A DNA stretch of 64,000 nt from Bombiscardovia apis (GTDB taxonomy: Bacteria; Actinomycetota; Actinomycetes; Actinomycetales; Bifidobacteriaceae): contig NZ_AP026800.1 of the NCBI RefSeq assembly GCF_033095945.1, positions 1,426,001 to 1,490,000 on the forward strand. Direction: 5' to 3'. Each line of letters starts with the position of its first letter. The stretch's first letter is position 1. The notes below the pieces were generated by a model. The model saw only the letters and a list, made by a program, of their open reading frames with translations. It had not been told where the DNA came from and made no database searches. Below, piece by piece: positions 1 to 64,000 of this stretch. The translations under genes were made by a program, and so were the position numbers.

Positions 1-231
1 CCTCGCCCACCTCAATCATAGACTCTCTATTGAGGTCTTACTCTGTACTCATACGCATCAAGTCAGTGGCCCCTTCTTTTATTCCCGGCTACTTTCGCGA
101 CACTCCCGAAATGCTCTACAGCTTTGTATCGAGTTCCTGCGACACGCGAATGATTAAGTTTTTTGTGAGTCCAAATTGCTGTAATTCGGCGAATTATGTC
201 AATCAGTCTGAACCGCAGTGCCCCTCCAGGT

Positions 232-261
232 TTGACATTGACCCTCTCGATACCCTAATAT
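232..261 (+). promoter_or_regulatory. Strong sigma-70-type promoter
   Basis: TTGACA at 232-237 and TAATAT at 256-261 are separated by 18 bases, close to the housekeeping consensus. No convincing protein gene follows on this strand. The next same-strand signal is a terminator at 702-736, so the promoter probably drives a stand-alone RNA starting near 268. Seen directly; activity is inferred. Confidence 0.55.
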
Positions 262-267
262 TTCTTA

Positions 268-736
268 CTAGAGAGAAATCTCGCGTGCGTTGGGGGATGC
301 ATGTATGGTTAGCTGTAAGGGGATTGGCTTTAACCTTCCTTCTTATACCTAGTCACAAAGATAAATATTTGTTGTAAGCGTTAGCTATATGAATATAAGC
401 ATAGGGATAGGCAATTGTTCATGTAGGTAACTGGTTGGGGTTTATCTTTGTACTGCATGCTTAACCAATAATTGAACTACAGTTATGGGGATTCGTACAG
501 AATCCGGACCCGGGTCGGTACTACAGGTAGCGAGGCATCCGGATGAAGAGCTCAATAGGTTGGGACTCATCATTTTGCCTTGCGACTCAGCTGACGTTGA
601 GTTTCCGGTCCGAAGGGGAAGACAGACGCGATCTGGCTCTATTCCCCCGGCTGAAGTAAGTGGTTTTCCACTTGCGGAAGCGAGAGCCAGACTGCGGTAA
701 GAGCGGGTTTCAACGCAAGTTGGAGCCCGCTTTTTC
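268..736 (+). ncRNA. Candidate structured non-coding RNA, unidentified
   Basis: The stretch from 1 to 825 has no ORF I can support as a protein gene. Between the promoter at 232-261 and the terminator at 702-736 lie several perfect stems: GGATTC/GAATCC (489-494 with 500-505), the palindrome at 507-516, CCGGA/TCCGG (539-543 with 604-608) enclosing CTCAA/TTGAG (551-555 with 597-601), and CTGGCTCT/AGAGCCAG (633-640 with 683-690) enclosing AAGTGG/CCACTT (658-663 with 668-673). The mature RNA could be shorter, roughly 485-736. I did not find the conserved signatures of tmRNA, RNase P RNA or SRP RNA. A 71-codon ORF (485-700) overlaps the same span but has no recognisable family or good ribosome site. 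Confidence 0.4.
702..736 (+). terminator. Rho-independent terminator of the 5' RNA unit
   Basis: A 13-base stem (702-714 with 719-731, mismatches tolerated) with loop GCAA is followed by a T run at 731-735. It closes the + strand transcription unit that starts near 268. Confidence 0.7.
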
Positions 737-783
737 AATACCTAGTGCACCAATCACGTATAAGCTATTGCTACTAAAGCTAT

Positions 784-818
784 AAAAGAAGCCCTTCCAA
801 CCGCTAGGCTGCAAGGGC
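784..818 (-). terminator. Terminator after the CAU tRNA
   Basis: On the - strand a GCCCTT/AAGGGC stem (813-818 with 791-796) is followed by TTCTTTT. It lies just downstream of the tRNA gene at 826-899. Confidence 0.55.
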
Positions 819-825
819 TAAGTAG

Positions 826-899
826 TGGGGCCTCAGGGGCTTGAACCCTGGACCGAACGATTATGAGTCGTTTGCTCTAACCGACTGAGCTAAGGCCCC
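826..899 (-). tRNA. tRNA with CAU anticodon (Ile2 or elongator Met)
   Basis: A full cloverleaf reads on the - strand: acceptor GGGGCCT/AGGCCCC, D arm, anticodon stem AACGA/TCGTT with loop CTCATAA, and T arm with GGTTCAAGC. The anticodon is CAU and the 3' CCA is not encoded. The body resembles bacterial tRNA-Ile2, whose C34 is modified to lysidine by TilS (encoded here at 10867-11982), but an elongator tRNA-Met cannot be excluded from sequence alone. It is not the initiator type, which would lack the strong first base pair. Confidence 0.9.
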
Positions 900-998
900 A
901 CGTTAGCTCGAAGCCAACAGTCATACTTTAGCAAAAGCACCCGCCAAGCGACCAGCACTAAAGCAACTGCATCCACTCCCCTTATCTTCAGCACCACA

Positions 999-2648
999 CT
1001 ACTGCGCGCTCTTCACTAACTCGGAGTATGCCGGTAAGCCCATATAGCTGAAACGCACTGTTTGCATACGTTGACTAGCAGCAGCACTCACTTTCGTATA
1101 CCACAGTGGCAGGGCCGGCAAATCATGCAACAGCCGCTCTTGAGCCCGATGATAGTACTCCCCTGCCTCACTCGAATCAGTTTGCTCCGCTGCCCGCCGC
1201 AGGAAAGCATCGAAATCTGAACTCTTGTAATCGCCATGATTTAGCCCTTTACCGTCAGCAAACCAAGAAGCGTACCCCTGTACCAGATAACCCTCAGGAT
1301 GCGGATAGTCCGACTGTATTCCAGAACTGAAAGCCGCATGAACCTGTCGCTTATTAATAGAGGTACGGAACTCTTTTGCGGTAGGGAATACAGTACTGTG
1401 AGCATGAATGCCAAGCGTGCCTTCTATATAGTGTGTAACCGCGTCAACCCAGTCTTTATCGCCACTATCAGCAGCATAGGCAATTTCAAAACTTCCCGTC
1501 CAAGGTGAGATAGTATTGGCTTCTTGCCAAAGCTTTCGTGCTTGAGCTGGGTGGTGAGCCAAGACCTGCTCACCCGCCAGCGAGTCAGTGTGGCCCTCAA
1601 TCGTGGGCGCAGTGAAATCAGAGGCCACAACCACCGATCCACGAAATATTTTTTCTCTAATCTTGGCCCTATCGATAGTCGCAGAAAGAGCTTGTCTACG
1701 CAAAACTCCTTCTCGCCCTTCAAAATGAGGCAGATCGCTGGGAATAGTCATCGTCTTTAAGGCAGGTCCGGTGCTCGAATATGCTTGCACCGTCTTATCG
1801 CTACGGTACGTACCTAATGAGGAGACAGGCACCGAGTCAAGCACATCTAAATTGCCTGCTTCCACGTCAGCATATGCCGTATCCAAGCTCTCATAATTGC
1901 GGAATATTATTCCGAGATTATGCGCTTTACGAGGGCCGGAATACGTGGGATTCTTAACCAAACTGATACTCTGGTTTGGAATCCAAGATTGGAACAGGTA
2001 GGGTCCGTTACCAATAGGGTGCTTCCCAAAAGCCACCGGGTCTGCGTAGGCCGCGCTCGGCAGGGGCATAAAAGCCACGTCTCCCACTTTATAAGGAAAA
2101 GACGAGTCCGGTCCAGCCAACTGCACACGCAAGGTAGCATCATCTACTACTCTAAGCCCCGGTAAAAGAGCGTCTTTAGGACCACGACTATCCTGCAACT
2201 GGTCGTAGCCAGCAATCGTTGAGAAAATCGCAGATCCCAATTGCCCATTGGCAGCATTCGCAGCAAACGACCAGGAACGAGCGTAGGTGCTGGCAGTTAT
2301 CGATTCGCCATTGCTGAACTTCAAGCCAGGTTTGAGCGTAATCGTATAGCTGCTGGCATCTTGGTTTGGAGTTATGGAATCAGCGTTGGCATAAACCAAG
2401 TCACCCTTGGGGCTAAAGGTCACCAAACCTTCGAAAAGTTGGGTAGCCACTTTCCAACCTGCCGTATCGCCTATGTTACCGGGCAAAAGATAGGAGACAG
2501 GTTCCACATTGTTCACGGAAATAAAAGCCGAAGAATCCGGTTCGGAAGATCGCTGGAAAGTTGATGCTAAAGCCGTTCCACACCAAGCTAATCCCAGACC
2601 CAGCACGGCAAGAAAGCTTATGAAACGGGTCTGTCTGCTTGATATCAC
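999..2648 (-). CDS. ABC transporter substrate-binding protein, family 5 (oligopeptide type)
   Basis: A 549-residue extracytoplasmic solute-binding protein of the OppA/DppA kind, which captures peptides or similar solutes for an ABC importer. The N-terminus has a basic start, a hydrophobic core to about residue 28 and an Ala-X-Ala site; there is no good lipobox, so it may be a secreted or signal-anchored form. The body has typical family segments (LFEGLVTFS near 72-80, GNGPYLFQSW near 215). The GTG start at 2648 follows an AGGAAGGTGG ribosome site that lies in the end of the upstream gene 16 bases away, so the two are co-transcribed. No permease or ATPase gene is adjacent. Family call firm; substrate unknown. 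Confidence 0.85.
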   Translation of the reverse strand: MISSRQTRFISFLAVLGLGLAWCGTALASTFQRSSEPDSSAFISVNNVEPVSYLLPGNIGDTAGWKVATQLFEGLVTFSPKGDLVYANADSITPNQDASSYTITLKPGLKFSNGESITASTYARSWSFAANAANGQLGSAIFSTIAGYDQLQDSRGPKDALLPGLRVVDDATLRVQLAGPDSSFPYKVGDVAFMPLPSAAYADPVAFGKHPIGNGPYLFQSWIPNQSISLVKNPTYSGPRKAHNLGIIFRNYESLDTAYADVEAGNLDVLDSVPVSSLGTYRSDKTVQAYSSTGPALKTMTIPSDLPHFEGREGVLRRQALSATIDRAKIREKIFRGSVVVASDFTAPTIEGHTDSLAGEQVLAHHPAQARKLWQEANTISPWTGSFEIAYAADSGDKDWVDAVTHYIEGTLGIHAHSTVFPTAKEFRTSINKRQVHAAFSSGIQSDYPHPEGYLVQGYASWFADGKGLNHGDYKSSDFDAFLRRAAEQTDSSEAGEYYHRAQERLLHDLPALPLWYTKVSAAASQRMQTVRFSYMGLPAYSELVKSAQ

Positions 2649-2663
2649 CGGCAGCCACCTTCC

Positions 2664-3323
2664 TTATTCGGCGCGCACCGCACGCCCTGAAGCGAAACGG
2701 TCCAATGCGCCTGTTTTAGCGATTGCTTTAAACATTATCCAACTCAAGACCCCGGCTAAAACTATTGCGCTGATAGCTTCACAGACGGTGCCGATGATAC
2801 CGCGCGGGCTCAAGAACGAAACTCCCTGGTAGAAGAAGGCCAGCAGGAAGGCATTGTAAACCATGCCCACCAACAGTCCGGCGGCACAAGTAACTCCCAA
2901 GGTCCAACGCCGATAGCGGAAGATAGCGAACACAATCTCAGCGCATAGGCCCTGCACAAGAGCTTCAATCACAATCAGCCCCGAGCCGTAAGCGTTGCCG
3001 AAGAGAATCTCTACGAAGACGGCTACGAGATTGGCGTAGATTGCGGCCCCGGGCTTGCGAATAATGAGCAGGTCGAGCGTGACCGGAAAGTAAAACAATC
3101 CATGCAGAAGACCAGCTAAGCCAGGTAGCAGAGCCGTCATGAGAGGGAAAACCCAAGAGGAAAGTGCGGAAGCAGCCCAATAGATGAGGCCGGAAACCAC
3201 GCCGAGCGCAGCACCGACCGCAATGTCGACCGGCCGCCAGCGCAGCGATAGAGCCGTTGCGGGGGTAGGGGTCTTGCCCGAGGATTGAGGAGTATGAGTA
3301 GAGGGAGTTATTGGTGTTTGCAT
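2664..3323 (-). CDS. ykoE: ECF transporter substrate component, YkoE family
   Basis: About 219 residues with five or six membrane segments. Conserved blocks such as LPGLAGLLHGLFYFPV and the segment around FGNAYGSGL match the YkoE/ABC_cobalt S-component family, which imports thiamine precursors (hydroxymethylpyrimidine) or related cobalamin or thiamine compounds. The ATG at 3323 has a good TAGGAG site; the longer reading from 3359 does not. The usual partners ykoD and ykoC are missing here and the next gene encodes a peptide-type binding protein, so its energising module must be elsewhere. A structured leader precedes it (3364-3453). The family is recognised from pattern only; the substrate is inferred. 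Confidence 0.75.
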   Translation of the reverse strand: MQTPITPSTHTPQSSGKTPTPATALSLRWRPVDIAVGAALGVVSGLIYWAASALSSWVFPLMTALLPGLAGLLHGLFYFPVTLDLLIIRKPGAAIYANLVAVFVEILFGNAYGSGLIVIEALVQGLCAEIVFAIFRYRRWTLGVTCAAGLLVGMVYNAFLLAFFYQGVSFLSPRGIIGTVCEAISAIVLAGVLSWIMFKAIAKTGALDRFASGRAVRAE

Positions 3324-3363
3324 AGCGCTCCTAACAAGCCCTATCCGCAGCGGGGCCACGGTT

Positions 3364-3453
3364 CGTGCGCATGGTAAACGGTAGGTCTGGTGACGTACTC
3401 GTATCTCTTATCCGAGACGCATCGCCGGTCGAGCACCCCTTGACCTGCGCACG
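3364..3453 (-). promoter_or_regulatory. Structured 5' leader of the ykoE-like gene, possible riboswitch
   Basis: The 405 bases between ykoE and ettA hold no gene. On the - strand CGTGCGCA (3453-3446) pairs perfectly with TGCGCACG (3371-3364), closing a 74-base domain that itself contains GGTC/GACC and TCTC/GAGA hairpins and a GGGGTGC string. The 3' arm ends 40 bases before the ykoE start. YkoE genes are often under TPP riboswitch control, but the CTGAGA and GAACCTGA blocks of a TPP aptamer are not visible. The class is therefore unknown. Confidence 0.35.
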
Positions 3454-3728
3454 TCGGGCGGAGATGCTCTTGGGCTACTCTAGCTGCTTGAGGCACTTAT
3501 GAACAGTGCGAGTCCACATTGAGGCTCCACCCGAACTCGTTCATTCTCACTGGCCGCTAGGAAAAAGCTTGAAGATGCAAGCAAATCGGCCCTTATCAGT
3601 GTGAGAATAAAGCATGAGTGGAGCTTGTTCGCAGAGCGCAAGCTCCCCCGCCCACGTCGCAAGTTTCCTCTACCATAGAAGCAGAGTAATATATGCCCGA
3701 ATTTCAACAGTTTCAGTGAGGTTTGTAC

Positions 3729-5405
3729 TTGGCTGAGTTTATTTATCAAATGATCAAGGCGCGCAAGTCCTTTGGGGATCGCGCAATCTTGGACGACGTG
3801 ACCTTGAGCTTCCTGCCCGGCGCCAAAATTGGCGTTGTGGGCCCCAACGGCATGGGCAAATCGACACTTTTGCGCATCATGGCTGGGCTAGACACCGTTA
3901 CAAACGGTGAGGCCCAGCTCACACCTGGCTTTACGGTCGGCATTTTGCAACAGGAACCGCCTCTAGACGAGGATAAGACCGTCGGTGAGAACATCAAGCT
4001 AGCTTTTGGCGACATCATCGACAAAGTTAATCGTTTCAATCAAATTGGCGAAGAAATGGCCAATCCTGATGCCGATTATGACTCGCTAATGGCCGAGATG
4101 GGCAAGCTGCAAGAAGAGATTGACGCTGCTGACGGCTGGGATTTAGATTCTCAGTTGGAGCAGGCAATGGACGCCCTCCAGTGCCCTGACCCTGATACTC
4201 CAGTTTCGGTTATTTCCGGTGGCGAGCGCCGCCGTGTAGCCTTGTGCAAGCTCCTCTTGGAAGCTCCAGACCTACTCTTGCTCGACGAGCCCACTAACCA
4301 TTTGGACGCTGAGTCGATTCTGTGGTTAGAGCAGTATCTGCACACCTACAAGGGCGCTGTCTTGGCCGTGACCCACGACCGCTACTTCCTCGACAACGTA
4401 GCAGAATGGATCTGCGAGGTCGACCGTGGTCACCTCTACCCCTACCAAGGCAATTACACCACGTATTTGGAGACCAAGGCTAAGCGTCTTGAAGTCCAGG
4501 GCCAGAAGGATGCCCGACTTGCCAAGCGCCTCACCTCGGAATTGGAGTGGGTTCGCTCCTCCCCTAAGGCTCGTCAGGCCAAGAACAAGGCCCGCTTGGA
4601 ACGCTATGAGCAGATGGAAGATGAAGCGCGGCGTAATCAAAAGCTGGACTTCTCTGAGATTCAGATTCCACCGGGGCCCCGCCTGGGCTCTAAGGTCTTG
4701 GAAGCTGAGCATATCCACAAGGCCTTTGGCGAGCGCGTTCTCATCGACGACCTCTCCTTTACCCTGCCCCGCAACGGTATTGTGGGCGTTATCGGCCCCA
4801 ACGGCGTTGGTAAGTCCACACTTTTCAAGACCATCGTGGGCATGGAGCCAGTCACTTCCGGCGATTTGGAAGTCGGCGACACGGTCAAGATTTCTTATGT
4901 GGATCAGAACCGCGAAGGTATTGACCCCAATAAGAACCTGTGGGAAGTGGTCTCGGATGGCAACGATTTCATGGAAGTTGGCGGCATTGAGGTTCCTACC
5001 CGCGCCTACGTTGCCTCCTTCGGCTTCAAGGGGTCTGACCAGCAGAAACCAGCCGGAGTCCTCTCCGGTGGTGAGCGCAACAGGCTCAATCTGGCTTTGA
5101 CCTTGAAGCAGGGCGGCAATTTGCTCCTGCTCGATGAGCCTACCAATGATTTAGACGTGGAGACCTTGGAGTCGCTGGAGAATGCCCTGCTGGCCTTCCC
5201 TGGCTGCGCTGTGGTCATTTCCCACGACCGCTGGTTCCTCGACCGCGTAGCCACCCATATCTTGGCTTGGGAGGGCACGGACGACAATCCTGCTAACTGG
5301 TACTGGTATGAGGGCAACTTCCAGGCCTATCAGGAAAACAAGGTCCAGCGCCTGGGCGAGGAAGCTTCGCGCCCCCACCGCATCCACCGCAAGCTCACCC
5401 GTTAA
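3729..5405 (+). CDS. ettA: Energy-dependent translational throttle protein EttA (ABC-F ATPase)
   Basis: A 558-residue soluble ABC-F protein with two ATPase domains and no membrane segment. Family members bind the ribosomal E site and gate the first elongation cycle by ATP/ADP ratio. Domain 1 has GPNGMGKST and SGGERRRVAL plus LLLLDEPTNHLD; domain 2 has GPNGVGKST, SGGERNRLNL and LLLLDEPTNDLD, joined by a charged linker. TTG at 3729 is preferred because MAEFIYQM aligns with the start of known EttA proteins and a GAGG site lies 10 bases upstream; another TTG two codons earlier is less likely. A terminator follows. Confidence 0.95.
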   Translation: MAEFIYQMIKARKSFGDRAILDDVTLSFLPGAKIGVVGPNGMGKSTLLRIMAGLDTVTNGEAQLTPGFTVGILQQEPPLDEDKTVGENIKLAFGDIIDKVNRFNQIGEEMANPDADYDSLMAEMGKLQEEIDAADGWDLDSQLEQAMDALQCPDPDTPVSVISGGERRRVALCKLLLEAPDLLLLDEPTNHLDAESILWLEQYLHTYKGAVLAVTHDRYFLDNVAEWICEVDRGHLYPYQGNYTTYLETKAKRLEVQGQKDARLAKRLTSELEWVRSSPKARQAKNKARLERYEQMEDEARRNQKLDFSEIQIPPGPRLGSKVLEAEHIHKAFGERVLIDDLSFTLPRNGIVGVIGPNGVGKSTLFKTIVGMEPVTSGDLEVGDTVKISYVDQNREGIDPNKNLWEVVSDGNDFMEVGGIEVPTRAYVASFGFKGSDQQKPAGVLSGGERNRLNLALTLKQGGNLLLLDEPTNDLDVETLESLENALLAFPGCAVVISHDRWFLDRVATHILAWEGTDDNPANWYWYEGNFQAYQENKVQRLGEEASRPHRIHRKLTR

Positions 5406-5427
5406 GTGTGAACTCGCTCACTCTTAA

Positions 5428-5467
5428 AGCCTACAAGTTCAGTTCTCGCAGCTGCTTGTAGGCTTTT
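5428..5467 (+). terminator. Terminator of ettA
   Basis: AGCCTACAAG (5428-5437) pairs with CTTGTAGGCT (5455-5464), followed by TTTT, 23 bases after the ettA stop. Confidence 0.75.
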
Positions 5468-5557
5468 GCATTGCGGTCTGCTTATGCTACTCACAATCGG
5501 GGAGTAGAATACTGATTCATCTTCATTTCACAGCCTCGACGGTTGGGAGCAATACCT

Positions 5558-6451
5558 ATGGCAGAAGCAGTAACACCTTTAGCAGAAGCAATCCGCGCTC
5601 TGAGCGTACAACCCGGAGAGACGCAAGACGGAAGCTTGAGTGGAAGTAATCTACCCTTCCCTACTGGGCGCATTTACGGCGGACAGATTATGGCTCAGTC
5701 CATCATGGCCGCAGCCCAGAGTGTGCCTGAGGATCGCACTCCGAACTCAGTGCACGGCTATTACATTCGCACTGGACTCCTCGATCAAGATGTGCGATTC
5801 GACGTAACTAACCTGCGCGACGGCCGCTCCTACTCAACCCGTATGGTAGACGCATCCCAACCAGAGCGCCCCATTCTTAAGACAATGGTTTCCTTCCAAG
5901 TTAGCGGTCAAGACGGCATGGAATATGCTGACCCCATGTCCGCTGATCTCCCCGCTCCGGAAAGCCTAAAGTCTGCCAAAGATTTGATGATGCCCTTTGC
6001 AGACAAGTCACCTTTTGCGGCTTATTATGCCAAGCAGTCCCCCTTCGACATTCGCCATATTACGCCCACGATTATGCTCGGACCAGATAACCAGGCTCGG
6101 GCTAAGGACAGCGGCCGCCAGCTCGTTTGGATGCGTGCCGACGGCCAGGCTACCATGTCTCAAACCCTTCAACGGGCCATGATGGCACTGGGCTGCGATC
6201 AGATTATGATGGAGCCGGCCCTGCGCCGCACCGGGCTTTCAATCGCTACTCCCGGAATTTCTTACGCTTCTATTGACCACTCTATGTGGTGGTATAAGGA
6301 TGTAGATGTGTGCTCATGGATGCTTTTTGAGCAAGACACGACGGTTGCTGCGCACGGTCGCGCCCTATGCACGGCCCGAGTTTACGACCAAGAGGGCGAT
6401 CTACTGGCAGCCATGACCCAAGAGGCCATGATTCGGATACCGCAGGCCTGA
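5558..6451 (+). CDS. tesB: Acyl-CoA thioesterase II, TesB-like
   Basis: A 297-residue double-hotdog thioesterase that hydrolyses acyl-CoA to free fatty acid and CoA. The first half has the conserved GRIYGGQIMAQS block and the HGYYIRTG block; the second half ends with the SIDHSMWWYKD and ALCTARVYDQEG region typical of TesB. The ATG at 5558 has GGGAG eight bases upstream; the TTG at 5543 would overlap this site. It stands alone between ettA and a convergent gene. Its substrate chain length cannot be read from the sequence. Confidence 0.88.
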   Translation: MAEAVTPLAEAIRALSVQPGETQDGSLSGSNLPFPTGRIYGGQIMAQSIMAAAQSVPEDRTPNSVHGYYIRTGLLDQDVRFDVTNLRDGRSYSTRMVDASQPERPILKTMVSFQVSGQDGMEYADPMSADLPAPESLKSAKDLMMPFADKSPFAAYYAKQSPFDIRHITPTIMLGPDNQARAKDSGRQLVWMRADGQATMSQTLQRAMMALGCDQIMMEPALRRTGLSIATPGISYASIDHSMWWYKDVDVCSWMLFEQDTTVAAHGRALCTARVYDQEGDLLAAMTQEAMIRIPQA

Positions 6452-6494
6452 GCCGAACTTTTTATACCTTCATATCTCCAGCCTGCTGGCGCGA

Positions 6495-7049
6495 TTACTG
6501 GCGGCTTGGAGGCTGGGTGTCGGCGGTCTTGGGCAACTGCTTTTCAGCAGTCGTAGCTAGGCGCCGGCGCTCGCTCTGCTGACGTTTCTTGGGGCTTTCA
6601 GGGCCATCATTTGGAGGCAACTGGCAAAACCACTCCCCTACTGCTCCTAGAATGATGTCAATAAAGCACACCACGACGGCAATGGCACACTCGATGATGA
6701 TGTGCTTGTAGAAGGGTGCTTCCCAGTGGCTGAGCGACATGAGCGCTTGCCCGCCATACCAGCCTAAAAGAGCCGAACAAGCGATTCCCAAAGCTTTTGA
6801 CAGCAGGAGTGCGTTGACCGCGAATTGCGGGTCCATCTCCTTGCGTTCGCCCTTGGCATATTTGTGGACCTGCCGTGCCATTAAAACGATGATAATGCCA
6901 GCGATGAGCAGGAGGGCAGAAACTAACCAAGGAGCCCCCAGCATATTGAGCTGCCAACGCTCGCTCGCCTGAGCTAGGCAAACACCGCCAATGAGTCCTA
7001 GACCAACAGCCAGGAGGTAGTAGGTGGCCGGGGTACGTTTCATGTTCAT
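6495..7049 (-). CDS. DUF3180 family membrane protein
   Basis: 184 residues with four predicted membrane spans (about 9-28, 39-59, 83-104 and 118-140) and a hydrophilic basic tail. DUF3180 proteins occur in Actinobacteria right after folK, as here, but have no known function. ATG at 7049 is chosen because AGGAGG lies six bases upstream; it overlaps the folBK stop by four bases, so the two are translationally coupled. The C-terminal 45 residues are low-complexity and poorly conserved. Confidence 0.8.
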   Translation of the reverse strand: MNMKRTPATYYLLAVGLGLIGGVCLAQASERWQLNMLGAPWLVSALLLIAGIIIVLMARQVHKYAKGERKEMDPQFAVNALLLSKALGIACSALLGWYGGQALMSLSHWEAPFYKHIIIECAIAVVVCFIDIILGAVGEWFCQLPPNDGPESPKKRQQSERRRLATTAEKQLPKTADTQPPSRQ

Positions 7050-8113
7050 GCCGAACCTCCTAAAATCCACGAATCAGAGCATAGTGTGACTTCATCTGCA
7101 TTGGGCGCCAGTTGAGCCAGTTGAGCTACAGAGCCAGCATGCGTGCCACTCAGATGAGCTTCGGGGTCGATACTGGCCCAAGGTTGTAGAATCTCAGCCC
7201 GCTGCCAAGCCTGCGGATATGGAAGACTTAACTTATCGTCCGCAATCCCGGTCGCCCACTGTAGAGCCTGCTCGCGGTCGCTCAGCATATCTTCTATACC
7301 CCATGCTTTATCGTCTACGTCGACGAGCAGCAGGTCAAGCGGGTAAGAAGGTAATTGCAAGTCATGAGAGCGACCGTGGGCCGACTCTATCATATTAAGA
7401 GCTGAAAGCATGTCTACTGGCCCTAGGGCAGTCTCAATAATGACTACCGCGCACAAATAGTCTGGCTGACCGTGCCCTTCGCGGGTATAGAGCGGAGAGA
7501 TGCCCAAGATTTGGCTGCCGGGCACTCCATCGAGCGAGACTATCGCCGTACGCATGGCATCTTGTACCCGGCCGACATTGCCGCTCATAGCAATCACTGC
7601 CCGGTGGCTTGCATCATCTGAGTCCGCAGTTGCCTGCAGTTGAGCATAGTCTTGCTCACCATTGAAGCCTGCGCTGGAACCGTCTAACGGGAACGACGAA
7701 TAACGGCCGTATTCGCTTGCCTGGCCGGATGCAAGGGCGGCTGGCGAGACGGGCTGCTGCGAGCTGGCTTCGCGTTCAATCGTCACGCTGACATCGTCTA
7801 TATCGAGGCCAGCAGCTTGAGTAGCATTCAGCCGATGCACACACACTTGAACCCGGCGCACTTGGTGGGATAGCAAAATGGAATCGGCAACGCGCACTGC
7901 AACGGTCTCGAGTAAGACTACTTCTAAGCTTCCAATTAAAGATACGATACGCCTGACCACTTGCGCGTAATCGACCGTCTTGGTCAAATCGTCGTGAGCG
8001 GCAGCATCGTTGACATCAAGATAGAGCGTTGCATCTACCAAGTACGTACAGTTTGACTGGCCTACAAGCTGGCGAGGAGTGGCGCGGATACCGGTCAACC
8101 GTATGGAATCCAC
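7046..8113 (-). CDS. folBK: Fused dihydroneopterin aldolase / HPPK (FolB-FolK), HPPK half degenerate
   Basis: 355 residues. The first 115 form a FolB domain (dihydroneopterin aldolase) with the family TVDYAQVVRRI region. After a Gln/Ser/Gly-rich linker, residues from about 175 match FolK (HPPK): a start resembling the ALGSNLG strand but reading IAMSGNVG, then PDYLCAVVIIET and NMIESAHGRSHD. The HPPK signature R-x-x-D-x-D is not intact: the segment reads LPSYPLDLLLVD, so the Arg and one of the two Mg-binding Asp residues are replaced. Either the enzyme is altered or this half is decaying. folE and folP, which usually sit with these genes in bifidobacteria, are not between this gene and ftsH. 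Confidence 0.8.
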   Translation of the reverse strand: MDSIRLTGIRATPRQLVGQSNCTYLVDATLYLDVNDAAAHDDLTKTVDYAQVVRRIVSLIGSLEVVLLETVAVRVADSILLSHQVRRVQVCVHRLNATQAAGLDIDDVSVTIEREASSQQPVSPAALASGQASEYGRYSSFPLDGSSAGFNGEQDYAQLQATADSDDASHRAVIAMSGNVGRVQDAMRTAIVSLDGVPGSQILGISPLYTREGHGQPDYLCAVVIIETALGPVDMLSALNMIESAHGRSHDLQLPSYPLDLLLVDVDDKAWGIEDMLSDREQALQWATGIADDKLSLPYPQAWQRAEILQPWASIDPEAHLSGTHAGSVAQLAQLAPNADEVTLCSDSWILGGSA

Positions 8114-8199
8114 GCTTCACCTCCTCCTTCATCGCTTACTTACCTGAGCACAGACCCGCTCAGGTAAGTTTGAATAACTCTTTGCCGTAAAGCCTGAGC

Positions 8200-10314
8200 T
8201 CAGTTTTGCCCGCCAACACTGCGCTTGAGAGACTCTGGAATCTCAACAGGAGGCAGGTCTGAGTCAGGGCGGTTGGGGTCTGATAGCCACAGCTTACGCT
8301 CAGGAGACATACGAACGGCAGAGAAGATCTGAGCTAGCTCGTTCTTGTCGAGGGTTTCCTTGACCAAGAGCTGGCGAACGAGCTCATCGAGGACCGCACG
8401 GTTCTCGGAAATGACCTTCCAAGCCTCGTTATGCGCATTCTCGACCAATTCGTGAACTTCACGGTCGATGGTCTGGGCCGTTTCGTCTGAATACGGACGC
8501 GGCTTCAGCGCTTCCATGCCTTGATCCTGACTATTCTCTTCAGCCCACTTGATAGCGCCAAGCTTGGAGGAGAAGCCATATTCCAAGACCATCTGGCGGG
8601 CAATCTGAGTTGCCTTCTCGATATCGTTGGAAGCACCGGTAGTGGGATCGTGGAAGACTACTTCCTCGGCCACACGTCCACCCATTGCATAGGCCATCTG
8701 GTCCAGCAGTTCGTTGCGAGACTGGGAGTAGCGGTCCTCGGTAGGCATAACTGCGGTGTAGCCCAGAGCACGGCCTCGGGGCAAAATAGTCACCTTAGTA
8801 ACTGGGTCAGTGTGGTGCATGGCAGCCGCCACCAATGCGTGACCACCCTCGTGGTAAGCAGTGTTGCGCAGCTCGTCGAGAGCCATGCCGCGGGTGCGGC
8901 GGCGCGGACCGGAAAGCACACGGTCGATAGCTTCGTCGATAGCACGGTTGTCAATCAACTGAGCATTCGAGCGAGCGGTCAGCAAAGCAGCTTCATTGAG
9001 CACATTCGCAAGGTCTGCACCAGTGAAGCCGGGCGTACGCACAGCTACGGTGTGGAGGTCAACGTCTGGAACGAAGGGCTTACCCTTGGCGTGGACCTTC
9101 AAAATAGCCTCGCGGCCTTCCAAATCGGGAGCTTCCACTGCCACCTGACGGTCGAAACGGCCCGGACGCAGCAGAGCAGAATCCAAGATATCAGGGCGGT
9201 TAGTTGCCGCGATGATAATCAAGTTAGTGTCGTTGTCGAAACCATCCATCTCAACCAAGAGCTGGTTCAAGGTCTGCTCACGCTCATCGTGGCCGCCCAT
9301 GCCGCCACCACCGCGCTTGCCACCTACGGCGTCAATCTCGTCAATAAAGATGATGGCTGGGGCATTCTTCTTAGCTTCGTCGAAGAGCTCACGCACACGA
9401 GAAGCACCCAAGCCTACGAACATCTCTACGAAGTCCGAGCCGGCCATAGAGTAGAAGGGCACACCAGCTTCGCCTGCGATAGCGCGAGCCAGCAAGGTCT
9501 TACCGGTTCCGGGAGGGCCATACAGCAAGACACCGCGGGGAATGCGAGCACCCAAAGCCTTGTATTTAGAAGGATCTTGGAGGAATTCCTTAATCTCCTC
9601 GACCTCTTGCACAGCAGCCTCTTCGCCGGCCACATCGCCAAACTTCGTCTTGGGAGTCTTGCCCTCGAGCAGCTTGCCGTTGTTCTTCTTGCCCATGCCC
9701 AGCATGCCGTTGCCGCCCATGCGTGAGAAGAAGTACCAGAAGACCACCAGCAGAAGAATGATGGGCAGGAAGGAGGAAATCAGATAGCTCACCATGCTGG
9801 TTTGCGGAACTACCGAGTTATAGCCCTCGTCAAGGTGAGCCTTTTCTACAGCTCGTGTAACCTGAGGTCCTTGGTCCTTCACGTAGTAGAACTGTACGTC
9901 CTTACCGTAGTTCTTTTGACTGCGCTTGCCATTGACACCGTTATTTTTCTTAACGAAATCGTCTTTGAGCTTGAGCTCAACTACCTGCTTGCCTTCTGTA
10001 ATCTCAGCAGACTTCACCATCGTGTTCGATGCTTTGTCGTCTTTTTGGTTGAAGGACGCCAGCAGTTGGAAGCCATCTCGCGTGTCGATGGTTTGCACAC
10101 CAGTTTGAGCTGTAAAGAAGCCAAAAAGGCTCAAGGCAAGCAATAAGACGACTGTGCCCCATAGCCAAGGAGATTGCCAGAACTTACCGTTGCCCGGCCC
10201 TTTGCCATCTCCTCCAATATTGAAGTTGAAGGGGTTATTGCCACCTTGCTTGCCGCCCTTGCCTGGGCCGCCATCGCCCATAGGTGGGCGTCCTGGTCCT
10301 TGCGGATAGGTCAT
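8200..10314 (-). CDS. ftsH: ATP-dependent zinc metalloprotease FtsH
   Basis: 704 residues. A Gly/Pro-rich N-terminus is followed by membrane span 1 (about 49-70), an extracytoplasmic region, span 2 (about 175-197), an AAA+ domain with Walker A GPPGTGKT (266-273), Walker [10 protein letters not shown] (321-329) and arginine-finger region, and the zinc protease motif HEGGH (488-492). It degrades misfolded and short-lived membrane and cytosolic proteins as a membrane hexamer. The ATG overlaps the hpt stop by four bases (ATGA). Complete and typical. Confidence 0.97.
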
Positions 10315-10886
10315 GACTGCTCTCCTTGATCCTCATGCTCGTATTCCTGCGGCTTCAAAACAGCGATAGAGTCCAAATTCCGGTATTGCTCATCGTAGTC
10401 AAGGCCAAATCCGACTACAAACTCATCAGGAATGACATATCCTGGGTACTTTACATCTACCTGAACTTCATGCCTAGACACTTTGTCGAGTAAGGCGAAT
10501 ACCTCCACAGAGGCCGCCCCCCTCCCCTTAAGCTCGTCGATCAACCACCGCAGTGTTTGGCCTGAGTCAATAATATCTTCAACGATAAGAATGTGCCTGC
10601 CGCGAACGCTGCAATCCAAATCCTTACGTACGGTAATGGTGCCAGACGATTGAGTGCCCGATCCATAGCTCGATAAACTCATGAAATCAATCTGGGCAGG
10701 AATAGAAATTTCCTGAGACAAGGCAGCCAGCGTATTGACAGCCCCTTTCAAGACTGCTAGCAAAAGCAGATCCTTACCTTCGTAATCTCGGCTCACCTGA
10801 GCAGCAACCTTGCTAATAAGCTCAGCAATTTGCGTTTTGGACACTAATTCGTGGTCAATATGTGATTCAATATCGGCGATGCGCAT
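10311..10886 (-). CDS. hpt: Hypoxanthine phosphoribosyltransferase
   Basis: 191 residues. It makes IMP and GMP from hypoxanthine or guanine and PRPP in purine salvage. The PRPP-binding loop reads [14 protein letters not shown] near residues 98-111, and the hood and base-binding segments ([21 protein letters not shown]) are present. ATG at 10886 is chosen over longer readings because MRIADIE starts the conserved fold and AGGAA lies upstream. It overlaps tilS by 20 bases and ftsH by four, giving a tilS-hpt-ftsH operon as is common in Actinobacteria. Confidence 0.94.
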
Positions 10887-11982
10887 AGTTCCTATCTTTA
10901 CATAAGAGAATGACGTGATGCTTACGAACAGCTGAGTAATTGCTGGGAAGAGCGAGCGCCGCCTGCCCATGCCAAGAAGAAACCAGCGCATCGAGCTGAG
11001 CAATTTGCCGGCTCACTGGTGCAATACCGAACTGGTTGCACAGGCACACCCATAATTGAGATCGCAAGGCCGGGTGAGCGTCAGCCAGCTGTTCGACGCG
11101 CAGGCAGGCCACCGCCCCCATCTCCAGTTGCGTTTGAGAAGGCTCAAGACGGGCTTTGGCCAGCAACTTGAGCGCTTCTTCGTTCAGATAGTCGAGAGCT
11201 CCCCGAGTCAGCTGTGCCGTCTGGGCCAGTTGAGCTGTCATGTCTTTATCTGCGAACTCACTGAGAGCTGGCAGAAGGTCATGGCGTACCCGTGATCGCA
11301 AGGGATAGCTGGAAGGAAGCTCTTGCCCGGATGCAATATCATCACCATTGGTAGGGTCATCCCACCAACACAGATTGAGCTGCTGACAGATTTGCGTGGT
11401 CTCAGACCGGCTCACATCCAAAATGGGCCGCAGGAAGCACACGCCTTCGCGCTCGACTTGGCTTTCCATGCCGGCTACAGCTCCTAAACCACTAGATCGA
11501 ATAAGACCAATGAGCACACCCTCAGCTTGGTCGTCGGCAGTGTGGGCCAACAGCACAGCCGATGCCTTCAACTCCTGTGCTTGCTCAATGAAGACCTTAT
11601 ATCGGGCTTGGCGAGCATCGGCCTCCAAACCAGCTCGGGTGCGAGTCACCGCAATTCGCTGACTTGCCAACGGTGCTAAGCCCAGCTGCGAGCAGCTTTC
11701 CAAGGCTTGGGCAGTGATACGTTCCGAATTCTCCAGCAAGCCATGATCGACTACAAGAGCACCGCATCTCAGCCCCAAAGTCGGGCATACAATGCTAGCT
11801 AAAGCCGCCAAGGCTATAGAATCTCGCCCCCCGGAACACGCCACGAGCACGAGCGGAGCATCAGGCTGGGGCGTGTGAGCACCGTGCTCGCGAAACTGAG
11901 GATCTTGTAAACCCAAGTTGGCCTGCGTTAGGGCCGTTCGCACGGCTCCTATCCCCTTTTTTAAGACTGCTGAATAAACCAT
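10867..11982 (-). CDS. tilS: tRNA(Ile)-lysidine synthetase
   Basis: 371 residues. The PP-loop ATPase motif SGGRDS is at 50-55, and the VDHGL and HTADDQAEG segments follow, as in TilS. The enzyme adds lysine to C34 of tRNA-Ile2 so that it reads AUA. The C-terminal half is the short actinobacterial form without the full E. coli appendages. It sits between the PBP4-like gene (17-base gap) and hpt. A CAU tRNA that may be its substrate is at 826-899. Confidence 0.92.
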   Translation of the reverse strand: MVYSAVLKKGIGAVRTALTQANLGLQDPQFREHGAHTPQPDAPLVLVACSGGRDSIALAALASIVCPTLGLRCGALVVDHGLLENSERITAQALESCSQLGLAPLASQRIAVTRTRAGLEADARQARYKVFIEQAQELKASAVLLAHTADDQAEGVLIGLIRSSGLGAVAGMESQVEREGVCFLRPILDVSRSETTQICQQLNLCWWDDPTNGDDIASGQELPSSYPLRSRVRHDLLPALSEFADKDMTAQLAQTAQLTRGALDYLNEEALKLLAKARLEPSQTQLEMGAVACLRVEQLADAHPALRSQLWVCLCNQFGIAPVSRQIAQLDALVSSWHGQAALALPSNYSAVRKHHVILLCKDRNYAHRRY

Positions 11983-11998
11983 AGTTGCCCAATCTCAG

Positions 11999-13474
11999 CT
12001 AGAGCCGGGGCAGGGCCGACACGAAGGTGTTAACCGCCTGCGCTGCCGCCCCCATATCTGAAGGGTTGTTGACAATTACTGCGAATTCCAAAATGCCGCC
12101 CTTAAGGCGCGAGACATTGCCAGACATGGAAGTCACCTGGTCGAGCGTGCCAGTTTTCACACGAACTAAACCGTTGGGCTCACTGCCTTCTCCACGCTCA
12201 GCAGCAGTACCAATCAAGCCAACTACCGATAGACCTTCTACTAGCGGAGCCAGCTGTCCGTGTTTACCATCGCAGGCCAAGCGCTGTACGGCAGTCAGCA
12301 TAGCTGCGCTCACCGCGGACCCGGGAGTCAGTCCTGAGCAGTCAGCCAAGTGGGCACCATCAAGGGTTACACCTTCACGTGTCAGCACTCTAGTAATTGC
12401 TTCAACTGCCCCTTTAGGCGAGTTTTCAGTACCTTCATGCACAGCAGTTAGTCTGCCGAACAGTTCAGCGATAGTGTTATCTGAGTTGCGCAACATATAG
12501 GCCATGATTTCACTCAAAGCCGCGGACTCTACGCTAGCCACAGGCTGCAAGTCTGTAGGGATGGTTTCTTGGCTCAGCTCGCCTTCGACGGTAATTCCCT
12601 GCCCTTGTAAACAGTCCATAAAGGTGCGAGCGGATTCAGCCTCGGGACTCTCGTCGTGAGGCACGTACACGCCCTTACCATCAGGATTGGCATCTCTGTC
12701 TTGGTTGCTACGCACACGCCCCTCGTCGACGGCCATCGTAGAAGTTGGTGTGAAATAAATACCATCAGGATTGCTCTGCTCAATGCCTTGGGGCGAACGC
12801 GCTTCTCCGAAAAAGCTGGAATCATAGGCAAGTCTTACCTTGGTTACCGAGCGTTTTTTAAGCTCTTGGGCGCTATGCTGGGCTAGAGAGCTCAGGCCTG
12901 CCCTACCGTTGACATGGTTGAGATCGTTGAAGCCTGCGCCCAACAGCATGTCTCCGTGCCCTTTGAGCACCAACTGCGGTGTAGGATCCTCTGATTGTAT
13001 GAGGTAGGTCGAAGTTTGCAGACTCGAACCCATGTCGATACTTAAGGCAGCGGCAGCAGCGGTAAGAGTTTTCAAGGTCGATGCTGGTTGGCGAAGCGTA
13101 TCTTGTTCTCTCTCAGCCGCGACGCTACCCTTAGCTCCCATGACCACAACCGACACGTCGCTACCCACACCAGGAGAAGACACCAAGGAATCAATGAGCT
13201 CTTGAGCTGCAGCAACATCGATGGGCTCTCCCCCTTCAAGTTTTCCCTCGACCGCGGCAGGAGGCACGACCTTCCGAACCGGTTGGGAATCGCTCCAATA
13301 CTGCTTCTGGTGCACGGTCAGCGGACCGGGAATAATATCGTAAGCGTCAGCAAAAATATAGCCTACAAAGACGGCAAGGACCGCAAGAACGCTCAGTACT
13401 ATCTGCCAGAGCGGATGCTGGATTCTGCGCGCATGTGTTCCCACTCTTCCTCCAACTCCTCTAGTGCTCACCAT
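11999..13474 (-). CDS. dacB: D-alanyl-D-alanine carboxypeptidase/endopeptidase, PBP4 (DacB) family
   Basis: About 491 residues from the ATG used here (a GTG 11 codons upstream at 13507 is also possible). One N-terminal membrane anchor is followed by a class C penicillin-binding fold: SxxK as STLK, SxN as SDN in MLRNSDNTIAE, and KTG in VRVKTGTLDQVT. Such enzymes trim or cleave peptidoglycan peptides outside the membrane. It is first in the dacB-tilS-hpt-ftsH-folBK run. The start is the only real uncertainty. Confidence 0.87.
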   Translation of the reverse strand: MVSTRGVGGRVGTHARRIQHPLWQIVLSVLAVLAVFVGYIFADAYDIIPGPLTVHQKQYWSDSQPVRKVVPPAAVEGKLEGGEPIDVAAAQELIDSLVSSPGVGSDVSVVVMGAKGSVAAEREQDTLRQPASTLKTLTAAAAALSIDMGSSLQTSTYLIQSEDPTPQLVLKGHGDMLLGAGFNDLNHVNGRAGLSSLAQHSAQELKKRSVTKVRLAYDSSFFGEARSPQGIEQSNPDGIYFTPTSTMAVDEGRVRSNQDRDANPDGKGVYVPHDESPEAESARTFMDCLQGQGITVEGELSQETIPTDLQPVASVESAALSEIMAYMLRNSDNTIAELFGRLTAVHEGTENSPKGAVEAITRVLTREGVTLDGAHLADCSGLTPGSAVSAAMLTAVQRLACDGKHGQLAPLVEGLSVVGLIGTAAERGEGSEPNGLVRVKTGTLDQVTSMSGNVSRLKGGILEFAVIVNNPSDMGAAAQAVNTFVSALPRL

Positions 13475-13581
13475 GTACCAGGCTCGAGTAAGGGAAGGTG
13501 CACACACCTCAACCCCTGCATATAGCCCTAACCATTAGCTTACTTGCAGGCCGCACCAGTTAGCTATGAGAGAGCGCAGTT

Positions 13582-15198
13582 TTACAGAGAAGCGTATCGA
13601 TCAAGCGTGTTGACAATACGCAACTGCCGCCGGTCGAAAATCTTGCCACCCCACTTTATCCCGACAAAGTACGCTGCTGCGCCATTCGCCAAGCCAATAG
13701 GGCCCAATACCCACATAAGCGCATCGGCAGACGATACAACAGACACCGCAATTAAAGCGATAAGAGTGGGAAGCATGGCGAGCAAGTTGCATAGCATTTG
13801 TATGAAGGGGAAAAATGCCTGTGACATTGGGCGACCCTGCGGCGATGAGAAAGGCTTATCGATAGGAGCAACCGGATATATGAGCGAGCCAGACAGCAGT
13901 TGTGCAACGCCGATGCCAGCCATCACACTACCTTCGACCGCAAGTGCAATAATCCCAGCGTTCATGAGCTGGTGACCGTCGCGCCAAGAACCCGAAATCA
14001 CCGTAACTATCAAACATTCTATGAGTAGATACACTGAAGTGATCCACAAGTAGACGCGAGAACGACCACGCCGGTCCTCTTCCCCACTGACCGCAGCCAT
14101 TACTTGCATATGAATACCAGGGCCGTCGTAAGCCAGCGAGTTAGCAAAGAGCATGCCAAAGAAGAGTGCGCCCAAGAAACAAGCGAACCAACCCATTCCT
14201 GGGAACTCACGAGATTGTAATCCCAAAGCAATCAAGAAAATGAGCGGCAGAAGGAAGAACACCAGCTGGCGGGGATCGCGACGCAAATACAGGGCCACGC
14301 GAGCTGAAATAGCACCTGAAATCGAATCAGGCATGCGCTCAAAGATACCTAAGCCGTGGGCCTTGGCCTGCGTTTCGCTAGGCGTTTGATGCAGGCGGGT
14401 GTATCGCAGGCACCAAGTCGAAAGAGCAAAACACAAGACAACAGTAAGAGCCAAGACCACTACACGCACCAACAGCAAAAGCCAGGCACCCTCATAAGCG
14501 TCGAAAGGCAGCTGGAAGGCGGCAGCCAGCGGGGTGAAAGCCAAGACCTGAGCGAGAGGTGCTAGCTGAGTAGTGTCGAATGTCGTATCCGCAGGAACTA
14601 TGGCTTGAGGCAGGTAGCAGATAGACATAAAGAGAACAAACACCACTAAGTAGAGCGCATTCTGCGCCCGTTGAGAAGTGGCCAAAGTAGTAGCGAGCGA
14701 GAGCACTGCCTTTGACAGGCTCATCATCGTTAGCACCGCTATGGGTGCGGCCACAACGGCAACGACAACTACCAGCGGGCCTAAACTGCGATAGAAAGCA
14801 GCCAAGGCGAGGAAACTCACCAGAGCGCATACGGCCGGTAGCCCTTCCAAACCCGCAAGCAGTAAACCAGCTTGCAAGCGGCGGTCAGGTATGCCGAAGA
14901 AGGCGAACCGCTGAGGATTGAGTGTAGAGCCTTCGCCCAAAATCATCAGCTGAATGAGAATAACAGCGACCGTAAGCGCTGCCGATGCGCAAACCGCTGT
15001 AATCGAGACGGTCATGAGCTTTTCTCGGGAAGGCGTGGGGTCGAGGTTGTAGTTCATCGCAAAAGACCAAGAGCTGACCATGACAGCAACAACCAGTATC
15101 AAGGCAAGAAGAGCCCCAACCGTCTGCCAAGAAGACCTCTTGATAGTTGAAATAGTCAGTGCCCAGCGCAGGCGGGCAATAGTTACGATTTCACTCAT
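13582..15198 (-). CDS. ABC exporter membrane subunit (ABC-2-like), large
   Basis: 538 residues, about twelve predicted membrane spans and no nucleotide-binding motif. It overlaps the start of the stop codon of the ATPase gene upstream by four bases (ATGA), so the two form one transporter. The pattern resembles actinobacterial ABC-2 exporter permeases of unknown substrate. No regulator sits beside it. Confidence 0.75.
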   Translation of the reverse strand: MSEIVTIARLRWALTISTIKRSSWQTVGALLALILVVAVMVSSWSFAMNYNLDPTPSREKLMTVSITAVCASAALTVAVILIQLMILGEGSTLNPQRFAFFGIPDRRLQAGLLLAGLEGLPAVCALVSFLALAAFYRSLGPLVVVVAVVAAPIAVLTMMSLSKAVLSLATTLATSQRAQNALYLVVFVLFMSICYLPQAIVPADTTFDTTQLAPLAQVLAFTPLAAAFQLPFDAYEGAWLLLLVRVVVLALTVVLCFALSTWCLRYTRLHQTPSETQAKAHGLGIFERMPDSISGAISARVALYLRRDPRQLVFFLLPLIFLIALGLQSREFPGMGWFACFLGALFFGMLFANSLAYDGPGIHMQVMAAVSGEEDRRGRSRVYLWITSVYLLIECLIVTVISGSWRDGHQLMNAGIIALAVEGSVMAGIGVAQLLSGSLIYPVAPIDKPFSSPQGRPMSQAFFPFIQMLCNLLAMLPTLIALIAVSVVSSADALMWVLGPIGLANGAAAYFVGIKWGGKIFDRRQLRIVNTLDRYASL

Positions 15199-16121
15199 TG
15201 CTGGCCTGACCCGGAATTGGCAGGAAATTCAGAGCTTGGAGGCATGGTGATACCGGACTGAGGACCTGCCGCTATGGGCTGCACAGGTTGAGCAGATGGT
15301 GCAGGGCCGCCGTTGAGCCAGCTGATTTGCGCCGCAGCATGGCGGCCGCCCACCAATTGCAGGAAGCGGTCTTCCAAATCTTCACCAGCCGCCACCTGAG
15401 TAATAGTGCCGTCTGCGCGTACTTGCCCTTGATTGATGACAGCAACGTGAGTGCACATCTTCTCAACCAAGGCCATCACATGAGAGGAGACAATGACCGT
15501 GCCGCCGGTGGACACGTACTCGGCCAGAATGTCTTTCAAATTAGCAGAGGAAACCGGGTCAACCGATTCAAAAGGCTCATCTAAAACCAGCAGACGCGGG
15601 CTATGAATCATGGCAGTAGCTAGGCAAATCTTCTTATTCATACCTGCGGAATAACCCGACACCATTGTGTCTGCCGCGGATGCCAAGTCGAAGGCAGAGA
15701 GCAAATCCTTGGCCCTAGCCGAGGCTTCCTGCCGCTTCATGCCACGCAGCATACCCGAATACACTAAGAGCTGCAAACCAGTCAGGCGGTCGAAAATTTG
15801 ATTGGACTGCGGCATGACACCGATAGAACGCTTGGCTTGATTCACGTCTGACCACACATCGCGCCCCAAAATCATCACCGAACCGGAATCAGGCACCAGC
15901 AGGCCGGTCGCCATATTCAAGGTGGTAGTTTTGCCGGCACCGTTGGGACCCACCAAGCCATAGAAAGAGCCGACCGGAATGTCGAGAGAGAGGCCGTTGA
16001 CAGCAATTTTGGCCTCATAACGCTTGACTAGGGCACGGATTGAGAGCGCAGCTTGAGGATTTGGTCCGGTAGCCACTGGCGCAGGATCAAAACCTGCTGG
16101 GGCGGTTTGATAAGTGCTCAT
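15195..16121 (-). CDS. ABC transporter ATP-binding protein
   Basis: About 308 residues from the ATG giving MSTYQTAP (an ATG giving MKYALI at 16139 is an alternative; neither has a clear ribosome site). Walker A GPNGAGKTT, a VSGYSAGMNKKI signature (divergent from LSGGQ) and Walker B LLVLDEPFESVDP are present, followed by the switch His in VIVSSHVM. The C-terminal 60 residues are Pro/Ser-rich. It pairs with the permease downstream. DrrA/CcmA-like class; substrate unknown. Confidence 0.86.
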   Translation of the reverse strand: MSTYQTAPAGFDPAPVATGPNPQAALSIRALVKRYEAKIAVNGLSLDIPVGSFYGLVGPNGAGKTTTLNMATGLLVPDSGSVMILGRDVWSDVNQAKRSIGVMPQSNQIFDRLTGLQLLVYSGMLRGMKRQEASARAKDLLSAFDLASAADTMVSGYSAGMNKKICLATAMIHSPRLLVLDEPFESVDPVSSANLKDILAEYVSTGGTVIVSSHVMALVEKMCTHVAVINQGQVRADGTITQVAAGEDLEDRFLQLVGGRHAAAQISWLNGGPAPSAQPVQPIAAGPQSGITMPPSSEFPANSGSGQQ

Positions 16122-16225
16122 GATTAGAGCATACTTCATCAGTGTTGGAATGGCACGAATCATCTCAAGTAGTGATATACCAGACCTGAACTAACGGATA
16201 ATTACCCCTCAGAATCCGACTAGTT

Positions 16226-17452
16226 TTACTTCCCTTGATGCTCGATAGGTTTCCAACCAGGGTTGGAGAAGATAGCCTGGAAGGAGATTGGCACATAAGA
16301 CAACATGAAAATAGGGAAGCTCAGACAATAGGCAAGCAGTTCTTTGTTGGAAGCACCAATCTTGTCGCGCTCTGCAACCACAGTCAGCGCTGCCAGGCCC
16401 ATCAAAGTCAGGATGCCGATACTACCTAGCACAGTCATATTAGTTAAAGAGCCAATCTGACTTGACCAAGTAACAAAGCCAAACGTTGAGAACAAGATAC
16501 CGAACACGAAACGTATGAGGCTCAAGACGGTAAGCGGGCAAATCAGAATCGTTAAATCTACTGCCGAAAAATCACGTTCCTGCACAGCTCGCCGAATGAG
16601 CGAGGGCCCATAATAACGGAATACTTGTAGAAAGCCTTTGCTCCATCGCAGACGTTGCCGCCAAGACTGCTGGAAGGTTACTGGTTGCTCGTCGTACAGG
16701 ATGGCAGTACCACAGTAGCCGATGCGATCACCGTGAAGGATGGAATCCATAGTGAATTCCAAATCCTCTGTGAGCAAGTGGAATTTCCAGCCATTATTGC
16801 GTTCCATGACTTCGCGCGAGAACATGAAACCAGTGCCGCCCACATGGCAAGAAGAACCGAAAACCATGCGTGAAGAATTCAAGAATCGAGATTCGCGGAT
16901 GAACCACAGGGCCGAGCCGGAAGAAACCCAATTATCCGAGAAGTTGATGGAATTGCGATAAGAAGTCAAAATCTTGAAACCGGACTGGAAGGCCTTGTTC
17001 ATCTCTCCGATATAGTGCTTATCGAGACGGTTATCAGCATCAAAAACGAAGAAAGCATCGTAGTTGGTTGAAGCTCCAGAAGAGATGATGTTGTCAAGTA
17101 AGTAAGTCAGGGCATAGCCCTTGCCTATTTGTGTTGTATTCGTGCGCTCAACCACATGGCAGCCCATAGACCGAGCTACCTGGGCCGTATTATCTGTACA
17201 ATTGTCGGCCACTATCCAGATGTCGACCAGCTGGCTGGGATAGGTCTGCGACTGAATGGACTCAATCAGCCCGCCGATAACGCTTTCCTCGTTGCGGGCA
17301 GAAATGAGCACCGCGAAGTGCTTATTAAGTGGCACTTCTGGGAAGACCACCGGCTTAGCCACAAAAGAAGTGACAATGCAGACAGCCTGATAAATAATAC
17401 CGACTGCAGTCAAAATAATAGTGACTACATCGAGCAGATTAAGGAAGGCCAT
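16226..17452 (-). CDS. Membrane-bound family 2 glycosyltransferase
   Basis: 408 residues. One N-terminal span (about 7-31) precedes a GT-A domain with ISARNEE, the DxD-type FDADN, TED in LLTEDLEF and the Q-x-x-R-W motif QRLRW; two to three C-terminal spans follow. This is the processive GT2 layout of hyaluronan, cellulose or NodC synthases, so it probably makes or extends a surface polysaccharide at the membrane. It starts one base after the stop of the AI-2E-type gene, so they are co-transcribed. Product unknown. Confidence 0.85.
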   Translation of the reverse strand: MAFLNLLDVVTIILTAVGIIYQAVCIVTSFVAKPVVFPEVPLNKHFAVLISARNEESVIGGLIESIQSQTYPSQLVDIWIVADNCTDNTAQVARSMGCHVVERTNTTQIGKGYALTYLLDNIISSGASTNYDAFFVFDADNRLDKHYIGEMNKAFQSGFKILTSYRNSINFSDNWVSSGSALWFIRESRFLNSSRMVFGSSCHVGGTGFMFSREVMERNNGWKFHLLTEDLEFTMDSILHGDRIGYCGTAILYDEQPVTFQQSWRQRLRWSKGFLQVFRYYGPSLIRRAVQERDFSAVDLTILICPLTVLSLIRFVFGILFSTFGFVTWSSQIGSLTNMTVLGSIGILTLMGLAALTVVAERDKIGASNKELLAYCLSFPIFMLSYVPISFQAIFSNPGWKPIEHQGK

Positions 17453-18907
17453 TTACTGCCACTCCTTGCGGGGATTGGCGCTGGGAATCTCTTTGGTGCC
17501 ACGAGACTTCTTGTTATGCTCGTGTTGAGCGCCTTCGAGCTGAGCCTTGCCCTTGCTGTCATTCACCACATGCTTTGGAATCGCAACAGTTTCAGAGGTA
17601 TCCAGTGCGTCTGAAGTGGGGATACGAGCGAATTCCTCTCGAATTTGCTGCTCGTCCTTGTCGGCAATCACTACCCGCTTACTGGAACCTTGCGCAGAGC
17701 GTGGGATATGCTCAGTCACTGGCTTAATCACATGCTCGTTAATGGCCTCAGCACCTTCAACCACCTTGGACTTCTTCGTTGGCTTAGGATCTTGCATAAG
17801 CGGCGAATCAATCAAATCGTAGCGTTTGGTGGAAGCCTTGAAAATTATTTGGAAGGAGGCAGCTACCGGCAAAGCTAGGAAGGCTCCCAACGCCCCAAAC
17901 ACCGCACCCAAAGCCAAAACCGCCAAGAAGGCGATAGCAGCGTTCAAATCCATCGTACGCTGAGAAATCTTAGGTGCCAAAATCAGGTTCTCAACCTGCT
18001 GGTAGAGGGTAATATAAATCAGAACTGCCAAAGCAATGACGAGCCCGTTTGCTCCCCAAGCCACTACGACCGGCAGAGCGCCGCCGATATAGGTACCAAT
18101 GGTGGGCACAAATTGCGATACCAGACCGCAGAAGAGCGCCAATGGCAACCAGTAAGGCACATTGATAACCACCAAGAAGACAGACATGCAGGCCGCTGAA
18201 ATCAGAGCCAGAATAGTGCGGCTAAAGAGGAAGGACGAAATCTGATCCTGAGCAACCGTCCAAACGAGTACGAAACGACGCTGGCTAGAAGGGCTCATCC
18301 ACTGGCACAGGCTTCTACGCAGCTTCGGTCCGGCCGCGGAAATGTAATACGTAACCAATAACACGGTCATAATGTTCAACACCGAACCCAAAACGCCCAC
18401 AGTTGTGGTGAACGCTTGACCTGCAAAGTCAGTAACCCAAGATGTTTGAATATTCTTAGCAATCTCATTTCCCAAGTCTTGCATTGCTGGCAATTGCTGG
18501 TGGGTCTTGGACTGTACAAAATCCACCACCTGCTCATAAAAAGCGGGAGCACCCTTAACCATGCCAATGACCTGCTGTACAAACATGTTGCCAAAGAGAC
18601 CCATGAGCGCAATAACGACAATGACAAGGCCTATGAGCGTAACACCAGAAGCCGCCCCGCGCTTCCATCCATGTTTGACGAAAGTAACCACCAAGGGCTC
18701 CATTGCCAAGGCCACGAACATAGAGATAACAACGTCGAGAACTACGAACTCGACCTTTGACCAGGAAGTATATGCGAACCAAGCCAGAAATACAGTGATT
18801 ACGGCATAGAAAAGAGCCCGGCCATACCATTCAGGTGGGCGGCGGGGGTCGCCTTTGGAGGGGAAGAGAGATCCCAAATCGAGCTGCTGCTTATTACTTG
18901 CGTCCAT
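17453..18907 (-). CDS. AI-2E family transporter (UPF0118/PerM type)
   Basis: 484 residues. About eight membrane spans between residues 28 and 360 include the conserved PYWLPLALFCGLVSQFVPTIG and GALPVVVAW region of the family, followed by a 120-residue hydrophilic, charged tail. Family members have been linked to autoinducer-2 export or ion antiport; the role cannot be told from sequence. No ribosome site is obvious before the ATG, which follows a TAATAG element closely. Confidence 0.85.
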   Translation of the reverse strand: MDASNKQQLDLGSLFPSKGDPRRPPEWYGRALFYAVITVFLAWFAYTSWSKVEFVVLDVVISMFVALAMEPLVVTFVKHGWKRGAASGVTLIGLVIVVIALMGLFGNMFVQQVIGMVKGAPAFYEQVVDFVQSKTHQQLPAMQDLGNEIAKNIQTSWVTDFAGQAFTTTVGVLGSVLNIMTVLLVTYYISAAGPKLRRSLCQWMSPSSQRRFVLVWTVAQDQISSFLFSRTILALISAACMSVFLVVINVPYWLPLALFCGLVSQFVPTIGTYIGGALPVVVAWGANGLVIALAVLIYITLYQQVENLILAPKISQRTMDLNAAIAFLAVLALGAVFGALGAFLALPVAASFQIIFKASTKRYDLIDSPLMQDPKPTKKSKVVEGAEAINEHVIKPVTEHIPRSAQGSSKRVVIADKDEQQIREEFARIPTSDALDTSETVAIPKHVVNDSKGKAQLEGAQHEHNKKSRGTKEIPSANPRKEWQ

Positions 18908-18951
18908 GACTCTATTATCCCGGCAATGCTGACAAGAAACAAGCCGAGAGC

Positions 18952-18981
18952 TTGAAGACTGTATAACGGGCCAAGTATTCT
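18952..18981 (+). promoter_or_regulatory. Promoter of a probably leaderless mRNA
   Basis: TTGAAG at 18952-18957 and TATTCT at 18976-18981 are 18 bases apart, and only seven bases separate the -10 box from the ATG at 18989. Transcription should therefore start at or next to the start codon, which lacks a ribosome site. Confidence 0.45.
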
Positions 18982-18988
18982 GAAACCT

Positions 18989-19894
18989 ATGCTGACCGTA
19001 TCCGTAGTTATTCCGGCTTGGAATGAAGAAGATCGTATCGCTGACTGCATCTTGAACGCGACCACACAGTCGGTCGCACCCTTAGAGGTGCTCGTTGTCG
19101 ACAATCACTCCACCGACCGCACTGCACAGATAGTCCAAGATTTCATTGCAGCCCACCCCGACACGCCTGTACAGCTGCTCCACCAAGACGAGGAGCAGGG
19201 GCTGATTCCCACCCGAAACTATGGGCTAGATCGGGCTCGTGGCGATATTTTGGGACGCATCGATGCTGATTGCATGCTGCGCCCCAACTGGGTTGAAGTA
19301 GTGAGTAGACTCTTTGAAAACGATTCAGATGCCATGGGAGCCACCGGCCCGGTCGCCTATTACGACATGCCCGGCAAAGAAATCGGTCTCAAGAGCGACA
19401 ACAAGGTGCGCAGAAGCGTCTACCGTGCTGATGATGGCCAATACTTACTTTTCGGTTCCAATATGGCGCTGAGAGCGAGCGCTTGGAAAACGATTCGCGG
19501 CGAAGTATGCCGAGACGAGGCAGACATTTTCCACGAAGATGTTGACGTCTCCCTCCACCTGATAGACCATGATTTTAAGATGGTCTATTGCAAGGATATG
19601 AACGCGGCAATCTCTGCTCGGCGCATGGATACCTCATTCAATTCTTTCCACCACTACATGCAGCGATTCAAAAATACTTTCGATGCTCATCCCTCCCACA
19701 CGCGCGAGCAGAAACCTGAGCACACGCTTTACGCCATCTATCCTATTTTGCGCACGTTCTACCCGGTCTACCAGAAGTACTTAGAGTCTGCTGACATCAA
19801 CCCGGCCGAGCGTATTTGGATTAAGGAGCAGATGGAGCTTTTCCACCGCCGAGATCAAGAGATGGAACCCATCCCGGCAAACTCCAAAAACTAG
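18989..19894 (+). CDS. Family 2 glycosyltransferase, soluble
   Basis: 301 residues without membrane spans. The N-terminus VSVVIPAWNEEDRI, VDNHSTDRT and the DxD motif in LGRIDADCML are hallmarks of GT2 enzymes, and HEDVDVSLHL is the acceptor-side acidic motif. It probably adds a sugar to a lipid or polysaccharide at the inner face of the membrane. It is divergent from the AI-2E/GT2 pair, and the shared intergenic region is only 81 bases. Acceptor and donor are unknown. Confidence 0.85.
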   Translation: MLTVSVVIPAWNEEDRIADCILNATTQSVAPLEVLVVDNHSTDRTAQIVQDFIAAHPDTPVQLLHQDEEQGLIPTRNYGLDRARGDILGRIDADCMLRPNWVEVVSRLFENDSDAMGATGPVAYYDMPGKEIGLKSDNKVRRSVYRADDGQYLLFGSNMALRASAWKTIRGEVCRDEADIFHEDVDVSLHLIDHDFKMVYCKDMNAAISARRMDTSFNSFHHYMQRFKNTFDAHPSHTREQKPEHTLYAIYPILRTFYPVYQKYLESADINPAERIWIKEQMELFHRRDQEMEPIPANSKN

Positions 19895-19928
19895 AACTCT
19901 CCACATTAACACTTAGTCCCAAAAGGTC

Positions 19929-19965
19929 AGGCCGTGTCAGTAGCGTCGCTGCTTGTGCACGGCCT
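19929..19965 (+). terminator. Possible terminator after the glycosyltransferase gene
   Basis: AGGCCGTG (19929-19936) pairs with CACGGCCT (19958-19965) around a 21-base loop, followed by a weak TTAT. It is the only terminator-like element in the 337 bases between the glycosyltransferase and tRNA-Glu. Confidence 0.35.
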
Positions 19966-20106
19966 TATCCTATAGTAATTCTCTAGCAAACAGCAAGAAG
20001 CAGACACATTCTTGCATTCTTGTTTTTCTTACTTATTGGCACTGCTTATTTTCTCATTACACGCTTTGTCTGTTTTAAACTTGTCCGTTCTTAAACCCTC
20101 AAATAG

Positions 20107-20122
20107 TGTGACATAGCTCACA
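20107..20122 (+). promoter_or_regulatory. CRP/GlxR-type operator
   Basis: TGTGACATAGCTCACA is an exact match to TGTGA-N6-TCACA and also to the actinobacterial GlxR consensus TGTGAnnTAnnTCACA. It lies about 86 bases upstream of the -35 box of tRNA-Glu and 357 bases before the S10 peptidase gene. Site is seen; binding is inferred. Confidence 0.4.
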
Positions 20123-20192
20123 TTCCCTTTTAGCCTCATCATAAAACCTAAACGCAAGAGCCGTCTGACGACGCGGCCGACAAACCGCCGGC

Positions 20193-20221
20193 TTGCCTAG
20201 TCTAGGGGTGGAAGGTAATAT
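20193..20221 (+). promoter_or_regulatory. Promoter of tRNA-Glu
   Basis: TTGCCT at 20193-20198 and TAATAT at 20216-20221 with a 17-base spacer; the tRNA begins 11 bases downstream. Confidence 0.6.
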
Positions 20222-20231
20222 AGTCACGTTC

Positions 20232-20303
20232 GCCCCCGTCGTCTAACGGTTAGGACACCAGACTTTCAATCTGACAACGAGAGTTCGACTCTCTCCGGGG
20301 GTA
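20232..20303 (+). tRNA. tRNA-Glu (TTC)
   Basis: A complete cloverleaf: acceptor GCCCCCG/CGGGGGT, anticodon loop CTTTCAA with TTC, and T loop TTCGACT. CCA is not encoded. The first base pair is G-U. Confidence 0.95.
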
Positions 20304-20478
20304 CTTAGGGCAGCAGCGCCACGAATACTTTCTTCAACTTTTCTCCTTCTTTGCTTCTATTTATCATTGCGCTGATTTCAATTCATCCATTTCTTGAGAC
20401 AAATCAAGCAAACACAGCTCCGATGCATTAGGCTGTATTACCAATCAGGGTAAAACACAACAGCCTTTAAGGAGCAAG

Positions 20479-22050
20479 ATGAGCACTACCGCATCGAATT
20501 GTGAAGAAAACACACCATCCTCCAGCTCAAAGACCGACCAGATTTTGCCTGACGAGCGCCAGCACAGGACTCGGCATGAGGTTACTATTGGGGGCCGGTC
20601 TTGGGAGTATGAGGCAACTGTTGGGACTATTAATATTGATACGGAGAAGGTGAAGCCCGCAGCTTCCATCTTCTATTCGGCTTTTACAGCCCTCGGTGCA
20701 GACGGCGAAGCAGACAAGAGTCGCCCGGTCACCTTCGTCTTTAATGGCGGCCCCGGCGCTTCCTCAACCTTCCTCATGATGGGCTCCATAGGCCCCAAAC
20801 ACATCGTCATCCCCGACGCCGCTCCAGTTCCGGGCGCTCCTTATGAGCTGGCCGACAACCCCTACTCCATCCTGCCTTACTCCGATATTGTTTTTATCGA
20901 TGCAGCCGGCGCAGGTTTCTCACAAATCGCTGAAGAAGCTAAGAAGGAACTGTGGTCAGTAGATGGCGATGTGAAGGGCTTCTCTGCCTTTATTCGCGCT
21001 TACTTAAGCAAGTATCACCGATGGAACTCCCCCAAGTATGTGCTCGGCGAATCCTACGGCACCACCCGCGGCGCAGCTCTGGCATACCGACTGCAAGAAG
21101 ATGGCGTAGCGCTCAACGGCCTCACCTTGCTCTCAAACATCCTCAATTACGCCTTTACTTTCGCCACTTCAGACCAGTTCCACATCGGCAACTTCCCCAC
21201 CTACGCAGCCATTGCCAAATACCAGGGCAAGGCGGGAGCTGGCATCACGATGGACCAGCATCTACAAGCGGCCCGCGCCTTCGCCAATGGCCCTCTGCGC
21301 TTAGCTATGTGGCAGGGAGATCAGCTTGATCCAGCTCGCAAAGACCGAATTGCACAGCGCTTCGCCGAACTGACGGGCTTAAGCAAGGAATATGTCATCG
21401 CCTCTGATCTGCGCGTGCTTGACCACCGCTTCCGTAAGGAACTCCTGCGTTCTGAAGGCAAGATTGTGGGCCGCTACGACGCTCGCACCACCGGTTACGA
21501 CATGGACCAGGTGAGCGACGACGAAACCTTCGTAGTCGACGATTCCTTCCTAGATCCCGCTTACTCTTCACTCTCATCCGCTTACTTGCGCGACGAGCTG
21601 GGCTGGGACGGTAAGAGCGAGCGTAAGGGCTTCGCCAACTTCGATTGGAACTCCATGGAGCCCGGTAAGGGTTGGACTTGGTGGCACCAGCTACCCCGAC
21701 ATACCGCTTCCTCGTGGGGAGAGAAGGTTCCCTTCCCCCTAGTAACACCCGACTTGGCTACTGCTATCGTACGTCAACCCACACTCAAAGTGCTGGTCTG
21801 CAACGGCATCTTCGATCTAGCTACGCCCTTCGGCCAGACCGAATACGATATTGACCACATGGGTCTACCCAAGCCCCTGCATAACAACATCGCCTTCACC
21901 TACTATCCAGCCGGCCACATGGTCTACTCTAATCCGGAAAGTCTGGAGAAGTTCTCGGGCGATTTGGCACGCTTCTACGCCGCAAACGCGGATGAGATGG
22001 TCACTATCGATGAGCGCCCCGACCTGCCCGAAGTTGCAGGCATGGAGTAG
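20479..22050 (+). CDS. Serine carboxypeptidase, S10 family
   Basis: 523 residues, no signal peptide, so probably cytoplasmic. The S10 motifs are in order: FNGGPGASSTF (oxyanion region, about 90-100), the nucleophile in GESYGTTRG, the Asp in VCNGIFDLATP and the His in PAGHMVYS near the C-terminus. Such alpha/beta-hydrolase carboxypeptidases remove C-terminal amino acids. AAGGAG lies five bases before the ATG. The gene stands alone between tRNA-Glu and a terminator. Confidence 0.88.
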   Translation: MSTTASNCEENTPSSSSKTDQILPDERQHRTRHEVTIGGRSWEYEATVGTINIDTEKVKPAASIFYSAFTALGADGEADKSRPVTFVFNGGPGASSTFLMMGSIGPKHIVIPDAAPVPGAPYELADNPYSILPYSDIVFIDAAGAGFSQIAEEAKKELWSVDGDVKGFSAFIRAYLSKYHRWNSPKYVLGESYGTTRGAALAYRLQEDGVALNGLTLLSNILNYAFTFATSDQFHIGNFPTYAAIAKYQGKAGAGITMDQHLQAARAFANGPLRLAMWQGDQLDPARKDRIAQRFAELTGLSKEYVIASDLRVLDHRFRKELLRSEGKIVGRYDARTTGYDMDQVSDDETFVVDDSFLDPAYSSLSSAYLRDELGWDGKSERKGFANFDWNSMEPGKGWTWWHQLPRHTASSWGEKVPFPLVTPDLATAIVRQPTLKVLVCNGIFDLATPFGQTEYDIDHMGLPKPLHNNIAFTYYPAGHMVYSNPESLEKFSGDLARFYAANADEMVTIDERPDLPEVAGME

Positions 22051-22068
22051 TTTCTAACAGCCAACTAT

Positions 22069-22108
22069 AAGAGGCCTAGGCAGGTCATCTCCTTGCCTAG
22101 GCCTCTTC
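22069..22108 (+). terminator. Terminator, usable on both strands
   Basis: GAGGCCTAGGCA (22071-22082) pairs with TGCCTAGGCCTC (22094-22105) and is flanked by TTCTT on the + side. It separates the S10 gene from convergent lepB. Confidence 0.65.
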
Positions 22109-22187
22109 TTGTACGACTTTCCGTTCACTGACTGACTCAACTCACAAGCACTTGATTCTTGCGCTTTTCAACCAGCCTTGATTCGAC

Positions 22188-22858
22188 TCACAAACCCGCA
22201 AAAACGCCGTCTGGGCGGCGCAGTAGACCTAAGCGGTTGAGGGGCCAATACGTGCAGTTGGCGATGGCATCTACCTTGCTCAGTGGCACCTGACCACCAT
22301 TTTTGTCTCCCAAGTGGAAGCGAGAATCAGCAGAGTTTGAGCGATTGTCTCCCATTACAAAAATATAGCCTTCCCGCACGGTCAGATTGAAGGGTATCTG
22401 GGAGCTGACCGCTCCGGGCATGATATACGATTTTTCATTCAAGATGGTGCCGTTCACACTGACCGGACCCGTACCATCTGCTTTAATCCGATCACCAGCT
22501 ACACCAACGACGCGCTTAATTAAAAAGTCGTCGTCAGGACCAGTATGAAGCCAATTATCTGGGTCGTGAAAAATGACGATATCACCCCGCTGCACACCCG
22601 AAATTTTGGGTTGCACTTTGGAAGCAATGACCCGGTCCCCACATTAAGCGTAGGCTCCATTGACTCAGAAGGGATTTCGTAGGCTCCAAAGACAAAGGCG
22701 CGCATGAGTACTACCACTAAGACGCAGGCGATAAGCCAGCCCACCTCTTGGAGTACTCGCATCCACAGGGGGCGTGCCTGCCTAGCCCGAATCCGCTGAC
22801 GCTTGCGCTCATCTTGCAGGCGGCGTGGAGGTGTTTGCGGCATCTGTCCTGTTTGCAC
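22188..22858 (-). pseudogene. lepB: Signal peptidase I, frameshifted by one base
   Basis: The N-terminal part (GTG at 22858 with AAGGG upstream; one membrane span) contains the catalytic Ser in PSESMEPTL and then runs out of frame as NVGTGSLLP. The other frame gives PKISGVQRGDIVIFHDP and the catalytic Lys in FLIKRVVGVAGD. Restoring one G in the run at 22637-22640 (C on the + strand) gives NVGDRVIASKVQPKISG, a normal SPase I. The enzyme cleaves signal peptides at the outer membrane face and is usually essential, so a sequencing error is as likely as real loss. A second lepB elsewhere in the genome would allow real decay. Confidence 0.8.
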
Positions 22859-23008
22859 AGTGTAACCCTTCTTCAGTAGCGGCATCTGACAGCCAATCCA
22901 GCTCACACGAGCATTTGCCAGTTACACACTGCTTCGCTTAGCCTCATTCTAGTAGCCACCTCCTACTAGCAAGGCCAGTTCTGCAAAGCGATTACCTCAT
23001 GCACAAAC

Positions 23009-23926
23009 TTAGAGCCACACACCCGCCACCAGCAGGAGCGTATACCCTACGAAGAAGAGCGAGGCTGCCTTAATCAACGGAAAGTAGGTAGTCTGCTTGT
23101 CTGGCTTGGCATAGAAGGGCTGCATGCCCCGCCACATGAAGGGCAGAATCAGTACGCTGAGAGCCGCCGGCCAAGGCACGAGTCCGGTAGCCCAGTTCAG
23201 CAGTGGCCACAGCGCTCCTAGGGCCTGCATAATCCGCATTAGCACAAGCGACCTCTTGGATCCTAAGAAATAGGCCAAGGTATGGCGACCGTTGGCAATG
23301 TCTTCATCGCGGTCGGCTACATTGTTGGCCAGCTGGACGGTGAAGAAAATCAGAGTCACCGGCAGGCAAACCATCAAGGTTTTACCAACCAAGGCCCAAT
23401 CGAAGGGATAATGCCCGTATACGCAAATATATACACACACCAGCTGCACCATATAGGTGATGGTAAGCGCCACTACCGTCTCGCACAAGGGCGTGGCGTT
23501 AATGGGAAAACGCCCGGCCGTATAGAAAATGCCAGCAGCGTAGCCAATGATGCCCAAGATCACAAGCGGCCAGCCGGTGCGAGCCACCAGAATAAAGCCC
23601 GGCACCAACGAAATCAAGTAGAGACTCAACCCCAACCACCACACACCGCGCAGGGGCAGATTGCGCTTGCCAATCACATTCGTATGCTTCGCATAGCCTT
23701 CGCGGTCGCGTGCGTGCACATAATCGTAGTAATTGTCGGTAATATTCACAGCCAAGTCAAAGAAAATAATCGCTACAAAACACAGCAGCATATTCGCCCA
23801 ATTGACCACACCGTACAGGTAGTGGGCAATCGAAGCGCCCATAGCAAACCAAGCAATATTTAGGGGGGCGGTAAAAATCTCGGTCAGTTCTACAAAAGTG
23901 GGCCAGTCTAACCAGCGGCGATTCAT
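23009..23926 (-). CDS. UbiA-family prenyltransferase (MenA-like)
   Basis: 305 residues, about eight membrane spans. The two Asp-rich motifs of UbiA prenyltransferases are present: NITDNYYDYVHARD near 60-73 and NNVADRDEDIANGRHTLA near 190-207. These bind prenyl diphosphate with Mg. Best resemblance is to MenA-type 1,4-dihydroxy-2-naphthoate prenyltransferases. No other menaquinone genes are adjacent. ATG at 23926 follows AGAGG. Confidence 0.78.
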   Translation of the reverse strand: MNRRWLDWPTFVELTEIFTAPLNIAWFAMGASIAHYLYGVVNWANMLLCFVAIIFFDLAVNITDNYYDYVHARDREGYAKHTNVIGKRNLPLRGVWWLGLSLYLISLVPGFILVARTGWPLVILGIIGYAAGIFYTAGRFPINATPLCETVVALTITYMVQLVCVYICVYGHYPFDWALVGKTLMVCLPVTLIFFTVQLANNVADRDEDIANGRHTLAYFLGSKRSLVLMRIMQALGALWPLLNWATGLVPWPAALSVLILPFMWRGMQPFYAKPDKQTTYFPLIKAASLFFVGYTLLLVAGVWL

Positions 23927-23992
23927 ATCGTGCCTCTTCTTTCGGTAGAGCTTGCTGCACACCAGTTCAAATATAGGAGTTGAACAACAAGT

Positions 23993-24865
23993 TCAGTTAT
24001 GGGTCACTTGGTAGGTGAAGTCATGAATGGTATGGCCCGCAGCGAGGCCTTTTCGCTCAAAGTTGGTGAGCACACGCCCCGAGAAACGTTCCGATTCAGT
24101 GAAGTCAGCATGAGGCAGTAGGGCAGCTTGGTCAGCCGTGCCCTTACCCACATGTGCAGTTGCCAAACTCACGCAGTGCTCGCCCAAGTTGCGGAAATGA
24201 GCATCGTTATCCATCACTTCGTGCACATGCAGAGCGTAGTCATCGATGTCTGTTGCTATACGCCACAAGCCTTGCGACGGGAGCGCCCGGGCTATGTCGG
24301 CAGCCAAGGCAGACTGCACTAAACGCCGCTTGTGGTGCTTCATCTTGGGCCAAGGATCGGGGAAGAAGGTCCACACTTCGCCCACGCTCCCTTGGTCGGC
24401 AGCTGCAAAGAACTCGGGAGCGTTGGTTTGCGCGACTTTTAAATTCGTCAACCCTTGCTTACCCGCCAACAGCATGGTGTGTGCCAAGCCGGGCTCGTAT
24501 ACTTCTAGAGCTAAGAAATTGCGGTCTGGATGTGCAGCGGCAGCAGCTACGATATTTTCGCCTTGCCCGCTACCAATTTCTACGGTTACAGGAGCCGGCT
24601 GAGCGTACGAGCGCTCCAAGAAGTCCTGATCGATGCGCACATGCTGCCCAACTCCCAAAGAAGACGCGTCGTCGTCGAGTTGGAGCAAAAGCTGAGGGGC
24701 ATACTCCTGCCAAGCCCGCGCTAGCCTGTCGTCAAGCTTGCCTGAACGCCGGGTGAAGGAGACGATGGTGCGCCTGCCTGCCTGCCCGGACTGTTCCTCG
24801 CGGGCGCTTTGCACCCCGAAAGAGTCTTGCTCAACTGCTTGTTCATCTGTTTGTTTCGTAGTCAT
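23993..24865 (-). CDS. trmB: tRNA (guanine-N7-)-methyltransferase
   Basis: 290 residues. A poorly conserved, charged N-terminal extension of about 75 residues precedes the SAM-dependent core: [11 protein letters not shown] (SAM loop), [16 protein letters not shown] with the following HHKRRLVQ catalytic segment, and the C-terminal [17 protein letters not shown] block. It makes m7G46 in tRNA variable loops. No ribosome site precedes the ATG; a shorter start inside the extension is possible. Confidence 0.9.
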
Positions 24866-25018
24866 CAGTATTATTTATATCTGAGGGAAGGTATAAGCGA
24901 GTCCCCCACTTGCTGGGTGCGCTCATGCTATACTCAATAAGGAACAAAAATAAACAAAACTGCGCAGAATCGAACATTCTTTCCTGAATAGCTCGACGGC
25001 GGCAGAAAGGTGAACGAA

Positions 25019-26029
25019 ATGTCCGTTCTCGTCACAGGCGGTTGTGGTTACATTGGAGCCCACGTGGTGCACGCCCTGCATCAAGCAGGCCAAGAAGTAA
25101 TAGTCATCGACGACTTAAGCTACGGCAAACCCACCCGCATCGAAGGTGCCCGCCTCTACGGAGCCGACATCTCCGCCCCCGGTGCCGACCAGCGTATGGC
25201 AGAGATTATGCGCGAGCACAAGGTCGACTCGGTCATTCATTTCGCAGCCCGCAAGCAGGTGGGCGAATCGGTTGAAAAGCCGCTCTGGTACTACCAGCAG
25301 AACTTGGGCTCCATGCTCAACGTACTGAAAGCTATGGCCGCTACCGATGCCAAGAAGCTCGTCTTCTCCTCTTCCGCTGCCACCTACGGCGAGCCCCCAG
25401 TAAGCGTGGTGCCCGAAGATGTAGTGCCCATGCTCCCCATCAATCCTTACGGACAGACCAAGCTCATTGGAGAGTGGATGGCCCGCGCCTGCGAAGAGCC
25501 CCACGGCATCCGATTCTGCGGCCTGCGCTACTTCAACGTAGCTGGCTGCGGCCCGGTTGAGCTCGAAGACCCAGCCATTTTGAACCTGATTCCTATGATT
25601 TTCGACCGCCTCAAGCAAGGTAAAGCTCCCGCAATTTTTGGCGCCGACTACCCCACCGAAGACGGCACCTGCATACGCGACTACATTCACGTCTCCGACT
25701 TGGCAGATGCCCACATCGCCGCACTCAACTACCTGGACCGCGACGAGCGCCAATACGACGCATTCAACGTTGGCACCGGCGAAGGCACTTCGGTTCGCCA
25801 GATTGTAGACGAGGTCAAGAAGGTTACCGGCCTGCCCTTCACCGAGGCCGTCAAGCCCCGCCGCGCCGGCGACCCCGCCAAACTCATTGGCTCCCCCAAG
25901 CGCATCAACGAAGAAATGGGCTGGCACGCTCAATACGACGTGGCAGACATCGTTGAGTCAGCTTGGCAGGCATGGCAGGCCAATCCCAACCACCACATTG
26001 ATACCGAATCGTGGAAGCAGAGCGACTGA
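25019..26029 (+). CDS. galE: UDP-glucose 4-epimerase
   Basis: 336 residues. The Rossmann NAD loop GGCGYIG is at the N-terminus; catalytic Ser/Tyr-x-x-x-Lys are in SSSAATYG and NPYGQTKLIGEW, and RYFNVAG and DYIHVSDLADAH complete the extended SDR signature. It interconverts UDP-galactose and UDP-glucose for galactose use and surface glycan supply. ATG at 25019 has GAAAGG upstream; the GTG at 25010 lies within that site. A terminator follows directly, so it is monocistronic. Confidence 0.96.
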   Translation: MSVLVTGGCGYIGAHVVHALHQAGQEVIVIDDLSYGKPTRIEGARLYGADISAPGADQRMAEIMREHKVDSVIHFAARKQVGESVEKPLWYYQQNLGSMLNVLKAMAATDAKKLVFSSSAATYGEPPVSVVPEDVVPMLPINPYGQTKLIGEWMARACEEPHGIRFCGLRYFNVAGCGPVELEDPAILNLIPMIFDRLKQGKAPAIFGADYPTEDGTCIRDYIHVSDLADAHIAALNYLDRDERQYDAFNVGTGEGTSVRQIVDEVKKVTGLPFTEAVKPRRAGDPAKLIGSPKRINEEMGWHAQYDVADIVESAWQAWQANPNHHIDTESWKQSD

Positions 26030-26041
26030 GGTCACAAGCTC

Positions 26042-26085
26042 AAAGCCCCGAAATGGTCGAAGTACTGGCCTTTTCGGGGCTTTTT
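26042..26085 (+). terminator. Terminator of galE
   Basis: AAAGCCCCGAAA (26042-26053) pairs with TTTTCGGGGCTTT (26071-26083) and ends in a T run. Confidence 0.85.
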
Positions 26086-26162
26086 CTATAAACGCGACGC
26101 GCCGAGTTTGCATCATAGAAAAGTTCGGGTAAGCTTTAGTTCTGGCTGTTTTACACAGCCAC

Positions 26163-26236
26163 GGCTCCGTAGCTCAGTTGGTTAGAGCGCCGCCCTGTCA
26201 CGGCGGAGGTCACCGGTTCAAGTCCGGCCGGAGTCG
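26163..26236 (+). tRNA. tRNA-Asp (GTC)
   Basis: Acceptor GGCTCCG/CGGAGTC, anticodon loop CTGTCAC with GTC, T loop TTCAAGT, discriminator G as usual for tRNA-Asp. CCA is not encoded. Confidence 0.95.
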
Positions 26237-26278
26237 CTCGGATGTCACTGATAGTTTTGACTATCCGACAATAAACAA

Positions 26279-26354
26279 GGCTCTGTAGCTCAGTTGGTAG
26301 AGCGAGCGACTGAAAATCGCTAGGTCAACGGTTCGATCCCGCTCGGAGCCACCA
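26279..26354 (+). tRNA. tRNA-Phe (GAA), CCA encoded
   Basis: Acceptor GGCTCTG/CGGAGCC, anticodon loop CTGAAAA with GAA, T loop TTCGATC. The body ends at 26351 and is followed by CCA, unlike the other tRNA genes in this window. It lies 42 bases after tRNA-Asp, probably in the same transcript. Confidence 0.95.
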
Positions 26355-26520
26355 GATACACCAAGATTGCAATCGCATTCTTGGTTTTCCTTTATCTCCA
26401 CTCCCCCTTGATTGCGCCAATGTTGCAAGCTCCTCCTTCTCGGTCAAGGTAGCCGCAGCAAACATCCGCTAAGATGGCAGCAAGATTCATACTTATCAGC
26501 ACTGAGCAAAAGAGGCTCCC

Positions 26521-26964
26521 ATGGGAACACAGTGGTCCAAAATGAGTACGAGAGCGTTAGCGCAGCATGCTGTAGAGTCCAACTTGCTGTCTACCACAGC
26601 CTTAGCAGCAATTGTGGGATGCTCAGCAGAAAAGATGAGCAACTTTATCAGAGGAAATGACTCCGCACTCACGTATGACGAAATCAGCAGTCTTGGGCAT
26701 CTCATTATCTTGCTGGTTATGTCTGTGCACGAATGCAGCGCGGCAGAAATTCTACAGACACACATTGAGATGTTAGAGCAGTCTTTTCACATGACTCAAA
26801 AAGAAATTGCGGACATAGTAGGTGCTTCAGCTGGAGATATTCAAGCCGTCCAAGACGGGCAGCTGGCAACGATTGGCCTCGGTGGAGCCGTGAAAATCAT
26901 ACACCTAGCAGATACGATTTTCACTCACGTCAAAGCGCAGAATCCTTCTCGATTCATCTCGTAA
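26521..26964 (+). CDS. Small protein with two HTH-like segments, unknown
   Basis: 147 residues, not recognised as a named family. Residues about 10-45 (ALAQHAVESNLLSTTALAAIVGCSAEKMSNFIRG) and 85-120 (TQKEIADIVGASAGDIQAVQDG) each have the helix-turn-helix spacing of Cro/CI or sigma-like DNA binders, suggesting a duplicated HTH. The ATG has AGAGG upstream. It sits alone after tRNA-Phe with a terminator downstream. A regulatory role is an inference only. Confidence 0.6.
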   Translation: MGTQWSKMSTRALAQHAVESNLLSTTALAAIVGCSAEKMSNFIRGNDSALTYDEISSLGHLIILLVMSVHECSAAEILQTHIEMLEQSFHMTQKEIADIVGASAGDIQAVQDGQLATIGLGGAVKIIHLADTIFTHVKAQNPSRFIS

Positions 26965-27071
26965 CGACTGAAATCTCAATTCCATATTCGCACGTCTTTG
27001 AGCGAGACCTTTGCACGCATACCTCAAATCGTGACATTAGGGCCGGTTTGCGGGCGGCTTTTGAATAAGGA

Positions 27072-27105
27072 AAGCCCAAGCCACATTTGGGGGCTTGGGC
27101 CTTTT
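27072..27105. terminator. Bidirectional terminator
   Basis: AAGCCCAAGCC (27072-27082) pairs with GGCTTGGGCCTT (27092-27103). It serves the HTH gene on the + strand and the phosphatase operon on the - strand. Confidence 0.75.
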
Positions 27106-27113
27106 AAGGAGGC

Positions 27114-27641
27114 TTAGAGCTGCTCTAGGACCCAGTCTACGACGTAGGGAGCGGTGTGCTCGATTTGGTCGATGGCCACTTCAAACTCTGCTGGGCCGCC
27201 ATACCAAGGATCCGCTAGGTCGATGTCGCTCTCATGGCCCGGCTGCGGCTTGGGTAGGTCAGGGTCGAAAGAACGATAGAGATGGACTGCTGGGCGCTTG
27301 TCTGCTGGCAAAATACGCAGGAGGGAGCGCATATGGTCGGCAGTCATCGGCAGCAGCAAATCAGATTCCTCTGCCTCGTCCTTGCTGATGCGGTGGGCGA
27401 AATGGTCTTGCGGCAGCTCATAGCCCCGCTCTTTCAAAACCTTCTGCGCCCTGCGGTCGATAGGATTACCAAACTCCTCATCGCTGACTCCACTGGACTC
27501 TACCCGCACCTGGCTGGCATCGATACCGCGGTCCTCAAAGAACTTACGCAAGATAATCTCAGCCATAGGTGAGCGGCAAATATTGCCAGTGCAGACCGTC
27601 ATAACAACGTAAGGTGTATGTTCATCGCCTTGCTTACTCAT
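27114..27641 (-). CDS. Low-molecular-weight protein-tyrosine phosphatase
   Basis: 175 residues. The active-site P-loop C-x5-R is CTGNICRS near residue 19 and the general acid Asp is in DLADPWYGG. The family removes phosphate from tyrosines, often of Wzc-type polysaccharide kinases or arginine-phosphorylated proteins. ATG at 27641 has GGGGAG five bases upstream. It starts 10 bases after the folA stop, so it is cotranscribed with folA; no tyrosine kinase gene is visible here. Confidence 0.88.
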   Translation of the reverse strand: MSKQGDEHTPYVVMTVCTGNICRSPMAEIILRKFFEDRGIDASQVRVESSGVSDEEFGNPIDRRAQKVLKERGYELPQDHFAHRISKDEAEESDLLLPMTADHMRSLLRILPADKRPAVHLYRSFDPDLPKPQPGHESDIDLADPWYGGPAEFEVAIDQIEHTAPYVVDWVLEQL

Positions 27642-27651
27642 GTTCTCCCCT

Positions 27652-28323
27652 TCAGCTGACTCGCTCATAGGTCACGTAGCGATAACGATTCACGCCTCGA
27701 TCCTTGGGATCTTGGGCAGGCTGCCACGGCTCCTCTTGGCCCACTCGCCACAGGTGATGGCTGACCAAGTCGTCAATGTCTGGCGCAAAGGTATCTGCGT
27801 CCACTTGCGCGTCCAAGTCGGTTACGTATGCTCGCGAAGCCAGCGGCAGAGCTTCCTCAAAGATTTGCGAGCCACCAATGACCCAAATCTCCGAACGGTC
27901 GATGCCGTCTGCCGGTATGGCTTCCTGCCGCGCCAGCTCGACGGCATCTTGCAGGCTCGCCACTACCGTTGCACCAGCAGCCCTAAATTGAGGGTTGCGG
28001 CTAACGACAATATTGTCGCGCCCTTGCAGAGGTTTGGATCCCATCGATTCCCAGGTGCGGCGCCCCATAATGACAGGGTGGGAGATGGTCAGTTCCTTGA
28101 AGCGACGCATGTCTGCGCTCACATGCCAAGGCATACCCCCCTCGAAACCAATGGCACCCTTCCTGCCATCCTTGGCACAGGCTTGGGCCCAAATTAAGTT
28201 CACAGACCAAGGCTCAGCAAGCTCGTCATCGCTTACGAGCTCCTTGCCTTGGTCTCCTAAAAGCCCGGCGCGACCGGGCGTGGGTTCGTGATAGCCGCTG
28301 CGGCTACTACTGTCATGCTCCAT
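27652..28323 (-). CDS. folA: Dihydrofolate reductase
   Basis: 223 residues with a 38-residue hydrophilic N-terminal extension. The DHFR core shows IGFEGGMPWHVSADMRRFKELT (substrate Asp within PWHVSADM), VIMGRRTWESMG and the NADPH loop IWVIGGSQIFEEAL. It reduces dihydrofolate made by ThyA. It lies 52 bases after thyA, with which it is co-oriented. GAGGAG is 12 bases before the ATG, rather far; a start within the extension is possible. Confidence 0.92.
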   Translation of the reverse strand: MEHDSSSRSGYHEPTPGRAGLLGDQGKELVSDDELAEPWSVNLIWAQACAKDGRKGAIGFEGGMPWHVSADMRRFKELTISHPVIMGRRTWESMGSKPLQGRDNIVVSRNPQFRAAGATVVASLQDAVELARQEAIPADGIDRSEIWVIGGSQIFEEALPLASRAYVTDLDAQVDADTFAPDIDDLVSHHLWRVGQEEPWQPAQDPKDRGVNRYRYVTYERVS

Positions 28324-28375
28324 AGTTTGTGGTGCTCCTCAATAACGGATTTGCAACAGTATAATACCTACAAGT

Positions 28376-29251
28376 TTAGACCGCCACCGGGGCCTTAATC
28401 GCAGGATGGTGTTCATAGCCCACGATTTCGAAGTCGTCGTAAGAGTAGTCGAAGATAGAATCGGCCTTACGAATCTTAATCTGCGGGTAAGGATAAGGCT
28501 TGCGCGAAAGCTGCTCTAAGATTTGCTCCATGTGATTATCGTAAATATGGCAATCGCCGCCAGTCCACACGAACTCACCCGGCTCCAAGCCTGCCTGCTG
28601 GGCCATCATCATAGTCAGCAGAGAGTAAGAAGCGATATTGAAGGGCACGCCCAAGAACATGTCGCAAGAGCGCTGGTACAGCTGGCAGGAAAGCTTGCCG
28701 TCGGCCACGTAGAACTGGAAGAGAGAGTGGCATGGAGGCAGGGCCATCTGCTCAATCTCGGCAGGATTCCAAGCCGTAACGATAATTCGTCGCGAGTCAG
28801 GATGGTTACGAATCAGGTCGAGAGCACGCTCAATCTGGTCAATAGTGCGGCCCGGGTCTTCTGGGGTGGGCGCAGGCCATGAACGCCACTGCACGCCGTA
28901 TACAGGCCCTAATTCGCCGGTTTCTGGATCGGCCCACTCATCCCAAATATGCACGTTGTTCTCTTGGAGCCAGCGCACATTGCTCGACCCCTTGAGGAAC
29001 CAGAGCAGCTCATAAGCAATGCCTTTGAAAAAGACAGTCTTGGTGGTCAAAAGAGGAAAACTGGAGCTTAAATCGAAGCGAATCTGCTGGCCGAAGAGCG
29101 AAACGGTGCCGGTGCCGGTTCGATCCGACTTCAAAGTGCCCTCGGTCAAAATCTTACGAACCAAATCCTCGTAAGGCATGGGAATATCGGTGTCTGGACG
29201 CTCGGGAATGCGGGTACGAATATCTGCTAACTGCTGAGGTGTCAAAGCCAT
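28376..29251 (-). CDS. thyA: Thymidylate synthase
   Basis: 291 residues from the ATG giving MALTPQQ. The catalytic Cys is in [12 protein letters not shown], preceded by the [10 protein letters not shown] phosphate-binding region; the folate-binding C-terminal [16 protein letters not shown] is intact. It methylates dUMP to dTMP using methylene-THF. thyA-folA-phosphatase form a - strand operon. The ATG has no ribosome site and follows TACACT by six bases, suggesting a leaderless start. Confidence 0.95.
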
Positions 29252-29429
29252 AAGCACAGTGTAGCAAGCTGCGCGAATCTCAACTAGAGCCAGTGATCAG
29301 CCTTGCAATACCAACAAAAACCGACTTGTCGTTCGTCTGGAGGCGCAAAAGTAAAACCGGCGGGCATAATTAGGCGCGGCTTTGGGTTAGATTGTAGGTA
29401 TAGGACAATTACACCAATGGGAGGTTCCT

Positions 29430-29843
29430 ATGGCAAAGAGACTATGGGTCGAGCGTGGCGAAGATGGCACCTGGGAAGGTCACTCGGACGAAGGCGCAGT
29501 GATTAAGTTTGGTCGCGGCGAGGGTCTGTTTACCCCCGGCGACCTGCTGCAGCTAGCTCTGGCAGGCTGTGCTGGCATGTCTTCACAGTTCGCTGTCGAG
29601 CATGCTCTGGGCGAGGGCAAGGGCGCAAAAGTTGTAGTCAATGCCCAATACAGCGATGATGATGACGCATTCCTAAGCTTCGACGAGCAGGTCAGCATTG
29701 ACGGCACCGATGCCCACTTGAGCGAGGAAGACGCTGCCAAGTTGGAAGAGCGGATGCGCCGCCACATTGACAAGTCTTGCACTATCAAGCACACGCTGGT
29801 GCGCGAGACTCCAGTGCGTATGAACATAAAAATACGCCACTAA
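29430..29843 (+). CDS. OsmC/Ohr-family protein
   Basis: 137 residues. The two Cys of thiol peroxidases of this family are present in LALAGCAGMSSQF (near 50) and DKSCTIKHTL (near 118). OsmC proteins detoxify organic hydroperoxides. GGGAGG precedes the ATG by seven bases. Monocistronic, closed by the terminator at 29881-29926. Confidence 0.87.
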   Translation: MAKRLWVERGEDGTWEGHSDEGAVIKFGRGEGLFTPGDLLQLALAGCAGMSSQFAVEHALGEGKGAKVVVNAQYSDDDDAFLSFDEQVSIDGTDAHLSEEDAAKLEERMRRHIDKSCTIKHTLVRETPVRMNIKIRH

Positions 29844-29880
29844 ACTCACAGAGTTGGGATCTCACTCCCCTACTAACCAA

Positions 29881-29926
29881 GAAGCGGCTGCTGCCCCAGA
29901 TTCATTGAGGCAGCAGCCGCTTCTTC
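29881..29926. terminator. Bidirectional terminator
   Basis: AAGCGGCTGCTGCC (29882-29895) pairs with GGCAGCAGCCGCTT (29909-29922), followed by CTTC. It separates the OsmC gene from the convergent UspA gene. Confidence 0.7.
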
Positions 29927-29966
29927 GATATCAGCGCTGGGTGCCAGTTGCATGAGGCACCCAGTT

Positions 29967-29993
29967 GGGCCGTTTAGTTGGGCCGTTTAGTGA
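29967..29993. repeat. 13-base tandem duplication at the UspA stop codon
   Basis: TTGGGCCGTTTAG occurs twice head to tail between the terminator and the stop codon of the - strand UspA gene, whose TAA lies in the second copy. It looks like a small replication-slippage duplication with no effect on the protein. Confidence 0.6.
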
Positions 29994-31036
29994 TTTTCGT
30001 GGAGAGGGTCGATGGTTGATTCGATGTCTTCCACGTGCTCGGCCCTATCGACAGACACTTTCTGAACTCCGGTAATGTCTTCCAGAGCCATGACCTGGTC
30101 TTGGTTGCCGGAAGCCGCCTGCTTGAGACCGGACTCGGCAGCTTCAACATACTTGCGAGGAACCACGTAAACCGGGGTCACAGCGTGCTGGAGCAAGCCT
30201 TGGCTAGTGGAACCCAGCAGCAAGCCCGTAAAGCCACCACGGCCGCGAGAACCTACAACTACAACATCATGATCCTTGGAAGCCTGGGGCAGCGCCTCAA
30301 CTGCCGAACCGGGTACGACCTTCTTATCAATCTCCAAATCAGGATATTGCTCCTGCAGGGGCTTAATACGGTCGCCCAAGTCTTCCAGGTACGAGTCCAT
30401 CACGCTCTGCTCTTCAGCAGAATCGGTGCCCGTTAAACCAGAGATATTCGGCACGGCCGAAATGACATCGAGGGTTGCGCCCCAAGTGTGGGCAAATTCA
30501 GCAGCGATTTCAAGCGCCTTGAGACCCCAGCGAGACTCGTCAGAACCGACAGCCACCTTGCTGATGGTGTTGTTCAGATGCATCATGTTACCGTCATCAT
30601 CGGTGTAAGGCACCACAACGATGGGGCAATAAGCGTAAGCGGGCAGACTCGAAGAAGTAGTGCCCAGCAAACGCTCAGCCAAACCTCCCTTGCCACGGTT
30701 GCCAATCACAATCAGATTGTAATTGCGTGAGAGCTCCACAAATACCGAAGACGGGTCGCCGGTCACAATGAGCGTGACAGCTTCAACACCTTGCTCATCG
30801 GCGATGGCCTTAGCCTTAGAAAGGATCTCTTGAGCATCCGAATGAGCAGCAACGTCGTCGCCCATGGTGCTGTAGGTAGCATCGAAAGACACTGCTGCGT
30901 ATGAAGGCAACGAGTATGCACACACAATCTGCAGTGTTAAGCCTGCATGCTTGGCATAATTTGCGGCCCACCAAGTGGCCTTGTAGCTGGCATCAGAGCC
31001 ATCAACGCCGACTAGAATCGCCTTGTCGTTGATCAT
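29987..31036 (-). CDS. Tandem universal stress protein (two UspA domains)
   Basis: 349 residues: UspA domain 1 (about 6-145) and domain 2 (about 157-300), each with the ATP-binding G-x2-G-x9-G(S/T) signature (IGNRGKGGLAERLLGTTSS and VGSRGRGGFTGLLLGSTSQ). The last 50 residues are a charged tail. Tandem UspA proteins help survival in stress and starvation. ATG at 31036 has GAGGAGG five bases upstream. Confidence 0.92.
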   Translation of the reverse strand: MINDKAILVGVDGSDASYKATWWAANYAKHAGLTLQIVCAYSLPSYAAVSFDATYSTMGDDVAAHSDAQEILSKAKAIADEQGVEAVTLIVTGDPSSVFVELSRNYNLIVIGNRGKGGLAERLLGTTSSSLPAYAYCPIVVVPYTDDDGNMMHLNNTISKVAVGSDESRWGLKALEIAAEFAHTWGATLDVISAVPNISGLTGTDSAEEQSVMDSYLEDLGDRIKPLQEQYPDLEIDKKVVPGSAVEALPQASKDHDVVVVGSRGRGGFTGLLLGSTSQGLLQHAVTPVYVVPRKYVEAAESGLKQAASGNQDQVMALEDITGVQKVSVDRAEHVEDIESTIDPLHENH

Positions 31037-31164
31037 AACGACCTCCTCGTGATCGTGGGCGAAGCCGGAAAGCTCCACCGATCTACTTCCAAGAATAGCT
31101 CACCTAGGAAGCGAACATAAGCCAGTGTCTTTTTAAGCGTTTCGCCAAAACCAAGTCAGAGTAA

Positions 31165-31199
31165 GAAAAGAGTGCCCCCACAAAGGGAGCGCTCTTTTA
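31165..31199 (-). terminator. Terminator of the NlpC/P60 gene
   Basis: On the - strand a stem of about 10 pairs with one mismatch (31188-31197 side with 31169-31179) is followed by TTTTC. It lies just after the stop at 31210. Confidence 0.55.
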
Positions 31200-31209
31200 G
31201 AGAACTAGT

Positions 31210-31998
31210 TTAGAGGATTCTACGAATCGCATACGAGCCAGTGAAAGCCACCGAAATAGGAGTAATCTGCGTGCCCTGCCCCGGTGAAAGCGCATTGACG
31301 ACTAAGCCATTGCCCACATAAATACCAGCATGCGCGCCGTTGGCAATGATGTCGCCGGGCATAGCCTGGTCGATACTTGGCACGGCTCGGCCTAGAGTGG
31401 CTTGGGTTCCAGAAGGTGCTGGGGCGGAAATACCGAATTGGCCATATACATATTGTACGAAACCAGAACAGTCCCAGCCGGAAGGCGACTTGCCACCCGA
31501 CACATAAGGAACCTGATTTACAAACTGCACGGCATACTGCACCACAGCCGAGGATGAGGCACCGTTGGGAGGTGCAACCGTTGTAGCTTGAGGCGATGTA
31601 CGCTCAGCACTGCGGCTAGCGGCCTGAGCAGCAGCTTGGGTCTGAGCCTGACGCTGAGCCTGCGCTGCCTGAGCAGCCGCCCTCTCTTCGGCTTCCTTAC
31701 GAGCCTTTGCCTCAGCTTGGGCGCGAGCTTCGCTATCTTTTTCCGCTTGAGACTTAGTCTGCGGTACGCTCAAGCTCTCAACGCCGCCCCAGTTGCTGTC
31801 TGAATCGACAGTGGTTGCGGTGGACTCCGCGAGCAAGTCCTTACGAGGCCTGTTCGAGGGGGTAAAACTGCGGGAAGAAGTCACAGCACGTTCGCTCTGA
31901 CTGCCAGCATAAGCCAGCGCTGGAACCGTGGCCAAAAAGGCCGAACCAGCACACAAGGTTACGAGAGCAACTTTCCAATGTTTTGCTTGTTTTTTCAT
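31210..31998 (-). CDS. Secreted NlpC/P60 cell-wall hydrolase
   Basis: 262 residues. Signal peptide to about residue 31 (ALAYA), then an Ala/Gln/Glu-rich helical stretch (about 85-135) and a C-terminal NlpC/P60 domain with the catalytic Cys in GWDCSGFVQYVYG and His in ANGAHAGIYVGNG. These enzymes cut peptide bonds in peptidoglycan, mostly D-Glu-diaminopimelate or equivalent links, and act in cell separation. The helical stretch may be a coiled coil that mediates interaction. GAGG is four bases before the ATG. Confidence 0.9.
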   Translation of the reverse strand: MKKQAKHWKVALVTLCAGSAFLATVPALAYAGSQSERAVTSSRSFTPSNRPRKDLLAESTATTVDSDSNWGGVESLSVPQTKSQAEKDSEARAQAEAKARKEAEERAAAQAAQAQRQAQTQAAAQAASRSAERTSPQATTVAPPNGASSSAVVQYAVQFVNQVPYVSGGKSPSGWDCSGFVQYVYGQFGISAPAPSGTQATLGRAVPSIDQAMPGDIIANGAHAGIYVGNGLVVNALSPGQGTQITPISVAFTGSYAIRRIL

Positions 31999-32057
31999 TA
32001 GTACCTCACACTAGCACAAGGTCAGAACGCATCAGCGACTTTGCTGACAAGAGCGTA

Positions 32058-33026
32058 TTAATAATGGATAAATTGGAAACTATGAACATTTTGATAAGTA
32101 TGCGAATAGGTTTTGCCATTAAGAGCGACACCACACTCCGAGGTTGTTACCGAACCATCTGCATTGATTCGTTCGACAATACCCACATGCCCATATTGAG
32201 CATCGGTTCCTTCCTGACCAGGTTGGAAAACGATAATATCACCAACATTTCGCGGAGTATTATCGACCCAATACCCCAACTTCTTAGCTGATGCGGCCCA
32301 CTGACTACCGTTGCCCAAATATGAGCCGACAGGTAACCCCAACTGGTGACGGCGAGTGTAAGCCCACCAAGTACACTGACTAAACTCATACGCATTGCCT
32401 GTATCGCCAGTGGCATGATTGGGATTAAAGCTATCGGGAAGCTGGCCCTGATTCGCATCCATAAGAGCCGCTACAACGGGATTGTCGGCCAAAGACTTAA
32501 ACATGCTGTCGATATCAAGGCCAGCTTCGTCTAATTCCCACTTACCCTGATTGCTAGTCTGCTGCTCTTGGACCTGCGAGCGGACCTCAGAACGTGAAAC
32601 CTCAGCATTCGTAGATGTAGATGCCTGCCTGCCAGTATAAGAAGCAGGGGTAATCTGCGAAGTATCAGCCCGGCTTGCAAGCGGTGCCTTGACCGGAGTC
32701 TTGGGGGCCACAACTGCCACAGCGCCGGCGGCAGCACCCACGAGGGCAGCCATTGCAGAGCCGGTCACGATGTGGTTCTTGCGGGTCGCAGCCTTAGCAG
32801 CCAATCGACGAGAACGACGGGTAGCAGGCGCAACCTGATTGAGGCGCTGAGCCAGAGCCTCTTCCACAGCGGCCTGCTGGCGCATCTGCGAAGACTGGGC
32901 AGCGAATACGGCAGAGACGTTTATGACTCGACCGCCACGGGGGGTAGAGACTGAACTATTCGACACACGCTCTCTTGCGATATGCGCGCCCCGGACAGCT
33001 CTCGCCTGATCCGCAGCAAATATCAT
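32058..33026 (-). CDS. Secreted/anchored CHAP-domain amidase or endopeptidase
   Basis: 322 residues. An unusual cytoplasmic N-terminus of about 85 residues, Arg/Ala-rich, precedes one membrane span (about 92-112), a Ser/Thr/Gln linker and a C-terminal CHAP domain with catalytic Cys in FSQCTWWAYT and His in YGHVGIVERI, ending NVHSFQFIHY. CHAP enzymes hydrolyse peptidoglycan amides or cross-links. ATG at 33026 has GGAG eight bases upstream. It is upstream of, and co-oriented with, the NlpC/P60 gene (59-base gap), so a linked role in cell separation is likely. Confidence 0.85.
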   Translation of the reverse strand: MIFAADQARAVRGAHIARERVSNSSVSTPRGGRVINVSAVFAAQSSQMRQQAAVEEALAQRLNQVAPATRRSRRLAAKAATRKNHIVTGSAMAALVGAAAGAVAVVAPKTPVKAPLASRADTSQITPASYTGRQASTSTNAEVSRSEVRSQVQEQQTSNQGKWELDEAGLDIDSMFKSLADNPVVAALMDANQGQLPDSFNPNHATGDTGNAYEFSQCTWWAYTRRHQLGLPVGSYLGNGSQWAASAKKLGYWVDNTPRNVGDIIVFQPGQEGTDAQYGHVGIVERINADGSVTTSECGVALNGKTYSHTYQNVHSFQFIHY

Positions 33027-33312
33027 AAACAACCACTCCTGCATCTCTTCGTTACGGCTTGGACACTACAGCGTCACACAACTATCACGTATTGCACTTT
33101 ACAACATTAGAGGCAAAATTGCACAACTGACCTTCTTGTCCATAGCACTTTACTCAACTTCGAACTCAGCACTTGTACGCCGTCGTCAGCCCCTGAATCT
33201 TCTAGTATTGTACGGGCAGCGAGCGACGGGCGCTTAAGCTTGGCACTTGCGTCATGTTCGGCGTGTCATACACGCTCACAGCGAGGGAACTTTAAGAAAA
33301 TGTAAAGACAGA

Positions 33313-34731
33313 TCACACAGGAGTAGAAGCCAGTAAAAAAGAGCCATGATCGGCCCTATTACGCCCCTGAACGCTATCAACATCGACTCGTACGATGTCT
33401 ATCTGTCCATCGCTGGAAGGAATAAACAAGCTCTGTCCTTGGTCCACAACCGCTTCCTGAGCCTGACTTCGTACCAGCAAACTGCCTTCGGTACACACCA
33501 AGACGCGCGGGCCAGATTGGGGCATGAGCAAGCGCCGCGGACCCAAGCGTTGCACCAAATCGCCGTAGCGCTGAGCGATCTTACCCATGAGCGGCCAAGC
33601 GTCCAAACCAGGCTCCACACGACCGTAGACCAGCATATATTCGCTGATATGCGGTCGGTAGGTGACCATATTTTGCATAGCCAAAGTCGCAATCATCGAG
33701 CTTGAGGGGTCGATAGGTGAAGCTGGCTGGCAGTCTACGCTGTGCAAAAGATTGGCAATATCCTTGTGCTTTGGTGTCATGCCTGCACGTAGAACGTTGT
33801 CTGAATTGGTCATAATCTCCGCTGCTGTACCACTAATATATGCGTGCGGAGTGCCGGCTGGGATATAGACCGACTCGCCCTCTTCTAGGCACACAGCGTT
33901 CATCATGAGCAAACACAGGGCCGCAGGATCTCCGGGGAAGGCTTGAGCCGCTTGGAGGGCGTTGGCCATAGCCGCCCGAGCCTTGCGCGAAGACAAGCGT
34001 CGATTGGCATCGAGCAGGGCAGGAGTAAGCGCATCCGAATCGGTTGGCTTGGCAGTAATGGCTGTGTAGAAGGCGCGGAACACCCTCCTGCGCGAGTCTG
34101 GCCAAGCTAGAGCCGAAACCGGCATCATCTGGTCGGCAGCAGCGAACTCCTCCGGGGGCACACCCGGGCGGAAAGTGCGAGCCAGCAAGGCATCAACCAT
34201 GCGCTGTGCAATAGGATGGTCAACCACTCGCAAAATTTGCAGCTGAGTGGAAATAGGTGCGAAACCCACAGAGGCAGTAAAAGTTTCTAAAGCCACCACC
34301 ATCTCGTTTTTCGCCAACGTATCTTTGAAGGAACGCTCGGGAGAGGCTAAGGGCACTCCCGCTGCATTTTCACGGTTGAAACCGGCTCGAGCTTCAAAGT
34401 CAAGCGGATGAACTTGCAAAGAAAGTGGAATTCGCGCAGAAATCACCTTAAACAAATAGGGCAGAACTGGCCCAAAAGTCTGCGAATCCTCCTCCCCTAC
34501 CATCGCTAAAGGATTGCGCTGAATAGCTTGAGTGAGCGCAAGCTGACTGCCGTCACTCAATACAATATTTGAAGGAGATTGGCTGTGGCCCGAAAACCAC
34601 ATCTCAGCCAGCGTGTCGGATACGACCCCGTCCCCATCTTGCGCAGGCCCCTCAGGCAGATGGAACATAGCTTGCAAGCGGGAATGTGAGCCCCAAGCAT
34701 ACCGCTTCTGAACAGGCTCTATAGGGTACAC
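33313..34731 (-). CDS. manA: Mannose-6-phosphate isomerase, class I
   Basis: 472 residues. Interconverts mannose-6-P and fructose-6-P. Zinc ligands of the family are visible in SLQVHP and GTPHAYI, with RYAWGS at the start, YLFKVISA and NSDNVLRAGMTPKH (catalytic Arg) further on. The usual AHPSAPS segment reads GHSQSPS. GTG start with GGAGG eight bases upstream. Alone on its strand; a 286-base gene-free stretch lies between it and the CHAP gene. Confidence 0.92.
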   Translation of the reverse strand: MYPIEPVQKRYAWGSHSRLQAMFHLPEGPAQDGDGVVSDTLAEMWFSGHSQSPSNIVLSDGSQLALTQAIQRNPLAMVGEEDSQTFGPVLPYLFKVISARIPLSLQVHPLDFEARAGFNRENAAGVPLASPERSFKDTLAKNEMVVALETFTASVGFAPISTQLQILRVVDHPIAQRMVDALLARTFRPGVPPEEFAAADQMMPVSALAWPDSRRRVFRAFYTAITAKPTDSDALTPALLDANRRLSSRKARAAMANALQAAQAFPGDPAALCLLMMNAVCLEEGESVYIPAGTPHAYISGTAAEIMTNSDNVLRAGMTPKHKDIANLLHSVDCQPASPIDPSSSMIATLAMQNMVTYRPHISEYMLVYGRVEPGLDAWPLMGKIAQRYGDLVQRLGPRRLLMPQSGPRVLVCTEGSLLVRSQAQEAVVDQGQSLFIPSSDGQIDIVRVDVDSVQGRNRADHGSFLLASTPV

Positions 34732-34825
34732 GCGCGCTCCCTCCGCTGCACTAACTTCGATTCAACCGATACCCGACTTGGGTCTATATCAATAGTATGT
34801 CAGGCTGTGTAATAAAGTATGTAGC

Positions 34826-35080
34826 ATGAAGCTCGCACCTATTTTTGACCCAGACGCGCGACGGCCCTCGCCCAAGCCCGTTCAGGTGGACTTGCGACTC
34901 GTTTTTTGGTCCGGCACAGGCTTATGGACGTTGGCACTAGCGATTTGCACAGTGTGCTACTTGTGCGGTGTCGATGCGCTTAAGCCTATGATTGTATGCG
35001 CTTCAGGCGTTGCAGTTGGGCTGCTCCTGCTACTTTGGGAACACTTCAACCGCTGGGATTACCGGCGTTTAGCTCAATAA
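34826..35080 (+). CDS. DUF2530 small membrane protein
   Basis: 84 residues with two membrane spans (about 26-47 and 53-70) between basic ends, matching the actinobacterial DUF2530 pattern (W-x2-G-T-x-L-W-x-L-A at the first span). Function unknown. It is divergent from manA and convergent with the histidine kinase gene. No good ribosome site is seen. Confidence 0.65.
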   Translation: MKLAPIFDPDARRPSPKPVQVDLRLVFWSGTGLWTLALAICTVCYLCGVDALKPMIVCASGVAVGLLLLLWEHFNRWDYRRLAQ

Positions 35081-35165
35081 CTGCACCGAGCCAAGTAGCA
35101 GGCGGGCGAGTCAGACCCTATCGCCGCTCACGAAATCAGTCTTGCCTTTTCTTATATACAGCCAT

Positions 35166-36407
35166 CTACACTTCGCTATTGATGGTCGTTTCTTTTGTCT
35201 CTTCTTCGGCCAGCGGCAGTATCAGTGTAAAGGTCGAACCCTGCCCGGGCGCGCTCCACAAACTTAAGGATCCATGATGGGTGAGGGCCACATGCTTAGC
35301 AATAGCAAGCCCCAAACCAACACCCACCTCGCTAGAATCGGTCTGCAGCGAGCCACGGTAGAAACGCTCAAAGACGTGTTCCTGCTCATCTTTTGCTATG
35401 CCCTCTCCCCGATCAATGACTTGAACCATACCGTAATTGGCATCTTTTGAGCGTTTCGCCACTAAGGTCACATTCCCCCGGGCAGGCGAATACCTGATGG
35501 CGTTTTCCACCAATTTGCGCATTGCCGCTTGAATTTGCTCTTGGTCGCCATGCAAGTACAGTCCCGGCTGTCCCGAATAATTCAATTGCACATGAGCTTG
35601 CTCGGCTTTACCCTCGGCCGCCTCAATTACAGCTTCTACCTGCTCGCCCAAGTCCAGCTCGTTATCAGCGTTCGGCTCTACTTGTTCCTGGGCGCGCATC
35701 AGGAGAAGCAAATCGTTCAGGGTGTGCTCAAGATAGGCAGAATACCCACTGAGTTCCTGGGCATCTTGGGCGATGGCCTCCATCCGCTCGCGCTGTTGAG
35801 AGAGGTTATCAATAGGCTCGCTAGCGATAGTATCGAGGCCGAAGGCTAATTGCTTCAAGGCCGCGACAGGCTGGAGCAACTGTTGGGATACATGCTCCAC
35901 AAAACCCTGGCGGGTCTGCTCAAAACGCTTGCTCTCACTCTCGTCGTCGATGAGCACCAGAACTAGGTCCTCACTTATTCGCCCTACGGTCAGCTTGAGC
36001 CAGTTTGGCCTCGATACGCCGCTGCTGCTGCCCTCCGCATCGATAAGGTCCTGGTTCTGCTCGCCGTCAACGTTTACGCGAGAGCCGCCTATGGTCAGCT
36101 CGTCCGCAATATCTGTGGGAGTATGCGTTACTAGCGAAAATCGAGCAACCTCATCACTCAGCCAGGCCTTCCGCACTGCCTCTTGCACCGTAGGGTTGTC
36201 AATCCGGTCTTGGTTGACGATAGCCAGCCGGTATGCGTCCGGGCTCGAACGCACCACCTGCCCGTCCGCGTCGACCACCACCACGGACGACGACAACATG
36301 GAGAGAAGAAACTGGCTCTTCTGGTCCAAATCGTGAGTTCCGCCTTCTGCCTCGGCCCGCGAGTGCCCGCGCAAGAACATTTTGATTCGTGCGATCCACC
36401 TTGCCAT
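35166..36407 (-). CDS. SenX3-like histidine kinase with Gln in place of the phospho-His
   Basis: 413 residues, apparently soluble. PAS-like domain (about 33-160), HisKA region (165-235) and HATPase_c domain (about 285-400) with N-box LVENAIRYSP, G1 VIDRGEGI, F-box VFERFYRG and G2 GVGLGLAIAKHV. At the H-box, where relatives have FVANVSHELKTPV, it reads FVEHVSQQLLQPV: residue 175 (codon CAA at 35885-35883) is Gln, and the Glu-Leu-Arg/Lys-Thr-Pro part is also changed. No response regulator is adjacent. It is divergent from phoU, so a phosphate-sensing history is likely, but autophosphorylation looks impossible; a phosphatase or scaffold role or decay are options. Confidence 0.82.
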   Translation of the reverse strand: MARWIARIKMFLRGHSRAEAEGGTHDLDQKSQFLLSMLSSSVVVVDADGQVVRSSPDAYRLAIVNQDRIDNPTVQEAVRKAWLSDEVARFSLVTHTPTDIADELTIGGSRVNVDGEQNQDLIDAEGSSSGVSRPNWLKLTVGRISEDLVLVLIDDESESKRFEQTRQGFVEHVSQQLLQPVAALKQLAFGLDTIASEPIDNLSQQRERMEAIAQDAQELSGYSAYLEHTLNDLLLLMRAQEQVEPNADNELDLGEQVEAVIEAAEGKAEQAHVQLNYSGQPGLYLHGDQEQIQAAMRKLVENAIRYSPARGNVTLVAKRSKDANYGMVQVIDRGEGIAKDEQEHVFERFYRGSLQTDSSEVGVGLGLAIAKHVALTHHGSLSLWSAPGQGSTFTLILPLAEEETKETTINSEV

Positions 36408-36518
36408 TGTTCTTCCTCGCCTTCACCATTGAGAGCGCCGCAGCTGCTGCAACGTTAACGCCACCCCGTACACTACAAGTTATACCTTTATTATGGCAGC
36501 TAGAAAGGGGCCACGCTT

Positions 36519-37193
36519 ATGCGCGTAATCTTCAATGAAGAAATGCGTCAGGTAGCTGACGATATGGAGCAGATGGCCGGAGCCGTGAGCCACGCCATTA
36601 AGACCGCTGGCGTTGCCCTCTTAGGACCGGATTTAGAGGCAGCACAAGAGGTTATCGACGGCGACCAAGCCATAGACGAACTCGAATCAACGGTAATTGA
36701 CCAGTGCGTGCAGCTGCTAGCTAAGCAGAGCCCAGTGGCAACTGACCTGCGTGTCGTCGTTTCTACCTTGCGCCTCGCCGCCACTTTTGAACGCATGGGC
36801 GATTTGTCACGCCACGTTGCCGAAGCTGTGCGCCGCTCATACCCCGACGCTCCCCTGCCGCCGGAAGCGCGCGAACTCTTCGCACAGATGCAGGCTTTCC
36901 TCGATACACTTGCCGACCGTCTAGTCGACATGATGTCTGAGCGCGACACGAAGGTGGCCGAACGCATCATTGTGGAAGACGACCAGCTTGATAAGCTTCA
37001 CCAGCAGACCTTCGATTTGGCGCTCTCCGACAAGTGGCAGGGTTCCAAGCAGCAGATGATTGACTTGGTGCTCTTGGCCCGCTTCATGGAACGCATCGGC
37101 GACCACGGTGTCTCCGCCGCCCGCCGCGTCGTCTACATCGTCTCCGGTTTCGACCCCTCCAAGGACCCCAAAGACTTAGAAGACATCGACTAG
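36519..37193 (+). CDS. phoU: Phosphate transport system regulator PhoU
   Basis: 224 residues forming the two three-helix PhoU repeats, each with the metal-binding E/DxxxD motif (DQAIDELE near 50 and EDDQLDKLH near 150). PhoU shuts down Pho signalling and Pst uptake when phosphate is plentiful. AAAGGGG precedes the ATG. Divergent from the SenX3-like kinase; no pst genes are in the window. Confidence 0.93.
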   Translation: MRVIFNEEMRQVADDMEQMAGAVSHAIKTAGVALLGPDLEAAQEVIDGDQAIDELESTVIDQCVQLLAKQSPVATDLRVVVSTLRLAATFERMGDLSRHVAEAVRRSYPDAPLPPEARELFAQMQAFLDTLADRLVDMMSERDTKVAERIIVEDDQLDKLHQQTFDLALSDKWQGSKQQMIDLVLLARFMERIGDHGVSAARRVVYIVSGFDPSKDPKDLEDID

Positions 37194-37212
37194 GATTGCC
37201 ATTCTCGCAGAT

Positions 37213-38595
37213 TTATGTGTGAGTTGAGTCTGAACGGGCTGATACTGAGCGCGTGCTATCCACTGCGTTCATGCTGCTGTGACCAACAACGGCTAAGACC
37301 ATAGCGAGCAGCAACGCACATCCCATATAGAGCCAGAGCGTAATCTTTCCCGGCAAAATGTTGGCTAGGGCCAAGAATGCGAACTGCCCAAGGGGTGCTC
37401 CCACAATCATTGCAGTCTGTATGGCACCCATAGTCGCGGCAAGTTGCTCCTCAGGAATAGTTTCCATCAGCAGGGCCATGAACCGGGGATTAATTTTACC
37501 TAAGAGGTAGTTCATTGCAAAAACCGCCGCAAACAGTGCGAACGGGGTCGCTCCCCAAGCCAGCGATCCAGCAGCAAGAGCCGCACAAGTCATGGTGAGG
37601 GCCAGCAGCGGGGCCATAGACAGTTTGCGTAGGGGGTCAGCAGACAAAAGCGCCCCAGCAACTAAGCCCACTGACCCGAACCCGGTAACTCCGGCCACGG
37701 TACTACCGTAGGAGTGCCACCAGAAAGCGGTCTGGTCTACGAGCTCCACACTGAGGAGCGGCCCCAAAGCGCCGCCAATCATGTTGACAAACACGCCAAA
37801 GCATAAGGTCAAAGTTAAGAAACGCGAAGAACGAAATTGCTCTCGAACTGAGTTCCAACTGCCCACCAAGCCCTGTTGCCTTTCCTTCGTCGGTACAGAC
37901 TCAGACATCTCAAGTGGCATATCTGAGTCACTTTCAGCTGATATCGGACGAATCTCGGACTTCGAGAACTGCCCTATACCAGCATCCTGTCCGGCGCGCT
38001 CTGCTTTGGCGAATTCCCGCCGCCTTGCAGCAATAATGAGCCCGGCGACCAAGAATGTAGCAGCATTGATGAGTGAGAACAGGGAGAAATCATTGCCAAG
38101 CACAGCAAGCAGGGTGGCCCCAAGACTGGCCGAAACGACTGCTGCCAAACTGTTGACCGCACTCGTCAGCGAGGTGGCTTCGCGCAGACTCGAAGCAGGC
38201 ACTAAGTGTTTCAGCACCGGCATCCACAGGGATGAGGCATAACCCTCCATCACTGATGAAACCAAATCGAGCCCCATCAGCAAGAGGAAGATTCCGAACC
38301 CCTGTAAACGGCCTATCAGCATGGCAATACTGAGGTAGATGCAAGTCTGAACAGCCTTCACCCAGAGTTGAGCGCGCGTCTTTCGAGCTGTGCAATCGGC
38401 CAAATAACCCATAGCAAACGAAGTAAGGGCCGGCGCCACCCAAGCCGCAGAAGCTATGGAAACCGCGAGCTGCCGCTGAGGCAAAGTCTGAGCATAAACA
38501 ATAAACACGAGGTTGAAAAACTCGCCGCCCAAGGCGTTGAGCAGGTTGGAGAGCAGGAGTGACCTGAAAGCTGGGTTTCGTTTGAATTCAAGCAT
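37213..38595 (-). CDS. MFS transporter, probable exporter
   Basis: 460 residues with about twelve membrane spans and a long hydrophilic central loop (about 195-255), as in MFS drug-efflux proteins (MefA/enterobactin-exporter class). The loop-2/3 motif reads GYLADCTARKTR. AAGG lies eight bases before the ATG. It is just downstream of the ABC pair and may share its transcript (71-base gap), but has no copy of the TetR operator of its own. Confidence 0.82.
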   Translation of the reverse strand: MLEFKRNPAFRSLLLSNLLNALGGEFFNLVFIVYAQTLPQRQLAVSIASAAWVAPALTSFAMGYLADCTARKTRAQLWVKAVQTCIYLSIAMLIGRLQGFGIFLLLMGLDLVSSVMEGYASSLWMPVLKHLVPASSLREATSLTSAVNSLAAVVSASLGATLLAVLGNDFSLFSLINAATFLVAGLIIAARRREFAKAERAGQDAGIGQFSKSEIRPISAESDSDMPLEMSESVPTKERQQGLVGSWNSVREQFRSSRFLTLTLCFGVFVNMIGGALGPLLSVELVDQTAFWWHSYGSTVAGVTGFGSVGLVAGALLSADPLRKLSMAPLLALTMTCAALAAGSLAWGATPFALFAAVFAMNYLLGKINPRFMALLMETIPEEQLAATMGAIQTAMIVGAPLGQFAFLALANILPGKITLWLYMGCALLLAMVLAVVGHSSMNAVDSTRSVSARSDSTHT

Positions 38596-38666
38596 GGTGA
38601 GCCTTTTCTACGTGTTGACCACTTGCCTCTTGCCGAGAGTCGATAGCGGTCAGCGCACGGTGAGGG

Positions 38667-39392
38667 TTAGGGCACTTGGATGTGAGTAATGGTGCGGCTG
38701 AGAGCCCCGATAGCAGGCAGCGAAAGCAGGAAAACAGCAGCGAGAAACACACTTGCTAGCTGCATAGAAGCCGAGAAGGTGTTGCCAATGAGGGAGTCCA
38801 AAACGATAAGCACGCCAATCATGACCGGCACGGACCGCCAACGAAAGCCTAGCGCGAGTGAAATGCCCATAATACCCAGCAAACCCAAGGCAGAGAGGGC
38901 AAGGAGAAGCAGGCAGCGCGAGAGCGTGTGGAGCCAATGCCCGGCCGAAAGAGCTCCCAACATTTGGTTGGCTCCTATAAATATGGCAAGCGTGTAGATC
39001 GAGCTGGTAAGAAAGAGCCGTATTGTTACTGAGCTGACAGCCAACATTTTAGCTATCAACAAGCGCGAGCGCCTCACCGGATAGGAGAGAGTCAGCACCA
39101 GTGATCTACCCGAATAGGGCTTGAGTATGACCACTCCGCATAGGGCCGCTCCCAGAATCGAGAACCCGACCAGCAAGAAGACCATGACCATAAGGACGGC
39201 AAAGTCGAGGCTCGAAAGTTTGCCTGCTTGGCTGCCCATCTGATCAAGTTCAGAACCAAAGCCTCCCTGGAAGTGCCCTATCGCCATAAACATGCCGCCA
39301 AACGCCAAAGCCACTAAACAGACCGCTAATGACCCAAAATAGTAGGATTTAAGGTTGATTTTGCGCATTTCTAAGCGCATAAGCTCTAGCAT
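38667..39392 (-). CDS. ABC-2 type membrane subunit of a BcrAB-like exporter
   Basis: 241 residues with six predicted membrane spans. ABC-2 architecture with PYSGRSLVLTLSYPV after the second span, as in bacitracin or lantibiotic exporter permeases. GGAGG is seven bases before the ATG, within the end of the ATPase gene, so it is coupled to it. Under the TetR operator at 40123-40141. Confidence 0.8.
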   Translation of the reverse strand: MLELMRLEMRKINLKSYYFGSLAVCLVALAFGGMFMAIGHFQGGFGSELDQMGSQAGKLSSLDFAVLMVMVFLLVGFSILGAALCGVVILKPYSGRSLVLTLSYPVRRSRLLIAKMLAVSSVTIRLFLTSSIYTLAIFIGANQMLGALSAGHWLHTLSRCLLLLALSALGLLGIMGISLALGFRWRSVPVMIGVLIVLDSLIGNTFSASMQLASVFLAAVFLLSLPAIGALSRTITHIQVP

Positions 39393-39393
39393 A

Positions 39394-40107
39394 TTATGCC
39401 TCCATTGCTTGAATCAGTGCCGCTTCCGCAGCTTGGTCTCCGTCTTGTTTAAGCTGGCTTACACTCCGATTGAGGCAGATTCGCCCGCTATTAAGCACCA
39501 ACACCCGGTCGGCAACGCGCAAGACTTCGGAGAGGATATGGCTGGAGAAGAGCACAGCTTTACCCGCCGCTGCTTGATCACGGATGATGGAGCGCAGCTC
39601 GATAATGCCCTTAGGATCAAGGCCATTGAGAGGTTCGTCCAGTAACAAGATTCTTGGTTGGTGAATTATGCAGCGAGCCAGTGCTAGGCGCTGGCGCATG
39701 CCCATCGAATAGCGCTTCACAGCGGTCGGGTTGTTAGCTTTGAGACCAAGCAATCCTAGAGTTTTCGAGATAGCGTCGCCACTCAGTTCTAGCCGCATGT
39801 AAGCACAGTGGATTTCGAGATTAGCTAGTCCTGATAGCTCCTCGTAGAAGACGGGCTGGTCGATTGATACGCCCATCTCGCGCAAGGATGCCGGATATGT
39901 CGCACTCATCGGTTGAGCATTGATACTCACCTCGCCGCTGACAGGAGTTTGTAGGCCGGACAAGATTTTGAACAGGGTGGATTTGCCTGCACCGTTCGTT
40001 CCTAAGAGTCCCACCACCTCCCCTGATCTGAGGTCTAGGTTCGCATCCTCTAACACGGTGCCGCCGGCAAATGTTTGTGCTATGCCGCGCGCTTCTAGTA
40101 GTGTCAT
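39394..40107 (-). CDS. ABC exporter ATPase, BcrA/CcmA-like
   Basis: 237 residues: Walker A GTNGAGKST, signature YSMGMRQRL, Walker B ILLLDEPLNGLDP and switch SSHILSEV. The short length and sequence fit the BcrA/NosF subfamily that exports antibiotics or peptides. GAAAGGAAA is a good ribosome site. A TetR-type operator lies 16 bases upstream, and an identical-core operator precedes the tetR gene. Confidence 0.88.
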   Translation of the reverse strand: MTLLEARGIAQTFAGGTVLEDANLDLRSGEVVGLLGTNGAGKSTLFKILSGLQTPVSGEVSINAQPMSATYPASLREMGVSIDQPVFYEELSGLANLEIHCAYMRLELSGDAISKTLGLLGLKANNPTAVKRYSMGMRQRLALARCIIHQPRILLLDEPLNGLDPKGIIELRSIIRDQAAAGKAVLFSSHILSEVLRVADRVLVLNSGRICLNRSVSQLKQDGDQAAEAALIQAMEA

Positions 40108-40122
40108 TCAATTTCCTTTCAC

Positions 40123-40141
40123 AAAATACCGCCGGTATGTT
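40123..40141. promoter_or_regulatory. TetR-family operator before the ABC exporter
   Basis: AAAATACC-GCC-GGTATGTT, with perfect inverted arms ATACC/GGTAT (40126-40138), ends 16 bases upstream of the ATPase start. The same flanks and arms recur at 40930-40948 before tetR, differing only in the three central bases. Confidence 0.7.
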
Positions 40142-40223
40142 TGGGGGACGATGCTGCCTAAATAGAAAGATTCACTCATTAGCACATCAGATACAGCAAC
40201 AAGCTCAGATCAATAAGATTATG

Positions 40224-40892
40224 CTACTCGTGCATGGGAACGCGAGGATTATCACGCAAGTGGGAGTGGAGACTGACTGCGGCTTGGATAACCCTGTCAT
40301 CAACTACTGGGACTCCAATACCCTCAAACATCTCCTTGAGCAGGGTGAATTTGCTAACTACTTCTTCTTTGCTAAAGGTAGTGAGCTTGAGCCCAATCCA
40401 CATGTTAAGCAAAATGAACATAATTTGCGCCACATCTGTAGGGTCGTGCGGGGCAATCGAACCATCATCTATGCCCTCTTGCACGTAAGGCGTAATCACG
40501 CGCACGATGTCGTCCATGCTGGTTAAATACATCTCCCCCACCATGCGCGGACTCTTGAGCAAGGTCTGAGCCGAATAAGAGACATCGTGGCGGGCGTAGG
40601 CAGTAAGCGAGATAACCAGCTCATTGCGCAGTTTTTCTAGGCCCGTCTCACCCGGCCAGTCCTTTTCCCAGTCATCTTGAGGCGAGGCAGAAGAAGCCAT
40701 GCGCTCGGTCACCGCATCAAAAATCGCAGATTTAGAGGAAAAATGATAGTACACAGCGCCCTTAGTCATGCCTCCGAGACCATCGACAATGTCTTGAATA
40801 CTGGTGTCGTCGTAGCCTTTTTCAAGGAAGAGCCGTTGAGCTACATCGAGGATGCGCTGCCTGTGACCCTCTGGGTCTTTCTGCGTTCCCAT
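40224..40892 (-). CDS. TetR-family transcriptional repressor
   Basis: 222 residues. N-terminal TetR HTH (about 10-55: RILDVAQRLFLEKGYDDTSIQDIVDGLGGMTKGAVYYHF, the standard pattern) with an unrelated ligand-binding C-terminal half. AGGGGAG precedes the ATG. Two near-identical operators, one in front of this gene and one in front of the downstream ABC exporter, imply that it represses both and is released by an exported compound. Effector unknown. Confidence 0.9.
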   Translation of the reverse strand: MGTQKDPEGHRQRILDVAQRLFLEKGYDDTSIQDIVDGLGGMTKGAVYYHFSSKSAIFDAVTERMASSASPQDDWEKDWPGETGLEKLRNELVISLTAYARHDVSYSAQTLLKSPRMVGEMYLTSMDDIVRVITPYVQEGIDDGSIAPHDPTDVAQIMFILLNMWIGLKLTTFSKEEVVSKFTLLKEMFEGIGVPVVDDRVIQAAVSLHSHLRDNPRVPMHE

Positions 40893-40929
40893 ACAGCTCC
40901 CCTATCTAGTCTTTCTCTAATCATCATCG

Positions 40930-40948
40930 AAAATACCATTGGTATGTT
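40930..40948. promoter_or_regulatory. TetR-family operator before tetR
   Basis: AAAATACC-ATT-GGTATGTT, perfect arms ATACC/GGTAT (40933-40945), 38 bases upstream of the repressor start. Matches the site at 40123-40141, implying autoregulation. Confidence 0.7.
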
Positions 40949-41016
40949 CTTTGCTAAGAGTAACAGATACGAGTAGCAGTCGTCTACCTGAGCAGTGCAA
41001 CCAAAGTTCACAGATG

Positions 41017-41068
41017 CAAAAAGCCGGCTTACCAGAGCCCACGAGGAGCTTGGTAAACCGGCTTTGCC
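41017..41068 (-). terminator. Terminator of gpmA
   Basis: AAGCCGGCTTACCA (41021-41034) pairs with TGGTAAACCGGCTT (41051-41064) with one mismatch; A/T runs flank both sides. It follows the gpmA stop at 41093. Confidence 0.7.
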
Positions 41069-41092
41069 AGCAAAAATGCTAGTGTTTTACAA

Positions 41093-41833
41093 TCACTTCT
41101 GGCCCTGAGCTGCCACGGCTGCGGCACCGGCAGCAGCTGCCTCCGGATCCAGGTATTCGCCGCGAGGCTTGATGGGCTTGAAGTTGTCATCCAGCTCATA
41201 AAGCAGAGGAATAGCCGTAGGAATGTTGACCTTGGCAATCTCTTCTTCGCTGAGATTGTCGAGCATCTTCACGATAGCGCGCAGGGAGTTACCGTGAGCA
41301 GCAATCATGACAGTCTTGCCGGACTTGAGCTCGGGAACAATGTCAGACTCCCAGTAAGGGGTCACGCGGTCAACCACGTTGGCTAGAGCCTCATTGCGAG
41401 GTACCTCAATGCCTGCGTAGCGAGGATCGTGGGTCTGAGAATACTTGTCGTCTACGTCGATCTCTGGCGGAGGAGTGGCGTAAGAGCGGCGCCAGAGCAT
41501 GAACTTTTCGTCGCCGTACTCATCACGAATCTCAGCCTTGTTCTTGCCCTGCAAAGCGCCATAGTGACGCTCGTTGAGCCTCCAGTCGCGCTTGACCGGA
41601 ATCCACAGGCGGTCTGCCGCATCCAAGGAGATGTTGGCCGTGTTGATGGCGCGGCGCAGCAAAGAAGTAAAGACGATGTCAGGTAGAACGCCCTTGTCTT
41701 TGAGCAGCTGGCCGCCCTTCTTAGCTTCGGACTCGCCCTGTTCGGTCAGCGGCACGTCCACCCAGCCGGTGAACTGATTGGTGTTATTCCATGCGCTCTG
41801 GCCATGCCGGAGCAAAACTAGTTTGTATGTCAT
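41093..41833 (-). CDS. gpmA: 2,3-bisphosphoglycerate-dependent phosphoglycerate mutase
   Basis: 246 residues. The catalytic phospho-His is in [11 protein letters not shown] at residue 10; [28 protein letters not shown] and the second His in [11 protein letters not shown] are conserved. Glycolytic interconversion of 3- and 2-phosphoglycerate. In many Actinobacteria gpmA sits next to senX3/regX3; here the kinase and phoU are about 4 kb away with the MFS/ABC/TetR genes between them. Flanked by terminators on both sides. Confidence 0.96.
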
Positions 41834-41884
41834 AGCCCCTAGTCTAAACGCCCACGCAGACGGAAAGACGACACTGCAAGCAGC

Positions 41885-41931
41885 ACGAAAGAGCCCTGCC
41901 TAAACAGCCATTCCAGACTACCCAAGCAGGG
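41885..41931 (-). terminator. Terminator of lysS
   Basis: On the - strand GCCCTGC (41931-41925) pairs with GCAGGGC (41898-41892), followed by TCTTTC. It lies about 23 bases after the lysS stop. Confidence 0.6.
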
Positions 41932-41953
41932 CCATATAAGCGTTCGCTAGCTG

Positions 41954-43612
41954 CTAGTTCAGCGGCTTGACCAGTGGGAAGGTAATCGTCTCGCGAATCG
42001 TGGCACCAGTCAGTGCAATGAGCAGGCGGTCAATGCCCATGCCCATGCCGCCGGTGGGAGGCATGCCCACACCCAAAGCTTCGAGGAAGTCTTCGTCGAT
42101 ATCGGTAGCTTCCGCATCTCCGGCAGCTGCGTCTTTGGCTTGCTGAATAAAGCGCTCACGCTGCACTACCGGATCGTTGAGCTCGGAGTAGCCAGTGGCC
42201 AGCTCGAAGCCGCGCACATACAAATCCCACTTCTCAACCATGCCAGGCTTTGAGCGATGCCCCTTAACCAGCGGAGAAGTTTCTACGGGGAAGTCGCGCA
42301 CAAAAGTAGGCTCATATAGCTTATCTTCGTAGAAGTGCTCCCACAGATGCTCGACTAGCTTGCCGTGGTTTTCTACGTCGTCTCGCTCCACGCCTAGCTT
42401 GTTAGCAATGGCGCCCAAGTGCTCCACACTGCTCTCGGGAGTAATCTCTTCACCCAAGGCTTCGGACAGCGAGCCATACATGGTCATGGTCTTCCACTCG
42501 CCACCAAAGTCATACTCTTCGCCGTTGAGCAAAGTCACCTTGGTGGAACCGAAAGCGTCGATAGCAGACTGCTGAATGAGCTGCTTGGTCAGCTCGCCAA
42601 TCGTATCGTAGGTTCCGTAAGCCTGGTAGGCCTCAAGCATGGTGAACTCAGGAGCGTGAGTGCCGTCGACGCCCTCGTTGCGGAAGTCGCGGTTTATCTC
42701 GAAAACGCGCTCGATGCCGCCAACTAGGCAACGCTTGAGGAAGAGCTCAGGAGCGATGCGCAGGAAGAGGTCAATATCGAAAGCGTTCATGTGCGTAGTG
42801 AAGGGGCGGGCTGCCGCGCCTCCGTGCACCGTCTGAAGCATGGGGGTCTCAACCTCAAGGAAGTCCTGCTGCTCAAAGGTGCGACGCAGGGAGGAAACTA
42901 CCTTGGAGCGCTGGCGAACCATGTTGCGAGTAGACTCGTCGGCAATCATTGCCAAATAAGGCTTACGGGTACGCTGCTCGTCGGAGAGCTCCTTGTGGAG
43001 AGCTGGCAAGGGCTGCAAGGCCTTGGCGGCAATGGCCCATTCTGTAGCGAACACGGAGAGCTCACCGGTCTTGGAAGCAATGACCCGGCCACGCAGATAG
43101 AGGTGGTCACCCAAATCTACGAGCTGCTTGAAGAGCTTGAGAGAGTCGGCGCCAACTTCTTTTTTGGAAACCATACCTTGGATAGCGGTACCGTCACCGG
43201 CAGAAAGCTGCACGAAGCACAGACCGCCCGAGTTGCGCACAAAGAGCACGCGGCCGGCAATACCTACTACGTCTTCGGTTTCCTCCCCTGCTTCCAGCTT
43301 GCCCTCATACTTGGCCCGCACATGCTCGATGCGATCAGTCACGTCTAGGTGAACCGGATAGGCAGGAATACCTTCTTTGAGCATGAGAGCGCGCTTAGCT
43401 ACGCGCATCTGCACCTGCTCAGGGCTGGCGTGGGGGCCGAATTCGCGATTGCTGGGATCAATGGCATCGTCCAAGCCGGCACCCTGATTAACCCGGTCAG
43501 TAATGGCCTGGTCTTGGTCGAAGAGGAGCTGTGCCCGCTCTAGGGTTGTCATCTGGGTCTCTTGCTCGGGCGTGTCTTCGCTGCGCTCGTTGCGTTCTAC
43601 AAAGTCAGTCAT
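41954..43612 (-). CDS. lysS: Lysyl-tRNA synthetase, class II
   Basis: 552 residues. N-terminal OB-fold anticodon-binding domain (about 110-220), then the class II core with motif 2 (FEINRDFRNEGVDGTHAPEFTMLE) and motif 3 (GMGIDRLLIALTG). An acidic N-terminal 60-residue extension is longer than in E. coli LysS. The ATG at 43612 lacks a ribosome site; a second Met at residue 21 is possible. No T-box is visible upstream. Confidence 0.96.
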   Translation of the reverse strand: MTDFVERNERSEDTPEQETQMTTLERAQLLFDQDQAITDRVNQGAGLDDAIDPSNREFGPHASPEQVQMRVAKRALMLKEGIPAYPVHLDVTDRIEHVRAKYEGKLEAGEETEDVVGIAGRVLFVRNSGGLCFVQLSAGDGTAIQGMVSKKEVGADSLKLFKQLVDLGDHLYLRGRVIASKTGELSVFATEWAIAAKALQPLPALHKELSDEQRTRKPYLAMIADESTRNMVRQRSKVVSSLRRTFEQQDFLEVETPMLQTVHGGAAARPFTTHMNAFDIDLFLRIAPELFLKRCLVGGIERVFEINRDFRNEGVDGTHAPEFTMLEAYQAYGTYDTIGELTKQLIQQSAIDAFGSTKVTLLNGEEYDFGGEWKTMTMYGSLSEALGEEITPESSVEHLGAIANKLGVERDDVENHGKLVEHLWEHFYEDKLYEPTFVRDFPVETSPLVKGHRSKPGMVEKWDLYVRGFELATGYSELNDPVVQRERFIQQAKDAAAGDAEATDIDEDFLEALGVGMPPTGGMGMGIDRLLIALTGATIRETITFPLVKPLN

Positions 43613-43806
43613 AAAGGTTTAGTGTACGCAAATGCCAGTACTTCCGGCCGCTCCCCTACTGCGACTCTTAGCCGCAAGAAGCAGGAGCGCGAGCAATCCC
43701 TGCAAACGCCCGCCACAAGGGCAGCGAGCAGGCCAGTAAGCTCGCGCCCGCCGCGCGCCCGCCTAGCGTTTGGCTGACGGTGCGTGTACTATATAGAACG
43801 TTGTCG

Positions 43807-43880
<74 letters not shown>

Positions 43881-43889
43881 CAATCATGC

Positions 43890-43925
43890 AGGCCCCCTCG
43901 GGAAACCGAAGGGGCCTGGATTTTA
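43890..43925 (+). terminator. Terminator of tRNA-Pro
   Basis: GGCCCCcTCGG (43891-43901) pairs with CCGAaGGGGCC (43906-43916) around a short loop, followed by ATTTT. Confidence 0.7.
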
Positions 43926-43972
43926 TCTCAAACTCCATTCAGCATCGGCGAACGCAGAGACACACGCCTTAC

Positions 43973-44419
43973 TCACTTTTCGCAGGTAATCTGTAGGAGC
44001 ACGCCGAAGGGGTCGGTAATTACGGCGTAGAAGTCTGCAAATTCGTTGCTTCTTGGTGCGCGGAGCACTTGAGTTCCTTCATAGGCACAGGCCTTGTCGA
44101 AAATCTCTTGAGCTTCTTGAACCGAGTCAAGCATGATATCTAGCGAGAGAGCATTCCCTTGAGTCATGGGAATATCGTCGTCGACCGGATTGTCGGCAAT
44201 TTGTAGCTGAAAATCGCCGATTTGAGTTACCGAATGAGAAATATAATGCTCATGCCCAGCAGGAATAACTAGGCTCGGATTGTACTGCTCTTTGAACTCT
44301 TGATTGCTGATAGAAAAGACTGTTTGACCCCCTAAAACGTCTTGATACCAAGCAATCGCGGCCTGAGCCTGACCCTTAAGCGATAGGAATACTGCTACTT
44401 TGGCTGATGATACGGGCAT
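43973..44419 (-). CDS. VOC-family protein (PhnB-like)
   Basis: 148 residues forming two beta-alpha-beta-beta-beta repeats of the vicinal-oxygen-chelate fold. AIAWYQDVLGG in the first repeat and the C-terminal FYAVITDPFGVLLQI are characteristic of the PhnB/3-demethylubiquinone methyltransferase-like subgroup. Function unknown, sometimes resistance or stress related. AAGGAG lies seven bases before the ATG at 44419. Divergent from the WYL regulator; the palindrome at 44464-44480 is between them. Confidence 0.82.
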   Translation of the reverse strand: MPVSSAKVAVFLSLKGQAQAAIAWYQDVLGGQTVFSISNQEFKEQYNPSLVIPAGHEHYISHSVTQIGDFQLQIADNPVDDDIPMTQGNALSLDIMLDSVQEAQEIFDKACAYEGTQVLRAPRSNEFADFYAVITDPFGVLLQITCEK

Positions 44420-44463
44420 ATTACATCTCCTTATGTTGGGTATACTCAGCATAAACAATAAAG

Positions 44464-44480
44464 GTGCCATTTTATGGCAC
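44464..44480. promoter_or_regulatory. Palindromic operator between VOC and WYL regulator genes
   Basis: GTGCCAT-TTT-ATGGCAC is a perfect 7+3+7 palindrome located between divergent starts at 44419 and 44504. Likely binding site of the adjacent regulator, by position and symmetry only. Confidence 0.45.
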
Positions 44481-44503
44481 TATTAGAAGAAGCATAGGTA
44501 CTC

Positions 44504-45481
44504 ATGAGCAAGTCTGAACGTATCAATCAAGAGCTGCTCTTCGTACACGAGCGCCGAGTCTTCCAATTGTCTGACCTCATCACTGAATTCCACATTTCCA
44601 GACGCACGGCCCTGCGAGACTTGAGCGAACTGAGCAGGCTGGGAGTGCCCATCACAGCTTTCCCTGGGCGATACGGTGGCTATCAGGTTGAGGATTCCAC
44701 TCCCCTGCCGCCCGTCAGCTTTAGCGAAAATGAGCAACTGACCATTTTCTTTGCGCTGCAACTCCTCAAGACCGTCAGCAACTCACCCTTCGGCCACACC
44801 TACCGACACATCCAAGACAAGCTATTGCAGGTGTTCCCCGAAAGTCGTAGGGAGCTCATTAGCAACGCTATGGCAGGTATCCGTTACGAAGGCCCCTCGC
44901 AGCAAGCGCCGACGGAAGGGCTGGCGATCATTTTTGAAACCATAATGCGCCAGCACACCCTCGTCTTTCTCTACCCCAGCCAAGCGGACTCGCCACGCTC
45001 AGCCAACCCTATCCTGCTCACTCTCAACGGCGGATTCTGGTATTGCACCGCCTTCGACAACAGCAAACAGCAATGGCGCACCTACCGCTGTGACCGCATG
45101 CGCATCATCGGAACGCACCCGCGAGCGCAAGGCCTACCTTCCCCCAGTGAGGAACGGCGCAAGTATGAAAGCGCGCAAACGCAGGCGAGAACCATCAATT
45201 TCAAGGTCGACCTCACCAGCCAAGGCAAAGACCGCTTCACTAGAGAGCACTTCCCCAACATGCGGTTGGAAGAAGAAGCTGGGCAAGCGCGCATTGTCGG
45301 AGCAATTCGACCCGACGAACTCGATTTCCTCGTACGCTACCTCCTAGGTTTTGGCGACCAAGCCACCATCGCAGAGCCAGCTAGCCTGCGCAAACGCTAC
45401 AGACACGTATTAGAAGAACTCCTTAAAAAGTTAGGAGCTCGGGCATACGTCACTCAGCTTGAAGTTGAATCACAGCGATAG
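44504..45481 (+). CDS. YafY/DeoR-type transcriptional regulator with WYL domain
   Basis: 325 residues. N-terminal winged HTH (about 5-60, HISRRTALRDLSELSRLGVPI) and a WYL ligand-sensing region (about 140-210) followed by a WCX-type C-terminal extension. This is the YafY arrangement. It probably controls the divergent VOC gene through the palindrome at 44464-44480. Its end overlaps the convergent ABC permease by 32 bases. Confidence 0.85.
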   Translation: MSKSERINQELLFVHERRVFQLSDLITEFHISRRTALRDLSELSRLGVPITAFPGRYGGYQVEDSTPLPPVSFSENEQLTIFFALQLLKTVSNSPFGHTYRHIQDKLLQVFPESRRELISNAMAGIRYEGPSQQAPTEGLAIIFETIMRQHTLVFLYPSQADSPRSANPILLTLNGGFWYCTAFDNSKQQWRTYRCDRMRIIGTHPRAQGLPSPSEERRKYESAQTQARTINFKVDLTSQGKDRFTREHFPNMRLEEEAGQARIVGAIRPDELDFLVRYLLGFGDQATIAEPASLRKRYRHVLEELLKKLGARAYVTQLEVESQR

Positions 45482-46892
45482 ACGGTGTGCGCAGGGCACG
45501 GGCAGAGGCGATAAAGAAGATAGCTGAGCCCAGGATTGCAACTCCTAGAGCTATCCAACCCCATAACGCCCACGGAACTGAAAGCACACCAGTGCCCAAC
45601 ATGATACGAATACCTACGTAAGCACTGGCCGTAGCTGGAATAGTAATAAGGAAAGCTGCCAAAATAGCAGTAAACATGATGATAGAGCCTTCCAAGACGG
45701 CCATGCTCCGCAGCTGACGTGGCTCAGCGCCCGCTATGTCTAGCAGAGACTGGTCAAAGCTGCGCTCACGCGAAATCATGCAAAAACCAGCCAAGGCACC
45801 GCCCAAAGCGATGAGGGCAGCTGGGCCGACCGCCCCCAAAATCCCTGCCAAACCAGTACTCGTAGTGCCGGGAGGTGTGGAGTAACCAGCAACTTTCATC
45901 AAAGAAGCCGAATATATTTGCATAGGCGTTCCCATCCCCATAATGAGACCCAAGCAGGCCATGAGCGGTGCTAGTACTGAGCTGGAACGCTCAATACGAG
46001 AGACAGTTTGACGCTTGGCCAGAACCCAAGGCGAAGCTGGAATCGGCAGCAACTGAGTCCACAGCCGCACCAAGCCGCCGTATAGCAGCGGAGCTAAGAA
46101 GGCGAAGGCAATCATCAGCAGCATTAGGCCGCCCATGGCACAGGTCAGCACCATTGACGTGTCCGTGTTGAAAGCATCCATTGCAGCCTTACCGCCCGAA
46201 AGCGAGGCCCGACGCACCTTCCACACAGGCAAAACGAACACATATATCGCACCCACGAATGACGATAAGGACAGGAGGGTACGCACCCATCCGGGGTTCT
46301 TGGGGCTCACTGCTTGCGGCCGGTAGGCCTCCACTGGATCCACCTTGGCGGCAGCGCGAACGGTCAGAGCAGTACCTACCGCTGCCGTAGCAAGACCTAC
46401 TCCTGCGCCCAGTAGCCATGCTGTGACATCTGGCTGATAGTAGTAGGAGTCCGCAAAATCACTGTAGGTACTGGTCATATATCGGAAAAATGGCGGCACG
46501 GCAAAGCCATCCACCACAGCCGAAAGCACAGTAGCAGCAATCCCCAAAATCAGGACTTGGGCTTCAGTAAGCAGAGTCAGCTGCGAAGGCGTGGCGCCCT
46601 GCATAGAAAGGAGAGCCAACTGCTTGCGCTGGTTCCTAACGGCAGCCGAAACTACCCAAAGAGTAATAAAAACACCAATAATAACAGTCAACGGTAGTTC
46701 AAGATACTCCATCATATGCACCATATTTTCAGCGTCTTGGTGCAAGTCCCCTTGAACGCTCGCATACGTTCGCTGGTACGAAGAAGCCACCATAGTGATA
46801 GCTCCCATCACGCTTTGAACCACACTTAGGTAGAGGAAAACACCAATCCACACGCCCGGTGCCGAGCGCAGACTCTTTGCAATCGCTCTCAT
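45450..46892 (-). CDS. FtsX-like ABC permease
   Basis: 480 residues with about eight to ten membrane spans in two FtsX-like halves (SMQGATPSQLTLLTEAQVL and DIAGAEPRQLRSMAVLEGS are the conserved cytoplasmic segments after spans). MacB/BceB-type membrane subunits of this size export peptides or confer resistance. ATGA overlap with the ATPase stop shows they are one unit. Confidence 0.82.
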   Translation of the reverse strand: MRAIAKSLRSAPGVWIGVFLYLSVVQSVMGAITMVASSYQRTYASVQGDLHQDAENMVHMMEYLELPLTVIIGVFITLWVVSAAVRNQRKQLALLSMQGATPSQLTLLTEAQVLILGIAATVLSAVVDGFAVPPFFRYMTSTYSDFADSYYYQPDVTAWLLGAGVGLATAAVGTALTVRAAAKVDPVEAYRPQAVSPKNPGWVRTLLSLSSFVGAIYVFVLPVWKVRRASLSGGKAAMDAFNTDTSMVLTCAMGGLMLLMIAFAFLAPLLYGGLVRLWTQLLPIPASPWVLAKRQTVSRIERSSSVLAPLMACLGLIMGMGTPMQIYSASLMKVAGYSTPPGTTSTGLAGILGAVGPAALIALGGALAGFCMISRERSFDQSLLDIAGAEPRQLRSMAVLEGSIIMFTAILAAFLITIPATASAYVGIRIMLGTGVLSVPWALWGWIALGVAILGSAIFFIASARALRTPSIAVIQLQAE

Positions 46893-47653
46893 TGCGCGCC
46901 TCCAAAACCAAAGGTCTGAGCCTGAGACTGCGCTGGCATAAAACTCGCGCCCTCGCGCATGCGCCCGTCTACCATTGTCACTACGCGGTCGCAGCGGGCA
47001 GCTACCTCGTCAGCATGCGTCACCACAATCACAGCCCGGTTCGGGTCAGATGCCACCCGATGGAGCTCGTCAATCACAATGCGCCCGGTAGCTTGGTCGA
47101 GCGCGCCCGTAGGTTCGTCTGCGAAGACAATGTCTGGCCGAGAAACCAGCACACGAGCTAGGGCCACCCGCTGCTGCTCGCCGCCCGACAGTGAACCCAC
47201 ATCGGCCTTACGACGCTTGCCCATACCAAAACGTTCCAAAAGCTCACTGATTTCGTTCTTCGGCGGCCGCTTACCCCGCAGCATGAAGGGCAAGGCAATA
47301 TTTTCTTCCACATTGAGCGTGGGCACTAAATTATAAGATTGAAAGACGAAGCCTAAGTGCTCGCGGCGGAAACGAGCCATTTTGGCCCTACTCATGCGCC
47401 CGATCTGCTTACCCAAGATGCAAGACTGGCCTCCCGTAGCCGATTCCAAACCTGCTAGGCAATAGAGAAGGGTGGACTTACCAGAGCCAGAAGGCCCCAC
47501 AATTCCTGTCATCTGCCCCCAAGATGCTTGAAAATCCACCCCTTGCAAGATTCGTATGGTCTCATCGTTGCGTACTTGTACATCCTTCGACAGATTGCGC
47601 GCCTCCACTGGAGCGAATCCGTGAATTTTCACCGTTTGAGCTGACATGCTCAT
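46889..47653 (-). CDS. ABC ATPase of MacB/LolD type
   Basis: 254 residues from ATG at 47653 (AGGAG seven bases upstream). Walker A GPSGSGKST, Q-loop FVFQSYNLVPTLNVEENI, signature LSGGEQQRVALARVL and Walker B IVFADEPTGALD are those of the MacB/LolD/FtsE family. Partner of the FtsX-like permease downstream. No two-component genes are adjacent, so it is not an evident Bce detoxification module. Confidence 0.9.
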   Translation of the reverse strand: MSMSAQTVKIHGFAPVEARNLSKDVQVRNDETIRILQGVDFQASWGQMTGIVGPSGSGKSTLLYCLAGLESATGGQSCILGKQIGRMSRAKMARFRREHLGFVFQSYNLVPTLNVEENIALPFMLRGKRPPKNEISELLERFGMGKRRKADVGSLSGGEQQRVALARVLVSRPDIVFADEPTGALDQATGRIVIDELHRVASDPNRAVIVVTHADEVAARCDRVVTMVDGRMREGASFMPAQSQAQTFGFGGAQ

Positions 47654-47810
47654 TCCCTTCTCCTGCAATGAGTGATACTTGTATCCAATCACCCGCAAGA
47701 GTAGAAAATAGCTGTTTTCGGGGGCAGTTCAGGGGCAAGTTCAGGGTTGAGGGAGCGTGTATCAGGGGAAACCCTGAGCTCGGATTGCAGTTGCACCACT
47801 GTGCTTATAC

Positions 47811-47853
47811 GAAAAGCCCCCCTGCCAGTCTCACAAAGATAGTGAGCGGCAGG
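47811..47853 (-). terminator. Terminator after the LOG-family gene
   Basis: On the - strand CCTGCC-x-CTCAC (47853-47842) pairs with the arm at 47834-47821, then GGGG and CTTTTC. It follows the stop at 47882. Confidence 0.55.
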
Positions 47854-47881
47854 AGGTCAGTAAGGTTTCGGCTGGGCTTAA

Positions 47882-48463
47882 CTAAGCCCTAGCATCGGGA
47901 TAGGTGCGAATGCTGGGTGGGGTGTAGCTAGCGATTAAGCGGTCAATCTCTTCGAAGGAATCAGTGAAATAGAGCTTGTCACGGTCTTCTTGAGTCAGAA
48001 ATCCCTTGGCAACCATGCGGTCAAACATGTCGCGAATCGGATCCCAGTATCCGTCGAGATTGAAGAAAATGCTGGGCTTGTTGTTGAGCCCTAAACGCGC
48101 CCAAGAGAACGCTTCAGCCATTTCTTCCAAGGTGCCGGGGCCGCCGGGAATGGCAATCAGCGCATCTCCCAGCTCCATCATGCGCTTCTTGCGCACGTCC
48201 ATGTCGTCCACAACTTCCATGTGAGTCAGGCCTTCGAAGTTGGCGCCGCGCTCCACCAGCATGCGGGGCATAATACCGTAAGCTTGACCACCGTTAGACA
48301 AAGTGGACTCGGCAACGATGCCCATTAAGCCTACTCCGCCGCCGCCGTAAACCAGCTCCCGGCCCGTGCTCGCAATCCAACGACCGGTTTCTTCCGCCAA
48401 CTCTACGTATCGTTCGTCATTGCCCTTCGCAGCGCCGCAGTAAACCGTAATCCTAGTATTCAT
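47882..48463 (-). CDS. LOG-family (TIGR00730) cytokinin riboside 5'-monophosphate phosphoribohydrolase-like protein
   Basis: 193 residues, Rossmann fold. The family motif PGGPGTLEEM is at about 108-117 and GGGGVGLMG near 41. The plant-like enzyme removes ribose-5-phosphate from cytokinin nucleotides; in bacteria it may act on AMP-like compounds. Monocistronic, divergent from the Ugp-like operon. Confidence 0.88.
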   Translation of the reverse strand: MNTRITVYCGAAKGNDERYVELAEETGRWIASTGRELVYGGGGVGLMGIVAESTLSNGGQAYGIMPRMLVERGANFEGLTHMEVVDDMDVRKKRMMELGDALIAIPGGPGTLEEMAEAFSWARLGLNNKPSIFFNLDGYWDPIRDMFDRMVAKGFLTQEDRDKLYFTDSFEEIDRLIASYTPPSIRTYPDARA

Positions 48464-48908
48464 CTACTTGCCTGCCCCTTTTCCTCTATACTCCTCAACA
48501 CCGGAAGTAACATACTATACAACGCCACAAGTCTTAGTGCGAAAGCTAGTGAATCAGGCCTCGTAGGAATGCCCGGAAAACAGACAAATTCCGCGATTCA
48601 CGGCGCTACAACGGAGCGAAACAAGACAGTATTTACTAGGACTACGAGGTAAAACGATATATCACTACTCATTTTATTGACTCGCGTTACGCAATAATGT
48701 CGAAGGTAATGGTATTATCTGGAAAGAACTTTTTTGCAGGGTCTTGGGTCAACTATGACTTCAGCAGAAAACCGCAGCGTTACCCGGGCAAGGGGGTGCA
48801 GGTTGGTACCACAGACGAGAGGCTTGTTGGTTACTAACTATTCCCGTTTCTTCCCGGCCTCGCCCAATCGAAATCGATTACCACTGTTCACACCGCAAAG
48901 GAGCGGAT
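48464..48908 (+). other. Gene-free upstream region of the Ugp-like operon
   Basis: 445 bases without a convincing gene. I see no good promoter consensus; TATTAT at 48714-48719 is the best -10 candidate. AATCG-AAAT-CGATT at 48866-48879 is a small palindrome that could be an operator for a LacI-type regulator, but no regulator gene is nearby. Confidence 0.3.
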
Positions 48909-49160
48909 ATGAACGCAGATAGCACACTTAGCATAAGTCAGGGCTTGGAGCACGTGTTAGAGCCTCGCAGCAAGGATCAACCACTCTTCCACTGGTCCCC
49001 TACTTGTTTCAGTGAGCTATCGAATTATTCCATTGCTTGTACTGCCGAAGCTGCGAACGCTGGCAGTATTTACCAACTTTTGAGCAAGCCCTTAGCGCAG
49101 CGGCAGGCAGTATCGAAGACTGCGGTAAGCCAAGCCCCAGAACTCAGGTACTGCTCATGA
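48909..49160 (+). CDS. Possible small ORF before the Ugp-like operon
   Basis: 83 codons starting with ATG after a clear AAAGGAG site (five bases). It is not recognised and has no strong coding character. Its stop overlaps an ATG by ATGA at 49157, but the permease start I prefer is the TTG at 49199. It may be a leader ORF or a chance reading; if the permease starts at 49157 the two would be translationally coupled. Confidence 0.25.
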   Translation: MNADSTLSISQGLEHVLEPRSKDQPLFHWSPTCFSELSNYSIACTAEAANAGSIYQLLSKPLAQRQAVSKTAVSQAPELRYCS

Positions 49161-49198
49161 CGCACACAGACCACAATCAGAAGGAAGGAGCCGGAACC

Positions 49199-50146
49199 TT
49201 GTCGACCAATCAGCAAGCCTCGGCAGATCCGCCAGCTCGCGATAATCGAGCCAGCAAGAAGAACCGATCGTCGGCTGCCACACGAAACCGCGCAATTGGC
49301 GCTCTCATGTTGGTTCCGGGCTTGGGATTACTCACTATATTCTCCTTCATCCCGCTCGTGAGCGTCATTATTATGAGCATGCAGGGCACCGACCTCTTCG
49401 GCTCGCCCTCAGGATTCATCGGCCTCGAAAACTACGTGACCGTATTTACTGACCCCTCCTTCTACAGCGTGCTCGTGCGCACAGTTGTGTACGCAGTGGC
49501 GGTGGTGTTTGGCAGGTTGGTTATCGGCATCTTGCTGGCTATTTTCCTCACCCGTCAGTTTGGCGGCAACAAAATCTTCCGCACACTCATGACCTCCACC
49601 GTAAGCGTCTCCGTGGCGGCAGCTTCCCTCGGCTTCCTCGCAATCTTCAGCCCCACCGGCATTATGAACGAGGCACTTGGCAAGTTCGGACTCAAGCCCA
49701 TCGGCTGGCTGACAGACCCCCGCTGGGCCTTCCCCACGATTACGATGGTCACCATTTGGACCGGGCTTGGCTTCACGCTCATTCTCTTGTGCGCAGCCAT
49801 CGAGGCTGTTGATCCCGAAATCATTGAGGCAGCCCGCTTAGACGGCGCCAACGAGGCCCGCATTCAGTGGTCTATGGTGCTTCCGCTGATTAGCCCCACC
49901 CTCTTCTACATCGCAGTCACCGCTTGCATTGAGACCTTGCAGGCCTTCGCCCAAATCAACATCATGACCAAGGGCGGCCCTGGTCAAGCGACTACGACCA
50001 TCACTTACAACATTTATACGGCAGCATTCGGCGCGGGCTCAGCCAACTTCGGCATTGCCTCCGCGCTGGGCATCGTGCTCTTCGTGTTCGTGTTCATCCT
50101 CACCCTCATACAGTTCAAGTTCATGGATAAGAAGGTGAGCTACTGA
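49199..50146 (+). CDS. ABC importer permease, UgpA-like
   Basis: 315 residues with six membrane spans. The inner-membrane EAA loop reads EAARLDGANEARIQWSMVLPLISPT, as in MalF/UgpA permeases. TTG at 49199 is preferred because AAGGAG lies eight bases upstream; the first 35 residues are hydrophilic. It overlaps the next permease by one base. The binding protein downstream resembles UgpB, so glycerol-3-phosphate, its diesters or a related sugar is likely. No ATPase gene is in the cluster; bifidobacteria often share one. Confidence 0.86.
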   Translation: MSTNQQASADPPARDNRASKKNRSSAATRNRAIGALMLVPGLGLLTIFSFIPLVSVIIMSMQGTDLFGSPSGFIGLENYVTVFTDPSFYSVLVRTVVYAVAVVFGRLVIGILLAIFLTRQFGGNKIFRTLMTSTVSVSVAAASLGFLAIFSPTGIMNEALGKFGLKPIGWLTDPRWAFPTITMVTIWTGLGFTLILLCAAIEAVDPEIIEAARLDGANEARIQWSMVLPLISPTLFYIAVTACIETLQAFAQINIMTKGGPGQATTTITYNIYTAAFGAGSANFGIASALGIVLFVFVFILTLIQFKFMDKKVSY

Positions 50147-50949
50147 TGTTCCGCCGTTCTAAAGCTTCTCAAGTTTTCATGGTTGCCTTGGGCATCATCT
50201 TGGCCGCCATAGTACTCCTGCCGGTGCTCTACATTTTCATCGGCGCCTTTACTTTCAACGCCAGCGGAGTGGTCAGTAGACCTACTCTAGGCAACTTCAC
50301 GGCCGCCGCCAGCTCTATGCCTTTGGTACGGCAGGTGGGCAACAGCATTATCGTCACCGTCTGCCAGACCGTGGGCCAAATCGTGACTGCCATCTTGGCT
50401 GCTTACGCTATCGTGTTCTGCAATTTCAAGCGCCCTCAGCTGTGGATGATGATCTTCTTGCTCAGCCTAATGATTCCGGGCGAGACCACGATTCTCTCCA
50501 ACTATTTGAACGTGACCAACTGGGGCCTGATTGACACCATCCCCGCCATTTTCCTGCCCTACTTGGTGCAGGGATTCACCGTCTTCCTCTTCCGCCAAGC
50601 CTTCCGCTCCTTCCCTAGCGAGCTGCGCGATGCCTGTGCAATCGACGGCGCGGGTCACTTCCGCTTCATGTTCCACATTCTTCTGCCCATCACCAAGTCC
50701 ACCATCATCGCAGCTACTATTAACTCGGCTGTCTCGGCTTGGAATGGCTACTTTTGGCCCCTGTTGGTCACCAATTCCCCCGAGACGCGCACCATTCAGG
50801 TGGGCATTACCCAGCTTTCGGGCGCGGAATCCTCCCACATGGGTGTGGTTTTGGCCGGTTCAGCCATCGCTATTATCCCCACCTTGATCCTCACGCTGAC
50901 CTTCAACAAGTCTCTGCGCGGCATGACCGTTGCTGGAGGTCTCAAGTGA
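50146..50949 (+). CDS. ABC importer permease, UgpE-like
   Basis: 267 residues, six spans, EAA loop reading ELRDACAIDGAGHFRFMFHILLPI as in MalG/UgpE. It begins in the last codons of the UgpA-like gene. Partner of the permease upstream and the lipoprotein downstream (73-base gap). Confidence 0.87.
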   Translation: MFRRSKASQVFMVALGIILAAIVLLPVLYIFIGAFTFNASGVVSRPTLGNFTAAASSMPLVRQVGNSIIVTVCQTVGQIVTAILAAYAIVFCNFKRPQLWMMIFLLSLMIPGETTILSNYLNVTNWGLIDTIPAIFLPYLVQGFTVFLFRQAFRSFPSELRDACAIDGAGHFRFMFHILLPITKSTIIAATINSAVSAWNGYFWPLLVTNSPETRTIQVGITQLSGAESSHMGVVLAGSAIAIIPTLILTLTFNKSLRGMTVAGGLK

Positions 50950-51022
50950 TGCACGCTTACCCGGGCACTCAAAGCCACCAAGATTTGCCCCTACGGTAGG
51001 GGCGGAAATGAAAGGAAGAATC

Positions 51023-52367
51023 ATGCGTAAGCATCGACTCATTACTCTCGCCACCGCGGCACTTATCCCGGTTTTGGCACTGTCAGGATGCGGCAGCGCC
51101 AAAACCGAAAGCGCCTCCGACCCCCAAGGTGAACAAACCATCACCTTCTGGTACTCCAGCGCCGGCCATGCCGTGCAGACCATCAACGACCTTGTCTCCC
51201 AGTTCAACAAAGAGCACAAGGGCAAGATTCAGGTCAAGGCCTCCTACCAGGGCAGCTATACGGACGCACAGCAGAAGTTCTCTGCAGCTGTGCAGTCCAA
51301 GTCCACTCCTTCGATCATGCAGACCGATGAAACCTCTACTGCTTTCATGATTGACAGCAAGCAGACCACGCCTGTATACGAACTAGCCAAGGGCGACAAG
51401 TCCTTCGACGACTCGGTCATCCCCGAGATTGCCCGCAAGTATTACTCAGATTCCAAGGGTATGCTCTCCCTGCCCATGTCCATCTCGGTTCCCACGATGT
51501 ATATCAACAAGCAGCTGGCAACTGAAGCCGGACTCGACCCAGCTAATCCTCCCAAGACCTTCGACGAAGTTGTGGAGTGGGCCAACGCCATTCACGAGAA
51601 GACGGGCGCTTACGGCTACGGCCAGTATATGTCTGATTCTTGGATGCTCGAGGTGCTCTCCGCTACCGGCGGTCTCAACATTTGCACTCCTGACAACGGT
51701 CAGTCCGACAAGCCAGTCACCGGCATCAGCATGAGCTCCGACCTTCAGGTCAAGACCTTCCAGAAGATTGCCGACATGTTCAAATCGGGCGTCGGTCTCA
51801 ACACCGGTACCCGCAACACGGACGTGGCCGCCAACTTCTCTGCCAACAAGCTCGGCATCGCCCTCAGCTCCTCTGCCGCATACACGGTTATGGGGTTCTG
51901 CTGACAACGTTGCAGTCGCTCAGTTCCCTTCAACCTCCGACTCCAAGAAGGCCGGCCCGCTCCTCGGCGGCAACTCCCTCTGGGTCATCAAGGGCAACCA
52001 CAGTGAAGCAGAGCAAAAGGCCGCTTTCGAGTTCGGTAAGTACCTCATGAGCCCCCACGCTCAGGCCCTCTTCTCCAAGTCGACCGGCTACCTCTTCGCC
52101 AACAAGGACGCCGCTAATGAGCCCGAAGGCAAGGAAATTCTGACCGACAAGAACATCGACGTCTTCTACAAGCAGCTCAACAGCACCCCGCTCTCCAGCG
52201 TCTCCCTGGGCTGCCGTACCGGTGCCTTCCCGCTGATTCGTAAGGACGTTATCGCTTCCTTCAACGATGCCCTCAACGGCAAGGACATGAAGGACGCTAT
52301 GAAGGCCGCGGAAGACAAGGCCGCAACCGACATCGCTTCTTACAACAAGGCTGCAGCCAAGCAGTAA
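51023..52367 (+). pseudogene. UgpB-like solute-binding lipoprotein, frameshifted
   Basis: The first frame (ATG at 51023, AAAGGAAG five bases upstream) has a lipoprotein signal with lipobox LSGC at about residue 26 and runs through TITFWYSSAGHAV, YYSDSKGMLSLPMSIS and NPPKTFDEVVEWA, all UgpB-like, to a stop at 51904. The next frame continues as GSADNVAVAQFPSTSD and LGGNSLWVIKG to 52367. Reading three instead of four G at 51892-51895 joins them into one protein of about 447 residues. Either a one-base sequencing error or a recent inactivation. The operon is otherwise intact, so an error is plausible. Confidence 0.8.
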
Positions 52368-52413
52368 GTGAAGCAAGTGCTGTAAGCAGCTTCGGCTGTT
52401 AGTAAGCACAAAA

Positions 52414-52446
52414 AGAGAGGCTCCCCACCAACGGGGAGCCTCTCTC
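52414..52446. terminator. Terminator of the Ugp-like operon
   Basis: AGAGAGGCTCCCC (52415-52427) pairs with GGGGAGCCTCTCT (52433-52445). Strong stem, also usable by the convergent gene. Confidence 0.7.
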
Positions 52447-52492
52447 GTATATTCGTAAGTATTCGCTCGCAAAGCTGCTCAGCGAAGGGCTG

Positions 52493-53212
52493 TCAGTCCA
52501 AAGCGCCCATCTGCCTGAGCTGGTTGCGAACCTTGTGGAGCTTAGAATATATCTCATTGCGCTGGGCGGGATCTTTGGCCCGAGAATGGTCTTTAGCCAG
52601 CTTAGCTTCTTGAACCACAAGCCCCGCTATCTCAGACCTGCGAGCAATGCGCGCATCGAGGTCAGCGCCGTCGCTACTATCGAGAATAACTTGGGCGTTG
52701 AGCGAATCCCAAGCCTCATCCATATTCTGCCCTTTGAGCTCAAGTGTAGTCTGTGCAACTGGACGCCAAGGGCCCACATACACGCGGAAACGCTTTTCAT
52801 AACCGGGCTTAGTAGGCAGTGGACGACGAACAGCCAGCGCGCACTCCTCAACCCTGCCGCCTTCCTCGGTGGCCCGAGTCCGGCAGCACACAAAGATGAT
52901 GCCGCAATTACGCATGTGAGAAATGTAATCCACTAGCTCAACTGGCACTTCTTCGCAGCTGACCTTCAAGCCCATGAGCAAAATCTCGTGAGTTGCTGCG
53001 CCATCTGCGAGCCCAGTATTGGCAGCGCGCAGGAGGGCCAGCATTGTAACCGATTCCAGATCGTTGGTAAAACGCTGCTTCAGCTTGGAAGAGATAGGCC
53101 GCTTGGCATAAAACATCTGCTTGGGCAGCGTGCCCTTTTCTTCAGCAATCGCTGTGCCGGCAGGCAATCCCAAGGTAAGTGCTGTTAGAGTACCGCAACT
53201 TGCAGCCGTCAT
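52493..53212 (-). CDS. DUF4391-like protein
   Basis: 239 residues, no signal peptide. The layout (LGLPAGTAI, PKQMFYAKRPISSKLKQRFTNDLESVTMLA, then GIIFVCCRTR) matches what I know of DUF4391 proteins, small proteins often found near restriction or helicase genes. The C-terminal third is helical. AAAGGG seven bases upstream supports the ATG. Here it sits alone, with no restriction-modification genes nearby. Family call by pattern only; role unknown. Confidence 0.6.
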   Translation of the reverse strand: MTAASCGTLTALTLGLPAGTAIAEEKGTLPKQMFYAKRPISSKLKQRFTNDLESVTMLALLRAANTGLADGAATHEILLMGLKVSCEEVPVELVDYISHMRNCGIIFVCCRTRATEEGGRVEECALAVRRPLPTKPGYEKRFRVYVGPWRPVAQTTLELKGQNMDEAWDSLNAQVILDSSDGADLDARIARRSEIAGLVVQEAKLAKDHSRAKDPAQRNEIYSKLHKVRNQLRQMGALD

Positions 53213-53355
53213 CGTAGCCCTTTCAACAGTGTAGGCCGCCCCTAATCCCCGGTCCTCGGCCCAACGCTAGCTTATTCGCTCCCCTATTATGCCACTGCCT
53301 GCTGAATGCCGCCTGACAACGGCTTTACACCTGCTCGCATTAGACATGCCCGCGA

Positions 53356-53925
53356 TTACATTCGGGCTAAGAGCGATGCCGAAACTTGGTTGAGGAAGTT
53401 ATCGACTTCAGATATGTCGTAGCCAGCTTTATAGCGTACAAACTCAAATTCCATTCCCATAATCGTTTGCACCACAAATGCTGGCCTCATGGAACCCGCC
53501 TCCACTGCTTCCAGCATCCCCTGCAACTTATCGATAGCATCATCCACGTCTTCAACCTTGTATCCGTCGATGAAACGCACTTGCCTAAAGAGCTGCTTGC
53601 CAACCCATTCAGGTGTGACCTCAGCTAACTCCTGAGCCGAAAAGCGCGAAAGGTCAGAGTCGGAAAACTGAGCTAGAGCGTCAATTTCACTCTTGTTAAG
53701 TTCACTGCCCAGCTTTGTTGGGTTGTAATCCTGGGCCGTCACTTGGTTCATAGCAAGATTATTAGCGGAGACTTGCTCATTAGGGCTTTGACCGTCTTGC
53801 GGGGTTCTGCCATCGCTGCTTGAGACGGATTCGCTCGCCGCATCGAAAGGCACTTGGTCGCGATCGCGCGACTGGCCCAATACTGACTGATACCCGTCTT
53901 GTGTCTTCTTCTTCCTACCGAACAT
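53356..53925 (-). CDS. DivIVA-repeat protein
   Basis: 189 residues. The first 80 are polar and probably disordered. Two DivIVA-type repeats follow: LFRQVRFIDGYKVEDVDDAIDKL (about 110-132) and FEFVRYKAGYDISEVDNFLNQV (about 164-185). Such double repeats occur in actinobacterial proteins that attach to the cell pole or septum. ATG at 53925 has GGAGG six bases upstream. Single gene. Confidence 0.8.
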   Translation of the reverse strand: MFGRKKKTQDGYQSVLGQSRDRDQVPFDAASESVSSSDGRTPQDGQSPNEQVSANNLAMNQVTAQDYNPTKLGSELNKSEIDALAQFSDSDLSRFSAQELAEVTPEWVGKQLFRQVRFIDGYKVEDVDDAIDKLQGMLEAVEAGSMRPAFVVQTIMGMEFEFVRYKAGYDISEVDNFLNQVSASLLARM

Positions 53926-54001
53926 GCCCAACCTCCGTTGTTGCTGCTGCTTTCTGCTTCCTACAGCCTATCGTGTTTGCGGGCAGAACACGACGATTTG
54001 A

Positions 54002-54020
54002 CCTTGACATCTTGTCAGGG
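54002..54020. promoter_or_regulatory. MerR-type operator overlapping the promoter
   Basis: CCTTGACA (54002-54009) and TGTCAGGG (54013-54020) form a near-perfect inverted repeat with a three-base centre, containing a TTGACA box, 15 bases before the MerR gene start. The expected autoregulatory site. Confidence 0.5.
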
Positions 54021-54035
54021 TTTAGGGTCTGAAGT

Positions 54036-54863
54036 ATGAGCAAAGATGATGATATGCAAAACGCCGAAAGCGAGACGGTTCTTACCATCGGAAAGGTATC
54101 GCAGCTGCTGGGGGTCAGCGAGCGAATGTTGCGCCATTGGGAAGAGGCTGGGCTCGTCTCACCGCCGCGCTCTTGGTCGGATTACCGCGAATACGGGCCG
54201 GACGATATTGCGCGACTGAAGCGAGTGGTGCTCTACCGCGAACTGGGGCTGAACGCTAGGCAGATTAGGGAAGTATTGGCTTCGCCTGGCTCACTGGCAG
54301 TAAGCGAACTCAATCATCACCGCGCTCATTTAGTTGACAAAATCAAGTATCTCACGGCGGCACTGGGCACGCTCGACTCGCTCATCGCCACTGCCGAGGG
54401 GAAAGCAACACAAGGAGACAATATGACAGATACAAATACAACTGCAACAAGCGCGGTCCGGGATATGCAGGCCGAGCAGGAAGAAGCGCACGAACGCTGG
54501 GGTCAGAGCCAGCAGTGGATGGAGTACGCCGAGCGCATGGCCTCGCGCAGCAAAGCCCAGAAAAAGGAAGACCTCAACCTCCTGCAGGCCATAGAAACCC
54601 AGCTAGGACAGGCCAAACGCGAGGGCATGGACCCCACCTGCCCTGAGGCGCTTGACCTGATCGAGCAACACCGCCACTCGCTCTCTTGGTTCCAGGTCTC
54701 GCCCTCCATGCACGTCATGCTGGGCCGCATGTACGCCTGCGACCCCCGCTTCAAGAGCCACTACGAAGCAATCGAACCCGGCCTAGCCGAGTGGATGCAA
54801 GCAGCCATAGAAGCCAACGCCCAAACCCACGGCATCGACCCAGCAACCGCCAAGTGGGAGTAA
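54036..54863 (+). CDS. MerR-family regulator with TipAS-like domain
   Basis: 275 residues. MerR winged HTH (about 15-85, LTIGKVSQLLGVSERMLRHWEEAGLVSP), a dimerisation helix (90-120), then a Glu/Gln-rich linker and a C-terminal TipAS domain (about 140-270, WGQSQQWMEYAERM and WFQVSPSMHVMLGRMYACDPRFKSHYE). TipA proteins bind thiopeptide and other peptide antibiotics and activate transcription. It has an operator 15 bases upstream. Short internal ATG at 54423 after AAGGAG could yield a separate TipAS-like short form, as in Streptomyces TipAS. Confidence 0.85.
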   Translation: MSKDDDMQNAESETVLTIGKVSQLLGVSERMLRHWEEAGLVSPPRSWSDYREYGPDDIARLKRVVLYRELGLNARQIREVLASPGSLAVSELNHHRAHLVDKIKYLTAALGTLDSLIATAEGKATQGDNMTDTNTTATSAVRDMQAEQEEAHERWGQSQQWMEYAERMASRSKAQKKEDLNLLQAIETQLGQAKREGMDPTCPEALDLIEQHRHSLSWFQVSPSMHVMLGRMYACDPRFKSHYEAIEPGLAEWMQAAIEANAQTHGIDPATAKWE

Positions 54864-54889
54864 TCCTCTCCTCGCCTACCAAGCCCCAG

Positions 54890-54972
54890 CGGCCAAAAGC
54901 TCGCGAATAAGCCTCATCGTTCGCGAAATTTGTGCCATTTTTTGACGAAAAAACGGCCAAAAGCTCGCGAAT
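54890..54972 (+). repeat. Direct repeats of a 19-base element
   Basis: CGGCCAAAAGCTCGCGAAT occurs at 54890-54908 and again at 54954-54972. An inverted copy of its core lies at 54985-54999. The spacing between the copies holds TTCGCGAA palindromes. Confidence 0.6.
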
Positions 54973-55028
54973 CCAGAAACCTCGCGCGAGCTTTTGGCCA
55001 TTAACCCTCAATTAAACGGTTAATGGCC
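54955..55028 (+). terminator. Two overlapping hairpins, terminator or attenuator-like
   Basis: GGCCAAAAGCTCGCG (54955-54969) pairs with CGCGAGCTTTTGGCC (54985-54999); GGCCATTAACC (54996-55006) pairs with GGTTAATGGCC (55018-55028). The stems share GGCC at 54996-54999 and cannot both form fully. They lie between the MerR stop and the RCC1 gene, in a 364-base gene-free stretch. Confidence 0.5.
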
Positions 55029-55227
55029 AATTCACGGTTGAACGGGTTCGGTGAGCAACACCGGCAGTTTCTTCCAGCTTGTGTAGTTCAACATCGCGTG
55101 AGCTCCGAAAGAGATGCTAGAGTAGGTAGAGATATGTTGGGGCTTAACGCGGTTGGGGAATTGCGGCGGGCCGAGGTTCGTCTATTGATAAGCGCTGCTG
55201 GGTGCGGCGCTGGTGGAGGGGTTTATT

Positions 55228-58200
55228 ATGCGTATGGGGCGCTCATTGCAGGCTATGGCTCTGGCCCTAGTCTTAACGGTCCTGGGGGGGGGGGTCCGCT
55301 AATTTAGCGCGACCGACCGCAGCTCACGCAGACCCCATAACCGACGCGCAAGGCTTCTCCCTCTCCCCCACCGAAGGCCCAGTAGAAGGCGGCAACGACG
55401 TCGCCATCACACCGCCGTTCAAGACCACAATTAAGTTTAAAGAAATACAAACCGGCAGTTGGTTTATCCTTGGCATTGACAGCGCCGGAAATCCATGGAC
55501 ATGGGGCTGGAATATCTACGGAAGTCTTGGCAATGGCAGCTCAGCTTCTTCTTACAATCTTCCTGTACGAGTAAGAGTTCCTACAAATGTAAAGTTTACT
55601 TCTTTCAGTGCAGGTGCATGGCATACCCTAGCTATCGACACAGACGGCAATCTCTGGACATGGGGACGCAATACATACGGTCAACTGGGAAACGGAAATA
55701 AAATAAATAGTAATGTACCAGTTCAGGTTCAAACACCCCCTGGCGTGAAATTTTCCAAAGTTAGTGCCGGTTGGTGGCATTCTATCGCTACAGATACGGA
55801 TGGCAATCTCTGGACATGGGGACACAATACATACGGTCAATTGGGAAACGGCACACAAACCGATAGCTTGACTCCTCAAAAGCTCTCAACTTCAGTACGT
55901 TTTTCTTCGGTCAGTGCCGGAGGCCAATTGTCAGTGGCTTTAGACCAAAATGGCAACGCATATGCATGGGGAAACAATAGAAACCAAGCTTTGGGTACTG
56001 GCAGTTTAAGCGCTTATGTAACAACTCCGCAGCTCGTTACAGGTGGATTACAGTTTAGCCAGATTAGCCCCAGTAAAGAGAGATACCCGTTTATCACAGC
56101 ACTCACCAAAACAGGCAATAAAGCATATGCATGGGGAAACAATGATTATGGTCAGCTTGGTGACGGCACTGTTACTACACGCACCGCACCATTCCCAGTG
56201 AATTCATCTCAGAGTTTCTCATCCATCAGCGCGGGCATGTGGCATGTGATGGCAATTGACACAACTAACCACGCATGGGCTTGGGGAGCTAACAGTAGCT
56301 TCAGCACAAGCACGCCTAGCGCTGGTCTAGTCGGAGATGGCACTGCCATAGACCGCCGAACACCTGTCCGAATTGCACCTCCCGCGGGTGCCTCTAGCGA
56401 TTTCGCTACCACCAGTGTTAGTTCAGGTATGACTATGTCAGCTTGCACCGGGAGCGATGGATTTGCGTATGCTTGGGGAAATAATTCACAAGGCCAGTTG
56501 GGAGATGGCACTACAGCTTGGCGTTTAACTCCTACGCGCATCGCCAACCCTGTAATTGCAGTTACGAGCGTCAGCTTCGACGGGATTGGGGCGGGGACGG
56601 TTACTCATGACACGGCTACTGATTTGTGGCATGTTAATGCGCCTCGGCATATGGTGCCAGGGAAGGTTAAGGTGCGGATTACTTGGACGCTGAATGGGCA
56701 GGCGCAGACTACGGTTTTGCTGGATTATGAGTATACGGTTTCGTATTCGGTGAGCTTTGATATGGCTGGGGCACCGGTCACACCGCCGGGGCAGCAGCAT
56801 GTGTTGAATGGACATAAAGCCTCGTGGCCTGCGGACGATCCCAAGTGGAACGGGTACTGGTTTGGGGGCTGGGAGCTCAACGGGAGCGCGTATGACTTTA
56901 CTCAGCCAGTGAACGGGAACATTACACTCAAAGCCCGGTGGAATTCGTATGCCTTTACCATTTCACCGACCAAGGGCGTCAGCCTGGGCGGCACGCACGT
57001 TACCGTAACACCGCCAGCTTTTGACGCGACGCTCACGCAGGTGAGCGCGGGCTGGTACCACTCGCTGGGCTTGGGGCGCGACGGGAAGGTCTACGCCTGG
57101 GGGCGCAACGATGCTGGGCAGTTGGGCGACGGTTCGGCCAGCAACCGCACTTCGCCGGTTGCGGTGCACACGCCGGGCGGCATGACGTTCACACAGGTGG
57201 TGGCGGGGCCGAACGACTCCTTTGCCCTAGCCACCAACGGCTCCCTCTACGCCTGGGGCTGGAACAGCAAGGGGCAGCTGGGCAACGGGAATACAGTAAA
57301 CCAATCCACGCCGGTGCTGGTGCCGGTGCCGGACGGGTCAACCAAGTACACAAAGATTATTCCAGGCCGCCAGCACACCCTGGCTGTGACCGACACCGGA
57401 GCACTCTACGCTTGGGGCGGCAACGATATGGGGCAGCTGGGCGAAGGCACGACTTTCGACTCGCTCACACCAGTCAAGGTCAAGCTGCCAACCGGCGTGA
57501 CGGGCTTTACGCAAATCAGCGCGGGCTCCTCCCACACGGTGGCTCTCGGCTCGGATGGGCGGGCCTACAGCTGGGGTTGGAACGGCTACGGGCAGCTGGG
57601 CTCGGCAGCCGTGGCGGTCGGCGGGCAGAGTTCCACGCCGGTTGCTGTTGACCTGCCGGGCGGGGTGTCGAGCTTCAAGCAGGTGGTGGCTAGCAACGAT
57701 TGGAGCCTAGGCATCAGTTCAAGCGGCCACATCTACACCTGGGGCTACAACGGTGACAACCAGCTCGGCGACGGCACCACCACCAACCGAAGCACCCCAG
57801 TCGCGCCCGCTCTGCCGGGCGGTCTCAGCTTCGACCAGGTGAGTGTAGAAGGAGACGGCACGGTGGCACTCGCCAGCTCCGGCGCAGCTTACGCTTGGGG
57901 CTGGAACGGCTACGGGCAGCTGGGAACCGGCAACCAGAACAGCCAAGCCAATCCTGCACAAATCACCCCTCCCGGCGGCGTAACCTACGCTAAAGTCATG
58001 GTCGGCAGACAACACAGCTTAGCCATCGACACCACCGGCAAAGTCTGGACTTGGGGAGACAACCAATACGGACAGTTGGGCAACGGTACTGGCGGATCAG
58101 CCGGAAACCTGAGTCTGAGCGCCGTGGGAGTCACGAATCCCAAGCTGGTCATCAGCAAGGTTCGCTTCGACTCCACCGATGGAACCGGCCTAACCCCTAA

Positions 58201-58528
58201 CTCCGACGGCACCTGGGGTGTAATCACCCCAGCCCACGCGGACGGCCCAGTCACCGTCACCATCTCCTGGAGCCTAGTAGGCACGCCGCAAACCGACTAC
58301 CCCATCAACTCCTACACCTACTTCACGGTCTTCAACCTGCCCAATGCCGGTTCAATCCCCCTAAACCGCCTAACCGGCGGCAGCCTCCTAGGCCTAAGCG
58401 CCCTAACCGGCCTCGCCTACGCCGGCTACACCTTGTCACGCAAACGCCGCCACCCAGGCCGCAACCGCAGACGCCGCCACCCAGGCCGCAACCGCAGACG
58501 CCGCGCACACGCACCACAAGCGAGCTAA
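55228..58528 (+). CDS. Cell-wall-anchored RCC1-repeat protein, switched off by an 11-G tract
   Basis: ATG at 55228 has GGAGGG seven bases upstream and opens a signal peptide (MRMGRSLQAMALALVLTVL) that reaches a run of 11 G (55284-55294) and then stops at TAA 55300. With ten G the frame continues SANLARPTAAHA-D (signal peptidase site) and stays open to 58528, about 1,099 residues. The mature part has about five N-terminal RCC1 repeats, an InlB-like/flg_new domain (VSFDMAGAP, around 56740-56950), then about eight more RCC1 repeats (WGWNSKGQLGNGN type). The C-terminus is NLPNAGS (LPxTG variant), a membrane span and a basic tail with a duplicated RHPGRNRRR. RCC1 propellers bind proteins; a role in attachment is inferred. 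The N-terminal repeats are more AT-rich than the C-terminal ones. Confidence 0.85.
55284..55294 (+). repeat. Poly-G tract (11 G) inside the signal-peptide codons
   Basis: Eleven consecutive G in the first 70 bases of the RCC1 gene. Each gain or loss of one base shifts the frame; 10 or 13 G give the open frame, 11 gives a truncated 24-codon product. This is the classic position and length for slipped-strand phase variation. The exact count may be affected by sequencing error. Confidence 0.85.
55646..55860 (+). repeat. Near-identical tandem RCC1-coding units
   Basis: GGCAATCTCTGGACATGGGG starts at 55646 and again at 55802, 156 bases (52 codons) apart, and similarity continues for about 60 bases around each. 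The unit equals one RCC1 blade. Such repeats can recombine to change blade number. Confidence 0.6.
58445..58498 (+). repeat. 27-base perfect tandem repeat in the RCC1 protein tail
   Basis: Two identical 27-base units (58445-58471 and 58472-58498) encode a doubled basic segment RHPGRNRRR after the membrane span. Expected to vary in copy number. Confidence 0.7.
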
Positions 58529-58581
58529 GGGCTCGCTCCCCTCCCCTGCCCGACCCAACGTCGCGCACTCCTTTATCCACA

Positions 58582-58645
58582 AAGCGAGCCGACTACCCAC
58601 ATTCGACCACATTGGCCGCCCAGGTAGCCGGCTCGCTCGCTTTCG
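58582..58645 (+). terminator. Terminator-like long inverted repeat after the RCC1 gene
   Basis: AGCGAGCCGACTACC (58583-58597) pairs with GGTAGCCGGCTCGCT (58623-58637), one mismatch, followed by CGCTTTC. A shorter GCGAGC/GCTCGC hairpin lies at the stop codon. Confidence 0.5.
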
Positions 58646-58674
58646 CTCTAGTGTTGTGCCCACAGCCAGTGTTT

Positions 58675-59244
58675 ATGAGCGGAAAGCGACATGATATGGA
58701 AGAACATGCAGATACAAGGAAAACGAGAATTAGCCGGTGTACTCGTGGAAAACCAGCGATATACCAGTGGATTGGCCAACCTATCAAAAGCGAAAATGAA
58801 TTTCCAACACCGCTGGAAATCGGCAACCACTTTGCCAATATCATCGCCAAAGACAAATTCATCTCCGGAGCGTTGACCTACTACTCCTATGAAGCCTTCA
58901 GAATGCGAATAGCAACGGCTATCGCAGCGAAAATTAAGCACGCCTCACTCGGCATGCTCGCAGCCGGGTCTGACGTTGTTCCATTAGCCAGTGCAGGGCA
59001 CCGCCCGCTCTTTGAGATTCGATGGGAAGCACGCTACGCCTACCTGCGCGGGGGCGCTACTGTGCATATCCGGCAGTATGTAGGCGAGCCCAGCACTAAA
59101 CCAAACTTAATTTTGGGATTGCACACCCATGAGAAACAGGTGGCGGGTAGCCCAGCAGAAATCCGCATCTTACAAAATGCGCAAATATCCATTGCAATAC
59201 AACTCTTTGAACAGTGGCAAGGAGCGCAAACATGCAAACAGTAG
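58675..59244 (+). CDS. Unknown protein, possible HigB/RelE-like toxin
   Basis: 189 residues (start uncertain: 58675 or 58696). Not confidently recognised. The C-terminal half has LFEIRWEARYAYLRGG, VHIRQYVGEPS and ILGLHTHEKQVAGSPAEIRI, which resembles the strand-strand-helix end of HigB/RelE-type and phage Gp49-like proteins (LxELR then LLHGFxKK then EI). The N-terminal 85 residues are extra compared with those toxins. The next gene, overlapping or close, is an XRE regulator, the usual order toxin then antitoxin. Hypothesis only. Confidence 0.45.
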   Translation: MSGKRHDMEEHADTRKTRISRCTRGKPAIYQWIGQPIKSENEFPTPLEIGNHFANIIAKDKFISGALTYYSYEAFRMRIATAIAAKIKHASLGMLAAGSDVVPLASAGHRPLFEIRWEARYAYLRGGATVHIRQYVGEPSTKPNLILGLHTHEKQVAGSPAEIRILQNAQISIAIQLFEQWQGAQTCKQ

Positions 59245-59256
59245 ACCAGAATATTA

Positions 59257-59291
59257 CAAATGCTAATATTAGTATTGTTAATATCCCGACA
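59257..59291. promoter_or_regulatory. AT-rich palindromic operator before the XRE gene
   Basis: CTAATATTAG and flanking TATTAC and GTTAATAT elements form an AT-rich palindromic cluster 20 to 50 bases before the ATG at 59307. Likely operator for the XRE protein; position-based. Confidence 0.35.
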
Positions 59292-59306
59292 CCGGAAGGA
59301 TTAACA

Positions 59307-59795
59307 ATGCCGAACGAGCAGCCCCGCGAATTTGACCCACGCTACGACTACGAAGAACTGTCGCTTGACTTATATTGGCAGGCCGACGAATTGCTCAACC
59401 AGCTCGTAGGCATGAGGCAGGAGCGCGGACTGACTCAGGCAGAGCTCGCTAAACGTATGGGTGTCACGCAGTCTTACGTGTCGCAAATTGAGACTGGGCG
59501 GAAGGACTTAGTAGAGCTGCTCGGTGCCTATGCGGTAGAAGTTGGCGCTCGCGTTACGTATGTAGTAGAACCCGCAGAAGAGAGCCACGCGCACGAAGCT
59601 GAGGAATTCACGGCCCGCCCGATTCGCGCACGCCCGGAAAATATTTTGGCTTACGACCCCGATGAACTCGACCAGCAAGAGCGGGAAGAGTACCAGATTG
59701 CTAAACGAGTGCGAGAAGAACTGAAAAGCAGAAAAAACAGCACGAAGAAGCCGGGCGAGAGACCTGACACGCAGCACAAGAATCTAGACGAGTGA
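59307..59795 (+). CDS. XRE-family HTH regulator, possible antitoxin
   Basis: 162 residues from ATG at 59307, preceded by GAAGGA at seven bases (an ATG at 59232 that overlaps the upstream gene is an alternative). An XRE HTH is at about 30-85 (RQERGLTQAELAKRMGVTQSYVSQIETGRKD), followed by an acidic, charged tail of about 75 residues that is probably flexible. Such tails in HigA-like antitoxins are proteolysis targets. Paired with the unknown gene upstream; AT-rich palindromes precede it. Confidence 0.78.
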   Translation: MPNEQPREFDPRYDYEELSLDLYWQADELLNQLVGMRQERGLTQAELAKRMGVTQSYVSQIETGRKDLVELLGAYAVEVGARVTYVVEPAEESHAHEAEEFTARPIRARPENILAYDPDELDQQEREEYQIAKRVREELKSRKNSTKKPGERPDTQHKNLDE

Positions 59796-59888
59796 GCTTT
59801 TTTACGAGGGGTTGGGGTCTGTTAAGCTTTCTCTTAGGGGACAGACAACTTACCTGTGGGGTAGCTCAACTGACCGGGAGTGAAGGCT

Positions 59889-60743
59889 ATGGCTTCCATA
59901 TTTAAACAGATGAAGGATTTCATCCGCGACAGCTGGAATGAGGCCGACGAGGACTCCGCGGCCGAGCAGCAGGCTACAGCGAGCGCCGGTACGGCAACGA
60001 ACTCAAGCAGCCAACCGAGCCCAGCCACAGAAGCAAACGCCGGGCAGCCAGAGTCTGAAGAAGCACAGGCAGCTCAGCAGACGCTAGAACGCATTGCCAG
60101 GCTCCACCAGGCAGAGATTTTCGCATGCTCGCTAGCTGCACCCTTTAGGGCTTCTGCCTGCTACGACTGGTTCTCCCTCTTTAAGTCCAGCCGCCAAGAC
60201 CCCGACCCGAACGTGGTGCCCTTCCACCTCTATAGTTTTGGCGACAGCAGCGCTCTCAAGCAGGATCAGATTGACATGCTCCGCCAGCAGCAGGAGCGCA
60301 GTTTCGGCATTGAACACAATGAAGACGTGCTCAAAATTGGCAAAAACTTCCTGTCTTTAACCGGCATTTCCCTGCCTTCTTTGTCCAACGTTGAGGAAAT
60401 GCCGTCGCCCTTGGACGGTTTCACCTTTGACCGCGAAGACGACGGGGTAAACGCTTGGCTGGTGAGCGCTTTCGCTTCCCTGCTGGTCACCGGCACCGAG
60501 TGCAACGGGCTACCTAAAGAGCAGGCCGTGCAGATACTGTCTGAGCTGGCGCCTGTGGTCCTGCGCAACTACCAGGACTGGGAGCAGTACGCCTTCGACT
60601 TCCTCAAAACTGACCAACTGCTAGGCATTAACAAGGGCCGCGGGGCCAAGCTCCTGCACAACACTGTCGAGAGTCTTGGCTTCAAGTCTGGCAGCCCCTG
60701 GGTGCGCTACCCTTTGAGCACCTACCGCGATATGGCTGCCTAA
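59889..60743 (+). CDS. Divergent DUF1266-like protein
   Basis: 284 residues. The first 75 are Ala/Ser/Glu-rich and low complexity. The rest has no Walker, protease or HTH motif. The segment NAWLVSAFASLLVTG ... QDWEQYAFDFLKT resembles the C-terminal AWD-R-x-y-I-S-W-E-x-y pattern of DUF1266 proteins, of which the third gene in this run (61940) is a clear member. GGGAG is eight bases before the ATG. Same strand and close to the next gene (34 bases). Function unknown. Confidence 0.55.
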   Translation: MASIFKQMKDFIRDSWNEADEDSAAEQQATASAGTATNSSSQPSPATEANAGQPESEEAQAAQQTLERIARLHQAEIFACSLAAPFRASACYDWFSLFKSSRQDPDPNVVPFHLYSFGDSSALKQDQIDMLRQQQERSFGIEHNEDVLKIGKNFLSLTGISLPSLSNVEEMPSPLDGFTFDREDDGVNAWLVSAFASLLVTGTECNGLPKEQAVQILSELAPVVLRNYQDWEQYAFDFLKTDQLLGINKGRGAKLLHNTVESLGFKSGSPWVRYPLSTYRDMAA

Positions 60744-60777
60744 GTAGCGGCTACAATCCTTAGAAAGGCCTCCCTCT

Positions 60778-61917
60778 ATGGGTAAGACCAGCAGTTCGGG
60801 CGGATTCCCCTGGAATCGCGGTTCCAAGCAACCCTCCTACCGCTCGCCTTTTGACCAAGACGACCAGGTTTCGTTTGACAGCTCAGACGACAGTCTTCTC
60901 GAACTCGATTCCGAAATCAAGCCGGGCAGCGCAAGTCAGCTCAACAACCCCACCGAACGCTGGTCACAGGCAGAGGGAACGCCGCTACATGAGCCGCAGG
61001 CCAGCGAAACACCCTACTATGCAGCAGCTAGTACCAGCAAAGATTCTTCCTACGATAATGATGATGACTACGACTTTGACGACAGCGATGACGAGGAAGA
61101 CGGAGATGTAGACGGGGAAAACTCAGAGCAACCAGCACTCTATGCTTATCAAGGTTCGCCTCTTGCCATTATCTTAGCCCAGCGTGAGAAAAAGCATTTG
61201 GTCCATCTCATGGCCATTACCATCGTTATGGTGCTCTTGGCAGATGCCATCTTCACCCTAGTAAGGGTCCAGCAACCCCGCTGGCTGTTCGGCAACCTGA
61301 GCGACAACGGCGTAACGGAATTCCAACACCACCCAAACCTCGTCGTGTTCGGCATTTACCTGCTAGCGCTCACCCTCAGCATTGTCAGCTTCTTTATGGC
61401 GGTCCACATCAAATGGCGTAGCAAGCACCACGGTTCAACCCTGCGCTCATTCGCCATCTGGACTCGTCGCTTTTGCGCTGTAACTGCACTGTCTTGCGCC
61501 ATTATGGTTGGTGCCGGAGGACCAGCCTTCTTCGACCAACTCGGCCAGGGCACACTCCCTCTGCTGCCTACTAACAGCCGCGTTTTAGGCTCCGAATACA
61601 AGACTATCGAAGGCTGGCTGGCAGAGGGCAACCATAAGCGCGAACTCAAAGCTGCCTTTGAAGCACCAAACGAACGCATCATAGCCGATATTAGGGCTGA
61701 GGGTTTCAACCTCTCAGTGCATATCAGCGCCCCCGATAACTCTTATGAAGAGCTGAAACCAGCGATCGAGCAAGTCTCAAGGCGAGCTATGGAAGAACTT
61801 AACGCTTATGGCGTTAGCAATTGCCAAGTCAGCATTCAAGGAGTTGCTAAAAATGCCCAACTCCTTCCTGATTTGACCTTGACCAAAGACCAACTTATGC
61901 CGGGAAATCTGGCATAA
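60778..61917 (+). CDS. Acidic membrane protein of the DUF1266 cassette, unknown
   Basis: 379 residues. The N-terminal 130 are polar and very acidic (DNDDDYDFDDSDDEED near 97-112), then three membrane spans (about 140-162, 188-208 and 232-254), then a 100-residue extracytoplasmic or cytoplasmic C-terminal domain (FNLSVHISAPDNSYEEL). No family recognised. It lies between two DUF1266-type genes with 22 to 34-base gaps, so the three are probably co-transcribed and act together. Confidence 0.65.
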   Translation: MGKTSSSGGFPWNRGSKQPSYRSPFDQDDQVSFDSSDDSLLELDSEIKPGSASQLNNPTERWSQAEGTPLHEPQASETPYYAAASTSKDSSYDNDDDYDFDDSDDEEDGDVDGENSEQPALYAYQGSPLAIILAQREKKHLVHLMAITIVMVLLADAIFTLVRVQQPRWLFGNLSDNGVTEFQHHPNLVVFGIYLLALTLSIVSFFMAVHIKWRSKHHGSTLRSFAIWTRRFCAVTALSCAIMVGAGGPAFFDQLGQGTLPLLPTNSRVLGSEYKTIEGWLAEGNHKRELKAAFEAPNERIIADIRAEGFNLSVHISAPDNSYEELKPAIEQVSRRAMEELNAYGVSNCQVSIQGVAKNAQLLPDLTLTKDQLMPGNLA

Positions 61918-61939
61918 ACCAACAACAAGAAAGAAGAAC

Positions 61940-62797
61940 ATGGCAGAATTCGCAGAAAAGCTCGGCCAAGCTATGATTGACAACGCCCAGCTGAACTTCT
62001 ACCCAGAAGGCAAAAGCGGTAAAGGCGACTTCGGCGAGAGCACGCCCGAAGCCTATACCAGCGAGCACTACAACTTTGACCAGCAGTGGCTGCTAGCCTT
62101 GGGCTCCTTCATGTGCGCCTACACCGGCGATTATATTAACGCTTTCAAGTCCACCGGCAATGATTCCTACATCAAGATGAACTTGGAAGACGCTTGGGGC
62201 ATTGTGGATGCCGATAGCTTCCGCAAAACCGCTCAAGAGCTGATTGATACCGGGCACCGAACCAAGTTCCAGCCTCACATGGAGCTCATCTCCAGCTACC
62301 GCGAGACACTCAACAACTCGGGTGTCCTCATGAAATGTGCTGTCAACGTGATCCCCAACACCGCTATCCCCTACTTCCAAAAGAAGCACGATATGGACTT
62401 TAGGCAGGTAGCGCCCGCACTTGGCCTAGAGAATGCAGAACTAGTCAGAATGCTCGAAATTGGCCACGGGAAAGCCACGATGGAGCATGACGAACTTCTG
62501 GGCGATATGCGCAACGTTGACAACATCTTGGCTTGGGATGCCGTCCGCCTCGCCAACATCAGCCGCCTAGCGATGCTCGCAGGATACATCTCACAAGAAG
62601 AGGCCGAGCAGTACGCCAGCCAGCTCAAGAAGCAGGTGCAGGATACCTACAATAGCTGGCAAGAAGTCGGGGCCGCTTACACCTTAGGTGCCATTATCTG
62701 GCACCCTTCGCAAACCCGCGCCGAGGCCATGAATCGCACAGTCGATATGCTTCTGCAAGATCCACGAGCTTTGGTGAACAAGATAGCCTTCAAGTAA
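61940..62797 (+). CDS. DUF1266 protein
   Basis: 285 residues. QWLLALGSFMCAYTGD near 48, LEDAWGIVDADSFRKTAQELIDTGHRTKFQ (73-103) and AWDAVRLANISRLAMLAGYISQEEAEQ (about 195-220) with YNSWQEVGAAYTLG are the conserved blocks of the DUF1266 family, found in enteric and other bacteria with unknown function. GAAAGAAG precedes the ATG. Last gene of the three-gene run. Confidence 0.78.
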   Translation: MAEFAEKLGQAMIDNAQLNFYPEGKSGKGDFGESTPEAYTSEHYNFDQQWLLALGSFMCAYTGDYINAFKSTGNDSYIKMNLEDAWGIVDADSFRKTAQELIDTGHRTKFQPHMELISSYRETLNNSGVLMKCAVNVIPNTAIPYFQKKHDMDFRQVAPALGLENAELVRMLEIGHGKATMEHDELLGDMRNVDNILAWDAVRLANISRLAMLAGYISQEEAEQYASQLKKQVQDTYNSWQEVGAAYTLGAIIWHPSQTRAEAMNRTVDMLLQDPRALVNKIAFK

Positions 62798-62840
62798 TCC
62801 GGCGTTTCTCAAGCTTTCCGCGCTTTTGCTCACCCACTAG

Positions 62841-62901
62841 GCGCGCTGCTGCCCAACTTGCACTTCAAGCGACTTGAAGGATTAGTCTGGCAGCAGCGCG
62901 C
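62841..62901. repeat. Nested perfect palindromes between the DUF1266 cassette and the SDR gene
   Basis: GCGCGCTGCTGCC (62841-62853) pairs with GGCAGCAGCGCGC (62889-62901), 13 bases exactly. Inside the loop CTTCAAG-CGA-CTTGAAG (62863-62879) is a second perfect palindrome. No T run follows, so it is not a typical terminator. Confidence 0.65.
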
Positions 62902-62929
62902 AGTAGCGGGCGCGGAAAGGTTGATTCAC

Positions 62930-63676
62930 ATGACTATTGCAAACAAAACAGTACTGATTACAGGCGCTTCCTCGGGCATCGGCGAAGCGAGCGCCAAACT
63001 CTTAGCCCAGCAGGGCGCAAATGTAGTCTTGGGGGCCCGCCGCGAGGGCAAGCTCAAGCAGATTGCGGACGACATTTCGGCAGCAGGCGGACATGCAGCA
63101 TACCGTCAGTTGGATGTGACCGATCCGCAGCAAAACAAGGATTTCGTAGCCTTCGCCAAGGAACAATTCGGCAGCGTAGACGTGATGTTTTTGAACGCTG
63201 GTCTCATGCCCTCTTCCCCACTTTCGGCGCTCAAAACCGACGAGTGGAATCAGATGATAGACGTGAATTTGAAGGGCGTATTGAACGGCATCGCCGCAGC
63301 CCTGCCTGAATTTACCAGCCAAAAGTCGGGCCAATTCATTACCACCTCTTCGGTTGCCGGCTTGAAAGCCTACCCAAATGGCGCGGTCTACGGCGCGACC
63401 AAGTGGGCAGTGCGCGACCTAATGGAAGTACTGCGAATGGAGTCAGCCATCGAAGGCACCCATATTCGCACGGCAACAATCTACCCGGCAGCCATCCAAA
63501 CCGAGCTCTTGAGCACTATTACCGACCCGGGCGCTTTGGAAGCCATGAACCAGACCTACGACACCTATCAGATTGCGCCCGAGCGCGTGGCCTCCGTCGT
63601 ATCCTTCGCTATCGACCAGCCCGAAGACACCAACGTCTGCGAGTTCACGATTGGCCCCACCACCCAGCCTTGGTAA
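62930..63676 (+). CDS. SDR-family oxidoreductase
   Basis: 248 residues. TGASSGIG cofactor loop at 12-19, NAG at about 89 and the catalytic Ser, YGATKWA (Tyr-x-x-x-Lys) at about 153-157. Classical short-chain dehydrogenase fold, closest in pattern to the YdfG/Sorbose-reductase-like group. ATG at 62930 has GAAAGG nine bases upstream. Substrate unknown. Confidence 0.9.
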   Translation: MTIANKTVLITGASSGIGEASAKLLAQQGANVVLGARREGKLKQIADDISAAGGHAAYRQLDVTDPQQNKDFVAFAKEQFGSVDVMFLNAGLMPSSPLSALKTDEWNQMIDVNLKGVLNGIAAALPEFTSQKSGQFITTSSVAGLKAYPNGAVYGATKWAVRDLMEVLRMESAIEGTHIRTATIYPAAIQTELLSTITDPGALEAMNQTYDTYQIAPERVASVVSFAIDQPEDTNVCEFTIGPTTQPW

Positions 63677-63813
63677 AGCTCGCGCCACTTGCTTAGAGCC
63701 TGGCAAAGCTTCAGGTCAACCTGCTTTGGCTTGGCGCTCGCCCTGCTGTATAGTCAGCTGTATCGGGCGAGCAGCCAGTCAAAGTCGGCTGGCTGCGAAA
63801 CAAGGGATTAAGC

Positions 63814-64000
63814 ATGGACGAGCACAGCACACCAGCGGAGCAGCAGGAGCAATCGCAACCTCCGAGCATGACGGTAGCTTTCGACATGCTAGACATGCAA
63901 CTGCATGTGAACAGCGGCGAGAGCTTGGGCCTAGAAATCAATAATTGCAAACGTGACCCCAATGAACTCCTCGATATTGACGCTGGCAGCAACTTACTCG
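63814..64000 (+). CDS. Start of an unknown gene, cut by the window end
   Basis: Begins with ATG at 63814 after AAGGG and is open for 62 codons to the last base: MDEHSTPAEQQEQSQPPSMT, then VAFDMLDMQL. A polar start followed by beta-like segments; not recognised. Partial at its 3' end. Confidence 0.55.
   Translation, partial: MDEHSTPAEQQEQSQPPSMTVAFDMLDMQLHVNSGESLGLEINNCKRDPNELLDIDAGSNLL

What the first reader, a model, noticed from the sequence alone, without database searches (positions are those of the whole stretch)
55228..58528. Phase-variable, sortase-anchored RCC1 surface protein controlled by an 11-G tract
A good ribosome site and signal peptide are broken by 11 G at 55284-55294. Removing one G joins them exactly to an open frame of about 1,099 residues with signal cleavage site, two RCC1 blocks, an InlB-like domain and an LPNAG anchor. 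The frame is open over 3.2 kb without a start, which chance cannot explain. Poly-G tracts in surface genes are known phase switches; such a switch on an RCC1 propeller protein in this group is, to my knowledge, not described.
Basis: partly seen in the sequence, partly recalled or inferred. Interest (0 to 1): 0.88.

Follow-up and report, generated by a model that had tools for sequence, protein, structure and literature searches.

The report
Forty-gene poly-G surface protein switch set
A bee-type bifidobacterium puts a mutation-prone run of G bases inside the export signal of about forty surface-protein genes, including this one, so each protein can probably be switched on or off at random in individual cells.

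Summary
Eleven G (55284-55294) separate a well-formed start and signal leader (ATG 55228) from a 3.2-kb open frame encoding RCC1 repeats, a Flg_new (InlB-like) domain and an LPNAG anchor. As assembled, the leader frame stops at 55300-55302.

The gene is not alone. In its 1.94-Mb genome 40 genes share this layout: about 19 codons of signal leader, a G10/G11 tract, a long frame, and in 32 of 40 a sortase-type anchor. Twenty-nine are RCC1 proteins; 11 are others (5 of 6 scanned are leucine-rich-repeat). As assembled, 9 are in frame and 31 out. Most share an upstream box and an extended -10. Four more genes carry C11 tracts.

Orthologues support switching: the window gene has 10 G in Bombiscardovia nodaiensis and 12 G in B. 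actinocoloniiforme, both in frame. In 5 of 7 reciprocal-best pairs G11 out of frame faces G10 in frame, with dN/dS 0.19-0.27, so decay is unlikely.

RCC1 families in bee bifidobacteria and G-tract switches in bifidobacterial pili are known; my searches found no paper joining them. No reads were available, and this assembly shows indel noise in a duplication, so exact tract lengths and switching itself remain unproven.

The parts
55115..55123 (+). extended -10-like element TGCTAGAGT, 38 nt upstream of the box below
   Evidence: same element (TGNTANNNT) 38-55 nt upstream of the box in 33 of the 35 family leaders that have the box; 53 of 1,880 random windows hold it. The generic promoter scan did not list it.
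55151..55160 (+). shared upstream box GGTTGGGGAA
   Evidence: TTGGG[GA][GA]A within 130 nt of the start in 35 of 40 family genes, 0.8 expected; pattern chosen after looking at the sequences
55215..55219 (+). Shine-Dalgarno-like GGAGG
   Evidence: sequence
55228..55302 (+). leader reading frame as assembled: start, hydrophobic signal-peptide part, stop after 24 residues
   Evidence: the leader differs from the B. nodaiensis orthologue by one base up to the tract
55284..55294 (+). 11-G tract, the proposed slippage switch
   Evidence: 10 G and 12 G at the same place in orthologues
55295..58528 (+). body frame: RCC1 surface protein, 1,077 residues and stop
   Evidence: model with mean pLDDT 86.8
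55442..56560 (+). first RCC1 propeller block (limits approximate)
   Evidence: PF00415 hits; strands in the model
56744..56935 (+). Flg_new (Listeria-Bacteroides repeat, InlB-like) domain
   Evidence: PF09479, residues 484-547, 32.4 bits against a cut-off of 27
57040..58100 (+). second RCC1 propeller block (limits approximate)
   Evidence: PF00415 hits; PDB sequence matches to UVR8 start at residues 580-583
58337..58525 (+). LPNAG sorting motif (58337-58351), hydrophobic helix and basic tail
   Evidence: motif 63 residues from the end; helix 1031-1048 in a low-confidence part of the model; anchoring inferred

Best explanation
This gene is one of about forty contingency loci in a bee-type bifidobacterium. 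Transcription and translation start normally at ATG 55228. The G tract in the signal-peptide region gains or loses bases by replication slippage. When the tract length keeps leader and body in one frame, a full signal peptide is made and the RCC1 propeller protein is exported and probably sortase-anchored. Otherwise only a short peptide is made (24 residues here, 23-44 in the family). Because each gene has its own tract, a population would show many combinations of RCC1 and LRR surface proteins. Shown: architecture, family, tract-length differences between orthologues with matching frame changes, purifying selection. Inferred: slippage in cells, ON/OFF display, anchoring, and the benefit. In an insect host I think bet-hedging in adhesion or escape from phages is more likely than evasion of adaptive immunity.
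For: 40 genes with the same layout in the genome; 37 have the start 56-57 nt before the tract by the script's own choice, 38 if the window's ATG 55228 is counted. 44 of the genome's 80 G/C tracts of 9 or more lie in such leaders, counting 4 C11 tracts. Shared upstream elements. GGG is only 338 of 4,133 Gly codons in the bodies (8.2%), and one B. nodaiensis leader writes the same three Gly as GGA GGT GGA, without a tract. Orthologue tract lengths 11/10/12 with frames out/in/in. 5 of 7 reciprocal-best pairs G11-out against G10-in, dN/dS 0.19-0.27 in all 7. No other in-frame ATG, GTG or TTG before 55745. In B. breve a G11 tract in a pilus gene was measured as 37% G11, 59% G12, 3% G10 in one culture (PMC9187656).
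Against: No reads and no second isolate. G000 tract lengths pile up at 11 (9:11, 10:22, 11:46, 12:1), and all 22 RCC1 tracts in G017 are exactly 10, narrower than free slippage might give. A 9.8-kb duplication in G000 differs by 37 indels and 5 mismatches, which looks like assembly error. RNA slippage could give the same selection. Ten genomes of other genera of the family without an RCC1 match still hold 0-31 tracts of 10 or more G, so tract abundance is not tied to RCC1 genes alone.
Confidence: 0.8

Rival explanations
1. The tract is real, but its length is miscounted in this assembly; the gene is in frame and always expressed.
For: 37 indels against 5 mismatches in a 9.8-kb duplication, two of them in G/C runs; lengths pile up at 11; Penno et al. 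warn that annotated G-tract lengths can differ from measured ones (PMC9187656 section read).
Against: A uniform miscount would move all genes alike, yet both 10 and 11 occur and the genes need different lengths (26 are out by one phase, 5 by the other). Lengths 10-15 occur in independent assemblies. A constitutive gene has no reason to keep a run of its rarest Gly codon.
Confidence: 0.1
2. RNA polymerase slips on the tract, so a fixed share of mRNAs is in frame at any DNA length; the tract lowers expression rather than switching it.
For: Long G runs can also be slippery in transcription (general knowledge); it would explain purifying selection on genes that are out of frame.
Against: In B. breve, DNA-level length mixtures were measured at such tracts. 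Orthologues differ in DNA tract length. It could act together with the switch.
Confidence: 0.07
3. The gene is a decaying pseudogene and the tract an incidental frameshift.
For: Some family members are split by further stops or frameshifts (565894/564226, 696487/695957, 562283/562175).
Against: 1,083 codons open; dN/dS 0.26 against the orthologue; intact start, leader and anchor; the same tract in 40 genes.
Confidence: 0.03

Closest known systems
Bifidobacterium breve sortase-pilus G-tract switch (Penno et al. 2022, PMC9187656)
   Same: Bifidobacteria; G9-G13 tract that separates a short signal ORF from an LPXTG surface-protein ORF; measured length mixtures and ON/OFF
   Different: Pilus operons with their own sortase, one or two G-tract clusters per genome in their table; here about 40 scattered genes for RCC1 and LRR proteins, and no sortase in the window
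RCC1-repeat LPxTG protein families of bee bifidobacteria (Bottacini 2012 PMC3447821; Ellegaard 2015 PMC4449606)
   Same: RCC1 repeats, Flg_new, cell-wall anchor, 7-24 genes per genome
   Different: The main texts hold none of the terms phase variation, poly-G, frameshift or homopolymer; regulation is not discussed in the passages seen
Neisseria gonorrhoeae opa genes (PMC3745409, one passage)
   Same: A paralogous surface-protein family, each copy with its own repeat in the leader-peptide sequence that makes or breaks the frame
   Different: CTCTT pentamers, about 11 genes, outer-membrane adhesins of a human pathogen
Campylobacter jejuni poly-G/C contingency loci (PMC4965091)
   Same: Many G8-G12 tracts per genome; steep fall in frequency above G10
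   Different: 29 loci, mostly enzymes that modify surface structures, tract mostly within the main reading frame
Gardnerella homopolymer tracts (PMC11287997)
   Same: Bifidobacteriaceae; tracts linked to Rib, GA, InlB and LPXTG proteins, with evidence of variation
   Different: Median 20 G/C tracts per genome, about 70% of them upstream of ORFs; RCC1 proteins are not named in the passages seen

Membership tests
Homopolymer contingency (phase-variable) locus | Long homopolymer tract in or just before the coding frame, whose length sets the frame | tested here: met
   11 G; leader and body in different frames
Homopolymer contingency (phase-variable) locus | Tract length differs between related genomes with matching frame change | tested here: met
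   Across species only: 11 out, 10 in, 12 in; 5 of 7 pairs
Homopolymer contingency (phase-variable) locus | Tract length mixed within a population and reversible | not testable with these tools
   no reads and no second isolate available
Homopolymer contingency (phase-variable) locus | Surface expression follows tract length | not testable with these tools
   needs proteomics or antibodies
Bee-bifidobacterial RCC1-Flg_new-LPxTG family | RCC1 propeller repeats | tested here: met
   13 PF00415 stretches; model matches UVR8 over about 370 residues, TM 0.92 by target
Bee-bifidobacterial RCC1-Flg_new-LPxTG family | Flg_new domain and C-terminal cell-wall anchor | tested here: met
   PF09479 over its cut-off; LPNAG with helix and basic tail. 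Ellegaard et al. say Flg_new lies upstream of each RCC1 domain; here Pfam found one copy.
Bee-bifidobacterial RCC1-Flg_new-LPxTG family | Multi-copy in the genome | tested here: met
   35 RCC1 frames seen, about 33 genes; list may be incomplete, 150 of 497 candidates scored
B. breve-type sortase pilus cluster | Pilin genes with a dedicated sortase beside them | tested here: not met
   8 sortase matches in G000, none inside the window; body is RCC1, no pilin domain among the Pfam hits
Neisseria opa family | CTCTT pentamer repeats in the leader of an outer-membrane adhesin | tested here: not met
   The repeat is a G run and the protein an RCC1 protein. It works alike but is not a member.

The most novel reading that the evidence does not exclude
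One modular cassette (extended -10, GGTTGGGGAA box, short signal leader, poly-G) fronts unrelated protein scaffolds (RCC1 propellers, LRR proteins). It makes a genome-wide combinatorial surface switch of 40 or more independent loci in an insect-gut bifidobacterial lineage. The shared box may put the whole set under one common regulator on top of the random frame switch.
Probability: 0.5. Interest if true: 0.83.

Novelty: new variant of a known kind. Interest (0 to 1): 0.74.

Why it matters
RCC1 surface proteins of bee bifidobacteria were reported in 2012 and 2015 without a function. A random switch in front of most of them would explain why so many copies are kept and would make each bacterial population a mosaic of surfaces. 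Insects have no antibody-type immunity (general knowledge), so the case separates phage escape and adhesion bet-hedging from classical antigenic variation. It also warns that gene callers can miss these starts (the window gene is held as a 927-aa protein without its signal peptide) and that strain comparisons may read switch states as gene losses.

Tried and rejected
Considered and set aside: pseudogene decay (low dN/dS); a translation start inside the body (GTG 55745 without an obvious Shine-Dalgarno sequence); pilus membership (no sortase in the window).

Led nowhere: a second assembly of B. actinocoloniiforme. A deposited protein on a 1,428,599-base contig starts 91 residues into the frame that is in frame with its leader in G023; a second search found no longer form. 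That could mean another tract length there, but its DNA was not at hand and gene callers can mis-start, so I give it no weight. The generic promoter and terminator scan found nothing above shuffles. No second strain of the window gene appeared (P0003 on one contig).

Results against my reading: near-uniform tract lengths in G000 and G017 and indel noise in a duplication; cross-class cassette identity (RCC1 against non-RCC1) of at most 0.59, without a shuffle control; up to 31 G tracts in other genera without an RCC1 match. Tract coordinates printed were wrong through a script error and are not used; searches replaced it. One dN/dS line (L128/L226) used a 30-residue fragment and is dropped; one search replaced it.

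Full report
WHAT IS THERE. The window gene has a Shine-Dalgarno-like GGAGG and ATG 55228, a hydrophobic leader, and eleven G at 55284-55294. Read from the ATG, the frame closes at 55300-55302 after 24 residues. A second frame is open from 55277 to 58528. After the tract it encodes 1,077 residues: the end of a signal peptide (AHA|DP, judged by eye), RCC1 repeats in two blocks around a Flg_new domain, and an LPNAG motif with a hydrophobic stretch and basic tail. An AlphaFold2 model from 27 sequences has mean pLDDT 86.8 and pTM 0.52. Its best PDB matches are UVR8 propellers (about 370 residues, rmsd 2.0-2.2, TM by target about 0.9), then RCC1-like domains of HERC, RPGR and RCC1; sequence search agrees. 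There is no other run of 8 or more identical bases in the window.

THE GENOME CONTEXT. The window lies in a 1,937,113-base single-contig genome (G000, unnamed). The genome has 80 G tracts of 9 or more, counting both strands. I fetched stretches around all 80 and around the RCC1 genes. A script sought a start codon 50-67 nt before a G tract of 7 or more, a hydrophobic leader with an early Arg or Lys, and a downstream frame of at least 120 codons; it gave 40 genes. 28 have RCC1-rich bodies and a 29th (562283) is an RCC1 gene broken further down. Eleven are not RCC1; of the 6 of these scanned, five are leucine-rich-repeat proteins with Flg_new and one has Flg_new alone. 32 of 40 show LPx[TAS]G in the last 120 residues. 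Tract states as assembled: 31 G11 out of frame, 8 G10 in frame, 1 G11 in frame. In a second count 35 RCC1 frames are seen; two look like 3' parts of split genes, 30 have a tract (29 G and one C11; 22 out, 8 in) and 3 whole genes have none. Four genes have C11 tracts in signal-like leaders (242216, 246585, 384168, 729204); their starts are less certain, and 246585 is the C11 gene of the second count.

A SHARED FRONT END. A TTGGG[GA][GA]A box lies within 130 nt upstream of the start in 35 of 40 genes, 0.8 expected; the pattern was chosen after inspection. In 33 of those 35 a TGNTANNNT element lies 38-55 nt upstream of the box; 53 of 1,880 random windows of equal span hold it. RCC1 and non-RCC1 genes share this layout, although their best nucleotide identity over the front end is 0.59 (no control).

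SELECTION ON THE TRACT. GGG makes up 338 of 4,133 glycine codons in the 40 bodies (8.2%), yet the tract is a run of it. B. nodaiensis has a leader with the same three glycines written GGA GGT GGA, hence without a tract.

ORTHOLOGUES. G023 is Bifidobacterium actinocoloniiforme on the same grounds. G000 is then probably a Bombiscardovia species (inference). The window gene's orthologues are 78% and 65% identical; they have 10 G and 12 G and their leaders are in frame. From ATG to tract, the window and G017 leaders differ by one base. Among the tract-bearing genes fetched, 7 reciprocal-best pairs link G000 and G017: 5 are G11 out against G10 in, 1 is in/in, 1 is out/out; dN/dS runs from 0.19 to 0.27. 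For the window gene the N-terminal half is far more diverged (dS 1.94 and 1.12) than the C-terminal half (0.33 and 0.19), which suggests exchange of propeller parts.

CLADE. RCC1 frames with a tract of 8 or more: G017 22 of 36, G023 6 of 7, G024 11 of 21 (the G017 and G024 lists come from capped searches). In G024 the tract (G10-G14) lies some 80-180 nt after the start, beyond the hydrophobic part of the leader. Single loci of B. apousia and B. indicum show G15, G11 and G12; one locus of Bifidobacterium sp. 7101 shows none. Among 27 genomes of the genus, G000 included, the 20 with a match to the body at E 1e-60 carry 12-98 tracts of 10 or more G (median 27); the 7 without carry 0-10. Ten genomes of other genera in the family, without such a match, carry 0-31, so the tracts are not exclusive to RCC1 carriers.

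MECHANISM. The layout matches the measured B. breve pilus switch, where a G11 locus was 37% G11, 59% G12 and 3% G10 in one culture and a G10 locus 93.4% G10 (PMC9187656). It works like the gonococcal opa genes, whose repeat also lies in the leader-peptide sequence (PMC3745409, one passage). I infer replication slippage with an all-or-none effect on export. The benefit is inference.

WHAT SPEAKS AGAINST. The tract counts come from assemblies. In G000 a 9.8-kb duplication differs by 37 indels and 5 mismatches, which looks like long-read error left in repeats (inference; the indels stop at 840491 and the remaining 5.6 kb shows none). G000 lengths are 9:11, 10:22, 11:46, 12:1. In G017 all 22 RCC1 tracts are exactly 10, though 6 of its 44 tracts of 10 or more are longer. 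C. jejuni tracts in a colony survey also fall off steeply (G10 431, G11 77, G12 9), so a narrow range can be natural. The tract, its place, the family and the selection are firm; the present ON/OFF state of each gene is not.

LITERATURE. RCC1-Flg_new-LPxTG families are described in bee bifidobacteria (PMC3447821 and PMC4449606, passages found by term; the main texts hold none of phase variation, poly-G, frameshift, homopolymer). Searches (open-licence PubMed Central only; listings read, several truncated at 12-20 rows) showed no paper on switching of RCC1 proteins. Gardnerella tracts: PMC11287997, passages. PMC9187656: abstract, outline and sections 12, 15, 18, 21, 23. PMC4965091: passages.

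VERDICT. A real and probably functional poly-G switch, one of about forty: a known kind of mechanism in a new setting, scale and protein class.

Noticed in passing
window 50930-52367: A sugar-ABC substrate-binding protein gene is split into two overlapping frames (50930-51904 and 51768-52367) that seem to meet near 51890-51905; a frameshift mutation or an assembly indel.
   Followed up: partly
window 58451-58515: A short direct repeat encodes the Arg-rich tail of the surface protein (RRHPGRNRRRRHPGRNRRRR).
   Followed up: no
window 55295-58525 against L206: Divergence from the B. nodaiensis orthologue is concentrated in the N-terminal half (dS 1.94 and 1.12 against 0.33 and 0.19), as if the first propeller had been exchanged.
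   Followed up: partly
L127:4716-4728 and L127:9086-9098; L131, L142: Four genes have C11 instead of G11 in signal-like leaders: genome 242216, 246585 (an RCC1 gene), 384168, 729204.
   Followed up: partly
L145, L146 against L147: A near-identical duplication in the genome differs by 37 indels but 5 substitutions; two G/C runs inside it differ in length (10 against 8, 10 against 11).
   Followed up: partly
L197-L227 (G017): All 22 tract-bearing RCC1 genes of B. nodaiensis have exactly 10 G, although 6 of its 44 tracts of 10 or more are longer elsewhere; unexplained.
   Followed up: partly
window 55151-55160 and family leaders: GGTTGGGGAA box about 75-115 nt upstream of most family starts, shared by RCC1 and LRR genes; possible common regulator site or RNA element.
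   Followed up: partly
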